DNA from: an uncultured Planctomycetaceae bacterium
Lineage (GTDB): Bacteria > Planctomycetota > Planctomycetia > Planctomycetales > Planctomycetaceae
DNA length: 53,594 nucleotides
NCBI GenBank assembly: GCA_937916515.1
Contig: CALFSX010000075.1
Location: 1 to 53,594 of the forward strand
Reading direction: 5' to 3'
Notes under the pieces: generated by a model
What the model saw: the letters and a program-made list of their open reading frames with translations, nothing else
What the model was told of the DNA's origin: nothing
Databases searched by the model: none
Position numbers and translations under genes: made by a program
Part shown: positions 1-53,594 of the stretch, piece after piece
Layout: each line of letters begins with the position of its first letter
Position numbering within the stretch: the first letter of the stretch is position 1

Positions 1-487
1 ACCGAAATCGTCGCCTGAAACAACTTCTCTGAACACAACATTTGACAGTAACTCACTGTGTCAGCGAATGCCCTGACTTACCCGCAATGCTTATCCTTTG
101 GTGTGTAAGTCAAGTTAGGATTGCAACGCGAATGCTTCGTCTGGAAGCAGCTTGCGAAAGGAACTTGGCAGTTCCAGCTCGCATCCAATCTAGCTGGCCG
201 GTGGAAAGTGTACTTTTGCGCAACAGGTCGGCGTAGTTCGCTGTGAAATACTCGTATCTGGCCGTTAACCGGCCAGGGCGGGCAATACACCACCTGGAAA
301 GAGACAAACCAACGTCTAGACAGCGTAATATCGTATAAATGACTCAAAGTTTGGAGTGCCGCGACCGTGCCAGCAAAGCGAAGTCCGGTTAAATTTGTGC
401 AGGCGGCACCGTACTCCGTTTGTTGAACGCCACTGAAACGCAGACAATTGTTACAGAGTCTTTTTGAGGTTTCAGATTTAGGGGACT
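1..487. other. Intergenic region at left edge, no gene seen
   Basis: I found no convincing coding sequence here. The short open frames have no recognisable motifs or good ribosome binding sites. A small inverted repeat (CTGGCC / GGCCAG around GTTAACC) lies at 258-276. The stretch just upstream of ispE probably holds its promoter, but I cannot point to clear -35 and -10 boxes. Confidence 0.5.
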
Positions 488-1363
488 ATTATCAGCGAAG
501 AACTGACCTTAAATTCGTATGCAAAACTGAACGTGTTTCTGGAGGTTCTGAAGAAACGCGAAGACGGTTTTCACGAGTTGGAAACCATAATGCTGCGGAC
601 GCAGTTTTGCGACAAGATGCATTTTCGTGCGCGTGCCGATCAGCTAACACTGCAGATTTCTGAGTTGTCTCGACCGGCCAGCTTGGCCAACTTTCCGCTG
701 GATGAGTCAAACTTGATTTTGAAGGCGGCCGAAGCGCTGCGAGCTCACGCTCACACGAACTTAGGCGCAGAGATCACGATTCAAAAACGCATTCCGGCGG
801 AAGCTGGGTTAGCGGGTGGTTCCAGCAATGCAGCCACAACTCTTCTGGCACTCAACGAACTTTGGCAACTGAAGCTGCCCACGGAAGAACTTCACTCAAT
901 CGCAGCAACACTGGGCAGTGACATCAACTTTTTTGTCGAAGACTGTCGAGCTGCGGTGTGCCGCGGACGAGGCGAACTGGTTGAACCTGTTGCTGTATCA
1001 GGAAGTTTCTACTTTGTCGCCCTGCGTCCAGCAACGGGCAACTCGACACCGGCTGTGTTTTCGCAATTGACGTTGCCGACAGTCCTTGCTTCCAGTTGCG
1101 ATGTGCTGAAGGCATTGGAAACAGGTGACGTACGGCAACTGGATGAAACCGCGTTTAATCGGCTGACCGTTCCGGCGTCAGAAGTGAATTCGGAAATGAA
1201 ATGTCTGATGTCCGATATCGCAGCAATGACGGGCCGCCGAGTGCACATGTCCGGCAGCGGTTCAACCTGCTTTTTGATCGCAAAATCCGAACGCGACGCT
1301 GAAGACCTTGTCACGCTGGTTGGCAGCAGTGGCTATGAAGTCATCGGCCTGCTGCGAGTCTAG
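488..1363 (+). CDS. ispE: 4-diphosphocytidyl-2-C-methyl-D-erythritol kinase
   Basis: IspE phosphorylates CDP-methylerythritol with ATP in the cytoplasmic MEP pathway to isoprenoids. The GHMP-kinase pattern is complete: an N-terminal YAKLNVFLEVLKKREDGFHE segment, the ATP-binding loop GLAGGSSNAA, LGSDINFFV with the catalytic Asp, and a C-terminal MSGSGSTCF glycine loop. The first ordinary start in frame is GTG at 533, but starting there would remove the conserved AKLN segment with its family Lys. The frame stays open back to a stop at 479-481, and that stretch contains no ATG, GTG or TTG. The start is therefore probably ATT at 488, ATC at 491 or CTG at 503. I give 488, which makes 291 residues, normal for the family. 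The gene stands alone and converges on the TPR-redoxin gene. Function is confident; the start is not. Confidence 0.9.
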   Translation: MISEELTLNSYAKLNVFLEVLKKREDGFHELETIMLRTQFCDKMHFRARADQLTLQISELSRPASLANFPLDESNLILKAAEALRAHAHTNLGAEITIQKRIPAEAGLAGGSSNAATTLLALNELWQLKLPTEELHSIAATLGSDINFFVEDCRAAVCRGRGELVEPVAVSGSFYFVALRPATGNSTPAVFSQLTLPTVLASSCDVLKALETGDVRQLDETAFNRLTVPASEVNSEMKCLMSDIAAMTGRRVHMSGSGSTCFLIAKSERDAEDLVTLVGSSGYEVIGLLRV

Positions 1364-1495
1364 TCGCAGCAAAGCGGCGTATCTGTATGGCAGAACAATA
1401 CGTCAGAGCAATTCCGCCGGCAGCAATCGTTTAATTGATTTCCGCCTGTGGCTGACGGCAAAAACGGAAATGTTTCGTTTTCTGATGGCGATTGG

Positions 1496-3871
1496 CTATT
1501 CGCTGGCCGTTAAACGGTCATCCGTTGTTGGCGACATCTTGTCCTGTCCCAGTAACCGCTTGCCTTCGTCAAGAACGAACTGCGGATCCATAAATGGTTC
1601 GTAGCTGATGTCCTGCCAGCGAATCTTCCCGTTTCCGTCAATGATAAACGTACCGTGAAGCGGCTTGGATTCGAAGTCGTCAAAGCAGCGATAGGCTTTA
1701 AACGTTGTCAGATCGGCATCGGAAAGTAACGGGAACGAGAAGCCCTTGTCGAGATCTTTGTAAGCCAGATTCAGCACTTCCTGTTTGTCTGTGCTGATAG
1801 CCACAACTTCGAAGCCAGCTTCTGTGAACTTATCTGTCATCGGTGCGAACTTTTGCAATTGCTCAGCGCAATGCAAACAACCAGCTCCCAGATAGAAGAT
1901 CACGACAACCGGTTTGCCTCGAAATTCGCTTAACGACTGACGATTGTTTTCTACGTTTGCCAATGACCAGTCTTTGGCGGCAACAGGCTGCCAATTCAGT
2001 GGGCCCAGTGAATCCAGCGGCGGACGAGCTCCGATATCGGCCAGAATGGTCGCGGGCTGTTTCCAGTCTTTGGGCAGCCCCAGAGCTTCTGCGATTGGTG
2101 TCAGGCGAGCGAATACGGGAACTGACATGTCGATTTCGGAAGACAGTTTCTGCAGAGCCTCAAACGCCTTCTTCGCGTCTTCTTTTTTGTCGGCGGCAAA
2201 CAGTACTTCCACTTGAGCGGCCAGTGGTCGAACTTCGTTACCGTTGCTGCGAACATGATCGTTGATTTTCTTGACTGCGTCGTCCGTCTTTCCGGCCTTC
2301 ACCATCAACATGACCTGTTCTTCCAGTGGAACTCCACCGGCTTTGTCCAGGTTAACTAAACCTTCTTCCAGCTTGTCTTCGCGAACCTGCAGACGCCCGT
2401 CGATTTCCTGAATGGCTTTTTCTATGTCGCGAATGCGGCTGCGGAACTTACCTTCCGCCGCACTTTTGGCTTTCGCAATTTCTTTGTCGTCCTTCTTGGC
2501 TTCTTTGGCTTCGGTCACTGCTTTTTCTGCTGCGGCTGTCTGCTTTTCTTTTTCCGCAGTCACCGTTGCTTCCAGCTTTGCCCGAATTTCGTTGGCCTTG
2601 GCGATGTCTCCCACGGCTGCGTAAGCACTGGCAATGTAACGCTGAGTTTTCAGGTCTTCCGCTTCGTTGCCGGTATCTTCCAGATAGGGGCTATTGGAAA
2701 GAGCGATGATCTGGTCATGCAGTTCGTAGGTTCTTAGCACGTCCAACAGTCTTTGCCGACCATATTTGTAGCTGCCTGACTTGCTGATATCGTTGTATTT
2801 GGGATGACGCGGCATGTCTGTCATGTTGCGTGCCAGATCGATAGCGTCTGAAACTCGCCCAATGTGGATCATGTTCCGAATACACCACTCATTGTTATGA
2901 GCGAAATTGTGAATCTGATCCGGCAGAACAAGATCCTTCATCATGTGAGCATGGTCAACTCGCGCCGAAGCTTCCTGCTGATAGACGGCGTCGTTATAGC
3001 GTTTCAACCGAGAATAAATGTGGCCCGGCATATGCCACATATGAGCGATTGCCGGGGCGGCCAGTCCGCAGCGAGCAGCGGATTCCAGTGCCAGTTCCGC
3101 TTTGCGAGTATCCCACAAGTGGATGCGATAGTGGTGAGCCGGGTGCAGCGGTTCTGCGTCAAGAATTTCCTGAATCAAGGCATCAATCGCCAGATAGCTG
3201 GTTGTGTCCAGTCCTTCTCTACGAGCTGACCACAGGAATTCGCAGATGAACGCCTTCACTTCAAGGTCGTCAGGAAACTCGATTGACAGGTCTTCCAGTT
3301 GAGTTAGATATTTTTCTGAACGCTTCTTCTTGTCTTCCGATGAATCGGCCTTGGCGTTGATGTACTTGTCGAACGAATCAATATAAAGCTGTTCCTGTCG
3401 AGAAGCAGTCTTCTTGCGTTCGACTGCTTCTTTGATAAAGCCTTGTGCTCGCTTTGTGTTCTTGCGGTTAGACATCGCCATGCCCCAGTACGCGATGGCG
3501 CAGTCCGGGTCCAGCATGGCGGCCTGACGGAACGAACGTTCTGATTCGAAGTACCAGAAACCGTGCAGCTGAGCGACTCCCTGGACGACAAACGCCTTAG
3601 CCTCTTCAGACTTTGACGTGGCGGGAAAGACCACCTTGCCAACGTCGGGCATTAGATAGGCCGCCTGGCGTGGTCCTTCGTTAAACACTTCGCCGTGAAT
3701 GGAATGACCTTCCAGCAGCGGAGAATCTTCTGTTGGAGCTTCTTCTGCAGGCGCACTGTTTTCTGTTTTTGCCGGCTGATCTTTTGCCGCAGTCTCATCC
3801 GCAAACGAAGACGTTGCGGGAAACATGAAAAACGTGAACAAGACAAGCGAGGCGAGAAGGTGGGGTTGCAT
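1496..3871 (-). CDS. Secreted TPR-repeat protein with C-terminal AhpC/TSA redoxin domain
   Basis: The protein begins with a signal peptide (MQPHLLASLVLFTFFMFPAT). I chose the ATG at 3871 because the upstream start at 3892 only adds seven residues before this signal. The middle holds TPR-like helical repeats (for example a segment containing GFWYFESERSFRQAAMLDPD) and a long Lys/Glu/Ala-rich charged coiled-coil stretch. The last ~150 residues are a thioredoxin-like redoxin domain: PVVVIFYLGAGCLHCAEQL carries a CLHC motif, followed by EVVAISTDKQEV and GTFIIDGNGKIRWQDIS. The total of 791 residues is far longer than a simple thiol peroxidase. It probably acts outside the cytoplasm as a scaffold with thiol-disulphide or peroxide-reducing activity. 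The substrate is unknown. It is convergent with ispE and appears monocistronic. Confidence 0.8.
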   Translation of the reverse strand: MQPHLLASLVLFTFFMFPATSSFADETAAKDQPAKTENSAPAEEAPTEDSPLLEGHSIHGEVFNEGPRQAAYLMPDVGKVVFPATSKSEEAKAFVVQGVAQLHGFWYFESERSFRQAAMLDPDCAIAYWGMAMSNRKNTKRAQGFIKEAVERKKTASRQEQLYIDSFDKYINAKADSSEDKKKRSEKYLTQLEDLSIEFPDDLEVKAFICEFLWSARREGLDTTSYLAIDALIQEILDAEPLHPAHHYRIHLWDTRKAELALESAARCGLAAPAIAHMWHMPGHIYSRLKRYNDAVYQQEASARVDHAHMMKDLVLPDQIHNFAHNNEWCIRNMIHIGRVSDAIDLARNMTDMPRHPKYNDISKSGSYKYGRQRLLDVLRTYELHDQIIALSNSPYLEDTGNEAEDLKTQRYIASAYAAVGDIAKANEIRAKLEATVTAEKEKQTAAAEKAVTEAKEAKKDDKEIAKAKSAAEGKFRSRIRDIEKAIQEIDGRLQVREDKLEEGLVNLDKAGGVPLEEQVMLMVKAGKTDDAVKKINDHVRSNGNEVRPLAAQVEVLFAADKKEDAKKAFEALQKLSSEIDMSVPVFARLTPIAEALGLPKDWKQPATILADIGARPPLDSLGPLNWQPVAAKDWSLANVENNRQSLSEFRGKPVVVIFYLGAGCLHCAEQLQKFAPMTDKFTEAGFEVVAISTDKQEVLNLAYKDLDKGFSFPLLSDADLTTFKAYRCFDDFESKPLHGTFIIDGNGKIRWQDISYEPFMDPQFVLDEGKRLLGQDKMSPTTDDRLTASE

Positions 3872-4089
3872 GGAGTTGGATGTCCAAAACAAATGACTGA
3901 GCAGGCAGGCGAGAGCATTATTGTGCCCGCAGAAGTGCTATTGGACAAGCGTCCTGTTTAAAAGTCGACGATTCTTTGCGGGAAGAACTGCTGCAAAGCG
4001 GACTGTAGGGGCTTACCTGAAAGAGATCCGCGCGGAGCGAGCAACATGATCGTTTCAAGATTCTCGAAGCAGCAACAGAACATACGCCG

Positions 4090-4212
4090 CGGTTAGACTT
4101 CTTAAAGCAGCGAACTTGCTCACGTTGAGTCCGGTTTTCAGAGCGACAACGGAGCGGCTCGGCGATTAGAACATTCCACGCTATTCCGCCATCCACGCCA
4201 CCGGGGCAAGGG
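4090..4212. repeat. Direct repeat, copy 1 (~120 bp)
   Basis: This matches 4329-4450 in the same orientation. The last 71 bases (4142-4212, beginning AGCGACAACGGAGCGGCTCG) differ from 4380-4450 at only two positions. The first part is looser (shared CGGTT, GACTTCTT, AAGCAG, GTTGAGTC). The two copies flank the palindrome at 4234-4320. Confidence 0.85.
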
Positions 4213-4233
4213 AAAGGGCAGCATGTCAGCGAC

Positions 4234-4320
4234 CCATATCAGCCGCAGGGCGTTAGACCCGGTTTTCTTCCGTGATCCGCGGGAACCGGGACTAACGCCC
4301 TGCGGCTGATGGAGATATGG
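4234..4320. repeat. Dispersed palindromic element, copy A
   Basis: Inverted arms run from ATCAGCCGCAGGGCGTTAG (4238) to CTAACGCCCTGCGGCTGAT (ending 4310), with a ~20-nt loop TTCTTCCGTGATCCGCGGG. An outer pair CCATATC / GATATGG extends it to 4234-4320. It belongs to the same family as the copies at 28880, 42328 and 45999 and the half copy at 43652. Confidence 0.9.
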
Positions 4321-4328
4321 TGCTGTCC

Positions 4329-4450
4329 CGGTTGACTTCTTGAAGCAGAAAACATGTTCAGGTTGAGTCAAACTCTTGTAGCGACAACGGAGCGGCTCGG
4401 CGATTAGAACATCCCACGCTGTTCCGCCATCCACGCCACCGGGGCAAGGG
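4329..4450. repeat. Direct repeat, copy 2 (~120 bp)
   Basis: This is the second copy of the repeat at 4090-4212, lying just upstream of trpA. It is followed directly by the hairpin at 4445-4461, which copy 1 lacks. Confidence 0.85.
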
Positions 4451-4602
4451 CGAAGCCCTTGTTAGAATCATTCGTTCAGAACGCACATCTTCTGGAAATT
4501 CCGACAGGTCGGTCGAGTTGGTTGCGGGCCTCCTGCATTCGGCGTTACTCTTCCGGTTTATTGAAACTTCCGTACATCCGGCCTTTTCCGTTCGCTCCGC
4601 TC

Positions 4603-5418
4603 ATGTCCCGAATATCTGACGCATTTCAAGTTGCCGCAACCGCTGGTCGAATGGCCTTTATGCCTTTTATCACGGCGGGCGATCCTTCTACGGAAACCAC
4701 AGCCGCAGTGCTTAAGGGACTGGGCGATGCCAATGTCGATTTAATTGAACTCGGCTTCCCCTACAGCGATCCAATTGCAGACGGCCCCGTGATTCAGGCT
4801 TCTTATACAAGAGCATTGAATGCCGGAATTACGGTCGAAGCGATTTTTGACATGATGCAATCGTTGAAGGAAGAACGAATTCCGCCAACGCTGGCGATGG
4901 TTTCGTTCGCGATTATCTTTCGATACGGCACTGAAAAGTTCGTTGCCAGAGCGGCGGAAGTCGGCTTCAGCGGATTGATTGTTCCAGACTTGCCCGCCGA
5001 CGAGGCTGTTGAAACAGCAGCTTTCGCCAGATCGAAGGGGCTTGATCTTGTGCAATTGATCGCTCCAACAACGACAGAAAAGCGGACGCAGGAAATTCTG
5101 GACGCTTCCGGCGGATTCGTGTATTGCGTGTCTGTCGCCGGGACCACGGGAGTTCGCAAGGAACTTCCCCCTGAACTGATTCAACAGTTGCGGAAACTGC
5201 GAACTTCCACAACATTGCCTCTGGCTGTCGGCTTTGGCATTAGCGGACCGGATCAAGTGGCCGCGTTGGAAGGCGTTGCAGATGGAGTGATTGTTGGTTC
5301 TGCCATCGTTCGCCTGATGGCAGAAGCTGATAGCCCGGAAGCCGCGTCTGTTGCCGTGCGAGATTTTTCAAAGAGCATGATGGCTGCTGTGACCGCGGTT
5401 AAGCCATCAAGTCGCTGA
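4603..5418 (+). CDS. trpA: Tryptophan synthase alpha subunit
   Basis: TrpA cleaves indole-3-glycerol phosphate to indole and glyceraldehyde 3-phosphate and passes indole to TrpB. From the ATG at 4603 the protein is 271 residues, the normal TrpA length, and begins MSRISDAFQVAATAGRMAFM. The catalytic acids fall at the classical positions, Glu49 (DLIELGFPYSDP) and Asp60 (IADGPVIQ). The C-terminal phosphate-binding region (AVGFGISGPDQV, GVIVGSAIV) is present. The frame is open 48 codons further upstream, but that stretch comes out of the repeat region and has no TrpA similarity, so I reject the longer start. No other trp gene is in the window, so trpA is detached from trpB here. Confidence 0.95.
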   Translation: MSRISDAFQVAATAGRMAFMPFITAGDPSTETTAAVLKGLGDANVDLIELGFPYSDPIADGPVIQASYTRALNAGITVEAIFDMMQSLKEERIPPTLAMVSFAIIFRYGTEKFVARAAEVGFSGLIVPDLPADEAVETAAFARSKGLDLVQLIAPTTTEKRTQEILDASGGFVYCVSVAGTTGVRKELPPELIQQLRKLRTSTTLPLAVGFGISGPDQVAALEGVADGVIVGSAIVRLMAEADSPEAASVAVRDFSKSMMAAVTAVKPSSR

Positions 5419-5438
5419 CCACCAGTTAAAGCTGGTGG
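5419..5438. terminator. Hairpin between convergent trpA and hydrolase genes
   Basis: CCACCAG-TTAAAG-CTGGTGG forms a 7-bp stem immediately after the trpA stop and 30 nt from the end of the convergent hydrolase gene. No strong T-run follows, so an intrinsic terminator role is only suggested by position. Confidence 0.45.
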
Positions 5439-5468
5439 CTGGCTGCCGAAGACGGTCATAAGCCGCCT

Positions 5469-6338
5469 CTATCGCACGCTTTCCAGAAACGGAAGCACCG
5501 TGTTCAGCAGCCGAGGCGTTGCGGTCCAGTGCATCCCATGAGCGACGCCTTCAAAACGAACCCGCACCAGGTCTGCGTTTAATGCAAGCACATGGTCAGC
5601 ATCGTCGTTGGTCAACATTCCTCCTGCAGCGACGTCCGCTTGAAGCAGCAGCGCTGGGCACTTCAGATTGCTGAAGACCTTATCAACGTCGAACCCTTCC
5701 AGCCAGTTTCCGTTTAACATGGGGCCAAACACGTTGGGGTCAAGCTTTTGCAGGCACGAGGCCGCGAATCGCAGTTGAGCTCCGTCACGGGTGGCCCCGA
5801 TTCTGTGGCGAAGACTTTTCACCGGATCAAGAAACTGCGCGTCGCCAAGATCTTTGGCGATGCTTGCGACGCTGTCTGTACTGCCTGCGAAGGCAGACAC
5901 GGCGGTGAAATAGTTCAGCATCGATGTGTCAGAAATCCGTTGCCCCATCGCGTGCAGGGGAGGATCTTCCATGACAATTGCGGCCACGGTGTCGTGAAGT
6001 TTTGCGGCTACTCCAGCTGCTGTCATGGCTCCCAGAGAATGCCCGTACAGAAATACCGGGCCATCCACATGCTTGCAGATAAGTTCACAGACATCGTCGA
6101 TGTAGTTGGCAACCAGGTAGCCGTCAGTTGCCCGGTCAGATAGTCCATGGCCACGAAAGTCCACCATCAGCAAGCGATGTCGCAAAGCCAGCGGAGCGAC
6201 GATCGGCAAAAACGTCTGCCATTTACGAGTTACGCCATGAAGCATCACCAGCGTTGGTTCGCTTGAGGTTGTTTCAGCGATGTTTAGCGAAATTGCTCCC
6301 ACAGGCACTTTCGAATAGACAAATTCCACGTAATCCAC
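5469..6338 (-). CDS. Alpha/beta hydrolase
   Basis: This is a single-domain alpha/beta hydrolase of 289 residues. The oxyanion region is VMLHGVTRKW near residue 35, the FRGHGLSD motif follows at about 61, the nucleophile elbow is YGHSLGAMT with Ser101, and the catalytic His lies in FEGVAHGMHW near the C-terminus. The acid is probably the Asp of LLLQADVAAGG. There is no signal peptide, so it should be cytoplasmic. The start is GTG at 6338 (GTG GAT TAC GTG); no ATG upstream fits better. The pattern suits esterases, haloperoxidase-like enzymes or C-C bond hydrolases. The substrate cannot be told from sequence, and neighbours give no pathway clue. Confidence 0.85.
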   Translation of the reverse strand: MDYVEFVYSKVPVGAISLNIAETTSSEPTLVMLHGVTRKWQTFLPIVAPLALRHRLLMVDFRGHGLSDRATDGYLVANYIDDVCELICKHVDGPVFLYGHSLGAMTAAGVAAKLHDTVAAIVMEDPPLHAMGQRISDTSMLNYFTAVSAFAGSTDSVASIAKDLGDAQFLDPVKSLRHRIGATRDGAQLRFAASCLQKLDPNVFGPMLNGNWLEGFDVDKVFSNLKCPALLLQADVAAGGMLTNDDADHVLALNADLVRVRFEGVAHGMHWTATPRLLNTVLPFLESVR

Positions 6339-6680
6339 TTTCTGATAATTGGAGGTCAGCTTATTTTTTTTTATCCCGTATTTGCAAAGGTCGAGCCAAA
6401 CAGGGGACTGGTTTTGTTCGTAGTACTCTGCACCAGGGGCTCAACTTCACAACGAAGTATGTCGTGAGGCCTTGCAGATGAACTGTAGCAGATCATTCGC
6501 AGATTCCTGCATTCGCAGCAGATTGCGCTTCCAATCTATTGCAGCATTCCAGCGGTCAGCGACCACGTGCGTGTGGACGTCGTCGCTTCGCCGTGGATTT
6601 TCCCGGCTTTCCCTGCGGACAGTCATGCGCAATTCCCGTTACGCAATTGGCTGTCCGTTTCAATCAGAAGATTAGTACAC

Positions 6681-6687
6681 AAGGAGG
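6681..6687 (+). promoter_or_regulatory. Ribosome binding site deciding the start at 6695
   Basis: AAGGAGG is placed 7 nt before ATG 6695. It is one of the best Shine-Dalgarno matches in the window and rules out the longer frame that opens at 6539. Confidence 0.85.
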
Positions 6688-6694
6688 CCGACTG

Positions 6695-8344
6695 ATGAGT
6701 TTTTCTGAACGACCTGACGAAGAAGATCGAGAGCAGGCAGTCGACTCCCAGGTTGAACAGCTGGACTCTTCACTGGATGCCCCCATCGCGTCAGAGTTTG
6801 AAGGCAGCATGATTCGCGGGCGTTTTGCGATGTTGGTTGTGCTGGCAATGGTGATCGTGGCCGACTTCACCCTGTATCACGCTCAGGGGTTTATGGGGCC
6901 AGCCGTGTTTCTTGCTGCAGCGGCGACTTTGCTGTGTATTGGGATACCTCGGCCGTCGCTGAGTATCTGCACATTGTTGGTCGCGGCGCTGCTGGCGGTA
7001 CTGGCTGTCAGGCTTGGATGGAATGGTTCCGGGCTGCAAGTGGCTGCCGGTCTTTGGCTGCTGAATGCGTTGGCGGTGTCTTTGCGAGGACACTTGCCGT
7101 TTGTTCTGGAAACGCTTGTGTTTGCGGCTCAATGTATTCCAGGTGGATACAATTTCTACAGCCGCATCAATTCGGGCATCCGACGGCGAGTTCTGGATCC
7201 GGTGGATTCTGGAAAGCCGATTCGTTTTATGGATGTCGGCCTACCGCTGGTTAGCGTGGTGCTGTTTGGCGGTGTGTTTGTGATGGCTAATCCTGACCTG
7301 GTCAGCTGGATGTCCGGCACGATGGGTTCGATTGTCGATGCAATACGTTCGTTTCTGTTTCAGTTTTCCTTGTTTGAAGTTGCCTTCTGGATGGTTGTGG
7401 CGTGGTTGACCGGCGGTCTGCTTCGCCCACTGGTTTCTCCATTGGTGGAAACGCTTGTCGGCCATGACAGCAATCGTCAGAACTTTGAGACGCCTCTTTA
7501 TTCGGCTTTTCGAAACACGCTGTTGACCGTGATCGGTTTGTTCGGCGTCTATCTGTTGTTTGAATCGCGAGCCTTCGTTTCGCGAACGCCACCGGCAGGA
7601 TTTACATATTCAAGCTACGCTCACGAAGGTGCGGCCTGGTTGACTCTGGCCCTTGGCATGGCAACCGTTACGCTGTCGATGATCTTTCGAGGCCTTACGT
7701 TGGCGGATCCTCGCGTTGGCAAACTTCAACGTCTGGCGTGGATTTGGTCGGGGCTGAATTTTCTGCTGGCTATGGCGGTTTACAACCGAATGCTGATTTA
7801 CATCAACTATAACGGGATGACTCGCATGAGAACCGTGGCGTTGCTGGGAATCACGTCGGTGGTGGTGGGGTTTGCATTGGTGCTGCTGAAGATTCAGTGG
7901 AAGCAGACGTTTCCGTGGTTGGTGCGACGTCAACTGTGGGTGGTGAGCTTCGCGGCCTATCTTTACGTCGTCCTGCCCGTTGATGTATTGATTCACACTT
8001 ATAACGTCAGGCAGATCCTGAGCGGCAATGTCGCACCCATTGTACAGGTGACCGAACATCCGATTGACGACGAAGCGTTACCGGTGCTTGTTCCTCTTTG
8101 TCAGGCAGAAGACAGGTTGATTAGTGAAGGCGTCAAAGGTCTGTTGACGAACAGATTTGGTTCGATCGAAGATACCTTGGCGGAAAACGAAGCACTCGGG
8201 TGGACCGCCTGGCAGCTTGGCAGAAATCGTTGCCACGAAAGTTTGAAGGCCGTTCAGAAAAACTGGGACACACATCGCAGTTCTCAGGACGCAACGACGG
8301 CGTGGGAACAGCTTGAGAACTACGCTTTCCAGAACTGGTGGTAG
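6695..8344 (+). CDS. Polytopic membrane protein, DUF4153/DUF4173-like
   Basis: I place the start at ATG 6695 because a near-perfect ribosome binding site AAGGAGG lies at 6681-6687. The frame is open upstream but without membrane character. The protein is 549 residues. It opens with an acidic cytoplasmic segment (MSFSERPDEEDREQAVDSQ), followed by roughly ten to twelve hydrophobic helices. The segment FVSRTPPAGFTYSSYAHEG followed by a long helix resembles the typical FxYxxYAxxGF motif of DUF4173 membrane proteins. The last ~90 residues are soluble and end in aromatic residues (NYAFQNWW). Function is unknown. No operon partner is visible; the next gene is ~390 bp away. Confidence 0.7.
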   Translation: MSFSERPDEEDREQAVDSQVEQLDSSLDAPIASEFEGSMIRGRFAMLVVLAMVIVADFTLYHAQGFMGPAVFLAAAATLLCIGIPRPSLSICTLLVAALLAVLAVRLGWNGSGLQVAAGLWLLNALAVSLRGHLPFVLETLVFAAQCIPGGYNFYSRINSGIRRRVLDPVDSGKPIRFMDVGLPLVSVVLFGGVFVMANPDLVSWMSGTMGSIVDAIRSFLFQFSLFEVAFWMVVAWLTGGLLRPLVSPLVETLVGHDSNRQNFETPLYSAFRNTLLTVIGLFGVYLLFESRAFVSRTPPAGFTYSSYAHEGAAWLTLALGMATVTLSMIFRGLTLADPRVGKLQRLAWIWSGLNFLLAMAVYNRMLIYINYNGMTRMRTVALLGITSVVVGFALVLLKIQWKQTFPWLVRRQLWVVSFAAYLYVVLPVDVLIHTYNVRQILSGNVAPIVQVTEHPIDDEALPVLVPLCQAEDRLISEGVKGLLTNRFGSIEDTLAENEALGWTAWQLGRNRCHESLKAVQKNWDTHRSSQDATTAWEQLENYAFQNWW

Positions 8345-8732
8345 CCGTTCGATATTCCGTTTGATCCTTGTTGCTTTGCGAAAGCTAAAAGCTAAAAGCT
8401 TTGTGGCGGCGGGCGACAATTGCACTTCTGAAGGCGTGACTTCGAATTCCTGTACAGCGATTGGCGCCCGACGGCATCTCTTATACGCCCTTTGCGTTGA
8501 CAGCTGTTCAGTAGGCTAAGGCGAATTGAATGGTTTTGGGATTCTGCGGCGTTATGGGCGAATTTCTGCGAGTTGTCGCATTCCGACGAATCTGTTGAAT
8601 CTGATTCCCAGCGGCTTTCGTTGACTGGATTGCTGACTAATATTCGAAGCAGCGTTGCTTTCCGGTGGTGCATTGAACTTTGCAATTCGTTCAGCAGCCT
8701 GCCTCACTACTTACATTCAGAATTGAGTCACC
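8345..8732. other. Intergenic region, nothing identified
   Basis: About 390 bp without a supported gene. A short tandem AGCTAAA repeat occurs at about 8388-8402. I saw no clear terminator or promoter. Confidence 0.4.
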
Positions 8733-9728
8733 ATGAAGAAATTAAACTTATTGCTATTGTTGCTGCCTGCTGTACTGGCTGTTGGTTGCAGCAAAGATGA
8801 TGCGGACGGCAGTGCTGGTTCATCCAGTTCGGCTGCGGTCGTCGCTGCACCGACGGAAGATTCCGCCGAAGCAACAATGCAGTACTTGATGGACGGCATG
8901 AAGGCTGGCCAGCCCGTTGTTGTCTGGAATTCGCTTCCAGAAAATTATCAATCAGACATTAACGGACTTGTGCAGACTTTCGGCACAAACATGGACCCGG
9001 AGACCTGGAAACAATCGATTGGGTTGTTATCCACGGTTCACAAATTGCTGGTTGATAAACAGGACTTCATTTTGAACTATCCCGCTTTGGCGACAAGCGA
9101 AAACGCAGATGCCATGAAGAAGGCAATTCCGCAGATTGCCGGATTCCTGAAGACCATTATTGATGGGAGCAGTGATCTGGAATCGTTGAAAACGTTTGAT
9201 GGCGCAACGTTCTTGTCTACGACTGGCGCGAATCTGGTGAGCCAGTTTGATGCGATTGTAAGCTTAGTTCCCAATCCAACGGGGGCCGTAAATGGTTTGG
9301 CAGCGATCGATTCTGTGAAGATTGAAACCATTGAGTCAACGGATTCAACGGCGACACTGAAGATTACCGGCACGGACAGCAAAGATGATGAGCAAAAATT
9401 CGTCAAAGTGAACGGCAAGTGGCTGCCGGAAAACATGACGAAAGACTGGGACAAAAACGTACAGTCCGCACGTGAAGCATTGGCTCAAATGCCTGAAAAA
9501 ACTGGCGAAATGAAGATGCAGGTAATGATGGCGAGTGGCATGGTGGGCGGCATGTTGGCTCCATTGCAGAGTGCAGAAAATCAGGAACAGTTCAATGCGG
9601 CGTTGGATGGCCTTGCGCAATCGGCGATGGGGATGATGATGGGCGGAATGGGCGGCGGCGCTCCAGCGTCTTTCGGTGCCCCAGCTGAAGATGCACCATC
9701 AGATTCAGGCAGCCAGTTCGGCAACTAA
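8733..9728 (+). CDS. Lipoprotein of unknown function
   Basis: The N-terminus (MKKLNLLLLLLPAVLAVGCSKDD) is a clear lipoprotein signal with the lipobox AVGC, so the mature protein starts at Cys19 and is membrane-anchored outside the cytoplasm. A short Ser/Ala linker follows. The body (~residues 45-290) is mainly helical with no motif I recognise. A segment around SVKIETIESTDSTATLKITG, then DEQKFVKVNGKWLPENM, looks like a small beta domain of the kind seen in secreted proteins with repeated DUF-type folds. The C-terminus is Met/Gly-rich (MMMGGMGGGAP), common in planctomycete secreted proteins. It appears monocistronic and is followed by a good intrinsic terminator at 9897. Confidence 0.75.
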   Translation: MKKLNLLLLLLPAVLAVGCSKDDADGSAGSSSSAAVVAAPTEDSAEATMQYLMDGMKAGQPVVVWNSLPENYQSDINGLVQTFGTNMDPETWKQSIGLLSTVHKLLVDKQDFILNYPALATSENADAMKKAIPQIAGFLKTIIDGSSDLESLKTFDGATFLSTTGANLVSQFDAIVSLVPNPTGAVNGLAAIDSVKIETIESTDSTATLKITGTDSKDDEQKFVKVNGKWLPENMTKDWDKNVQSAREALAQMPEKTGEMKMQVMMASGMVGGMLAPLQSAENQEQFNAALDGLAQSAMGMMMGGMGGGAPASFGAPAEDAPSDSGSQFGN

Positions 9729-9896
9729 GCATCGTTTGAATAGAGGTGTGTTGCTCTTGTGGGCGTAAGAATTTAGTGCTGCGATCCGCTGAAGAGTCGT
9801 TCACTGGTTTCGGCCGGCTGGTTGAAGTGCTCAGCGCTGACGAGATGTCCGGGAGTTTCCGACGAAGTCTGACCAGATATTAGTGTCCATTCAGTG

Positions 9897-9939
9897 GCGG
9901 CGAGGCAAGTCAAACGACGGCCTTGCCGCTTTTTTATTT
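9897..9939 (+). terminator. Intrinsic terminator
   Basis: GCGGCGAGGC (9897-9906) pairs with GCCTTGCCGC (9920-9929), giving a 10-bp stem with one G-U. A run of six T and then ATTT follows. It lies ~170 nt downstream of the lipoprotein gene and upstream of the nrd promoter. Confidence 0.85.
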
Positions 9940-10075
9940 CCACTGGTTTCAGCGGCTGAAGGTCGCCCGAAATCCCCTGGTTTACCAGCCCATTACAAGT
10001 GGCGATGGCGAGCAATTTCTGGATTCTTTAAGGATTTACTGTCCCTGAAATCACTTGTGGGCCGATCTTTCAAAC

Positions 10076-10091
10076 ATACTACATTTAGTGT
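10076..10091 (+). promoter_or_regulatory. Putative NrdR box 1
   Basis: ATACTACATTTAGTGT matches the published NrdR-box consensus ACACTATATATAGTGT at 13 of 16 positions by direct comparison. It touches the first base of the TTGACA box at 10091. NrdR represses ribonucleotide reductase genes when dATP is plentiful. Confidence 0.65.
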
Positions 10092-10118
10092 TGACAGATT
10101 CTTGGAGCCCACTATATT
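10091..10118 (+). promoter_or_regulatory. Putative sigma70-type promoter for nrdA
   Basis: TTGACA at 10091-10096 and TATATT at 10113-10118 are separated by 16 bp. The -35 box is perfect and the -10 differs at one base. Transcription would start near 10125, leaving a leader of ~400 nt before nrdA. Two NrdR-like boxes overlap the two promoter elements, which supports the assignment. Confidence 0.7.
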
Positions 10119-10124
10119 GAGACA
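10109..10124 (+). promoter_or_regulatory. Putative NrdR box 2 (weaker)
   Basis: CCACTATATTGAGACA matches the NrdR consensus at 10 of 16 positions, strongest in the left half. Its start is 33 bp from box 1, about three helical turns, as expected for the paired boxes bound by NrdR. It covers the -10 element. Confidence 0.45.
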
Positions 10125-10526
10125 AGACGCAAGCCGCACGATGTCTGCCAGTTTGGCACCAGAAGCCACAAGGCGTTGTCTCCCAGTCACTTGAGGACAA
10201 TGCAGCAAGGTGGTTTGACACGATCGCTCACGTCTTTATCTTGCCCCCTGCACGGACGCCCTTTTCGACAGGAAGTCGACTCAACATGCCAGCCAATCGG
10301 ATCAAGCTAGGGCAGTTAACTCTTCGGGTTCCACTCGGCCTTTCCGCCGAATCCCCAGACACGCTTTGGTTATCGATGCTGCGCTGCATGTGGTTATTTT
10401 GCGCGACTTTACAAACATGGTTTTTGCTTGGTAAGACAGGCAAGCAGTGTTCATTGTGTTGATGGAACATCTGCGCAAGAAGCGTAGCTTTCACCTGGAC
10501 GAAAGAATTTAGAGGAGAAGCATCGA
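10125..10526 (+). promoter_or_regulatory. Long structured leader of nrdA
   Basis: This ~400-nt stretch has no supported gene. Several hairpins can be drawn by hand: an outer stem GAGACAA (10119-10125) with TTGTCTC (10176-10182) enclosing TGCCA-GTT-TGGCA (10146-10158); TCGAC-AGGAA-GTCGA (10265-10279); TCGGC-CTTTCC-GCCGA (about 10334-10349); and TGTTC / GAACA near 10448-10469. It does not match the cobalamin riboswitch core or any RNA family I can recognise. A ribosome binding site AGAGGAGAAG precedes ATG 10527. Confidence 0.45.
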
Positions 10527-13424
10527 ATGATTCGTGCACAGTCGGAATGGGTTGTCCGTAAACGAGATGGTCGAGTTGCCCCGTTTGATGACGGTTTGGT
10601 TGGTCGAGCAATCGCGAACGCTTTTCGTGCGGAACTGAATCTTGCAGAAGGTCAGCCTCTGGACGCTAAGACCGATCAGGAAATTCGAGAAATCACAGTG
10701 ATGGTTTCTGACGCTGTGGCAGCCGATGCCGCCACAGACAAGGGAACCGACGTTGAGGCGATTCAAGACTCTGTGGAACTGTTGCTGATGAAGCGCGGTC
10801 ACTATCGAGTGGCTCGACGATACATCGTTTACCGAGCAGAGCACCAGAAAATTCGTGCTCTACAAATGGTAGACGGCCCTGAAGACGAGGCTGTCGCTTC
10901 ACTTCCTCGCACCTATGTGAAGCAGGAAGACGGCGTTGCCGTACCGTTTGATGCAAACCGAATTCGTCGTCGCTTTCAGGTGGCTTGCGAAGGTTTACAG
11001 GAATGCAATTCTGAAGAATTACTTCAGGAAGTCATGAAGTCGATCTTCGACGGAATTTCCATCGGAGAAATTTATCGAGCCATGATTTTGGCGGCTCGAT
11101 CTCGCATCGAAAACGATCCCGCTTACGACGTTGTTGCCGCTCGTCTGCTGCGAATGGTCATCGCTAACGAATCACTTGGCAGTGCTCCTGCCAATGGCGA
11201 AGACTTCGATCGCCTGTACCGCAACCAGTTTGAACACTACATCATTGACGGAATCGTCGCTGATCGCCTGACTCCGGAACTGCGTAAGTACGATCTGACA
11301 AGGCTGGCCAACGCATTGCAGCCGAAGAACGACGAACTGTTTAAATATCCAGGCATGCAGGCGGTTTACGACCGTTACCTGCTGCACATTGACGGCCGTC
11401 GCATTGAAATGCCTCAGTATTTCTGGATGCGAGTTGCCATGGGACTGGCAATGAATGAAGCCAATCGCGAAGAACACGCGATTGAATTCTACAATCTATT
11501 GTCCAGCATGCGGTTCACATCCGCGACACCGACGCTGTTCAATTCTGCCACCAACCATCCTCAGCTAAGCTCCTGCTATCTTTCCACTGTCAGCGACAAT
11601 CTGGAGCACATCTTTAAGTGCGTTTCAGACAATGCCAAGCTGAGCAAGTGGGCGGGCGGTTTGGGGAACGACTGGACCAGCATTCGAGCGACAAATTCCT
11701 ACATCAAGGGAACAAACGGTCGCAGCCAGGGTGTTATTCCGTTCTTGAAGGTTGTCAACGATACAGCCGTCGCAGTAAACCAGGGTGGCAAGCGTAAAGG
11801 TGCGGTTTGTTCGTACCTTGAAACCTGGCACATGGATCTGGAAGAATTTCTGGACCTGCGAAAGAACACGGGAGATGACCGTCGTCGTACTCACGACATG
11901 CACACGGCCAACTGGATTCCTGACCTGTTTATGAAGCGAGTTCAGAACGAGCAGGAATGGACGCTGTTCAGCCCTGACGAAGTTCCTGATCTGCATGACC
12001 TGACAGGCAGTGCTTTCGAAGAACGCTATACTCACTACGAACGTCTTGCGGATGAAGGTCGAATTGACCTGTTCCGTCGCATTCCAGCAGTAGAGCTGTG
12101 GCGGAAGATGCTGACTCGCGTGTTCGAAACTGGTCACCCATGGATTACGTGGAAAGACCCGTCGAATATCCGTTCTCCTCAGGATCACTGTGGCGTTGTT
12201 CACAGCAGCAACCTGTGTACGGAAATTCTGCTGAACACATCGCAGTCTGAAACGGCTGTTTGTAACCTGGGTTCTGTCAACCTTCCGCGACATATCGTCG
12301 ATGGTCGACTGGATCTGGAATTGCTGGAAAACACGGTCCGCACCGCCATGCGAATGCTGGACAACGTGATTGACATCAACTTCTACCCTACCGATGAAGC
12401 AAAGCACTCCAACCAGAAGCATCGTCCGGTCGGCCTTGGCCTGATGGGTTTCCAGGATGCTTTGGCCAAGATGAGCTACAGCTATGCCAGCCAGGATGCG
12501 GTTGAATTTGCAGACCGTAGCATGGAAGCCATTTCGTACTTCGCCATTCTGGCGTCCAGCGAATTGGCGGCAGAACGAGGAACCTATTCTTCGTATTCAG
12601 GTTCAAAGTGGGATCGTGGTTTGCTTCCGATCGACACGATCGATATCCTGGAAAAAGAACGCGGTGTGCCAATTGACGTCGATCGTTCGGCTCAGCTGGA
12701 CTGGGAATTTGTTCGCAAAAAAATCGCCGACAGCGGTATGCGTAACAGCAACTGTATGGCAATTGCTCCCACAGCCACGATTTCAACAATCATTGGTGTG
12801 TCTCAGTCGATCGAACCGGTCTACAAGCATTTGTATGTAAAGAGCAATCTGTCTGGCGAGTTCACTCATGTGAATACGCTGCTGGTCAGTGAGCTGAAAG
12901 AACGCGGCCTGTGGGACGCAGATATGCTTAACGACCTGAAGTATTACGATGGAACTCTGACTGAGATCGATCGAATTCCTGCAGACGTTAAAGCTCGCTT
13001 CCTCACTTCGTTTGAAGTTGATCCCAAGTGGATTATTGAATGTGCGGCTCGTCGCCAGAAATGGATCGACATGGGCCAGTCTTTAAATCTGTACATGTGC
13101 GAACCAAGCGGCCGCAAGCTGCACGACATGTACATGCTGGCATGGTTGAAAGGCTTGAAGACCACTTACTACCTGCGAACGTTGGCCGCAACGCAGGTAG
13201 AAAAGTCAACCGTCGACGTGAACAAGTACGGCGTTCAGCCTCGCTGGATGAAAAACAAGAGTGCCTCAGACGACATTCATGTTGCTCGCGAAATCGTCAG
13301 CGATGGGCTTCGTACAGACACTGCTGATGCTGATCGAAATGCTCCTCATGTTGTGCCCGTCACAGACATGACGAACGTTAAGGCCTGTAGTCTGGACGAC
13401 CCGGATTGCGAAGCCTGTCAATAA
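10527..13424 (+). CDS. nrdA: Ribonucleoside-diphosphate reductase, class I alpha subunit
   Basis: The large subunit of aerobic ribonucleotide reductase reduces NDPs to dNDPs in the cytoplasm. The 965-residue protein starts with two tandem ATP-cone regulatory domains (about residues 7-105, [14 protein letters not shown], and 127-215, [21 protein letters not shown]). The catalytic barrel contains the redox pair Cys350 (LSSCYLSTV) and Cys579 ([13 protein letters not shown]), the thiyl-radical Cys564 with Asn562 and Glu566 in NLCTE, and the phosphate-binding segment [11 protein letters not shown]. The C-terminal shuttle cysteines are Cys961 and Cys964 (DCEACQ). All key residues are present. A good ribosome binding site precedes it. 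Its partner nrdB follows after 256 bp. The double ATP cone implies strong allosteric control by dATP, in line with the NrdR-like boxes upstream. Confidence 0.97.
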
Positions 13425-13485
13425 CAGGCGTTTGCCCTGAAAGGCCTTCGCCGTAACGGGCATGTGTTAATGAGCAAGCTTTGAT

Positions 13486-13505
13486 TCCCGGACTGCGGTC
13501 CGGGA
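13486..13505 (+). terminator. Hairpin after nrdA
   Basis: TCCCGGAC-TGCG-GTCCGGGA is a perfect 8-bp stem with a 4-nt loop, 60 nt after the nrdA stop. No T-run follows directly, so it may stabilise the nrdA transcript or cause partial termination before nrdB. Confidence 0.55.
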
Positions 13506-13575
13506 GTCGGCTTTGTTCGCCAACAGCCGATCCGATCGATCAACTCAACGGCATCGGAAAATCGTGCAACCAGTT

Positions 13576-13621
13576 TTCACTTTGTGGTCATTGGATAATT
13601 CAATGGCATGTCTAAAGTGAA
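13576..13621 (+). promoter_or_regulatory. Nested inverted repeat upstream of nrdB
   Basis: TTCACTTT (13576-13583) is matched by AAAGTGAA (13614-13621), and inside it CATTG (13589-13593) is matched by CAATG (13601-13605). It sits 60 nt before nrdB. It could be an RNA hairpin or an operator; no known box fits. Confidence 0.45.
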
Positions 13622-13680
13622 TCAAACTGTAACAATACCTCTCAAGCCAATTCACTACCATAACCACAAGGATGAAGATT

Positions 13681-14751
13681 ATGTCTACTCCAACTGCAAT
13701 CCCTGCCACCGAAGAAGAACTTTTGGTAGGTGCAGATGGTCGCTTTAAGGCCACTGAAAAGCGACTCATCAATTGTGCTCAGGTTGACGTTAATCAATTA
13801 ATGCCCATCAAGTACAACTGGGCGTGGGAACATTACCTCAACGGTTGCGCTAATCATTGGATGCCAACCGAAGTCCCCATGAATCGCGACGTCGAAATCT
13901 GGCGTTCCAACAAGCTGACCGACGACGAACGTCTGGTCATCATGAGAAACCTTGGTTTCTTTTCAACCGCTGAATCTCTGGTTGGCAACAACCTGGTACT
14001 GGCAATCTTCAAGCACGTCACCAACGCCGAATGTCGTCAGTATCTTCTGCGTCAGGCGTTCGAAGAAGCGGTTCACAGTCACACGTTTCTGTACATCGTG
14101 GAAAGCCTGGGACTGAACGAAAGCGAAATCTTCAACATGTATCGTGAGATCCCCACGATCGCGAAGAAAGACGCTTTCGAAATGGAACTCACTGCCGAAG
14201 TTCTTGATCCGGATTTCACCACCGACACCTTTGAAGGTCAGCAGGCATTCCTGAAGAACCTGATCGGTTACTACGTGATCATGGAAGGCGTGTTCTTCTA
14301 TAGTGGTTTTGTGATGATGTTGTCGTTCCACCGCCGCAACCTGATGTGCGGAATTGGTGAGCAGGTTCAGTACATTCTGCGTGATGAAACAATTCACCTG
14401 AACTTCGGCGTAGACCTGATTAACGGCATCAAGGCTGAAAATCCTGACCTGTGGACTCCCGAATTCCAGCAGCAGATGATCGATCGCATCAAGGTTGCTG
14501 TTGAGCTGGAAGTGGAATACGCAGAATCCTGCCTTCCACGCGGCGTACTGGGCCTGAATGCAGAACTGTTCCGTGACTATGTTCAGCACGTTGCCGATCG
14601 CCGACTGGAACGAATCGGTTTGCCGATTCAATACGGTTCTTCCAATCCATTTTCATGGATGAGCGAAACGATCGATCTGGGCAAAGAAAAGAACTTCTTT
14701 GAAACTCGAGTTACTGAATACCAAACCGGTGGAGCACTAAGCTGGGACTAG
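13681..14751 (+). CDS. nrdB: Ribonucleoside-diphosphate reductase beta subunit, class Ic type (Phe at radical site)
   Basis: This subunit houses the metal cofactor that starts catalysis in NrdA. I chose ATG 13681 because AAGGA at 13668-13672 is then spaced correctly; the ATG at 13672 overlaps that site. The protein has 356 residues. Metal ligands are Glu98 ([10 protein letters not shown]), Glu129 and His132 (EEAVHSH), Glu202 ([11 protein letters not shown]), Glu236 and His239 (RDETIHL). The position of the tyrosyl radical of ordinary NrdB is Phe136 (HSHTFLY), and the first ligand is Glu rather than Asp. Both features, and the overall sequence, match the Chlamydia trachomatis class Ic protein, which uses a Mn/Fe cofactor in place of a tyrosyl radical. 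It is in tandem with nrdA. Confidence 0.96.
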
Positions 14752-15154
14752 TTCAGCCTGAACACTGATTTGAAACGTGATCGCAAAAGAGCACTCAGGG
14801 ATTTCCTTGAGTGCTCTTTCTTTTTGAACGGTCGGAAATTCGGCTGACATTTCAACCCAGGTTGAAATCGTTCAACTGCAACAGCAAACGGTGCTTCCCG
14901 ATTCTTACCATCTGTGCGAAAAGTTTCGAGTTCACTCGACCGCGCGTCGTCGTGAACGCAGAATGCCGTTTTGCCTCAAACTGGGTGTGCTCACCGAATT
15001 CGGTTTTCAGATCTGGGGTGGCCGAGTTTGCACTGAGCTTGCGAATGAACCCCGGGGTTTCGCTCATACCTCGCTCCAACCACGGACACCCTTTCAGATT
15101 TACAACCATTTATGACTGCACCCCCAACAGTTTCGGCGGTGTTGGACCGTAAAA
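14752..15154. other. Intergenic region after nrdB
   Basis: Apart from the terminator at 14786-14825 I see no gene or clear motif. Short frames here lack ribosome binding sites. Confidence 0.5.
14786..14825 (+). terminator. Intrinsic terminator of the nrd genes
   Basis: AAAGAGCACTCAGGG pairs with CCTTGAGTGCTCTTT across the loop ATTT, giving a 15-bp stem with one G-U. It is followed by CTTTTT. This is a textbook Rho-independent terminator 35 nt after nrdB. Confidence 0.95.
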
Positions 15155-16135
15155 ATGCAGCGAATAAAAGTCATTGATTCTCATACAGGTGGCGAACCGA
15201 CTCGCGTCATTATCGATGGCGGTCCGGATCTAGGCAGCGGCAGCATGCGAGAGCGGCTGAATCGATTTCAGGCAGAGTTCGACAATATTCGGTCTGGCGT
15301 CATTCTGGAACCACGTGGGTCCGATGTGCTTGTTGGCGGAATTCTGTGCAAGCCCGTCGATCCCACCTGTGTTGCGGGCATCATCTTTTTCAACAACACC
15401 GGCTACCTGCATATGTGTGGCCACGGGACAATTGGTTTTGTTGTCACGCTGGCTCACATGGGAGTCATTTCGCCCGGCCTTCATCGTATTGAAACGCCGG
15501 TGGGAATTGTGACGGCTGAACTTCTGGACGATCATCGAGTTTCTGTGCAGAACGTACCTTCGTTCCGGACTCAAAAAGCCGTAACAGTAGAAGTGCCTGG
15601 TTACGGTTCGGTTTCCGGCGACGTTGCCTGGGGAGGCAACTGGTTCTTTCTGATCGCCGATCACGGTCAGGAACTTACGCTAGCCAACTGTCGCCAGCTG
15701 ACCGACTTCACGGACGCAGTTCGAGCTGCTCTGGAATCCAACGGAATCACCGGCACCGACGGCGGACTGATTGATCACATAGAACTATTTTCACCACCCA
15801 ACGATCCTTCGGTTGCAGACAGTACAAACTTTGTACTGTGCCCCGGTTCTGCCTACGACCGTTCACCATGTGGCACCGGAACCAGCGCAAAGTTGGCGTG
15901 TCTGGCGGCTGACGGGAAGTTGCAGCCTGGCCAAACCTGGCGACAGGGCAGCATCATTGGCAGCGTCTTTGAAGGTCGCTTTGAAGTGGCCAGCGAAGAA
16001 ATTGCCCGTACAACTGAATACGCCACAACAGACGTCGTGGTTATTCCGACAGTCACCGGATCAGCCTGGATCACCGCTGAAACCGAACTCATCCTGCATC
16101 CCACAGACCCGTTTCGCGCGGGAATTACAATATGA
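15155..16135 (+). CDS. 4-hydroxyproline 2-epimerase (proline racemase family)
   Basis: The protein has 326 residues of the proline racemase fold. It carries the two catalytic cysteines, Cys88 (HMCGHGTIG) and Cys239 ([11 protein letters not shown]). Two Cys residues mark racemase/epimerase activity, whereas the trans-3-hydroxyproline dehydratases of this family have Thr or Ser at one site. Together with the D-amino-acid dehydrogenase that overlaps its end by 4 nt, the best assignment is the epimerase that converts trans-4-hydroxy-L-proline to cis-4-hydroxy-D-proline in the cytoplasm, the first step of hydroxyproline breakdown. Proline racemase proper cannot be excluded from sequence alone. The later pathway genes (deaminase and semialdehyde dehydrogenase) are not in this window. 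Confidence 0.85.
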
Positions 16136-17382
16136 GCACCTCTGAAAAACATACGTTGATTGTTGGCGGTGGAGTTATCGGTGCATTCTGCGCGTGGTAT
16201 CTTACCAAAGCAGGGCGGAAGGTGACCATTGTTGACAGGCAGCAATTCGGTTCCGGATGCTCTCACGGAAACTGTGGTTACGTGTCACCCAGCCATGTTC
16301 TGCCGTTGCCCAGGCCGGGGCAACTGCTGATTGGCATGAAGGGCATGCTCGAACGCAATGGAGCATTGAAAATCCGTCCCGGATTGAACCTGTCACTCTG
16401 GGGTTGGTTGCTGAAGTTCGCCGGACGCTGCAACCACAAAGACATGATGCAGGCCGGGGCGGCCAGAAATGCGATTCTGGAATCGTCGCGAACCTTGTAT
16501 CAACAGGTCATCGAAGCAGAAAATCTGAACGTCGAATGGAAGACTGACGGATTGTTGTTCGTCTTCAAAGATAAAAAGCATTTCGAACACTTCGGCGAAT
16601 CAGATTCCTTAGTCAGCAAGCATTTTGGAGTTTCCGCCGACCCCATTGATGGAGCTCAACTGGCTGAAATGGAACCGGCTTTAAAGCCCGGCATGGCAGG
16701 TGCATGGCACTATAAGAACGATGCTCATTTGCGGCCCGACCGGTTGATGTCTGAACTGCATAACAGGTTGCTTGCGGCCGGTGTGGAAATTATTCCCAAC
16801 CAGCAGGTAACTGGCTTCATTCAGCACAGTGGCAAAGTGACCGGCGTGCGAACTGTTGGCGGTGATATCACGGCAGATGAATTCGTGGTCGCCACCGGAC
16901 CGCTCACGCCAATGTTGAACAAAGAACTGGGATGTCGTATTCCCATTCAACCGGGCAAGGGGTATTCAATCACGATGCCCCGGCCCAAAATCTGTCCGAA
17001 GTTCCCGATGCTGCTTGAAGAAGCTCATGTTGGCATCACGCCGTTCGATAGTGGCTACCGAATCGGCAGCACAATGGAACTGGCGGGATACAACACGGAA
17101 CTCAGTCCTGAGCGACTGAAGTACTTGCGTGACGGAGCAACCCAGTATTTGCACGAACCCACTGCGGAACCCGTGCAGGAAGAATGGTATGGCTGGCGTC
17201 CAATGACATGGGACGGCCTGCCGTACATTGACCGCACACCGAAGTTCGAAAACGTCTGGGTGGCGGCTGGTCACAACATGCTGGGACTTAGTATGGGCAC
17301 CGCCACTGGCAAGCTCATCAGCGAACTGATGACCAGCCAGCGTCCTCATATCGATCCCAAGCCATTCAGGATTGGTAGATAG
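16132..17382 (+). CDS. FAD-dependent D-amino-acid dehydrogenase, probably cis-4-hydroxy-D-proline dehydrogenase
   Basis: This is a DadA/glycine-oxidase-type flavoenzyme of 416 residues. The FAD-binding Rossmann motif GGGVIG is at about residues 12-17, with the acidic end of the second strand at TIVDR. A second FAD segment lies near the C-terminus ([19 protein letters not shown]). The [17 protein letters not shown] stretch is typical of amine oxidases of the DAO superfamily. The ATGA overlap with the epimerase gene indicates one translationally coupled operon. The expected reaction is oxidation of cis-4-hydroxy-D-proline to pyrroline-4-hydroxy-2-carboxylate, probably feeding electrons to the respiratory chain. 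Family is sure; substrate is inferred from the neighbour. Confidence 0.85.
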
Positions 17383-17411
17383 CCATTCGCCAGTCGCTGG
17401 CAGAATTTCTG

Positions 17412-17435
17412 CGGCGGTACATTTTTACACCGCCG
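17412..17435. terminator. Hairpin between convergent genes
   Basis: CGGCGGT-ACATTTTTAC-ACCGCCG is a 7-bp stem with a T-rich loop, 30 nt past the dehydrogenase stop. It may end transcription from the plus strand. No T-run follows. Confidence 0.4.
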
Positions 17436-17657
17436 TGAATCAATTGCCTGCAGTGCTTCGATTCGTCGAATCGATTTCGATTTATGGACGCTCACGCAAT
17501 AGAAAATCTGGCACATTGAAACGCGGCAGGTAACGGAGTTCGATGACAAGTGACCGCAGGTCCATATAGATGTTGAGCCTCAGTGTGTTAGGACGCACAA
17601 GCGTGCTTCCTGACAGCGATAGGCGACGAACCTGGTCCACAACCAAACGGCGATTCT

Positions 17658-18758
17658 CTACCCGCCGCGTTGTCCACGACGACCGCTGTTTCGATCGCCG
17701 GATTCTTCACGTGGCCTTCCCCCGTTTTCTGATTCGGGAGCACTGCCGAAGCCACCTCGGCTGCCGCGACCACCGAATTGAGTGGGATCTCCCCCAAAGC
17801 CATCTCGTCCACCGCCCGTGTCGCCGCCACCAGGTGCGCCTCCAAAACCGCCTCGGCTGGGGCGCCCGCCGTTGCTGTCGTTCGGCTGACTGCCGCCACG
17901 ATCAGTGTTTGATGCAGCGTCACGACTGCGTGAAGACTTTCCTGTGTTCTGCTGGCCCCCGACGATTAACAATCGTTCGGGCTTTTCAACCACCACCGCC
18001 TGCTGAGACGTTGCCGCAGACTTGTCGAACGCATGGAGCTCTTCAGGTGTCAGCAGTCCATCGTAGTTCAGGTCGATGCTGTCGTATTCCTCCAGCGTGG
18101 CTCGATTTAGTGCCATCCATTCGTAGATGGCGATCTGGCCGTCGTAGTCCATGTCAAGGTCGGCATACCTGGCTGGCAGATCCAGTGTCACTCGTTCCTT
18201 TTTGGCCTGCTTGTAGGGGGCCGGCAAACCACTATTGCCATTGCCGGAATTTTCGCCGCTGCGCCGTGGGTCCTGGTTGTCCGTGGCGCCTGGCCCACCA
18301 TTCATTCCGAAAGGTTGACCAAAGCCTGGAGGTCCGCCACCGCCGAAGCGGCTACCAAATGCGGCACCGGGGCCGCCCTGAGTATCGCCGCCTCCAAATC
18401 CGCCGCGACCGCCAAAGCCTCCGGGCGCACCGCCAGGAAAACCGCCCCCGGGAAAACCACCGCTGCCAAAGCCACCACCTGGCGGGCCACCAAAGCCACC
18501 TCGAGTCGCTCCACCGAATCCTCCGCCCGCACTTTGTGGGCCGCCGAAACCTCCTCGACCACCGCCCGGTGCCCCAGATCCGAATCCTCCACCTGAAGCT
18601 CCGCGACCGCCGAAGCCGCCTTGCGTCATGTCCCCGCGTCCCTGTTCCCCCGTTGGGCCTCCAGATCCTCGCCCACCGCTTCTACCCTGACCAACGGCCA
18701 TCGGCTGGCAGGCGGTCAGAACAAGGCAGGCAATGATAACCATTCGAAATTTCGGCAT
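17658..18758 (-). CDS. Secreted Gly-rich protein with EF-hand pair
   Basis: The N-terminus (MPKFRMVIIACLVLTACQP) is a signal peptide with a possible lipobox LTAC. Residues ~25-165 are low-complexity Gly-rich repeats of the GGFGGRG / GGGFGSG type. Then come two EF-hand loops: DLDMDYDGQIAIYEW and SIDLNYDGLLTPEEL, each with the DxDxDG-like spacing for calcium. The tail (~residues 265-366) is again Gly/Arg-rich and disordered. It probably binds calcium at the cell surface or in the periplasm. Such Gly-rich EF-hand proteins are frequent in planctomycetes; their role is not established. The high GC of this gene creates a long false frame on the plus strand. Confidence 0.8.
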   Translation of the reverse strand: MPKFRMVIIACLVLTACQPMAVGQGRSGGRGSGGPTGEQGRGDMTQGGFGGRGASGGGFGSGAPGGGRGGFGGPQSAGGGFGGATRGGFGGPPGGGFGSGGFPGGGFPGGAPGGFGGRGGFGGGDTQGGPGAAFGSRFGGGGPPGFGQPFGMNGGPGATDNQDPRRSGENSGNGNSGLPAPYKQAKKERVTLDLPARYADLDMDYDGQIAIYEWMALNRATLEEYDSIDLNYDGLLTPEELHAFDKSAATSQQAVVVEKPERLLIVGGQQNTGKSSRSRDAASNTDRGGSQPNDSNGGRPSRGGFGGAPGGGDTGGGRDGFGGDPTQFGGRGSRGGFGSAPESENGGRPREESGDRNSGRRGQRGG

Positions 18759-19251
18759 GGCAACGACAACTCCGTAACGTGCTCAGAACGAGTCATACCA
18801 GAAAGGCTGCAGGGCAGTTTGGTAAACACCGTTGCTGAAAGTTCGGTGTCGCGAAATGTTCCAGCCCTGCTGAATATTGCCAAATGGTGATCGCCGCCAA
18901 CGCCGCACATCCGCCACACCCCGTTAAGCCGCCTGCGTGTTGTCACGCAATCACCATTGGCTGACAGACGGCGTGTGATCTGCTAAACCACACTGTATTC
19001 AGCACAAAAACAGCATTCCCTCGGACGACCAGAAACTCGCCAAAACCAGCCCTCAAACATCACATTCACGGCAGCGATCTTGCTTCCGTCAGCCCGAAAC
19101 CGTGTTTTCATTCGGGAAACGGAACTTTTTTCCAGAACCGCCCGAGTGACTGCAGAATTCCGGACCACAATGTTTCCATCACTTGTCAAAACAGTATCGC
19201 AGCCATCTTGTCGTTAACCACGCGTCTGCAAGATTGAAATTGGGAAAAAAC
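18759..19251. other. Divergent intergenic region, nothing identified
   Basis: About 490 bp lie between the EF-hand gene (minus) and nadE (plus). Promoters for both must be here, but I cannot identify convincing boxes. No RNA gene or repeat was seen. Confidence 0.4.
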
Positions 19252-21216
19252 ATGAGGCGTATTCGTCTGGGTGCCGGAATTCTGAATCAAACACCATTGG
19301 CGTGGGAAGCCAACGCCAATCGAATTATCGAAGCCATCCACTCCGCGCGAGATCAGGGCGTTAGTGTTCTTTGCCTGCCAGAACTCTGCATCACCGGGTA
19401 CGGCTGCGAAGACATGTTTCTGTCGCCAAACACGTGGCGAATGGCGTGGCGAATGCTTCAGAAGATCGTTGCGGAAACTTCGGGCATGGTCGTGTCTGTG
19501 GGGCTGCCTTTGTACGTGACCAACGGAGTCTACAACGTTGCATGCGTCGTTTCTGACGGCAACATTGTTGGCTTTGTTCCCAAGCAGCATCTGGCCGGTG
19601 ACGGCCTGCATTACGAACCTCGCTGGTTTCGCGCGTGGCCAGCCGAGACCATTTCCGAATACACAGACAACGGAAATACCTGGCCGATTGGTGATCTGAT
19701 TTTCGAATGCGATGGCGTCCGTATCGGCTTTGAAATCTGTGAAGACGCCTGGGTAGCCGGAAGACCGGGCAACCGGATGGCCGAATGTGGCGTTGACATT
19801 ATCCTAAACCCAAGTGCCAGCCACTTTGCATTCGGCAAGCACGAAGTACGCAAACGCTTCGTGTTGGAAGGTTCACGCTCCTTCGGTGTCAGCTATGTCT
19901 ACGCCAACCTTGTAGGCAATGAAGCCGGGCGAGCTGTCTATGATGGCGGAGCCTTGATTGCATCGTCCGGCGAATTGATTGCTGCTGGACCACGATTCGG
20001 TTTTGGCGATGTGAATATCACTGTTGCCGATATCGACGTGGAATTGACTCGAACTCGTCGAGCCAGCATTCATTCCATGCCAGCGAACGTCACAGAAGAC
20101 GTACACGATTGCATCGCCCATGTTTCCGGCATACTGGCATCGCCCGACACTCCTGTTGTTTCAAACCACGCAGCTCCTGCGGAGCCGGAACACGAAGAAT
20201 TCACGCAGGCGATCGCCCTGGCGCTGTTTGACTACATGCGAAAAAGCTATTCACGAGGGTTCGTGGTCAGCATGAGCGGTGGAGCGGATTCGTCGGCAAC
20301 CGCCTGTTTGATACGTTGTGCCGTCGAACGAGCCGTTTCTGAATTGGGAGTGGCCGGCTTTTGCGGCAAGGTGGCCTATATGCCGGAACTCGCGAAAGCG
20401 GGCAATGTTGATGAGCTTATGAAGCTGCTGTTTACGGGAGTCTACCAGGCAACTCGCAACAGTTCCGAAACAACTCGAGCTGCCGCCGAAGCAGTCACGC
20501 GAGGTGTTGGTGGAATCTATCATGAGCTTGATGTCGATCAACTGGTGTCGGGCTACACTAGGACGATCGAAGCGGCGATCGGTCGAGATCTGGCATGGAA
20601 AACAGACGACATTGCTCTGCAGAATATTCAGGCCAGAACCAGATCGCCCAGCATCTGGATGTTCGCCAATCTTTACAACGCTTTGCTGTTATCAACCAGC
20701 AATCGATCAGAAGCGGCCGTTGGCTACGCAACGATGGATGGCGACACTTCCGGAGGTCTAAGCCCTATCGCAGGAATCGACAAAGCGTTTCTGCGACACT
20801 GGTTGACCATAATGGAGACATCGGGATCCGCCGGCTGCAGTGCAGTGCCATCCCTGTCACTTGTCAACCGTCAACAACCGACAGCAGAACTACGCCCATC
20901 GGAATTTGAACAGACCGACGAAGGCGACCTGATGCCGTATCCGTTACTGGATCAGATTGAAGGGCTGGCTATTGGCGACAAACTCAGCCCTCAGGAAGTT
21001 CTGCAGCATCTGTGTGAAACGTGCCCGCAGTATTCTAAAGAACAGCTGATTGAATGGGTGAAGCGCTTCTTTCGTCTGTGGTGCCGCAATCAGTGGAAAC
21101 GAGAACGTTATGCTCCATCGTTTCATGTCGACGACAAAAATCTGGATCCGCGCACATGGTGCCGCTTCCCGATCCTAAGCGGTGGCTTCGAGTATGAGCT
21201 TTCTCAGCTGAAATAG
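19252..21216 (+). CDS. nadE: Glutamine-dependent NAD(+) synthetase
   Basis: NadE makes NAD+ from deamido-NAD+, ATP and glutamine in the cytoplasm. I chose ATG 19252 (MRRIRLGAGILNQTPLAWEA) because the 23 upstream codons are outside the domain. The 654-residue protein has an N-terminal glutaminase (nitrilase) domain with the catalytic triad Glu44 (LPELCITGYG), Lys111 (VPKQHLAGDG) and Cys163 (FEICEDAW). The C-terminal synthetase domain carries the ATP PP-loop SMSGGADSSATA near residue 340 and STSNRSEAAVGYATMDGD. The length and two-domain form match the Mycobacterium tuberculosis type, which uses glutamine through an ammonia tunnel. It appears monocistronic and is convergent with the TPR lipoprotein gene. 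Confidence 0.95.
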   Translation: MRRIRLGAGILNQTPLAWEANANRIIEAIHSARDQGVSVLCLPELCITGYGCEDMFLSPNTWRMAWRMLQKIVAETSGMVVSVGLPLYVTNGVYNVACVVSDGNIVGFVPKQHLAGDGLHYEPRWFRAWPAETISEYTDNGNTWPIGDLIFECDGVRIGFEICEDAWVAGRPGNRMAECGVDIILNPSASHFAFGKHEVRKRFVLEGSRSFGVSYVYANLVGNEAGRAVYDGGALIASSGELIAAGPRFGFGDVNITVADIDVELTRTRRASIHSMPANVTEDVHDCIAHVSGILASPDTPVVSNHAAPAEPEHEEFTQAIALALFDYMRKSYSRGFVVSMSGGADSSATACLIRCAVERAVSELGVAGFCGKVAYMPELAKAGNVDELMKLLFTGVYQATRNSSETTRAAAEAVTRGVGGIYHELDVDQLVSGYTRTIEAAIGRDLAWKTDDIALQNIQARTRSPSIWMFANLYNALLLSTSNRSEAAVGYATMDGDTSGGLSPIAGIDKAFLRHWLTIMETSGSAGCSAVPSLSLVNRQQPTAELRPSEFEQTDEGDLMPYPLLDQIEGLAIGDKLSPQEVLQHLCETCPQYSKEQLIEWVKRFFRLWCRNQWKRERYAPSFHVDDKNLDPRTWCRFPILSGGFEYELSQLK

Positions 21217-21267
21217 TGCTGGCAACCTACAACACAAGCGTTAGCACGTCGTGCTGTGGCCGCCATT

Positions 21268-21286
21268 GCAAGTCTGCTTGACTTGC
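21268..21286. terminator. Hairpin between convergent nadE and TPR gene
   Basis: GCAAGTC-TGCTT-GACTTGC is a perfect 7-bp stem with a 5-nt loop in the 81-bp gap between the two convergent stops. No T-run is present. Confidence 0.45.
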
Positions 21287-21297
21287 CAACGCAGCAA

Positions 21298-22473
21298 CTA
21301 TCGGCCGGAAGGCTGCCATTGAGGTGGTGAAACCGGTGGCATGGAAGGTTGTTGCGGTTGAGTCGGCAGCGGTCCCGCAAGTGATGCGAACGCTGGCTGC
21401 TGAGCATACGCCTGTGGAAACTGCGGCGGATACTGCGGCGGATACTGCGGCGAAGCGACTGCCGTGTGACCTGGTGGAGTGGCAACGGTTGAGGGATATC
21501 CGTTCACGCTACTTCCCTGCATGGGCGTCGTCTGCTTAGGAAACTCAACGAAACTTCGACCGGTCGTGTCAATCAGGTCCTCTTCCGTCATCGCAGAAGT
21601 TGTTGTTGAGATTCCTGGGGTCTCACGATAGCTTTGGAAGCTTGTCTGTTCAACGTTTACCACACTCTTCTCTCGCGATGCTGACACCAACTGGGTTGAC
21701 GGACGAATCAAAGGTTCGCTGCTGCCGCCTTCAACTCCCAACGAGACCAACATTTGCCCTGCACTTCGGCGAGTCTGTTCGTCTGGTTGAGAGGCCATAG
21801 ATCGGCGGAACCACGAAACCGCTTCGGAGTCACGCCCGGCCTGATGTAGAATGTAACCGATGTTGTACAAAGCAGCCGATTCTCCACCCGCTTTGGTCAG
21901 GTGAGTCACCGCTTCGTCTAATTGATCGCTGTGAGCCAGAGCAATGCCCAATTGATACTGAGCGGTGCGGTCCTCCCCATCGATCTTCACGGCTTTTGCA
22001 TATGAACTGGCGGCCTTATCCCATTGTTCCATCTGGGAATAGAGATTTCCGGTTTCAATCCACGCTTCAGTGCTATCCGGGAACTTCTTAACGGTCGCCT
22101 TCAGAATATTCTCAGCTTCCTGCTTCCGCCCGGATTTAAATTCAACACGAGCTACACCGATACGAGCATCGATGTTATCCGGGTTGTCAGCGACAAGATC
22201 TCGGTAACGTCTTTGAGCTTCTTCCAGGTCGTTGCGTTCTTCGCTCCATTTGGCCAGCGAAAGCAATGTCTTGTCGGCCGCTTTGAGCTCCTTCTTGGCT
22301 GTCTTGAAGGCAGAGCTGACTTTCACGGTATCGTCGCCCAACGGATCGTTGACGTCGGGGGTTCTGGAGACCAAAGACTTCATCTTTGACGGGATTGCCT
22401 GCATCGATGCACAGCCCGCAAAGGCCAGACACAGCGTCGATGCTGCCAGCTTAGCTTTGAAAGATGATCTCAT
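21298..22473 (-). CDS. TPR-repeat lipoprotein
   Basis: The N-terminus (MRSSFKAKLAASTLCLAFAGCASMQ) is a lipoprotein signal with lipobox FAGC. After a linker, residues ~60-235 form about five TPR units (for example RRYRDLVADNPDNIDARIG, TEAWIETGNLYSQMEQWDKA, RTAQYQLGIALAHSDQLDEA, AALYNIGYILHQAGRDSEA). The last ~150 residues are Pro/Gln/Ser-rich and disordered, with a short tandem YPPQ repeat (PPQYPPQFPQ) visible in the DNA at about 21425-21450. It is probably a protein-protein interaction scaffold in the outer envelope. Partner and function are unknown. Conservation of this TPR-lipoprotein plan in planctomycetes is likely but not shown here. Confidence 0.8.
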   Translation of the reverse strand: MRSSFKAKLAASTLCLAFAGCASMQAIPSKMKSLVSRTPDVNDPLGDDTVKVSSAFKTAKKELKAADKTLLSLAKWSEERNDLEEAQRRYRDLVADNPDNIDARIGVARVEFKSGRKQEAENILKATVKKFPDSTEAWIETGNLYSQMEQWDKAASSYAKAVKIDGEDRTAQYQLGIALAHSDQLDEAVTHLTKAGGESAALYNIGYILHQAGRDSEAVSWFRRSMASQPDEQTRRSAGQMLVSLGVEGGSSEPLIRPSTQLVSASREKSVVNVEQTSFQSYRETPGISTTTSAMTEEDLIDTTGRSFVEFPKQTTPMQGSSVNGYPSTVATPPGHTAVASPQYPPQYPPQFPQAYAQQPAFASLAGPLPTQPQQPSMPPVSPPQWQPSGR

Positions 22474-22800
22474 TTCTCGTCTCCGAACTCGACAATAATG
22501 GCCGTCGATTTCGTCTGGTATGGAATCCTGCAGAATTCAATCTCAACACCAGCGCAATACCGACCCGCTATTAAACAGATCGACCGTTACAATCGTATTT
22601 CTGAGAAGAATCTGTAAAGTCGAGAAGGTCTACCTGTCGCAGATTGCCCCAGCTGCTCACGCCTCGACTACGTCGGCGAAATCTGCCGATGCTGTTTTCC
22701 GTTCGTAACAGTTCAAGGTAAAGGGAGGTTGCCCAGGTTACGTGACGTTGTGACACCGCAGTCTTCTATCCATGTTCTGGAGTGCTCGCAGGAAAGCCAC

Positions 22801-22822
22801 GACACCACGCGAACGTGGTGTC
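22801..22822. repeat. Perfect stem-loop
   Basis: GACACCACG-CGAA-CGTGGTGTC has 9 bp and a 4-nt CGAA loop. It lies 35 nt beyond the clpC terminator. It could be a second termination or RNA-stability hairpin. Confidence 0.6.
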
Positions 22823-22857
22823 ATTCAGTCGGTATCAATTGAAGCTTCAGCGCATAG

Positions 22858-22887
22858 AAAAGCCGAGGCCACATGGACCTCGGCTTT
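22858..22887 (-). terminator. Intrinsic terminator of clpC
   Basis: Read on the minus strand, AAAGCCGAGG-TCCATGTGG-CCTCGGCTTT is followed by TCTATG, giving a 10-bp stem whose 3' arm ends in a short T-run. It lies ~45 nt downstream of the clpC stop. Confidence 0.85.
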
Positions 22888-22930
22888 GGTTTGCTAATCA
22901 GATTCGCCTTCCGGCGATCAGGTCATGCAA

Positions 22931-25495
<2,565 letters not shown>

Positions 25496-25968
25496 TCGAT
25501 TTCTCTCTTCCGTTGGTTTGTCCAGAAAGACGTTCTTGCCCGAAGGCTTGAGTTAATTAATCGCTGACGTCCTGCCAGCGGTGCCCGATAATTCAGATAA
25601 AATGAACTTTAGAGTCTAAAAGCGTCCCGGGCTTGGGATCGTATTAAGATGCTCCGGTTTTCTGCTAACGACACTGACGATTGCAACAAGCTATTCGACA
25701 GGCTGGGGTTGGCAGAACTGGTCTGTGTCTCTCCTTAGTAGTCAAAGTTGCTGCATTTGCCAATTTCGTCATAACCGCACCAATTCAGCATACGCCAGAA
25801 TGACAGGTGCAGATCTGGCATTCCAACAGAGCGAATACCATGCCGGATTCTAGGAGGCTAAGGTTTCCACGACAAGACAGCTGACTTGTTCAGATATTCA
25901 CTTCCTCAGAACAAGTTGCTGAAATTCTTCATTCGCTTTGTCAAAATGCTTCTGCGACGGAACTACGT
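25496..25968. other. Divergent region between clpC and the thiE fusion
   Basis: About 470 bp hold the promoters of two divergent genes. I saw no CtsR- or HrcA-type operator and no TPP riboswitch core. A 7-bp inverted repeat (CTTGTTC / GAACAAG) lies near 25886-25915. Nothing else can be supported. Confidence 0.45.
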
Positions 25969-27852
25969 TTGATTCAATTGCCCGGGTTTAGACCCGAATT
26001 TCAGGGCAACTGCAGTTCGTTTAGCGCTTCCGCGTGCGTGGTCCGAATTTCACAGCCTCCATTTTCCGGCGGAAAAGATATTTTGCAGATTGCTTCGCTT
26101 ACGCCTTCGTGCCAAAGAATTCTGGCAAAGTTTTTGACATTTGCCGCCCAACAATCACGCGCGGAAATTGGTCATCTGGTGCTGGCCGTGTTGTCGGAAG
26201 AATCACTTGGAGGTAAGTGCCTGATCAATCTTGGGCTGGACTTTGAACGAATCCGCAACGGCTGCTTCGGCGAAGAAATGGCAGTGTTCGCTGGAACTCT
26301 GCAGGTTCAATCAGCATCAGAAGCTGCCACCTCCACCGAAGAAAACGCCAAAGATCTGCGAAACAGCAACATCACAGATATTGGACCAGGTTTCGCCGCG
26401 GGGCAATCTTCCGATCAAGCCAACATCGGCAATTTAACCGCGATCTACGAAGTTGATTGGGCGTTGCGAGTTTTCGAACGCGCCAACTGGCTGGCAAAAG
26501 ATGCCAGAGAATCTGCGGCCACTTCCAGCGAGCACCTTGTTCTGGCAATGGCTGAAGTTGACGTTAACGATGGCTGTGCCGTTCAGTTAAAGCAGCTGGG
26601 AATCGACGCGGACAGCGTTCGGTTTGAATTGGGCGTTACGGCAACAGTGGGAAAGTCACTAAGTGTCGACTTTGACTTGCAGATCGATTCAGAACCGACA
26701 ACCGCTGGCGTCGCGACACAACTGAACTCGTCAGAACAAACGTATTCGGCTGAGCGGCGAGTTCTTGCATTGCTGGACGCCAACCTGAATCGTGCTCGTG
26801 AAGGCTTCCGAGTGCTGGAAGACTTTGCTCGGTTTGTGCTGCGTTCGGCAGATGCTTCCGAACAGCTGAAACAGCTGCGTCACGATCTTGTGGCTGCCGA
26901 ACTTCATTTGCGAACAGCTGTTCCTGAACTACTGAACGCTCGCGACACGGTCGCCGACGTCGGCACGTCAATTACCACGGCTGCCGAAATGCGGCGTGAA
27001 TCGCTAAACGATGTTGTGGCCGCCAATGCAAGACGCGTGCAGGAATCGCTGCGAAGCCTGGAAGAATTCGGCAAAACCGTCAGCGGCGATTTCGCAGCCG
27101 CCGTTAAACAGCTTCGCTACCGCACCTATACGATTGAACAAAACTTAACTTTGAACAGCGGATATTCCAGCTCAGACGATGCAGTCGCTTTGGACAGTCT
27201 GCGAGCCACACGACGGCAGCGGTTGGCCAACGCTCAACTTTACGTGTTGCTGACCGAATCCAGCTGCAAGCTGCCATGGAAACAAACGGCCGAACAGATT
27301 TTGGCCGGCGGCGCAGACATTATTCAACTTCGCGAAAAATCACTTTCGGACGCTGATGTCATCCGCCGAGGGCGCTGGCTGGCGGATGCCTGCCGATCTG
27401 CGAATGCCCTGTTTATCATGAATGATCGCTGCGACCTGGCAACGGCAACAGGTGCCGATGGAGTACACATTGGGCAGGACGATGGTACAGTCGCAGATGC
27501 TCGCCAGCAGTTGACTTCGGCAATGCTTGTGGGAGTTTCCTCACACAATATCAGCCAGTTCACGAAAGCCAATGATGAGGCGGCAGACTATCTTGGCGTG
27601 GGGCCGGTGTTTGTTTCCGGCACAAAAAAATTCGACAACTTTCCAGGCCTGCAATACGTTTCGTCAGCCGCGAAAGCTGATGGTTGTCCGTGGTTTGCCA
27701 TTGGCGGAATTGATCACAACAACCTGCAAATTGTTATCCAGGCGGGAGCCAGTCGAGTGGCCGTTTGCGGGGCCATCCTTGCCAGCGATTCGCCGCGATC
27801 CGCGACCGAGGCTTTGAAACAACAACTGCTTGCATCTGAAGAAGTTAAATAG
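25969..27852 (+). CDS. thiE: Clp_N-like / ThiD2 / thiamine-phosphate synthase fusion
   Basis: Three parts are visible in 627 residues. Residues ~40-105 and ~155-225 look like the two halves of a Clp_N domain; the second contains SSEHLVLAMAEVDVNDGCAVQLKQLGID, close to the GTEHILLGL...LKNLDVD pattern of ClpC. Residues ~262-392 match ThiD2 (RVLALLDANLNRAREGFRVLED, LNARDTVADVG, NARRVQESLRSLEEFGK). Residues ~420-620 are ThiE, with IIQLREKSL, FIMNDRCDLA, GADGVHIGQDD, YLGVGPVFVSGTKK and FAIGGI. ThiE joins HMP-PP and the thiazole phosphate to form thiamine phosphate. The gene faces away from clpC, and comF follows 22 nt later. The start is given as TTG 25969 but is uncertain, since no clear ribosome binding site is present and the first ~35 residues have no domain. 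Confidence 0.85.
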   Translation: MIQLPGFRPEFQGNCSSFSASACVVRISQPPFSGGKDILQIASLTPSCQRILAKFLTFAAQQSRAEIGHLVLAVLSEESLGGKCLINLGLDFERIRNGCFGEEMAVFAGTLQVQSASEAATSTEENAKDLRNSNITDIGPGFAAGQSSDQANIGNLTAIYEVDWALRVFERANWLAKDARESAATSSEHLVLAMAEVDVNDGCAVQLKQLGIDADSVRFELGVTATVGKSLSVDFDLQIDSEPTTAGVATQLNSSEQTYSAERRVLALLDANLNRAREGFRVLEDFARFVLRSADASEQLKQLRHDLVAAELHLRTAVPELLNARDTVADVGTSITTAAEMRRESLNDVVAANARRVQESLRSLEEFGKTVSGDFAAAVKQLRYRTYTIEQNLTLNSGYSSSDDAVALDSLRATRRQRLANAQLYVLLTESSCKLPWKQTAEQILAGGADIIQLREKSLSDADVIRRGRWLADACRSANALFIMNDRCDLATATGADGVHIGQDDGTVADARQQLTSAMLVGVSSHNISQFTKANDEAADYLGVGPVFVSGTKKFDNFPGLQYVSSAAKADGCPWFAIGGIDHNNLQIVIQAGASRVAVCGAILASDSPRSATEALKQQLLASEEVK

Positions 27853-27874
27853 ACGAACGAAGGATGTCGCAGAC

Positions 27875-28612
27875 ATGATGAAGTCCTTTTTGTCGACTAC
27901 TCTGGATTTTGCATTCCCGTGGGCCTGCGGATTGTGCGGCACGGGTGATACAAAGCTTCGGTCGGGAGCATTTTGTTGTGACTGCCAACAACAACTGACG
28001 CGTCCCATAGAAAACAGCTGCCAGCGCTGCGCTGCCGAAGTCGGGCGGTTTGTGGCCACTTCCGATGGCTGCGTGCATTGTCGCAAGTCCCGACTAAAAT
28101 TCGATTCCGTAACGTGTCTGGGAATGTACGACGAAGCAATGCGTCGAGTTATCCTGTCATCGAAATGGAGCTTTTCCGCAGTCGGCATCACGGCGTTAGC
28201 ACAGCTGTTTGCATCAGCGGCAGGTGACAGGCTGAAGCAACTTGACGTGGACCTGATCGTTCCGATTCCTCAAAGCTGGCAGAAGCGAATTGTTCGTCGA
28301 TTCAACAGTGCTCAGGTTGTATCCGAAGTCCTGTCGAAGACGATCAATGTGCCGCACGACGTTCATATTCTAAGACGTCGCCGAAACGTTCGCCCGCAAA
28401 AACGAGTGCCCGTGCAACAGCGGATGCAAAATCAACAGGACGCATTTCGAATACGAGACGCTCACTTGCTGGCAGGCAAACGCATCCTTGTCGTCGACGA
28501 CGTAATGACCACGGGAGCGACGTGCAACGAAGCCGTCCGCATGCTGCGATCTCATGGCGCAAAAGCCTGCCACGTTGCCATACTTGCACGAGTGCTGGAC
28601 GGAAGCGCTTGA
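27875..28612 (+). CDS. ComF-family phosphoribosyltransferase-like protein
   Basis: From ATG 27875 the protein has 245 residues; the frame opens 15 codons earlier inside thiE. The N-terminus carries four CxxC-type pairs (CGLCG, CCDC, CQRC, CVHC) expected for the ComF zinc ribbon. The C-terminal phosphoribosyltransferase domain shows RRFNSAQVVSEVL, RRRNVRPQKRVP and the PRPP loop ILVVDDVMTTGATCNEA. Family members take part in DNA uptake in competent bacteria, but many bacteria carry them with unknown function. The gap of 22 nt to the thiE fusion suggests one operon. The reaction, if any, is not known. It ends close to a cluster of repeats. Confidence 0.88.
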   Translation: MMKSFLSTTLDFAFPWACGLCGTGDTKLRSGAFCCDCQQQLTRPIENSCQRCAAEVGRFVATSDGCVHCRKSRLKFDSVTCLGMYDEAMRRVILSSKWSFSAVGITALAQLFASAAGDRLKQLDVDLIVPIPQSWQKRIVRRFNSAQVVSEVLSKTINVPHDVHILRRRRNVRPQKRVPVQQRMQNQQDAFRIRDAHLLAGKRILVVDDVMTTGATCNEAVRMLRSHGAKACHVAILARVLDGSA

Positions 28613-29094
28613 CGAAGGCTTCGTACTTGCAGCGGTGGATTGGCATATGAAAAGAAGTGGGGAACTCCATTCGCCGAGCCGCGTCGTTGGCGGCATCACG
28701 CCAGAACGGTTTCGCACTGTCGGAAGCAATTGGCCTGCGTTCACACGCTGCATTTTCGCTCTGCTCTCTGTTTTTTTTGCTCCCTGTGTGGCTCATTGCT
28801 GTGTCTCAGTCCCGAGGAGCGACAGCACTCTGCCGGTGACGCGGAGGCTGTCGATTTCGTCGGGAACAAGCCCCAATCGGATTAGCCGCAGGGCGTTAGC
28901 CCCGGTTTTTTAGCATGCTAAACCGGGGCTAACGCCCTGCGGCTGATCAAATCGACAGTCTGGACAGTCACCGGTCACAAGGCAAAACATATTTCCAAAG
29001 CCCCGGAGGGGCGACAGCAGTAGCATCTGCCAGTTTTCGATCAATCCGCTACCGTCCCTTCGAGGACTTTATGAACCGAACTGGTCTGCCCCTG
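28613..29094. other. Intergenic repeat region between convergent genes
   Basis: No gene is supported. It holds the long palindrome at 28880-28948, an outer inverted repeat around it (28833-28857 and 28949-28974), and two similar direct segments, TCCCGAGGAGCGACAGCA (about 28810) and GCCCCGGAGGGGCGACAGCA (about 29000). Confidence 0.6.
28880..28948. repeat. Dispersed palindromic element, copy B
   Basis: The arms (GCCGCAGGGCGTTAGCCCCG and its complement) are perfect over ~28 bp. The centre TAGCATGCTA is itself a palindrome, unlike the asymmetric loops of the other copies. It lies in the gap after comF. Confidence 0.92.
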
Positions 29095-29940
29095 TCAGCC
29101 AATCTTTCGCAATACAAATACGGTATCGCCAAGTTCGTCGGACAGCTCAAGAGGTTCTTCAAGGTCGTACCAGAAGTCGTACACGTCCAGCAGTTCGAAA
29201 GCCGGAACCTTCGCCAGCAGCGACACCATGTGAGCTGCTTCGTAGGTTCTCATGCGGTACCCCGAATTGTATTCACCAATTTCTTCGCCCGCAGCGTTTA
29301 GCACAGTCATCTTAAACTGCAGTGTTTCAAGTCGAGTTGTCCGGTCACAACCTTCAACGACAAGTTGCATGTCGATTGTGGTGTCACCTTCTGTGATGCT
29401 CCATTCTTCTTCGTCTTCTTCATCAGCATCCGGAGGTAGCAAGTGCATGCCAATGATGTACAGGCCGCCTTCCGAAAGCATGCTGGCGACATTTGTCAGG
29501 TGCTGAATCGCATCCTCTTCGGTTAACAGATGGCGGAAGGTGTTCACCAGACAAAATGCAAGATCGAATTTGGTGTCCGGCAGCAGATCTTTCATATCAC
29601 CGGTCTGCACCGTTGCGGCCACAGAAGCTTTCGCCAGTTGCGTCTTTGCGAACCCGACCGCCGCAGAACTTTGATCGACGCCGGTAACTGAGTACCCTCG
29701 TTTGGCCAGTTCAACAACCAAACGCCCACCGCCGCAACCGGGTTCGTACATCGTTCGCACGGGAAAGTTGCAGTACTTCGTTGCCGCCGCTTCAATAAAG
29801 TCAGCTTCCAGCAAAGTATCTTCGCCAAACGCCATATCCCAATATTGCGGGACGTCATAGCAATCAGTGTTATCAGCCAATGTCGGTTCTGCCTTGTTTT
29901 GTCCATATATTGCTGGTGCGACAATCTTTTGCCGACCCAA
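29095..29940 (-). CDS. Class I SAM-dependent methyltransferase
   Basis: The 281-residue cytoplasmic protein shows the SAM-binding motif I MYEPGCGGGRLVVELAKRG (residues ~64-82), motif II GVDQSSAAV with the acidic residue for the ribose, DMKDL and the FDLAFCLVNTFRHL post-motif. These are typical of small-molecule or unassigned methyltransferases. An acidic run (DADEEDEEEW) sits near residue 175. The start is TTG at 29940 by the frame; GAGAC just upstream could serve as a weak ribosome binding site. An in-frame ATG at residue 36 is too late because it would remove part of the N-terminal lid. Substrate is unknown. Confidence 0.85.
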   Translation of the reverse strand: MGRQKIVAPAIYGQNKAEPTLADNTDCYDVPQYWDMAFGEDTLLEADFIEAAATKYCNFPVRTMYEPGCGGGRLVVELAKRGYSVTGVDQSSAAVGFAKTQLAKASVAATVQTGDMKDLLPDTKFDLAFCLVNTFRHLLTEEDAIQHLTNVASMLSEGGLYIIGMHLLPPDADEEDEEEWSITEGDTTIDMQLVVEGCDRTTRLETLQFKMTVLNAAGEEIGEYNSGYRMRTYEAAHMVSLLAKVPAFELLDVYDFWYDLEEPLELSDELGDTVFVLRKIG

Positions 29941-30541
29941 GTCTCATAAGGATAGCTGCTACGTGGCAATAGCAAAGGCAATGACACGCCTGGCTTAGTG
30001 AATACCGATTTTCTACTTCTGTTTCGCTCGCATACGATGGCAGGATAGATGGTTTGAGATTCCGCAGATCATGTCGCTCGAATTCCGGCAAGTGTTTTTT
30101 TATCTCATACCCGCCTCTGGATTGCGTGCATTACCAGTCTTGTTGAGTGTTCTACGAAAATATATTCCGCAAATTGGTTGACGAAACAGCCGCTCCCTCC
30201 AAGTATATCGATCGTGCATTTGCGCTGTCGCGCTTCGACAACAGATCAAAACCTTGCGACGCTAATTGCGATAGATGGGTTCAGTATTACTTCAGTTGAA
30301 CTTTTGTGGTTTTCACAATATGAAGTGGTCATTGAATCCGTTTCCGTTTCCAGCAAGTGATCGTGCGACCTTCGCTCCATGTACGGTTTTAAATTAGTGT
30401 ATTGAGGCGGGAGCGAGGTGTTTTGTGCTGGCTCTTCAACGGGGCAGTCGAACACTCGACTTTTCGAAACTCAATGGCTGATTTTTCTGTCAGGAGCGAC
30501 ATTTATGTCGCTTTAATTTCATAACGAATTTTGAGAACAAT
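29941..30541. other. AT-richer intergenic region
   Basis: About 600 bp without a supported gene, noticeably richer in A and T than the surroundings. Its only clear element is the hairpin at 30495-30512. Confidence 0.5.
30495..30512 (+). promoter_or_regulatory. Stem-loop just upstream of an orphan gene
   Basis: AGCGACA-TTTA-TGTCGCT is a perfect 7-bp stem with a 4-nt loop followed by TTAATTT, 29 nt before ATG 30542. It may be a terminator for an unseen upstream transcript or a leader hairpin of the gene. Confidence 0.55.
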
Positions 30542-31420
30542 ATGCTTGAAGATGCTTCCGTGCTGCCGCCGATGCTGGAAACGCCGTTGACCGAAGTATT
30601 GGCATCGTGCCCACTGTCGTTGATGGAGTTTGTCAATGGGATGTACATCTACCAGGTTGGGACGTGCCCCAACACCGTATTGGGCTACGCAACATCAATG
30701 GTGCCATACGAGATTGGGTGCGACGGGAATGCCTGTCTGCAACCAATTGAAACCGTTTTGAAAATGGGAAAAACGGTTTCTGGCGGAAACCGGCCCGACT
30801 CTCCCGGTCGTGGCAATGGGCACGGGCCGATCGGAACGCCTCCTGGCCAAAACAAGAAGTTGAAGGCTGCTGCAAAACGTAAATATGCGAGAGTGAAGAG
30901 CCGCTTGACGCGTGACTTGGCCGATCATCGCAATGTTAAGTACACAAATAATGCATTTTTTTTCGAAGATGCAGTCGAGAATGACAATGAGAACGAGGTT
31001 GAGTGGGCCAGGGCGAATAAGGAGTATTCGGTTGCATTGGGGGATGGAACTAATCTCAATGCAGCCCAGAAATTCGGAGGGTTTGATGACCAACCTCAAG
31101 TCGGTCTTGTGTCAGCGACCGGTGACATACAAAGGCTCTTGAAGCCTGGCGTAACTGGAGGTGATTATGGTGGTGGTGGGGCGGTCGTCGTCAAATTGGA
31201 CGTAAATATCGGCGGAGCTACCGACACACGCTATTTTCGGCTGCTCCAAACAACCATTGGGGGAGTAATTTTGCACCACGGCCAGGAATGCACGACGCCA
31301 GTAAATCCAGTAACTGCGGCCACCATGGTCGACCGGCATGTGTTTCTGCATTCGATCGTATACGATGGCAAAAAGTTTCTCGTAACGACCGTGGATCCAT
31401 TGCTGGACGACACAATGTAG
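30542..31420 (+). CDS. Hypothetical protein (orphan)
   Basis: I do not recognise this 292-residue protein. It has no signal peptide at the first Met. The N-terminal third has four Cys (ASCPLS, GTCPN, GCDGNACLQ). Residues ~85-105 are Gly/Pro-rich (SPGRGNGHGPIGTPPGQNKK) and then strongly basic. The second half has alternating hydrophobic patterns (AVVVKLDVNIGG, IGGVILHHGQE, FLVTTVDPLLDD) that suggest beta strands. Codon choice is more AT-rich than in the neighbouring genes. It is bordered by a hairpin upstream and a strong terminator downstream, so it is probably a real, separately expressed gene, perhaps recently acquired. Confidence 0.65.
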   Translation: MLEDASVLPPMLETPLTEVLASCPLSLMEFVNGMYIYQVGTCPNTVLGYATSMVPYEIGCDGNACLQPIETVLKMGKTVSGGNRPDSPGRGNGHGPIGTPPGQNKKLKAAAKRKYARVKSRLTRDLADHRNVKYTNNAFFFEDAVENDNENEVEWARANKEYSVALGDGTNLNAAQKFGGFDDQPQVGLVSATGDIQRLLKPGVTGGDYGGGGAVVVKLDVNIGGATDTRYFRLLQTTIGGVILHHGQECTTPVNPVTAATMVDRHVFLHSIVYDGKKFLVTTVDPLLDDTM

Positions 31421-31466
31421 AGCAGGTGCCGGCGACGGCGACCGTTGGAGTTTACTGACAATATGT

Positions 31467-31510
31467 ATCAGCTTGCGTGGACAACTTTCACGCAAGCTGA
31501 TGTTGTTTTT
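31467..31510 (+). terminator. Intrinsic terminator
   Basis: ATCAGCTTGCGTG (31467-31479) pairs fully with CACGCAAGCTGAT (31489-31501) across a 9-nt loop. TGTTGTTTTT follows. It lies 45 nt after the orphan gene. Confidence 0.93.
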
Positions 31511-31660
31511 AGTGTCTGTCTGAAGCTGTTGAGGTTGTGGATTGTCACAGCCGGTCCGTTGTAACGACTGATATTCGCCCAGCCTGACTGTCAAACTAAT
31601 TTGTTTTGCGAGAAACTAAGTCACCGCTACCTGGTCTGTCTGTCGCGGACCATGAAGCCT

Positions 31661-32494
31661 TCAATAGCTGGGTCTCTTGCTGCGAGCACATCTGAAGCCC
31701 AGATTCGGGTCTGATGCCAGGCAGAAGATGGATTCCCGTTGTTTGGCTCGATGTTCGTCCGCAGATTGCTGCTTCCATCCACCTCGAACAATTCGATTCA
31801 TGCCTTTGGAATCAGCAATCAGTTCAACCTTCTGTGCCGCACTTCCGGGGTAGGCACCGGGCACTGAGTTGGTAAGTTCTGCGACATTGCTGATCATGTT
31901 TCGGATGGGAAAGTCGCGGCAGACGTCGATAGTTTTCACATCCACAGATTGAATTTCGGTAATACCAGCAGCCAACGGCTCTTCGCCCCATGGAAACGTG
32001 GTGGTTCCACGGTTTGTGGCGGCAAACTCAAATTCGTCCTCCATGGGAAGTCTCTTGCCCATCGCTTCGGCGACGTGTGCGGCAGCCGCCCAGTCGACAC
32101 TTCGCTTCGGAAGTCGCAACAGAGACGTGTCAAAGTCATCCGCATGCCTTGCGGGCCTTATCGTTTCATAGTCGGCAACGCAGACTTCGGTTTCATCCAT
32201 GTAGAAATCGTTGACTTTTCTACGATGTCGCGGGGATGAATCGTCAAGCCCAGCCCCCATTTCAAATTCACCGCCGGCCACATACACCATTTTCGATTCT
32301 GCCAAACCATTCTGCCAGACTGTGATTGTGGGAAGTGGCACTACGCCATCGATTGGCTTTTCCCAGCGTTCGACGGCAAAAATCGACGGCAAAGAAGCAG
32401 GATCATCTGGCACTCGCCGATACACTTCATGAAAACCGAAGCCGGCCACTTCCACCACAATCAGGTATCGACCGGGTTCAAGCGGCGTCACCAA
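31661..32494 (-). CDS. FGE/sulfatase-modifying-factor-type domain protein, in frame with the upstream kinase
   Basis: The first ~60 residues (PLEPGRYLIVVEVAGFGFHEVYRRVPDDP) look like the beta-rich linker that follows the membrane segment in kinase-FGE fusions. The rest is a formylglycine-generating-enzyme-type domain: MVYVAGGEFEMGA, RRKVNDFYMDETEV, GKRLPMEDEFEFAA, the ending RIVRGGWKQQ and LGFRCARS. These domains often have no oxidase activity and act in protein or ligand binding. The frame is continuous with the kinase gene except for one TAA at 32530-32528; only 11 codons separate that stop from the TTG at 32494. The TTG has no clear ribosome binding site. It is either the second half of a broken gene or a separately started protein. 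Confidence 0.7.
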   Translation of the reverse strand: MVTPLEPGRYLIVVEVAGFGFHEVYRRVPDDPASLPSIFAVERWEKPIDGVVPLPTITVWQNGLAESKMVYVAGGEFEMGAGLDDSSPRHRRKVNDFYMDETEVCVADYETIRPARHADDFDTSLLRLPKRSVDWAAAAHVAEAMGKRLPMEDEFEFAATNRGTTTFPWGEEPLAAGITEIQSVDVKTIDVCRDFPIRNMISNVAELTNSVPGAYPGSAAQKVELIADSKGMNRIVRGGWKQQSADEHRAKQRESIFCLASDPNLGFRCARSKRPSY

Positions 32495-32527
32495 CTCGGC
32501 CGAAGTTTCAAATCGTCCGATTCGGTC

Positions 32528-33802
32528 TTAAATCGGCAGTCCAGTGAGTTTGTCCAGAGGCACAATTGCCCATCTTGCTTGGGGATTTGCTGGAGCGTTA
32601 CTGCCGTTCATGGAATACGTGAGACGTACCGGATGGGTCTTTGCCGCTGGCGCTTCGATTCGCACTACAGCTTCCGGTGGCTCCGGCCTTTGCATCGCCA
32701 TCAGACCGGTTGTCACCAGCAAGACGGCAATCACGGCTGACAGTGCCGCCATTCCCGGATTTCTTCTGCACCATCGCTGCAGTTTGATCGCAACGCTGGC
32801 CGGACGAGCCAAAATGGGGCGTCCATCAAGAAAGCGTTGCAGGTCGTTCGCCATTTCTGCGGCCGATGAGTACCGACTGGCTGGATCTTTCTCCAATGCC
32901 TTGATGCATATTGTATCCAGGTCTTTCGGAATCGCCTTGTTGACACTTCTGGGGTTGCGAGCTGGTTCGGTAAGAATGCGATGCATCACCGTGCGAGAGT
33001 TCGTTGCCGGGAACGGTCGTACTCCCGTCAGCAGCTCATAAAAAATGACACCAATGGAATACTGGTCACTTGCCGGACCGGTGCCTCGAACGTCTCCTCT
33101 TGCCTGTTCTGGCGACATATAGGCGGGTGTGCCAATCACATGGCCACTTTGAGTGACCGTAATTTCGTTTTTTCCTTCTCGGCGAGCCAAACCGAAGTCG
33201 GCAATGTGCGGTTCATTGGCAGCGTCTATCAGAATATTGCCCGACTTCAGATCGCGATGAACGATGCCCTTTTCATGAAAAAAATGAGCGGCTCGCAACA
33301 ACTTCACGGCGAGTATTGTCGCATCTTTTATGGACAACGGGCTGATTCTTATTGTTTCCGACAGGTTGATGCCGTCGATGAACTCAGCGGCTATGTAAAA
33401 GCCGTCTCCGTGCTGGCCCACTTCATGAACAGAAATCACGTTTGGGTGATTGACGGCAGCCGCAGCTCTGGCTTCCTTCATAAACAGTTTCGCTGAATCC
33501 GGCGCGACGCGTCCCTCACGTGGCACCTTCACGGCTACGTAGCGTTTCAATTCCGTGTCGAAACATTTATACACGGTTCCGAACGATCCTTCCCCCAGCA
33601 CCTGTCGCACCTCAAAGTGTGCGATCGTCATGCCTTTGTCAGGAACATGTGTCGGAGAATCTTCGGAGGATAAGCTGAACCGGCTCTGACACGTGGGACA
33701 CGTTATCGAATCCGCAGCCTGTGCTTGCGGACTGGCTTCAAGCGTTGTGTCATTGGCGTCCACTTCAATCGGATGCTGACAGTTTGGGCAGCGAAATTTC
33801 AT
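32528..33802 (-). CDS. Serine/threonine protein kinase with N-terminal zinc ribbon and one membrane helix
   Basis: From ATG 33802 the protein has 424 residues. An N-terminal zinc ribbon (CPNC at 5-8 and CPTC at 35-38) precedes the kinase domain: glycine loop LGEGSFGTVYK near 69, catalytic Lys92 (VAVKVP), HRDLKSGNIL with Asp184, DFGLARREG with Asp202, and GTPAYMSPEQARGD. Every residue needed for activity is present. A single membrane helix (AALSAVIAVLLVTTGLMAM) follows near residue 360, then ~50 residues that would lie outside the cytoplasm. The frame ends at a TAA, and the FGE domain follows in the same frame. Sixteen residues before Met 33802 in the open frame are not part of the zinc ribbon, so I excluded them. 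Confidence 0.9.
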   Translation of the reverse strand: MKFRCPNCQHPIEVDANDTTLEASPQAQAADSITCPTCQSRFSLSSEDSPTHVPDKGMTIAHFEVRQVLGEGSFGTVYKCFDTELKRYVAVKVPREGRVAPDSAKLFMKEARAAAAVNHPNVISVHEVGQHGDGFYIAAEFIDGINLSETIRISPLSIKDATILAVKLLRAAHFFHEKGIVHRDLKSGNILIDAANEPHIADFGLARREGKNEITVTQSGHVIGTPAYMSPEQARGDVRGTGPASDQYSIGVIFYELLTGVRPFPATNSRTVMHRILTEPARNPRSVNKAIPKDLDTICIKALEKDPASRYSSAAEMANDLQRFLDGRPILARPASVAIKLQRWCRRNPGMAALSAVIAVLLVTTGLMAMQRPEPPEAVVRIEAPAAKTHPVRLTYSMNGSNAPANPQARWAIVPLDKLTGLPI

Positions 33803-34353
33803 GGCGAGTCTGACCTGCAAAAGCCCGATGGCAAATTGAGAAGCATACACTTACTCTTCTGGTTTGTCACTATTGCCAACACAGCGACTGCGTCTCTGAA
33901 CCCGGCATTCATTCAGCGTTAAAGACACATCGTAAGGGGCCACGCTGCCAGTGAATGCAACGACCAACGAGTGCGGTGCTCCGGGTGCCTGTTTTCTTCT
34001 CGTCTCAACCGTGGAATGGTTGCAATGCAGGTTGATTCTGGCTGCCTGTTTGGGGAAATATGACTCTGTCCAAAGCGTCGATCGAAACAGCGTTCGGTAG
34101 TTATGATTGGTACACGAAACTGTGCGCTACTCAGCCGAGGAAAGGTGTCACTTTGGATGGCGATTGTTTGCAAAAGCTGGAATGTTCTGAAGAGCACAGG
34201 CTTAGTTACCAAATTGAATGGAGCGATGTTACGTCTTCACTATTTTTCCAATGACATTCTGCATGATGCATTCCCCATGGTGACATCACTGGCTGTGGCT
34301 GTGTAGTATCGTATTCCGATATCTATACTATGCGTTGACACGGATTGTATTTC
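33803..34353. other. Divergent intergenic region
   Basis: About 550 bp lie between the kinase (minus) and the Kelch-symporter gene (plus). TAGTAT / ATACTA forms a 6-bp inverted repeat just upstream of the symporter (about 34304-34330), where TATACT at 34324-34329 could be a -10 box without a good -35. No gene is supported. Confidence 0.45.
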
Positions 34354-37035
34354 ATGAACAAAACGGGACTCATGTTGAAGTTGAATGCGACTCAGGCGAG
34401 CATCGCTGGGGCTGTTGTGGTGGTTTGCTTGTTTGTCTTTGCAGCGAATCATGCTGTGGGGCAGGATGTTGCGTCTGAGAAAGAAGATCCCGAACAGACA
34501 GCTTCTGGCGTGGCGCTGAAGTTGGATTGGCAGGCGTTGCCGGATTTGCCAGACGAATTGGGAGTTGCCGGTCCGTTTGTGGGGGTGCATAACAATGCGT
34601 TGATTGTGGCCGGTGGAGCCAACTTTCCGAAGCCGGTTTGGGACACCAACAAAGTTTGGAAAGACGCCATTCACGTTCTGCAAAAAACGGCAGCGGGCTA
34701 TCAATGGAAGTCTGGTGGCACGCTGCATCGCCCCATTGCCTATGGAGCTGCGGTGTCTACAGCTGACGGCGTTATCTGCATGGGCGGAAACGATAGCGAG
34801 TCTACGTTCACCAGAGTCTTCGCGTTGCAATGGAATCCTAAGACCGAAACCATCGAGCACGTTGATTATCCGTCTCTGCCGGGGGCGTGTGCGTTCGGGC
34901 AGGCGGTGCTGCTGGATGGCGTGATCTATCTTGCCGGAGGGCAGGGCAGCGGAGGCCTGGATTCCGCCATGAATAATTTCTGGACGCTGGATCTTTCGAA
35001 GAAGCCGGTGCCCAATGCCACTGAATCAGAGATCGCATCTTTTGAGTGGCAGCAGTTGGCCGCCTGGTCTGACGAAGGTCGGGCGTTTAATATTACCGCC
35101 GCTCAACACAATGGTTACGACAACTGCGTGTATGTGATGAGCGGTCGTCGTCAGAATGGCGACAAGGTTGAGTTTCTGAAAGATGTCTGGGAATTCACAC
35201 CCAAAACAAAACAATGGCGACAGCGTGCCGAAATGCCGCAACCAGCCATCGCTGGCACGGGAATTGGCTTCGGCCAGAGTCATATTTACGTATTGGGCGG
35301 CGACGACGGAAAGCTGTTTTTCAAGACAGACGAACTGAAAGACGATCATCCCGGCTTTCCGAAAAACGCATTCGCTTATCACACGATTACCGACACCTGG
35401 ACGTCTGCCGGCAAGTCGCCTCAAAACCACGTCACCACCATTCCGGTGATGTGGGAAGGTCGCATGATTGTTGCCAGCGGTGAAGTGCGGCCTCGCGTGC
35501 GCACAGCATCTGTGTATAGCGTGGCCCCTGATGTTAGGCGAAGCGATTTCGGCACCGTTAACTATGCGGTGTTGTTTGGCTATTTGTTGGCGATGCTGGG
35601 GGTGGGCGTCTATTTTGCAAGACGCAACAAGAACACCAACGATTACTTTCGAGGCGGGATGCATATTCCGTGGTGGGCGGCGGGATGCAGCATTTTTGCA
35701 ACCATGTTAAGTTCGCTGACGTTTACCGGAATACCATCAAAAGCGTTTGCTCAGGATTGGGTGTATTCTGTCGGAAACTTTCTGATTCCACTGGCCGCTA
35801 TTATTGGAGTTTATGTCGCGTTGCCGTTTTATCGCCGCATTGATGCGACCAGTGCTTACGAGTATCTGGAACTTCGATTCAACCGCAGCGTGAGGCTATT
35901 CGGCAGCGGCAGTTTCACGCTGTTTCATGTTTTTCGCATGGCGGTTGTGATGTCACTAACAGGGCTGGCACTGGCGATCGCCACACCGTTGACTCCAGAA
36001 CAGTCGGTGCTGCTGATGGGCGTTCTAAGCATCTGCTATTGCACCATGGGAGGCATCGAAGCCGTCATTTGGACTGACACGATTCAAACAGTCGTGCTGC
36101 TGGGCGGAGGACTTTTGGCGTTGGTGTTGCTTATGCTGGGAGCCGACGGAGGTTTCGCTGGATCGCTGCAGGCAGCTGCTGCGGGAGACAAGTTTAGAAT
36201 TGCCAATTTTCACTGGGACGTCACCAACAGCCAATTGGCGTTGTGGGTTGTGGTTGTGGGAGCCTTCGGGCAGAACCTGTCATCGTACACGGCAGATCAG
36301 GCGGTTGTGCAACGTTATATGACGACCAAAAATCAAAAGCTGGCGGCACGAAGTATCTGGACGAACGCCGTGATGACCATTCCAGCTACAGTGCTGTTCT
36401 TCGGAATCGGCACCGCCTTGTATTCTTTCTATCGCTCTCACCCGGAACGACTGGATTCCACAATCACCACGGACCAGATCTTTCCACTGTTTATCGCGAA
36501 TGAGATGCCGATCGGCATCGCTGGCTTGATTGTTGCCGGAATCTTCTCGGCCGCGCAATCCACGGTTTCAACCAGTATGAATTCCACGTCAACAACCATC
36601 ATCACAGACTTTATGCGACCGTTTAATACATGCCAATCAGAAGATGGCTATCTGAAGGCAGCTCGCATCATTACGTTTCTGATGGGTGTGCTGGGAACCG
36701 TTCTGGCATTGTTTTTTGTGGACCCGGATATTCGATCTTTGTTTGATGCGTTCATGAAAGTGATCGGCTTGTTTATGGGCGTGCTGGGTGGATTGTTCGT
36801 GCTGGGAGCAATGACACGTCGGGCGAACTCATTCGGCGCGATGTGCGGAGCTGCGGCGGGAACTGCGGTCATGTTTTGGCTATGGCAGTTTACTCGCGTT
36901 AATGGATACCTGTACACAGCAAGCGGTATCGTCAGCTGCGTAACGGCGGGATATCTTGCCAGCGTGTTAAAGACTGAACCAGATCGAGACCTGCATGGTT
37001 TGACCATCTTCACAATCAAACGCAGTGTCGATTGA
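34354..37035 (+). CDS. Kelch-repeat (N-acetylneuraminate epimerase-like) / sodium:solute symporter fusion
   Basis: The ATG at 34354 follows an in-frame TTG by three codons and starts [11 protein letters not shown]. Residues ~15-38 form a signal or membrane segment ending AVGQD. Residues ~45-400 are Kelch beta-propeller repeats like NanM mutarotase ([64 protein letters not shown]). From ~residue 405 comes a sodium:solute symporter domain with about 13 helices ([69 protein letters not shown]). The likely role is to convert alpha-sialic acid to the beta form outside the membrane and import it with sodium. A related sugar acid is possible. No other nan gene is in the window. Confidence 0.85.
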
Positions 37036-37114
37036 ATTGTGGCGTTTTGAAACGAGAACAGCTGCAAGTCGGGACTATTTGCCCGTAACAGCTAAACGCG
37101 AGAGTTGTCAGTAG

Positions 37115-37163
37115 TGGATCTTGTTAAAAATCCTGAAGCAGCAAGTATCTTTGACAAGATCCA
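37115..37163. repeat. Inverted repeat, possible terminator of the symporter gene
   Basis: TGGATCTTGTTAAA (37115-37128) pairs with TTTGACAAGATCCA (37150-37163) with one mismatch. The spacer is ~21 nt and no T-run follows. It lies 80 nt after the symporter gene. Confidence 0.6.
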
Positions 37164-37201
37164 AGACTCGTCCGGGACATTTCAAAATACGTGTTGGAAA
37201 T

Positions 37202-37268
37202 GGTAGCTGGACTCGCCAGAGTTCAGTCAAATGCTGGCGGAACCCGAAGCCTGGCGACTCCGCCTACC
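37202..37268. repeat. Imperfect palindromic element, second family
   Basis: GGTAGCTGGACTCGCCAGAG is matched, with four mismatches over ~22 bp, by the complement of GCCTGGCGACTCCGCCTACC. It differs in sequence from the CCGCAGGGCGTTAGC family and is the only copy I saw in the window. Confidence 0.6.
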
Positions 37269-37362
37269 CCGCAAAATAACTGTGTCAGACCACTACGACG
37301 CGTTTGCGAGTTAACGCCAGTCGCGGGTACAAATTTGATTCTACTGCAACGGACATTTCTGT

Positions 37363-39036
37363 ATGAACGACCAGCCAACAGGCAATCAAAACTCCGCAGG
37401 CCTCGCTAACACTCCTCGCAACACGAAATGTCTGCTGGCGTCTGTTGTGATTATTGGCTGCATGACTGCGTGGTTCATCGCCAGTTATCACGGCCATTCT
37501 AAAAAAAACACCGCAGTGGCTAAGGACGAATTTTCGGCGGAACGGGCGGTCAACGCGCTGAGCCAGATTCTTGGCGACCAGACGCCTCACCCTGCCGGTT
37601 CGACCGCGAATCAGGAAGTTCGGCAGCGACTGGTGGCTCAATTGGAAGCCATTGGACTGGACGTCGAACAGTCATCGTTTGAATTGCAACAGGTGCCAAT
37701 GTGTAACCTGCTGACTTTAATTCCCGGCAATTCATCCGTTCGGCCAATTTTGTTGGCAACGCACTATGATTCCGCTGAACAAGGCCCCGGCGCAGGTGAC
37801 GCTGGTTCGTGTGTGGCCGTATTGCTGGAAACGGCTCGCATCCTGAATGAACATCGTCTATCGCAGCCGGATGCACGTCTGAAACGTGACGTGTATTTTC
37901 TGTTTACCGATGGTGAAGAATGGGTGCGAAACATTCGCCATGGACTGAACGGCGCGATCGATTTTGCGGAAACTCACCCACATCCAGTGCTGCAACGCCA
38001 ACCGATCGTGTTGAACTTTGATGCTCGAGGAGCTGCTGGGCCATCTTTGCTGAACGAAACCAGCAGTGCCAACAGCAAACTGCTGCAGCACGTGTTGCCA
38101 GCTTTGCCTCGACCAGCCTTTACTGCTTCGTCTTTCGTAACAGTGTACGACCTGCTGCCGAATGCCACAGACTTCACGGTCTTCAGAAATGCTGGTCTGC
38201 AAGGATTGAACTTCGCTTTTATCGATGATCCTCACCGCTATCACACAGCGGAAGACAGTCTGGAGTTTTTGGATGCGCGAAGCGTGCAGCATCATGGCAA
38301 CAATGCGTTGGCAATCGTGCGGCACCTGCTGGATTCTGATCAGCAGGATTTCACCGACACAGAAAACGCGGTGTTCTTCACAGTCGCCGATCATTGGATT
38401 GTCTGCTATCCCGAACGCTACGCTGTTCCACTGGCGGTGGTGTTGCTGCTTGTTCAGTTAATCGGAACTCGACTTTCGCTGCGTCGTGGTGCCACCGTTG
38501 GGCAGATTTTCGCTTCGTTTGTTGCCATTACGCTGACCGTGGTGGTGTCGGTTGTGTGCGGGGGAATTGTTTCTCAGTTCGAATACCTGCGGCCGCAGTC
38601 CTATTATGGATTTGGAGAATTCGATCCATCAATTGTGTGCGTGTTATGGTTTCTGGCCGCGTTGTCGGCGATGGGGGTGTTCAAGTTGTTTCGAAAGCAG
38701 ACATCAACAGAATCCACATGGGCCAGCGTCTGGCTGGCAAACTCAGTCGTGGGCTTATTGGCGGCGATTTACGTTCCCGGATTCAGCTATGTCATGCTGA
38801 CTGCGGGGGTCGCTCCTGCGATTCTTGGTTTGCTGCCGTATCGCAAATCGCTGCTATCGGTTGTCGCCATTGCGGCGGCGGGGCTGTTCTGTATTCCTTT
38901 GGCGTATCAGTTTGGCATCGCTTTGGGCCCCAAAATGGCGATACCGTTGTCTGGTATTTGTTCGGTGTTTCTGGCACCTCTGTTTCCACTATTTGCCGCC
39001 TGCAAAGATTCACATACCAAGCCGTCTATTGTTTGA
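37363..39036 (+). CDS. Membrane-bound M28-family metallopeptidase
   Basis: The 557-residue protein has one N-terminal membrane helix (residues ~22-42), an M28 aminopeptidase-type domain (~60-320), and a C-terminal part with about seven to eight hydrophobic helices (~350-550). The di-zinc site is complete: His134 with catalytic Asp136 (ATHYDS), bridging Asp146 (GAGDAGS), the Glu pair 185-186 (DGEEW), Asp220 (NFDARG) and His294 (HRYHTAEDS). The plan resembles the eukaryotic ER metallopeptidase 1 group, which also has an M28 domain followed by many helices. The catalytic domain should face outside the cytoplasm. It probably removes N-terminal residues from peptides. The substrate is unknown. Confidence 0.9.
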   Translation: MNDQPTGNQNSAGLANTPRNTKCLLASVVIIGCMTAWFIASYHGHSKKNTAVAKDEFSAERAVNALSQILGDQTPHPAGSTANQEVRQRLVAQLEAIGLDVEQSSFELQQVPMCNLLTLIPGNSSVRPILLATHYDSAEQGPGAGDAGSCVAVLLETARILNEHRLSQPDARLKRDVYFLFTDGEEWVRNIRHGLNGAIDFAETHPHPVLQRQPIVLNFDARGAAGPSLLNETSSANSKLLQHVLPALPRPAFTASSFVTVYDLLPNATDFTVFRNAGLQGLNFAFIDDPHRYHTAEDSLEFLDARSVQHHGNNALAIVRHLLDSDQQDFTDTENAVFFTVADHWIVCYPERYAVPLAVVLLLVQLIGTRLSLRRGATVGQIFASFVAITLTVVVSVVCGGIVSQFEYLRPQSYYGFGEFDPSIVCVLWFLAALSAMGVFKLFRKQTSTESTWASVWLANSVVGLLAAIYVPGFSYVMLTAGVAPAILGLLPYRKSLLSVVAIAAAGLFCIPLAYQFGIALGPKMAIPLSGICSVFLAPLFPLFAACKDSHTKPSIV

Positions 39037-39265
39037 ACGATTTGGGTGAACACCAGAAGCGGGGCTTGCAGGAATGTGCCCACAGCGGGGATTCCAACAG
39101 CTCATGCGAACTCAGGCGGTGATTCCGCCGCGTGGTCTTGTGCATGAAAAGCACGGAAACCAATCGGACTGTGGCGATTTGGCTGTGTTTGAGCTACACT
39201 TACGGTTGCCTGGACGGGCGAGCCACGGCGATTACCGCTCACGAAATATTTCCATCAGCATCAGC

Positions 39266-40690
39266 ATGTCCACAAAAAACCTTTCTCCACGCGAAGTCAT
39301 CGCTTTATGTCGGCAGATGGAGATTCGCGCCATCGATTTGCGATTTGCAGATTTTCGGGGTCATCAGCGGCATTTCACGATTCCGGCAGAGCAGCTGACG
39401 GAAGAAAAATTTGAAGATGGCTTTGGCTTTGATGGATCGTCAATGCCTGGTTGGCAGGCGATTCATGAAAGTGACATGCTGATCGTTCCGGATTCGCTGA
39501 CGGCGTTTGTAGACCCTTTCATGAAGCACACGCTGTCGCTGTTGTGCAACGTGAAGGACCCTGTAACACATCAAAGCTATCCGCGCGATCCTCGCAACAT
39601 CGCTCGCAAAGCCGAAATGTACATGAGATCAACAGGTATTGCCGACGCGGCCACCGTCGGCCCGGATGTTGACTTCTTTGTGTTTGATGGTGTGTCGTTC
39701 GATCAAAATGAACACGAAGGCTACTATCACATCAACAGCAGCGATGCTCAATGGAGCCGCGGTAAAGACGCCGTTCATGGAACAGGTCAGCAGGTTCCTT
39801 ATCGAGGCGGCTATATGATGATGCCTCCGATGGACACGTTTCAGGATCTTCGCACAGACGTAATGCTGGCATTGCAGGACAGCGGTATCGAAGTGGCCAG
39901 CCAGCATCGCGAAGTTGCATCCGCCGGGCAATGCGAGGTTTCTTTAAAACCCGATACGCTGCTGGTAACAAGCGATCGTCTGCTGCGAATGAAGTATGTG
40001 GTACGCAATGTGGCTAGTCGCCATGGAAAAGTGGCCACATTCATGCCCAAGCCGGTTTACAACGATAACGGTTCCGGACTGCATTTGCAGTTGGCACTCT
40101 GGAAAGACAATGCTCCCTTGTTTGCCGGTTCCGGTTATGGCGGCTTAAGCGAAACAGCCATGCACGCGATGGGAGGAATTCTTAAGCACGCTGCTGCATT
40201 GCTGGCGTTTTGCTGTCCAACCACCAACAGCTATAAGCGTCTGATTCCGGGCTTTGATGCTCCTGTCAATCTTTCTTACAGTTATCGAAACCGTTCCGCC
40301 GCCATTCGAATTCCGGCAAATTCCGGAGACGAAACGCGTCGTCGGCTGGAGTTTCGTTGCCCGGATTCGTCTTGCAATCCGTATCTGGCAAATTCAGCCA
40401 TTCTGATGGCGATGCTGGACGGAATTCAGAATCGCATCAGCCCCGGCAAGCCGCTGGACAAAGACCTGTACGACCTGGCTCCAGAAGAGCAGCAAAACGT
40501 CGCTTCCACACCCGCTTGTCTGGAACACGCGTTGAATGCTCTGGAAAAAGACCAGGACTTCCTGCTTCGCGGCGACGTGTTTACCACTGACGTTGTGGAA
40601 AAATGGATTGAGTACAAACGGACGGAAGAAGTGGCTGCAATTCAGCGTCGACCGCATCCGTACGAATTCGCTTTGTACTTTGATTGCTGA
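39266..40690 (+). CDS. glnA: Type I glutamine synthetase (with Glu-to-Asp changes at catalytic positions)
   Basis: From ATG 39266 (MSTKNLSPREVIALC) the protein has 474 residues, normal for GSI; the open frame upstream is not conserved. Clear family motifs are FDGSSMPGW, KPVYNDNGSGLH, CPTTNSYKRL, NRSAAIRIP and KDLYDLAPEE with the Tyr (402) adenylylated in enterobacteria. Glu216, Glu224, His273 and Glu362 of the metal sites are kept. However, the two metal-binding Glu of the usual GPEPEFF are Asp134 and Asp136 here (GPDVDFF), and the flap Glu of GYEAPV is Asp331 (GFDAPV). GS makes glutamine from glutamate, ammonia and ATP. With these changes a related gamma-glutamyl ligase is possible. No nitrogen-regulation gene is nearby. 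Confidence 0.85.
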   Translation: MSTKNLSPREVIALCRQMEIRAIDLRFADFRGHQRHFTIPAEQLTEEKFEDGFGFDGSSMPGWQAIHESDMLIVPDSLTAFVDPFMKHTLSLLCNVKDPVTHQSYPRDPRNIARKAEMYMRSTGIADAATVGPDVDFFVFDGVSFDQNEHEGYYHINSSDAQWSRGKDAVHGTGQQVPYRGGYMMMPPMDTFQDLRTDVMLALQDSGIEVASQHREVASAGQCEVSLKPDTLLVTSDRLLRMKYVVRNVASRHGKVATFMPKPVYNDNGSGLHLQLALWKDNAPLFAGSGYGGLSETAMHAMGGILKHAAALLAFCCPTTNSYKRLIPGFDAPVNLSYSYRNRSAAIRIPANSGDETRRRLEFRCPDSSCNPYLANSAILMAMLDGIQNRISPGKPLDKDLYDLAPEEQQNVASTPACLEHALNALEKDQDFLLRGDVFTTDVVEKWIEYKRTEEVAAIQRRPHPYEFALYFDC

Positions 40691-40713
40691 TTGGCTGATT
40701 GAAAGCTGCTGTT

Positions 40714-41445
40714 ATGCTGAATTCGTCTGTGACGGAATTTTCCGGCTTGAAGTGTCGAGTGATAGACGCACTTCCGACTGGCACCGCACCAGAAATTGTT
40801 GTTGTGTTATGTCACGGCTTTGGCGCTTCGGGCGACGACCTGGCGGCCTTTGGCCCCCATTTGATCGGCAGCAGCGAAGCAATCGCCGCGCGATGCCGAT
40901 TTGTTTTTCCGGAAGCACCGATCGATCTTGGCCCCATGGGAATGCCTGACGGCAAAGCGTGGTGGGCCATTAATATGTCGCGTTTGGCCATGATCAATCA
41001 AACGCAGGAATACGAAAAACTCACCAGCCTGGAACCCGAAGGCATGGTGGAAGCGTCGACTCAACTGCATGAAGCGATTCTTCAGATGCAGGCAAAATTT
41101 GACCTTCCGGCCAGTTCGTTTGTGGTCGGTGGTTTTTCTCAGGGAGCGATGATTGCCACCGATGTGGTGCTGCGACACAAGTTGAAGCCCGCTCAGCTGA
41201 CGCTGTTTTCCGGAACCGTTTTGTGCAGCGAAGACTGGAAGGCCTTCGCCGCCGATCACCCCGGATGCCCGGTGCTGCAAAGCCATGGTCGCCAGGACAT
41301 GGTTCTGCCGTTCACACCGTCAGAATGGCTACGCGACCTGTTGTCCGAAAACGGTTTCGGAGTCTCATTCGTCCCCTTTAACGGCGACCACACCATCCCG
41401 ATGGAAGTGCTGACCAAACTGGTAACGGTGCTGGAAGAACTCTGA
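40714..41445 (+). CDS. Phospholipase/carboxylesterase-family alpha/beta hydrolase
   Basis: The gene starts 23 nt after the glutamine synthetase stop, so the two may be co-transcribed. I used ATG 40714 (MLNSSVTEFSG), five codons inside the open frame. The 243-residue protein has the compact serine-esterase fold: VVLCHGFGASGDD at ~30, nucleophile Ser142 (GGFSQGAM), Asp195 (SHGRQDMVLPF) and His226 (NGDHTIP). This is the carboxylesterase/acyl-protein-thioesterase-like family. No signal peptide is present, so it should be cytoplasmic. The natural substrate is unknown. Confidence 0.88.
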   Translation: MLNSSVTEFSGLKCRVIDALPTGTAPEIVVVLCHGFGASGDDLAAFGPHLIGSSEAIAARCRFVFPEAPIDLGPMGMPDGKAWWAINMSRLAMINQTQEYEKLTSLEPEGMVEASTQLHEAILQMQAKFDLPASSFVVGGFSQGAMIATDVVLRHKLKPAQLTLFSGTVLCSEDWKAFAADHPGCPVLQSHGRQDMVLPFTPSEWLRDLLSENGFGVSFVPFNGDHTIPMEVLTKLVTVLEEL

Positions 41446-41683
41446 ACGGATGCGAAGATATCCTCAGACAGCCAACTCAAATGTGGCGGGCTTCATGTGT
41501 TTCTTGCTGATTAAGGCGAATGGTGGAGAACGGGATGTCAGAATCCCCACAGAAAGTCCGTGAGCAAGTGTGGCCAATCAGCAACAAATCCGGCACAGTT
41601 GAATCTGCGGACCGGGAAGTCAACAATACGCGTTGATACAGGGATTATCCCGTCGACGTTACTGAGTTACAGGAAAAACTTTC

Positions 41684-42295
41684 ATGCGTTTCACTTCATT
41701 TGCCGCAGCAATTCTTCCAATTACTTTAGTGGTCAGCGCTGTTGTTGCGGACGAAGCAACAAAGGCAGAACCAGCCAAAGCAATAGAAGCCGTCAAGGTC
41801 GAAACCCGCGAGGTCAAACTTAAGGACATGGTTCTTAACATTCCAACCTCATGGGAACAGCAGGAAAATTCCAGCACCATGAGACTGGCCACATATCACG
41901 TACCAGTCGCCGAAGGTGATTCTGAACCGGGCGAATTGACCGTATTTAACTTCGGCAGCGGAGGTGGCAGTGCGGGCGACAACATTGATCGTTGGATTAA
42001 ACAGTTTTCCGGTGAAGGCCGCACCGCCAGGGTCACAAAAGGCAAGGCTGGTGACAACGAGTACTTTTTTGCCGACATTGCGGGCAGCTACAACAAGCCA
42101 GTTGGCCCTCCTGTGCTGCGAAAGACAGAGCTGGCAGAAAACTACCGCATGCTGGGCGTTATTTTAGTGCTTGAAGGCAAAGGAACATACTTTCTAAAGC
42201 TGGCTGGTCCCGATGCGACAATTAAGGCTCAGGCCAACTCATTGCGAGCGTCCTTTGGCGGCGACGCAGCGACGGAAAAGGAATTTGGCATTTAG
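41684..42295 (+). CDS. Small secreted protein of unknown function
   Basis: The N-terminus (MRFTSFAAAILPITLVVSAVVADE) is a signal peptide with probable cleavage after VVA. The mature ~180 residues contain VKLKDMVLNIPTSWEQQ, a polar middle, ELTVFNFGSGGGSAGDNIDRW and FLKLAGPDATIKAQANSLRASF, a pattern of a small alpha-beta domain. I do not recognise a described function, but the composition suggests a periplasmic or secreted planctomycete family. It appears monocistronic, with palindromic copy C starting 33 nt after its stop. Confidence 0.75.
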   Translation: MRFTSFAAAILPITLVVSAVVADEATKAEPAKAIEAVKVETREVKLKDMVLNIPTSWEQQENSSTMRLATYHVPVAEGDSEPGELTVFNFGSGGGSAGDNIDRWIKQFSGEGRTARVTKGKAGDNEYFFADIAGSYNKPVGPPVLRKTELAENYRMLGVILVLEGKGTYFLKLAGPDATIKAQANSLRASFGGDAATEKEFGI

Positions 42296-42327
42296 TCGAT
42301 TGTGAGTCTGGCTGGACAGCGCCAAGC

Positions 42328-42408
42328 CTCAATCACTGGCAGGGCGTTAGCTCCGGTTTTCTTTCCGTGATCCGCACAAACCGCGGCTAACGCCCTGCGG
42401 TTACTGAG
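42328..42408. repeat. Dispersed palindromic element, copy C
   Basis: Arms CTCAATCACTGGCAGGGCGT (42328) and the matching right arm ending ACTGAG (42408) pair with a few mismatches. The loop TTCTTTCCGTGATCCGCAC closely resembles the loop of copy A. Confidence 0.88.
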
Positions 42409-42578
42409 ACCTGACTGGAATCCAAACTAAATCAAGAGGCCGGTGAATCAGCGGCGTGCATGTCTCCGCTGAATTCAACTCAACTGCAGTTTGCCTGTTG
42501 ATTCTCGCCTCGGAAGTCACGAACCGCGAAAGGTTCCTGGAATCGTGTTGTTGTTTGCATTTTCTTGTTGGTACAACG

Positions 42579-43406
42579 ATGTTGCTGGCTCGGATTAGTT
42601 TCGTTCCTCACATGGACCATGAAGAGGCCGAACTGGTCACGGTTGCTGAAGCCTATCTGGCGTCGTTACTGAAAAACGGCCAGATCTGCGGAGAACACGT
42701 AACCGGCTGGACCGACTGCATTATGCACGCCTACGTTCGAATTCCCCATCGCGATATCCTGCTCCCAAAGTATCATTCCGTTTGGGGGCAGCAGGAACTG
42801 GCAGCCGTGGAACGCCAGTTTGGGGCGAAGCCGGAATGGAAGATTCTGGACGACGACACGTCGGCTCGGGTTCCCACGCTAAAGTCCGCTGCTTCACTTT
42901 ACCTGTTCACGCACGGGCTAACCAACGCCAGCGCCGTAATGCATGGTTCACGCGGAACTTCCATCCCTTTACCGCTGCTGCCCATCAGCGACCTGTTGCG
43001 AGAAGAATTGTTTCTTTGGCAGCAAAGCTATCTTAATCACGATCGCATCTGGCTGGATGGCGGACCACTTGAAATTGCCGCCTATAAAGAACTGGCTGAA
43101 CCTGATAGCCAGCTGCTGTCCGCAGGTCGTGACCTGTGCGCTCGCATTGAAGAAGCGACAGGCAAACCCACCTATCTGTATCTGCTAAGACACTGGGGAA
43201 TCGCGGCCGAAGAGGAAACTCGACCGTGTCCGAAGTGCGGTCAGGAGTGGCGAGACAGTTCCAGCCCAATGCCGTCCAAACGCCCCTTTCGCAAGTTCCA
43301 CTACCGCTGCGATCCGTGCAGATTGGTTTCTCACAGAGCCGTCGCTTTCGGCGACGCTGAACTAGCAAAAATTGGCGCCTTTCCCAAGCCAGACGCTGCG
43401 GAATAG
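42579..43406 (+). CDS. Zn-ribbon protein, DUF2310-like
   Basis: I chose ATG 42579 (MLLARISFVPHMDHEEAELV); the 41 codons before it are Cys-rich without domain character. The 275-residue protein has a C-terminal zinc ribbon, CPKCGQEW followed by YRCDPCRLVSH, and a preceding GKPTYLYLLRHWG segment. Together these resemble DUF2310, described as Zn-ribbon-containing and possibly nucleic-acid-binding. No enzyme motif is visible. It is probably cytoplasmic. Function is unknown, and the family call is by pattern only. Confidence 0.6.
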   Translation: MLLARISFVPHMDHEEAELVTVAEAYLASLLKNGQICGEHVTGWTDCIMHAYVRIPHRDILLPKYHSVWGQQELAAVERQFGAKPEWKILDDDTSARVPTLKSAASLYLFTHGLTNASAVMHGSRGTSIPLPLLPISDLLREELFLWQQSYLNHDRIWLDGGPLEIAAYKELAEPDSQLLSAGRDLCARIEEATGKPTYLYLLRHWGIAAEEETRPCPKCGQEWRDSSSPMPSKRPFRKFHYRCDPCRLVSHRAVAFGDAELAKIGAFPKPDAAE

Positions 43407-43743
43407 ATTCCGAACGCTTTTGCTTTAAAGACAACAGGCAATTCGCAAGTCAGCGTTACCGCAACTCTAACGGGTTTCATTCACGAACCGATTTCAGATC
43501 CGTTCGATCAGCCGCTAAGGAACAGTCCCGAACTTTTACCCCGTTTTCTGTTGCACTGCGTCAGCACAATGACGTCAGGTGTGTCGTGACCACGAATCAT
43601 GCAACACGCGTGACACGCTTCTGGTTGCGGAATTTGCGTTGCTAAGAAGTCAAACCGCGGCTAACGCCGTGCGGCTGATTTGATCTGCTGCTTCCTGTCC
43701 CTGCAGCCGCCAATTGAACGACTGCGCCCTGTGCAAAGACGCA
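43407..43743. other. Convergent intergenic region
   Basis: About 340 bp separate two convergent genes. It contains the half copy of the palindromic family at 43652-43680. No gene or terminator is clear. Confidence 0.5.
43652..43680. repeat. Dispersed palindromic element, half copy E
   Basis: AAACCGCGGCTAACGCCGTG and the following CGGCTGATT match only the right arm of the palindromic family, with one change (GCCGTG instead of GCCCTG). No left arm is present, so this looks like a decayed or incomplete copy. Confidence 0.8.
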
Positions 43744-45939
43744 CTAAAACGTTTGCCGCAAATATCGCACAAATCGAGCAATCAAAGACACTCGCTGCGT
43801 GCTGATCCGCAAGTGGCCGACGGAATACAGCAACAGTGGTTGTTGCTTCGTGTTTGTGAGTTCTGCCGTTACAAAGTAGTTCGGGCTAAGCGGCGAAATT
43901 CCCACTTCTGTTGGACGTCCGCTGATAAGTCCGGCTGCGTTCAGCGCCAATGGCAGCATGTCAGCTTCAAGCTGCCCCACTTCGCGAATTTCAGCGGTCA
44001 TCACCGGTCCACTGATGCGAGGTGAAAATTCGGCCGTCTGCGATTTCCGAATGTACTCAACGTTGTCCTCGCCCACACATGCAACAAGTTCAACATCGGA
44101 GTTCACACCAACATGTCCCAGCATTGTTCCGCGTTCAATCCACGCTCCAGAATTTTCCGGGGCCATCGCGGAGCCAAACCAAAGCTGTGGTAAGTCTGGA
44201 TGATGTTGGTGAGCCGTCTCTATTGGCGGCAGGAATATTCCGTTATGTTTGCTGCGAATCGTCAGCTTTTCCATCTGGCGTTCAAAGTCGGCAACTCGCA
44301 ACATTGCAGCATTTGATGCTTCCTGAATTGCGGGCAGCGATTCAGAACCAGCCGTTATTGGATTTCTGCGTAGTGATTCCAGTTGAGACGTAAGTTCATC
44401 GCTTCGACCTTGTAGTCGCTGCAGGTTTTTCTGTAACTCGAAGTTTTCCAGCACCGCCAGCACGTCGCCGATTTGCACCTGCTGTCCATAGGTCGCAACG
44501 GGCCGAATGCGTCCGGAAAGCTCAGCAAACACGGGCGGCGCCTTCGATTGAACATAGGCTGGCACCACAACTGACTGCGGCAACGGCCACAACAACGCGA
44601 TCGCCCCAAGTGCAGCAAATATCGCAGTTCTAAAACGCACACGCATTTGCGGTTCGTCGCTTGTTGCAAGTTCCGCTTTCAGCATCATGGCGAATCGCCC
44701 AAGCGGAATCGCCACGCTTCCCGTCAGCAAGGTTAGACTCAGTATTGAACCGACAAATTCCACGTGCCATTGTTTTGAGACTTCCTGGACAAGCTTCAAA
44801 ATGGCAAACGTCAGCAGCATTCGGTACGCCAAAGCCAGCAGGCCATATATGAGTAACGTCGTTCTGCGATGTTCTGATTCCATCAATGCCTGTCGCCGGC
44901 CGGTCATCAGCCGAACAAACCAGCTTTGCACAAATGCCGCTGCACGTGAACTCAGGTTCGGAATTCCCAGCCAGTCTGTCAACAGGAAATAACCGTCAAA
45001 CCGTAGCAATGGGTTGCCGTTGAACAGCAGAGTGTTTAACGAACACAGCAACATTGTGTTCAACAGCAGCGAACGAGTCACTCCCGGTTCACAAAACCAC
45101 CACAGAATGGTACAAGCCACCGCTATCGAAAGTTCCACCAGAATGCCGCTAAATGTTATCAGCATTCTTTCGCGTATGGGCAGTGTCCACGCATCGCTGA
45201 CGTTGGTGTACAGTACGGGAGTCATCACCAGCAGCATCACACCGCATTCGTTGCATTCCGCCTTGAAGTACCTTGCACAAAAAGCATGGCCGGCTTCGTG
45301 CAGCACTTTTACGGCCACAAACACCAGCAGCATTATTGCTATGTTTGGGGCTCCCAGAAATTCCTGAATCGTTGGCAAGGCTTGCTGCAGTTCTGAGAAC
45401 CGCAACACGACGATCAGCAAAGCGGAGAACGCCACAAAGGCCATAGCCTTCCAGAATTGTGGGCGAAACGCAAACTGAACGTGCGGCAAGACATTGTCCA
45501 GAATATGCGTCGGATTCAGCAGCGGTACCTGCAGTCGGAGAATCTGAAATAACGGCTTCAGGTATCGCAGCGGGCCATCCGCTTCACTACCGGAACGCAG
45601 ACGCAACGAATCACCAGCGACGGTTTGTCGAATCAACTGATGTCCGGCCAGATGGCGGATAAAGTCTGCCAGATCTTCCGGACCTACGCCACGATCAGGG
45701 AATCGTTGCCGAAGCACAGCCAGCATTTTCGGAAAGGGCGTCTTTCCGTCCAGTAAATTCAGAATGGCGTATTCGGCGTCGTCCAGCAAAGCGTAGTTCA
45801 GCGTCAACGGATCTTTCACCACCCAACCACCGGCGTCGTGGACAGTTGCCTGCAGGTCAAATCGTTTGATCCAGGGAATCTGCAAGTTCACATCTCGCGT
45901 CGTTAATGAACACCTGACAAACCACACGCAAAAACTCAT
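43744..45939 (-). CDS. PqqD-like / M50 site-2-protease / HlyD membrane protein
   Basis: The 731-residue protein has three parts. Residues ~20-105 look like a PqqD-type winged-helix domain (GGWVVKDPLTLNYALLDDAE, YAILNLLDGKTPF), the fold used to bind peptide substrates in peptide-modification systems. Residues ~160-460 are an M50 membrane metalloprotease core, with the zinc motif HEAGH at 214-218 and the second metal segment NPLLRFDGY with Asp315. About eight helices surround it. Residues ~480-730 are a HlyD/biotinyl-lipoyl adaptor (AYVQSKAPPVFAELSGRIRP, GDVLAVLENFELQ) with a coiled coil. It lies downstream of two other adaptor genes on the same strand, and palindrome D sits in the gap. It probably forms part of an exporter, perhaps trimming or passing peptides. 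Confidence 0.85.
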   Translation of the reverse strand: MSFCVWFVRCSLTTRDVNLQIPWIKRFDLQATVHDAGGWVVKDPLTLNYALLDDAEYAILNLLDGKTPFPKMLAVLRQRFPDRGVGPEDLADFIRHLAGHQLIRQTVAGDSLRLRSGSEADGPLRYLKPLFQILRLQVPLLNPTHILDNVLPHVQFAFRPQFWKAMAFVAFSALLIVVLRFSELQQALPTIQEFLGAPNIAIMLLVFVAVKVLHEAGHAFCARYFKAECNECGVMLLVMTPVLYTNVSDAWTLPIRERMLITFSGILVELSIAVACTILWWFCEPGVTRSLLLNTMLLCSLNTLLFNGNPLLRFDGYFLLTDWLGIPNLSSRAAAFVQSWFVRLMTGRRQALMESEHRRTTLLIYGLLALAYRMLLTFAILKLVQEVSKQWHVEFVGSILSLTLLTGSVAIPLGRFAMMLKAELATSDEPQMRVRFRTAIFAALGAIALLWPLPQSVVVPAYVQSKAPPVFAELSGRIRPVATYGQQVQIGDVLAVLENFELQKNLQRLQGRSDELTSQLESLRRNPITAGSESLPAIQEASNAAMLRVADFERQMEKLTIRSKHNGIFLPPIETAHQHHPDLPQLWFGSAMAPENSGAWIERGTMLGHVGVNSDVELVACVGEDNVEYIRKSQTAEFSPRISGPVMTAEIREVGQLEADMLPLALNAAGLISGRPTEVGISPLSPNYFVTAELTNTKQQPLLLYSVGHLRISTQRVSLIARFVRYLRQTF

Positions 45940-45998
45940 TATCGCCCGCCGTACGAAACGACTGTACGACGGTCAAACCCTACCTGGACAGAGCCATG

Positions 45999-46078
45999 TC
46001 TCAATCAGCCGCAGGGCGTTAGCCCCGGTTTGTGCGAATCGTGGTAAAAACCGCGGCTAACGCCCTGCGGCTGATTGA
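45999..46078. repeat. Dispersed palindromic element, copy D
   Basis: Arms CTCAATCAGCCGCAGGGCGT and its complement (ending TGATTGAG) are almost perfect. The loop GTGCGAATCGTGGTAAAA resembles the reverse complement of the loops in copies A and C, so this copy is in the opposite orientation. It lies between two co-directional exporter genes. Confidence 0.92.
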
Positions 46079-46128
46079 GGTAACAGAAATACTGATGTTT
46101 CATTTAAGCTGCCGCCGTTCAACTGTGC

Positions 46129-47271
46129 CTATTTTTGAATCTCCAATGACGCGATCATGCCTGGCAGCACCTGCAATTCTGAGTTATCGAATTCCGCCCA
46201 GAATCGGACCTGCTGATTGACCGGGTCGATTTCCTGGCTCACAAAAGTCACTTTCCCCAGCAGTGCAATATCGGTTCCACCGGAACTCACGACGATCCGA
46301 ACCCCTTTACCGACCAATGCCACCGATCCATCACTTGCCGAAAGAAACCCTTCGGCTCGCAGACGCTTCAGGTCGATGATGCGAGCCACTGGAGCTCCTG
46401 GTACCACCCACTCGCCTGCCTGCTTCTCAATCTTCGCGATGACTCCGTCAAAGGGAGCTCTGATGTTCCGCTGTTCCAGTTGCAGCTGAGCCATCTCGAC
46501 AGCGTTAACCTGCAGTTGGTTGTTAACACCCGCAATCAGCTGATTCTTCTGTTCCTGCTGCAGCACAGTGTTGTAGCGTGCAATCTCTTCAAGCTTCTGA
46601 TTCAACGACGCCTTTTCCGCCGCAGGCTTCATTCGCTGCACGGCCAGAGCTTCCTGAGCCTGTTTGATTTCCAGCTGGCCTTTGGCGACAGATGTCTTTA
46701 ACCGATCAATCTGGGCTTCTGAAATGCTGCCTTTGAAAGAACTGCGAGCCGCGACGGCTCGTTCCAGTTCGTGCTTGCGAAGTTCGACTTCTGCGGTGGC
46801 AATTCCAACGGCAGAATCACTCAGCGCTTCGGCTTCAGCAATCTTCAGAGCGACTTCTTTTACTGTTTTTGCAGATTGCGCTTCTCGCAGTTGAGCTTTT
46901 GCAGAAAGCACGGGCAATTCGTCTTCGGCTTTCAAACTGGCGATTTGCAGATTTAACTTGCTGGCCTGCAGTTGCAGGAGCTGCTCTTCGTTTTCCAGTA
47001 CGGCAATTACATCATTCGTTGAAACGGCTTGCCCCTCAATGACTTCAATCGCAAACAGTGTTCCGGCATCTCGAGCGGGCAATTCGGCTTCTCTGGCAAG
47101 GCTGATGGTCACCTGCTGCACATGAATACTGCTATCCTGAGCGACCAATGTTTGCACCGGATTAAGCAGCAGCATGATCATCGTTGACAGCGCTGCACCG
47201 AGGCCCATTTTACTGCGGCAAACAACACGGCTTGGTACGTCTTCTTGTCTGGCACGGGAAGCGGATTCCAC
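46129..47271 (-). CDS. HlyD-type periplasmic adaptor protein
   Basis: The 380-residue protein starts with a short hydrophilic stretch and then a signal or anchor helix (MGLGAALSTMIMLLLNPVQTLVAQ, ~22-45). A split biotinyl-lipoyl domain (TLFAIEVIEGQAVSTNDVIA and NIRAPFDGVIAKIEKQAGEW) surrounds a long helical hairpin (~100-250) rich in Glu, Ala and Leu. A beta-barrel part follows (AEGFLSASDGSVALVGKGVRI). This is the membrane-fusion-protein plan that links an inner-membrane pump to a TolC channel. It ends ~30 nt before the next upstream gene of the cluster begins on the same strand. An alternative start is Met22. Confidence 0.85.
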   Translation of the reverse strand: MESASRARQEDVPSRVVCRSKMGLGAALSTMIMLLLNPVQTLVAQDSSIHVQQVTISLAREAELPARDAGTLFAIEVIEGQAVSTNDVIAVLENEEQLLQLQASKLNLQIASLKAEDELPVLSAKAQLREAQSAKTVKEVALKIAEAEALSDSAVGIATAEVELRKHELERAVAARSSFKGSISEAQIDRLKTSVAKGQLEIKQAQEALAVQRMKPAAEKASLNQKLEEIARYNTVLQQEQKNQLIAGVNNQLQVNAVEMAQLQLEQRNIRAPFDGVIAKIEKQAGEWVVPGAPVARIIDLKRLRAEGFLSASDGSVALVGKGVRIVVSSGGTDIALLGKVTFVSQEIDPVNQQVRFWAEFDNSELQVLPGMIASLEIQK

Positions 47272-47302
47272 GGCGATTCTCCTTCAGGACACAACAAAAC
47301 AA

Positions 47303-49198
47303 TCACAACCAGGCAAAACGAACCTGCTGCCAGAACTCAATAACTTCACGAAACCAAACAAAGCCCAGACTTCGACGTCCACAGGAAATGCGTGCAAACA
47401 CCGAAGTCCCCGGACGAAGCAATTGATCTGTGGTCGACTGCAATTCTGCAGTTCCATGACAAACCAGTTGACCATCCACCAACTGAACGGCGTTGTCGAC
47501 TGTGGTTAGATTCGTCGCCCAATCCTGATCGGGAGCCGCCTTAATACGATAGCGGATTGCTGGATGTTCTTCGCCCGAATCTATTGCATCGTTAACGTAG
47601 ACCACCAGATGATCTGGGATTTTCAGATCCAGTCGCCATGTGTCGTCGATTGGAATCACTTCAAATAGCAGTTGCCCTCGCTGTACGGGGCGCCCTGTGA
47701 GCTCCTGCTGAGGATTCCGCAGGAAAACGATTCCGTCAAATGGAGCAGTTATCTGCAAGGCGGCTGACTGTAGTTCAATCAGTTGTAGTTGCTTTTGCAG
47801 ATTCTCCAGCTGCTTCATAGCCAACTGTTCTTCCCCACTGGATTTTGCATCACCGCCCGTCAAACGGAGTGCTCGGACGGATGCCAGTCGAGCGGTGGTT
47901 GTTTCAATATCGCCTAAAACCTGCTGACGTTCAAGATCCATGTCTGGGTTGGACATGGTCAACAGCGGCTGTCCCCTGGTCACCGTAGCTTCATTAACAA
48001 ACAGCACATCTTCAACGGTTCCGTTTTCTGCGGCAAACACTTTTCGCTGATTGCTGGATTCAATCCGGCCATTGACTTCGACTTCAAAATCGGCTGGCCA
48101 GAATGACAGAAATGCAAATATTGCGGCCGCAATCAAGACTCGCATCTTCAACCGCCCTGATGAAACACCAGGCAGCCACGATTGCTCGCGTTGGCATGTC
48201 GCTGCGAACACTGCGGCAGACGCCGCAACAATTTGTTGAACCAAGGTTTCGTCGGGGGGATCTTCGTGATTGAATGTCTCAATCATCAATTGATGCAACT
48301 CAGCGGGAACAGCGATATCCGCTCGAATGTCGGTGTCGTTCCCATGTTGATGCAGAGGAATGATACGACACTGAGTGACTCCGGATTGCATCAGCGTCGC
48401 TGCAGCCGCCACGACATCGGCACTTTTGCCGGAAACATCATCGCTGGAAATATTGCCGAGGTTGACCCAGCTTTCAAACGCTGAATCGCCACCAGACGAG
48501 TTCACCAGCGTTTCAGCAGCTTGAACGGAGGCCGACTGAGCGTTCGGTTGCTTCACACCGGTCACTGCGGCAACTCGGGCCCGCCCGTTGGCAGGTTGAC
48601 ACACCGTTAGCCGAACGTTTCCCAGGACGGCGGCGCCGTCTTGAGCCAGCACGTTGGCGGCGTCGGATGACGACTTGCACAGATGCAACGTATTCACGAG
48701 GCTCAAAATTGATGAACTCTTGTCGATTCGCGTTTCGTATTGCGAAAGCAACTGGCGGCTGACAAAGCTTCCGATAACGGTGGCAATAGCCTGAAGCCCC
48801 TCGGCAACACTTTGTTCGGGAGCGATCAATCTGCCACAGCGAGCCACAAGTACCAAAGTAAGGTTCTTTGCCAGAGCATGTACGACGGTTATGCGATGAA
48901 CTACCGCCTTTGCTTCACCTGCGGAGTCCTCAGTATTGAACTGAGTTCCGCGTTCAATGGCAGCCAGCAGGCTTTGGTGTTCCGCGGCGGCAATGGGAAA
49001 ACTCAGCCCCTCCGCAGAAAACCGTTCTGAAGACTCGGGACGCACCAGCAGAACGTCGAGATCAGAAGTTTCGGCGAGATGCGCCGAAGCAGAGTTAGCA
49101 AGCTGCTGAATGTTGGAATACAAGGCGGCATCCAGCGCCGCTTCTCGCTCAATCGCGTCCAGTCGCGTTTCGAACTGATTAAGCCAGGCGTCAGACAT
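47303..49198 (-). CDS. Membrane HlyD-type adaptor with cytoplasmic GAF-like region
   Basis: I chose ATG 49198 (MSDAWLNQFETRLDAIE); TTG 49204 and GTG 49201 precede it in frame. The 631-residue protein has a long cytoplasmic N-terminal half (~1-350). Residues ~150-340 have a GAF-like pattern (SSILSLVNTLHLCKSSSDAANVLAQD), though I cannot fix the domain firmly. One membrane helix (MRVLIAAAIFAFLSFWPADF, ~353-372) is followed by a HlyD adaptor: VNGRIESSNQRKVFAAENG, LQITAPFDGIVFLRNPQQEL and a coiled coil between. The join of a sensory-type cytoplasmic part to an export adaptor suggests ligand-controlled export. It is the first gene of the minus-strand cluster. Confidence 0.8.
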   Translation of the reverse strand: MSDAWLNQFETRLDAIEREAALDAALYSNIQQLANSASAHLAETSDLDVLLVRPESSERFSAEGLSFPIAAAEHQSLLAAIERGTQFNTEDSAGEAKAVVHRITVVHALAKNLTLVLVARCGRLIAPEQSVAEGLQAIATVIGSFVSRQLLSQYETRIDKSSSILSLVNTLHLCKSSSDAANVLAQDGAAVLGNVRLTVCQPANGRARVAAVTGVKQPNAQSASVQAAETLVNSSGGDSAFESWVNLGNISSDDVSGKSADVVAAAATLMQSGVTQCRIIPLHQHGNDTDIRADIAVPAELHQLMIETFNHEDPPDETLVQQIVAASAAVFAATCQREQSWLPGVSSGRLKMRVLIAAAIFAFLSFWPADFEVEVNGRIESSNQRKVFAAENGTVEDVLFVNEATVTRGQPLLTMSNPDMDLERQQVLGDIETTTARLASVRALRLTGGDAKSSGEEQLAMKQLENLQKQLQLIELQSAALQITAPFDGIVFLRNPQQELTGRPVQRGQLLFEVIPIDDTWRLDLKIPDHLVVYVNDAIDSGEEHPAIRYRIKAAPDQDWATNLTTVDNAVQLVDGQLVCHGTAELQSTTDQLLRPGTSVFARISCGRRSLGFVWFREVIEFWQQVRFAWL

Positions 49199-49366
49199 CA
49201 CCAAGTAATTTCACTTCGAGTTCCGTGGGAAACGTATTCCGAATCAATTCTTCGGCAGCGACAGTCGGCATCAAGCCTAACCCACCTGCATGCGCAAGCG
49301 TTGCGTGTGAAGATGCAGTTCTCGCAGCACCCACACAGAACGACATGTTCTGCCCAAACGCCTATT

Positions 49367-49381
49367 ACTTATCGGATAAGT
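49367..49381. promoter_or_regulatory. Perfect dyad, possible operator
   Basis: ACTTATC-G-GATAAGT is a perfect 7-1-7 dyad in the divergent region of the export cluster, 170 nt upstream of the first adaptor gene. Its symmetry and A/T-rich flanks suit a dimeric repressor site. No known consensus fits. Confidence 0.4.
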
Positions 49382-49452
49382 TTAACACCCTGACCTTGAG
49401 GTTTAGCAGGTTGCGGCTGTAACGGCTGTATTCAGCAGGCCCAAAATTCACA

Positions 49453-49662
49453 TCAGGAAGAATAGGGGGATTTCATGTTCTGCAAGCAGGCTTCGCTGAT
49501 AACTCCGCCCTTACTGACAGCAATTGCGACTATGAACAATTCGGAACGGTCATCTATGCCGACATCAACGCATAGCACTGTAATGTTTTCGCGCGGAACA
49601 CGATGTTTCCCGCATACGCAACTTTGCCATGCGTAGCCTGGCTGTACGGAAATAGCCCCCAT
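49453..49662 (-). CDS. Possible small protein (69 residues)
   Basis: This short frame starts at ATG 49662 right after GAGGTGAT (minus strand of 49664-49671), a good Shine-Dalgarno sequence but only ~2-3 nt from the ATG, which is close. The protein (MGAISVQPGYAWQSC at its start, then a CVCGK pair and a hydrophobic ELFIVAIAVS segment) matches nothing I know. It sits ~250 nt upstream of the adaptor cluster and reads in the same direction. It could be a real small gene, even a substrate of the exporter, or chance. Confidence 0.25.
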   Translation of the reverse strand: MGAISVQPGYAWQSCVCGKHRVPRENITVLCVDVGIDDRSELFIVAIAVSKGGVISEACLQNMKSPYSS

Positions 49663-49714
49663 TATCACCTCGTCTCACACCAAGAATGCTGCATCCTGCC
49701 ACGCTTCGTCGCGT

Positions 49715-51706
49715 TTGGCTGACGCTTGCGTCGCGTGTGGTCGAGTTCAGTGTCTGCTTGCGTTTGCCATCGCACTGTCGGTGATGGCTGGCTGCCGATC
49801 GCCGAATGCCTGGCGAGAAACGATCGCGAATGACACAACAGCGGTCGACACGATCACTCAAAAGGTCGAACGCCCCGTCACAGAGATTCATCCGGCAGCA
49901 TGGTCTCAGGCTCCGGTTACGGTTCGACACCGTGAAGATCTGGCAACGATTCAATATCGAGACATGTCTCTGGACGAAATTCTGCAGATTGCACTGCAGA
50001 ATTCAGAAATGCTGCGAGAACTGGGTGGCACTGTACTGACTAACCCGGCCAGCATTCATTCACGGTTCACCGGCGGACTGGCCGTCACTGATCCGCGCTT
50101 CAGTCCGGAAGCTGCGTTGAGTGCTTTCGATGCGCAACTGCGAGGCACCGCTTACTTCAATAAGAACGATCAACTCTATAACAACCCGTTCTTTGCTGGT
50201 GGTACCAATGCATTCCAGCAGGACCTGCACGAATACAGTCTGGAACTTTCGAAGTATACAGCCACGGGTTCCAGAGTCGCGTTGCGATCGTCATCGATCT
50301 TCAACGGCAACAATGCTCCAGGTAACATCTTCACCAGTGCGTGGGATACTTTGCTGGAAGGCGAAATTCGTCAGCCGTTGATGCAGGGAGCGGGCGTTCA
50401 GTTTAACCGAATTGCCGGACCTGGAAGCTCGGTCGGCGTCTATAACGGCGTGCTGCTGGCGAAAGTCAATTCGGATATGAGCCAGACGGACTTCGAAGTG
50501 GCGGTTCGCGACTACGTTAATAATGTTACCAACGCGTATTGGGATCTGTATTACGCCTATCGCGACCTTGACGCTCGCAGCCAGGCCATGAAACGATCTC
50601 TGGAAGCGTGGAATCGCATTAAGGCTCGGCAGGAAAGCGACCTGGAATCAGGCGCGGCGGAAGCTTTGGCCCGTGAACAGTACTATCGCTTCAAATCAGA
50701 AGTTGACGAAGCGTTGTCTGGAAAGATCACTCTGGGAACCCGCACCGGCAACGGCAGCACCGGCGGAACACTGGAAGGTGCTGGCGGAGTTCAAACAGCA
50801 GAACGTCGGTTGCGTCTGATTACTGGGATGACAATCACAGACGGTGAGATCATTCGTCCCTGCGATGAACCAACTGAAGCCGATATCGCCTTCGATTGGA
50901 ACATCATTCAGCATGATGCTTTGCTAATGCGTCCTGAACTGCGAAAACAGCAGATGGCAGTTCGCAAGCGTGAAATGGAAATTCTGGCGGCTCGCAACTT
51001 CCTGAATCCTCGTCTGGACGCTGTTGGTCGATACCGCTTTCGCGGATTCGGAGACGACCTGCTTAGCAACGGAGCCAACACCAGCGGACCTGCATCGGCA
51101 GTGCGCAACATGATGGGCGGCGATCAGCAGGAATGGTTCCTGGGCCTGGAATACGAAGTGCCACTGGGCTATCGAAAGGCCAATCTGGCCGTTCGCAACG
51201 CTGAGTTTCTGTTGTCCAGAGAACGAGTGATCTTTCGCGAGCAGCAAAGAGAAGTCGTCCACAATCTGAGTAACGCAGTGACGGATGCCGCCAGAGCCTT
51301 CGAAGCCTGCCGTAATAATATGAATCGGCTGATTGCAGCTCGAGAAGTGTTGACGGCTTACGAAACTCAAGACGAAAACGACATGGATATCGACGTTGAC
51401 CATCTGTTGGATGCTCAACGAAAGCTTGTTGAAGCTGAACTTCGTTACTTCAGATCGCGTACCGAATACGCTCTGGCACTCAAGAATGTGCATCTGGAAA
51501 AGGGCTCGCTTCTGCAGTATCACAACCTGCATGTCTTTGACCGTCAAACCATGCAGACTCACGGGTATGAAGGATCGAACACCGCGACAGTGGATGCAGA
51601 TGCCGTGATGGCAGTTCCAGACGACTCAGCCGAAGCCGGTGTCCATGAGCTTACCACTCCGCAGGGAGCCGCAAACGCCCAACAGGCTTCTGCGACCGGC
51701 GTATAG
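49715..51706 (+). CDS. TolC-like outer membrane efflux lipoprotein
   Basis: The protein has ~663 residues and starts with a lipoprotein signal (LLAFAIALSVMAGC, lipobox MAGC). Two outer-membrane-efflux-protein repeats follow, with the usual long helices: SLDEILQIALQNSEMLRELGG, FEVAVRDYVNNVTNAYWDLYYAYRDLDARS, then LRKQQMAVRKREMEILAARNFLNPRLDAVG and RRLVEAELRYFRSRTEYALALKN-like coils near the C-terminus. Beta segments for the barrel lie around residues 140-240. It should form the outer-membrane channel for the divergent adaptor cluster. The start is TTG 49715, without a clear ribosome binding site. The frame is open upstream to 49637 but has no better start. An ATG at 49686 is in another frame. 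Confidence 0.85.
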   Translation: MADACVACGRVQCLLAFAIALSVMAGCRSPNAWRETIANDTTAVDTITQKVERPVTEIHPAAWSQAPVTVRHREDLATIQYRDMSLDEILQIALQNSEMLRELGGTVLTNPASIHSRFTGGLAVTDPRFSPEAALSAFDAQLRGTAYFNKNDQLYNNPFFAGGTNAFQQDLHEYSLELSKYTATGSRVALRSSSIFNGNNAPGNIFTSAWDTLLEGEIRQPLMQGAGVQFNRIAGPGSSVGVYNGVLLAKVNSDMSQTDFEVAVRDYVNNVTNAYWDLYYAYRDLDARSQAMKRSLEAWNRIKARQESDLESGAAEALAREQYYRFKSEVDEALSGKITLGTRTGNGSTGGTLEGAGGVQTAERRLRLITGMTITDGEIIRPCDEPTEADIAFDWNIIQHDALLMRPELRKQQMAVRKREMEILAARNFLNPRLDAVGRYRFRGFGDDLLSNGANTSGPASAVRNMMGGDQQEWFLGLEYEVPLGYRKANLAVRNAEFLLSRERVIFREQQREVVHNLSNAVTDAARAFEACRNNMNRLIAAREVLTAYETQDENDMDIDVDHLLDAQRKLVEAELRYFRSRTEYALALKNVHLEKGSLLQYHNLHVFDRQTMQTHGYEGSNTATVDADAVMAVPDDSAEAGVHELTTPQGAANAQQASATGV

Positions 51707-51809
51707 TTCTGCTTTTATTGGCAACGGCGTGTTGTTGCAGTGGTTGTGAGCTGAGTGCGGAAATAGACTCTCAGTTCCGCACTGGTTATCAACATCGCTG
51801 GATTGCCAT

Positions 51810-52181
51810 ATGACGCCGAACAACATCAGTCCCATCGCTTCAACGCCAGCAACGCCGTATTACTCCGTGATCTTCACATCCATCCGTGCAGCTGGTGACG
51901 ACGCAAACTACTCCGCAATGGCCGATTGCATGCTGCTGATGGCGGCGGAGCAAGACGGATTTCTGGGAGCTGAAAGCGTCAGAGATTCGTGTGGTGTGGG
52001 AATCACTGTTTCGTATTGGCGGGACCTGGAATCGATTGAACGCTGGCATGGTGTCGAGGAGCATCGGCAGGCCCAATCGCTCGGCCGCTTGCGATGGTAC
52101 GACTGCTTCTCTGTACGAATCTGCAAGGTAGAACGAGACTACAACTTTTGCCGTCCCGCTGATCGCTCCGCCGACTCTTGA
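51810..52181 (+). CDS. Antibiotic biosynthesis monooxygenase-like protein
   Basis: The 123-residue protein has the small dimeric alpha-beta barrel pattern of ABM proteins: YYSVIFTSIRAAGDDANY, MAAEQDGFLGAESVRDS, GITVSYWRDLESIERWHGV and the aromatic WYDCFSVRICKVER. Members include haem-degrading and quinone-forming oxygenases and proteins of no known function. It follows the TolC-like gene by 103 nt on the same strand, but no functional link is evident. It is cytoplasmic, with no signal peptide. Confidence 0.8.
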   Translation: MTPNNISPIASTPATPYYSVIFTSIRAAGDDANYSAMADCMLLMAAEQDGFLGAESVRDSCGVGITVSYWRDLESIERWHGVEEHRQAQSLGRLRWYDCFSVRICKVERDYNFCRPADRSADS

Positions 52182-52614
52182 AGCTCTGACTGAACGCGTT
52201 TGCCCCCACACGGGGTAGCGACCAGGCTTTGGCAGCATTGCAGCCGTTTCGCTTGTTGCCGTGTCTGTTGCGGATAAATACCGCGCTTTGCTGCCCACGC
52301 TGGTTCCGTTGTTTTCGCAGCTTGGTTTTCGTTCCGCAGCAAGTTTCGGCCGGCAAATCGGCAATCAACGACGGACGGACGTACGGAATTCGTTTCGGAA
52401 ACGTTTCCCCACTACGGACTGTAGACAAGCCTTGCCACTGCTATTAAGCTGAGACTCCCCTTCGGCGGTTCCCCTTCAGGTATTCAGGACAGACCAGCGT
52501 TGTTGCGTTTACGGAATTGGCCCGGATTGCTGTCGGCCATCTTCGCCAACAAGTTGCAGCAATCTGGCCGCAGCTTAGCCGTTGTTGAATTCACTTAACT
52601 CAGGAGTTCCCATC
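52182..52614. other. Intergenic region, nothing identified
   Basis: About 430 bp without a supported gene. A ribosome binding site (AGGAG, 52602-52606) belongs to the next gene. Confidence 0.4.
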
Positions 52615-53594
52615 ATGAAAAAGCTCTCTGGATTGTTCGCGTTCACCCTGTTTACCGCAAGCAGTGTCTTGCTGAGTTCTGTCGGCGTTGCCGACGAACC
52701 ATCAGTGGCAGCCACTGCACCGTCAGCAGCCACCGTGTATTCTAAAGTGACACGCAAGGACGCGGAAGAATCGCTGAATGTGCCATGTCCGGAAATCGGA
52801 ATCCACAGAGACGCTTCTTTGGGCAGCGTGCTGCAAATGCTGCACGAACACATGTTTGCTGAAACTGGAATTCCTGTTGTGTTTGTTGTTGACCAGGTGG
52901 AATTGGATTTGGAGGCCATTGCTTCGCTTGATGAGGTTCTGCTACCTGAGCTGACTCTACATGCAGGAACTCACTCATGCAAAGACGTGCTTGACCTTTT
53001 AATGAAGGCAACTGTTGATCCTGGATTGGCCTACATTCCGGCGGACGGTCACATTTTGATTACGACTAAGACAAAAGCTGATGAGAGTTTAGAAACGCGG
53101 ATCTATGACGTCACCGCTTTTCTGCCAGCATTAGTGGTCGACAAACATACTGAACGGCCCAGTCGCAAAAAGAAGGGCGGCAAGAAGTCAGGGCGAAAAG
53201 CTGCAGAAGCTAAAAATGCTGCGATCACCACTCAATTCGGAAGCGCTGGCGGTGGAATGGGCGGGCTTGGTTCCGGCGTCGCTCAGGGCGCGATCAAACA
53301 GCAGGCTGAATCCGAAAACCAGCTAAGTGAACAGATCATTTCACTGATGCAACTAATTTCCGAGCAAACCGAACCTTCAGCGAAATGGATGGAAACCCAC
53401 GGAGAAGGCGGCACGATGTCAACCTATGGTCAGTACTTAGCCATTCGGCAAACTTATGAAATTCATCAACACATAGAATCGCTTCTGGCACAGCTGCAAA
53501 AGGCAATCAACACCGGCGGTCCACTGCGGTTTCCCACGCCCGACGCAAGTCAACAGATGCACGGCTTCGGGACCCCCGGATACGGTGGTTTGGG
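52615..53594 (+). CDS. Secreted protein with STN/secretin-like N-terminal domain (partial, cut by window end)
   Basis: The frame starts at ATG 52615 after AGGAG and stays open to the last base, so at least 326 residues are encoded and the end lies outside. I checked the frame codon by codon and found no stop. A signal peptide (MKKLSGLFAFTLFTASSVLL, cleavage near GVADE) is present. Residues ~60-160 resemble the short N-terminal domain of secretins: SLGSVLQMLHEHMFAETGIP, VVFVVDQVELD, TLHAGTHSCKDVLDLLMKAT, YIPADGHILITT and RIYDVTAFLP. A Lys/Gly-rich stretch (~residues 181-205) and a helical region follow. It may belong to a secretion or pilus assembly, or be a separate planctomycete envelope protein. 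Confidence 0.8.
   Translation, partial: MKKLSGLFAFTLFTASSVLLSSVGVADEPSVAATAPSAATVYSKVTRKDAEESLNVPCPEIGIHRDASLGSVLQMLHEHMFAETGIPVVFVVDQVELDLEAIASLDEVLLPELTLHAGTHSCKDVLDLLMKATVDPGLAYIPADGHILITTKTKADESLETRIYDVTAFLPALVVDKHTERPSRKKKGGKKSGRKAAEAKNAAITTQFGSAGGGMGGLGSGVAQGAIKQQAESENQLSEQIISLMQLISEQTEPSAKWMETHGEGGTMSTYGQYLAIRQTYEIHQHIESLLAQLQKAINTGGPLRFPTPDASQQMHGFGTPGYGGL

Follow-up and report, generated by a model that had tools for sequence, protein, structure and literature searches.

How does a cluster encoding three HlyD-type adaptor proteins and a TolC-family channel, with no pump beside them, move anything across the envelope, and what does it move? The window (the whole 53,594-nt stretch of DNA analysed here, from an uncultured Planctomycetaceae bacterium) raised this question at positions 43744-51706, where the minus strand encodes a membrane protein combining PqqD-like, M50 and HlyD parts, a periplasmic HlyD protein and a protein with tandem GAF and HlyD parts, and a TolC gene lies divergently. 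We consider it likely that the cluster is a trans-envelope exporter of giant surface proteins with an N-terminal LEPR-XLL motif; the export, the cleavage and the energy source are what we infer.

Components of the cluster

43744..45939, minus strand: fusion of a PqqD-like domain, an M50 intramembrane metalloprotease and an HlyD adaptor, 731 aa
45595..45882, minus strand: PqqD/RRE-like winged-helix domain at the N-terminus of the M50 protein, residues 20-115, predicted cytosolic
45286..45300, minus strand: HEAGH zinc motif of the M50 core, residues 214-218
44992..45015, minus strand: NPLLRFDG motif, residues 309-316, with D315 as third zinc ligand
43747..44586, minus strand: HlyD/MacA-like periplasmic adaptor part at the C-terminus of the M50 protein, residues 452-731, with a helical hairpin at 500-559
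46129..47271, minus strand: periplasmic HlyD adaptor, 380 aa, with a hydrophobic stretch close to its N-terminus
47303..49204, minus strand: tandem-GAF protein with one transmembrane segment and an HlyD adaptor, 633 aa
48170..49192, minus strand: tandem GAF region, residues 5-345 of the GAF-HlyD protein, predicted cytosolic
49715..51706, plus strand: TolC-family outer-membrane channel, divergent from the GAF-HlyD gene

The initial annotation had described three HlyD-bearing proteins, a PqqD-M50 protein and a divergent TolC without a pump gene, and scans of the window's open reading frames (ORFs) bore this out: Pfam detected no ABC exporter, RND or MFS pump in the ten ORFs of 39074-53592. PHROGs matches were limited to two families of unknown function. 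The TolC-family protein, whose sequence suggested a possible lipoprotein, was 72-75% identical to the TolC proteins adjoining module genes in three other genomes (G132, G042 and G005). The true start of the M50 protein may lie further downstream, as its first ~17 residues were poorly modelled and outside the matches to relatives.

Residues H214, E215 and H218 were invariant in all 39 aligned M50 proteins and in 11/11 proteobacterial ones. N309, P310, D315 and G316 were likewise invariant in the 39; the proteobacterial set kept D315 and P310 in every member, and N309 and G316 in only some. The membrane core thus carries both HExxH and NPx4DG, as site-2 proteases do, and the Pfam M50 score was 19, below the cut-off of 27.2. 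The best-scoring M50 models were peptide-maturation proteases (daptide, LiaK). NF041824, the daptide intramembrane protease model, reached 147 bits over residues 48-416, spanning the PqqD-like and M50 parts, against a family cut-off of 300. Structure prediction gave an N-terminal domain resembling RiPP leader binders and a core with the fold of SpoIVFB:pro-sigmaK and RseP. The M50 protein is predicted to combine three parts: a putative leader-binding fold, a protease of the intramembrane type whose catalytic residues are intact, and a MacA-like adaptor.

LEPR-XLL proteins as candidate cargo

The LEPR-XLL motif (LExRxLLS/D-A) corresponds to Pfam PF07595 'Planc_extracel' and NCBIfam NF012209. 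Among proteobacterial plasmids 71 records matched, and 14 M50 loci, hand-chosen from 25 listed, were examined. In ten of these, the M50 gene was immediately preceded, in the same orientation, by a gene or open frame longer than 2000 codons; these include genes annotated as 'LEPR-XLL domain-containing' in Pseudosulfitobacter (38.8 kb) and Thalassospira (12.1 kb), as DUF4347 in Niveispirillum (21.6 kb) and as tandem-95 repeat in Variovorax (48.7 kb). Of three loci located via SecA, two likewise had a giant gene upstream, including a 31.8-kb LEPR-XLL gene in Pontibrevibacter. Nine giant genes, two of them from loci located via SecA, have an annotated start, and the pattern [LIM]E[PA]R-x-[LMV][LF]-[SD] occurred in 7/9 (one match seen by eye); three open frames with unread starts (Cupriavidus, Sinorhizobium and M382) stand outside this count. 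The Azospirillum TSA2s giant had no motif at its annotated start; in A. brasilense the giant itself lacks the motif, which sits on a DUF4347 gene overlapping the giant gene's start. Four of the 14 loci did not fit: Azospirillum B510 had a lone M50, Phyllobacterium a 1413-aa HrpK-domain gene lacking the motif, with a type I ABC exporter pair ~5 kb away, Magnetospirillum a 493-aa repeat gene, and A. ramasamyi no annotated upstream gene.

Across 196 Planctomycetota genomes, the motif (E <= 0.02) was found in 29/46 genomes with M50-HlyD and in 3/150 without (~4 expected by chance); at E <= 0.005 the counts were 26/46 and 0/150. The motif-model training rows came from 4 of these genomes and from 13 of 150 genomes of the window's own family, and removing the four left 22/42 against 0/150. 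Every sampled genome of the window's own class has M50; outside that class, where all 150 negatives lie, the motif was present in 15/31 genomes with M50-HlyD and 3/150 without. These co-occurrence counts ignore phylogeny, and 17 of the 46 M50-bearing genomes of the phylum gave no motif match. Within the family, 125/145 genomes with M50 carried the motif and 0/5 without it; of these five, G065 and G069 are incomplete and have GAF-HlyD matches, and the absence of M50 from the other three was profile-confirmed.

The genome of the window encodes three motif proteins: one of 4717 aa with PATR repeats (C51), one of 822 aa with DUF4347/LamG (C265; 16.3 bits on NF012209, slightly below the cut-off of 17) and one of 690 aa (C9). 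No motif or giant gene adjoins the window's cluster, nor does a motif gene occur at its orthologues in the genus; paralogous M50 genes in the genus and in the same genome (L315, L087) do have a motif gene nearby. The strict LEPR pattern had no match in planctomycete loci, since their motif is LExR. Motif adjacency was 8/62 M50/SecA loci versus 1/40 random loci (p 0.07), and 7/74 versus 1/40 in a second set (p 0.16). A looser pattern gave 17/78 versus 5/40 raw, or 12 versus 1 after by-eye sorting (p 0.03), an enrichment that is partly post hoc because the pattern was loosened after the sequences had been inspected. A count of 8 motif matches near M50, GAF or SecA genes versus 1.9 under a Poisson model combined a hand count with a rough expectation and was not relied upon. 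Adjacency of motif and module in Planctomycetota is thus weak.

It is unlikely, in our judgement, that the cluster exports some other cargo (a small peptide, RiPP or lipid) while the LEPR-XLL giants share its lineages and use another route. The absence of a motif gene beside the window's cluster would fit such a cargo, as would the likeness of the M50 core to peptide-maturation proteases and of the N-terminal domain to RiPP leader binders, and some loci with a lone M50 or non-LEPR neighbours. However, the giant gene came first in the operon in 10/14 proteobacterial loci, the stringent motif search (E <= 0.005) found nothing in the 150 genomes without M50-HlyD, and a scan of ten ORFs in and around the cluster showed no RiPP modifying enzyme. 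The initial annotation had expected a peptide or processed protein; the cargo is probably the giant LEPR-XLL proteins, and not a short precursor peptide.

The N-termini of motif proteins lacked a Sec-like hydrophobic core: their median best 12-residue hydrophobic mean was 0.66 (n=13), versus 2.24 for HlyD (n=35) and 2.33 for TolC (n=19), and proteobacterial values were 0.48-1.27 (n=8). This speaks against the M50 protein being a regulatory or quality-control protease on an envelope complex (as RseP and SpoIVFB are), with GAF as sensor and transport left to SecYEG and SecA. The intact catalytic site, the predicted fold and the tandem GAF partner agree with that arrangement, but HlyD parts on three proteins together with TolC suggest a conduit, and we regard it as improbable. 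In titles and abstracts of open-licence PMC texts, no exporter for LEPR-XLL proteins was recognised, and export by the M50-HlyD module remains our preferred reading.

Short SecA and the previously described locus

The initial annotation knew of no described mechanism, yet one had been proposed. Kamneva, Poudel and Ward (2015; PMC4452313) described M50, HlyD and GAF-HlyD genes adjoining a shortened SecA in Planctomycetes and Proteobacteria, sometimes with an adjoining OEP, and found no ABC transporter; the shortened SecA was suggested as motor/ATPase and M50 as pore, and the role was called unknown. The window shares M50-HlyD, HlyD and GAF-HlyD in one locus with theirs. Theirs has a SecA_DEAD protein without SecA_SW, whereas the window locus has none and is therefore filed as a SecA-less variant. 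Neither 'PF07595' nor 'Studholme' occurs in the main text of that paper; relative to it, the LEPR-XLL cargo, the leader-binding fold and the SecA-free genomes are added here.

In the scan of genome contigs a single-protein query gave no match and an alignment query gave matches. Short SecA adjoined 4/40 M50 genes chosen by M50 alone, 13/60 once loci fetched through SecA were included, and the module in 8/74 named loci. It adjoined none of 18 rows in the window's branch of the M50 tree, which was built by a quick method. Elsewhere in the window's genome there are three short SecA genes, of which one adjoins a paralogous cluster; some genomes keep the module without any short SecA. Among other neighbours, Pfam scans placed a sigma-54 activator near one M50 gene (L092). 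Rhizobium leguminosarum TP16, reached through SecA, had a longer frame of 844 aa and no module gene.

The Pfam model had suggested that PF07595 tracks short SecA (1/13 SecA-null genomes versus 103/137 others; E <= 0.04, hand count). A better motif model overturned this, finding the motif in 9/10 SecA-null genomes with M50 (6/7 with three training-row genomes left out) and in 0/3 without M50. SecA-null status was read by hand, with fragments counted as present, a truncated frame in G107 taken as canonical and G123 75% complete.

The initial annotation had held two outcomes to count against its reading, and neither was seen: no pump gene always accompanies these genes, since SecA is frequently missing, in some cases from the entire genome, and the genes do co-occur in relatives. 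Its suggestion that M50 replaces the pump was upheld in part. The module is conserved without ABC, RND or MFS pumps, and M50 is its sole polytopic membrane component, but a short SecA adjoins part of the family.

TolC and adaptor genes are often separate from the pump gene, and the adaptors could in principle work for a pump encoded elsewhere, as in ordinary tripartite efflux. In one genome (G004), M50-HlyD indeed adjoins an RND pump of the AcrB type that comes with a separate adaptor of its own. Nevertheless, a crude signature test flagged no ABC signature in planctomycete loci, the constant membrane partner was M50 and not a pump, and SecA was the only recurrent ATPase recognised near the module, making such efflux very improbable.

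A proposed export route

For LEPR-XLL export by the module, we propose that the M50 protein would bind the motif in the cytosol through its PqqD/RRE-like domain. The M50 core would form the inner-membrane entry and may clip the N-terminal leader as export starts, a role proposed because the catalytic residues are intact. The HlyD segments of the M50 protein, the GAF protein and the soluble adaptor are predicted to form a periplasmic tube docking on TolC, and the tandem GAF domains may gate or regulate the exporter. Energy could come from shortened SecA and from cargo folding outside the cell; SecA lies in the operon in some lineages, and elsewhere, the window included, it would act in trans or perhaps be replaced by canonical SecA. 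Candidate cargo in the window's organism would be the PATR (4717-aa), DUF4347/LamG (822-aa) and 690-aa proteins.

Such a system might, tentatively, constitute a distinct class of protein secretion machinery: in place of an ABC pump, a leader-binding intramembrane protease fused to a periplasmic adaptor would recognise the N-terminal LEPR-XLL tag and pass proteins as long as ~16,000 residues out via TolC, with no dedicated motor in the loci of the window's branch. If right, this would explain how planctomycetes and many Proteobacteria put their largest proteins outside the cell, and would extend the known secretion machines by a class that lacks an ABC pump. It would also bear on the orphan export locus that Kamneva et al. 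described (PMC4452313; see also PMC8567305).

Type I secretion (HlyB-HlyD-TolC) shares the HlyD adaptor, the TolC channel and large repeat-rich cargo, but has an ABC exporter where the window locus has the M50 protein in the inner membrane. Its signal is C-terminal, whereas an N-terminal signal is proposed here. Unlike MacAB-TolC and EmrAB-TolC, the window has no MacB or EmrB. One model of the daptide-type M50 protease (NF041824; compare YydH/LiaK) spans both the PqqD-like and M50 parts; the window protein has an extra HlyD part, and no daptide genes were seen nearby. The predicted fold and catalytic motifs are those of SpoIVFB and RseP; unlike those proteases, the window's M50 is fused to an adaptor and also to a domain resembling leader binders.

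Reading of the cluster and its candidate cargo

The cluster in the window is best read as an exporter of giants, very long proteins bearing the N-terminal LEPR-XLL tag (the motif). The PqqD-like domain would recognize and bind the cargo leader, the M50 part of the 731-aa M50-HlyD fusion may act as membrane entry pore and leader-cleaving peptidase, the three adaptors and TolC would form the conduit, and the GAF domains may exert control; the source of energy, too, is one that we infer. The evidence consists of gene content, conservation, catalytic residues, operon linkage in Proteobacteria and co-occurrence in Planctomycetota, together with the predicted folds of the module proteins (M50-HlyD, HlyD, GAF-HlyD and TolC, with a short SecA in some lineages). 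Because no motif gene adjoins the window's cluster, we can only infer that this copy serves LEPR-XLL cargo. Three genes elsewhere in the same genome were candidates.

Candidate cargo in the window's genome (fetched loci)
L311:1675-15825, 4717 aa, PATR and DUF5649 repeats
L312:1830-4295, 822 aa, DUF4347 and LamG; 16.3 bits to NF012209 (cut-off 17)
L087:2238-4307, 690 aa, near the M50 paralogue of contig C9

The N-terminal sequence LExRxLLSA, approximately 25-80 residues from the start, was common to several long genes near planctomycete clusters and corresponds to PF07595 and LEPR-XLL; three related loci had the degenerate form LEELLMLSA. In T. immobilis, the motif was reported in 52 genes and in 8 of the 10 longest proteins; 20 of the 52 gene products were detected, and 8 motif proteins were found in the SDS fraction only. 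The text of that paper makes no mention of HlyD, TolC, SecA or M50.

Giant genes preceding the module on plasmids

The M50 query matched 71 plasmid records, the names shown being mostly Proteobacteria with a few others, such as Streptomyces. Among the 25 matches listed, 14 loci were picked for annotation and variety (H1, H3, H5, H8-H16, H23 and H24), and at ten of them the module was immediately preceded by a co-oriented gene or open frame of great length, with no more than one small gene intervening; the layout was not found at H3, H10, H11 and H13.

The ten upstream genes and open frames
Azospirillum TSA2s, 13.0 kb
Cupriavidus metallidurans, open frame of at least 2075 codons
Niveispirillum, 21.6 kb, DUF4347
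Thalassospira, 12.1 kb, LEPR-XLL
Sinorhizobium chiapasense, open frame of at least 2656 codons
Pseudosulfitobacter, 38.8 kb, LEPR-XLL
Kosakonia, 7.0 kb
Azospirillum brasilense, 10.2 kb, preceded by an overlapping DUF4347 gene
Variovorax, 48.7 kb
Rhodobacteraceae M382, open frame of at least 4238 codons

Three further records were reached via SecA; the layout recurred with a 31.6-kb gene in Mesorhizobium and a 31.8-kb LEPR-XLL gene in Pontibrevibacter and was absent from Rhizobium leguminosarum. The operons of Pseudosulfitobacter, M382, S. chiapasense, Mesorhizobium and Pontibrevibacter included a short SecA, and none was seen in those of the remaining giant-bearing loci. Seven of the nine giant genes with an annotated start carried the motif (LEPRFLLS, LEPRMMFD, LEPRMLFD, LEARYMFD, IEPRILLS, LEPRLLLS and MEPRVLLS). 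It was absent from the annotated start of the Azospirillum TSA2s giant and from the A. brasilense giant itself, where the overlapping DUF4347 gene carried LEPRFMFD. All 11 aligned proteobacterial M50 proteins kept HExxH and the third-ligand Asp.

In three alphaproteobacterial operons, a small DUF3467 gene separated the giant LEPR-XLL/Ig-like gene from the first adaptor gene (Thalassospira, L319:12615-12911; Mesorhizobium, L338:6500-6805; Pontibrevibacter, L339:7662-7943); the DUF3467 protein is possibly a cargo chaperone. In two SecA-bearing alphaproteobacterial operons, an extra gene of equal size lay between M50 and SecA, annotated as SapC family at L318:17152-17973 and lacking that annotation at L326:12152 (273 aa). 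The M50 query also matched 17 plasmid records from Escherichia and 8 from Citrobacter; the one enterobacterial locus read, Kosakonia, had the order giant Ig-like gene, TolC, HlyD, HlyD, M50.

Co-occurrence and conservation in Planctomycetota

A model of 15 motif segments was searched in 196 Planctomycetota genomes. At E <= 0.02, the motif was found in 32 genomes (chance expectation, approximately 4), comprising 29 of 46 with M50-HlyD versus 3 of 150 without, kinship being ignored; in two of those three, the matched frames measured 130 and 40 aa. Tightening the threshold to E <= 0.005 gave 26/46 versus 0/150, and 22/42 versus 0/150 when the four genomes supplying training rows were left out, again ignoring kinship. 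M50 was present in every sampled genome of the window's class, and therefore the fairer test lies outside it, where the motif occurred in 15 of 31 genomes with M50-HlyD versus 3 of 150 without (kinship ignored). Within the family, the motif was found in 125/145 genomes with M50 versus 0/5 without, two of the five being incomplete and kinship again ignored. Local adjacency of motif genes to module loci was weak in Planctomycetota. A 2986-aa motif protein adjoined M50 in Rhodopirellula baltica, and M50 was flanked by frames of at least 4158 and 2896 codons in genomes G251 and G148, respectively.

The M50 and GAF-HlyD queries matched 145 and 143 of 150 family genomes, respectively. The fetched loci held 60 M50 genes, with HlyD (47), GAF-HlyD (38), TolC recognized by a narrow model (22) and short SecA (13) within 9 kb; this non-random sample included 8 loci reached via SecA, 2 chosen for a nearby SecA and 10 from genomes with canonical SecA alone (SecA-null). 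A further 74 non-duplicate named loci gave GAF-HlyD 53, HlyD 52, short SecA 8 and TolC 6. The window's genome carried M50 paralogues on contigs C9, C58, C207 and C201/C338; the short contigs C201 and C338 probably represent an assembly duplicate of one paralogous cluster.

Three members of the window's genus (L075, L076 and L077) had a non-TolC gene divergent from GAF-HlyD, encoding an M13-type peptidase at L075:15927-17972 and a protein of equal length in each of the others. Very large protein-kinase genes, two with WD40 repeats, lay near M50-HlyD clusters in three genomes (L108:3956-9463, L111:3400-8862 and L092:2563-7434).

Short SecA as a candidate motor

On C58 of the window's genome, a 689-aa SecA-like ATPase, with no match to SecA_SW, was immediately ahead of HlyD, GAF-HlyD and M50. 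In three close relatives, TolC, SecA, HlyD, GAF-HlyD and M50 lay in series, and a giant gene was transcribed divergently from TolC. The SecA-module association was already published by Kamneva et al. (2015; PMC4452313), who proposed SecA as the ATPase and M50 as the pore and gave the role as unknown.

Short SecA matched at E <= 1e-100 in 130 of 150 family genomes; of the remaining 20, 7 had fragments or a stop-containing frame and 13 were judged to have canonical SecA only. Module genes adjoined 11 of 20 short-SecA loci picked for long contigs, and SecA adjoined 4 of 40 M50 genes picked on M50 alone. In a quick M50 tree, a SecA neighbor was absent from the window's branch (0/12 rows, support 100; wider, 0/18, support 93). 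The window's genome and seven other sampled genomes of its genus each gave one or more matches to short SecA (E <= 1e-100), frame lengths being seen for some of them. As 10 of the 13 SecA-null genomes kept M50-HlyD, including the single-contig G004, G033 and G040 and also G007 (match in two pieces), a dedicated short SecA is not a requirement. Where it is missing, canonical SecA or cargo folding may supply the power.

In G004 (single contig, no short SecA), M50-HlyD had an RND pump of the AcrB type, with its adaptor, next to it (L113:3642-8317). Many short SecA genes were solitary, with no module gene nearby (L121, L132, L134, L138-L140, L142-L144 and L146), and at L143 and L146 motif-bearing genes adjoined them.
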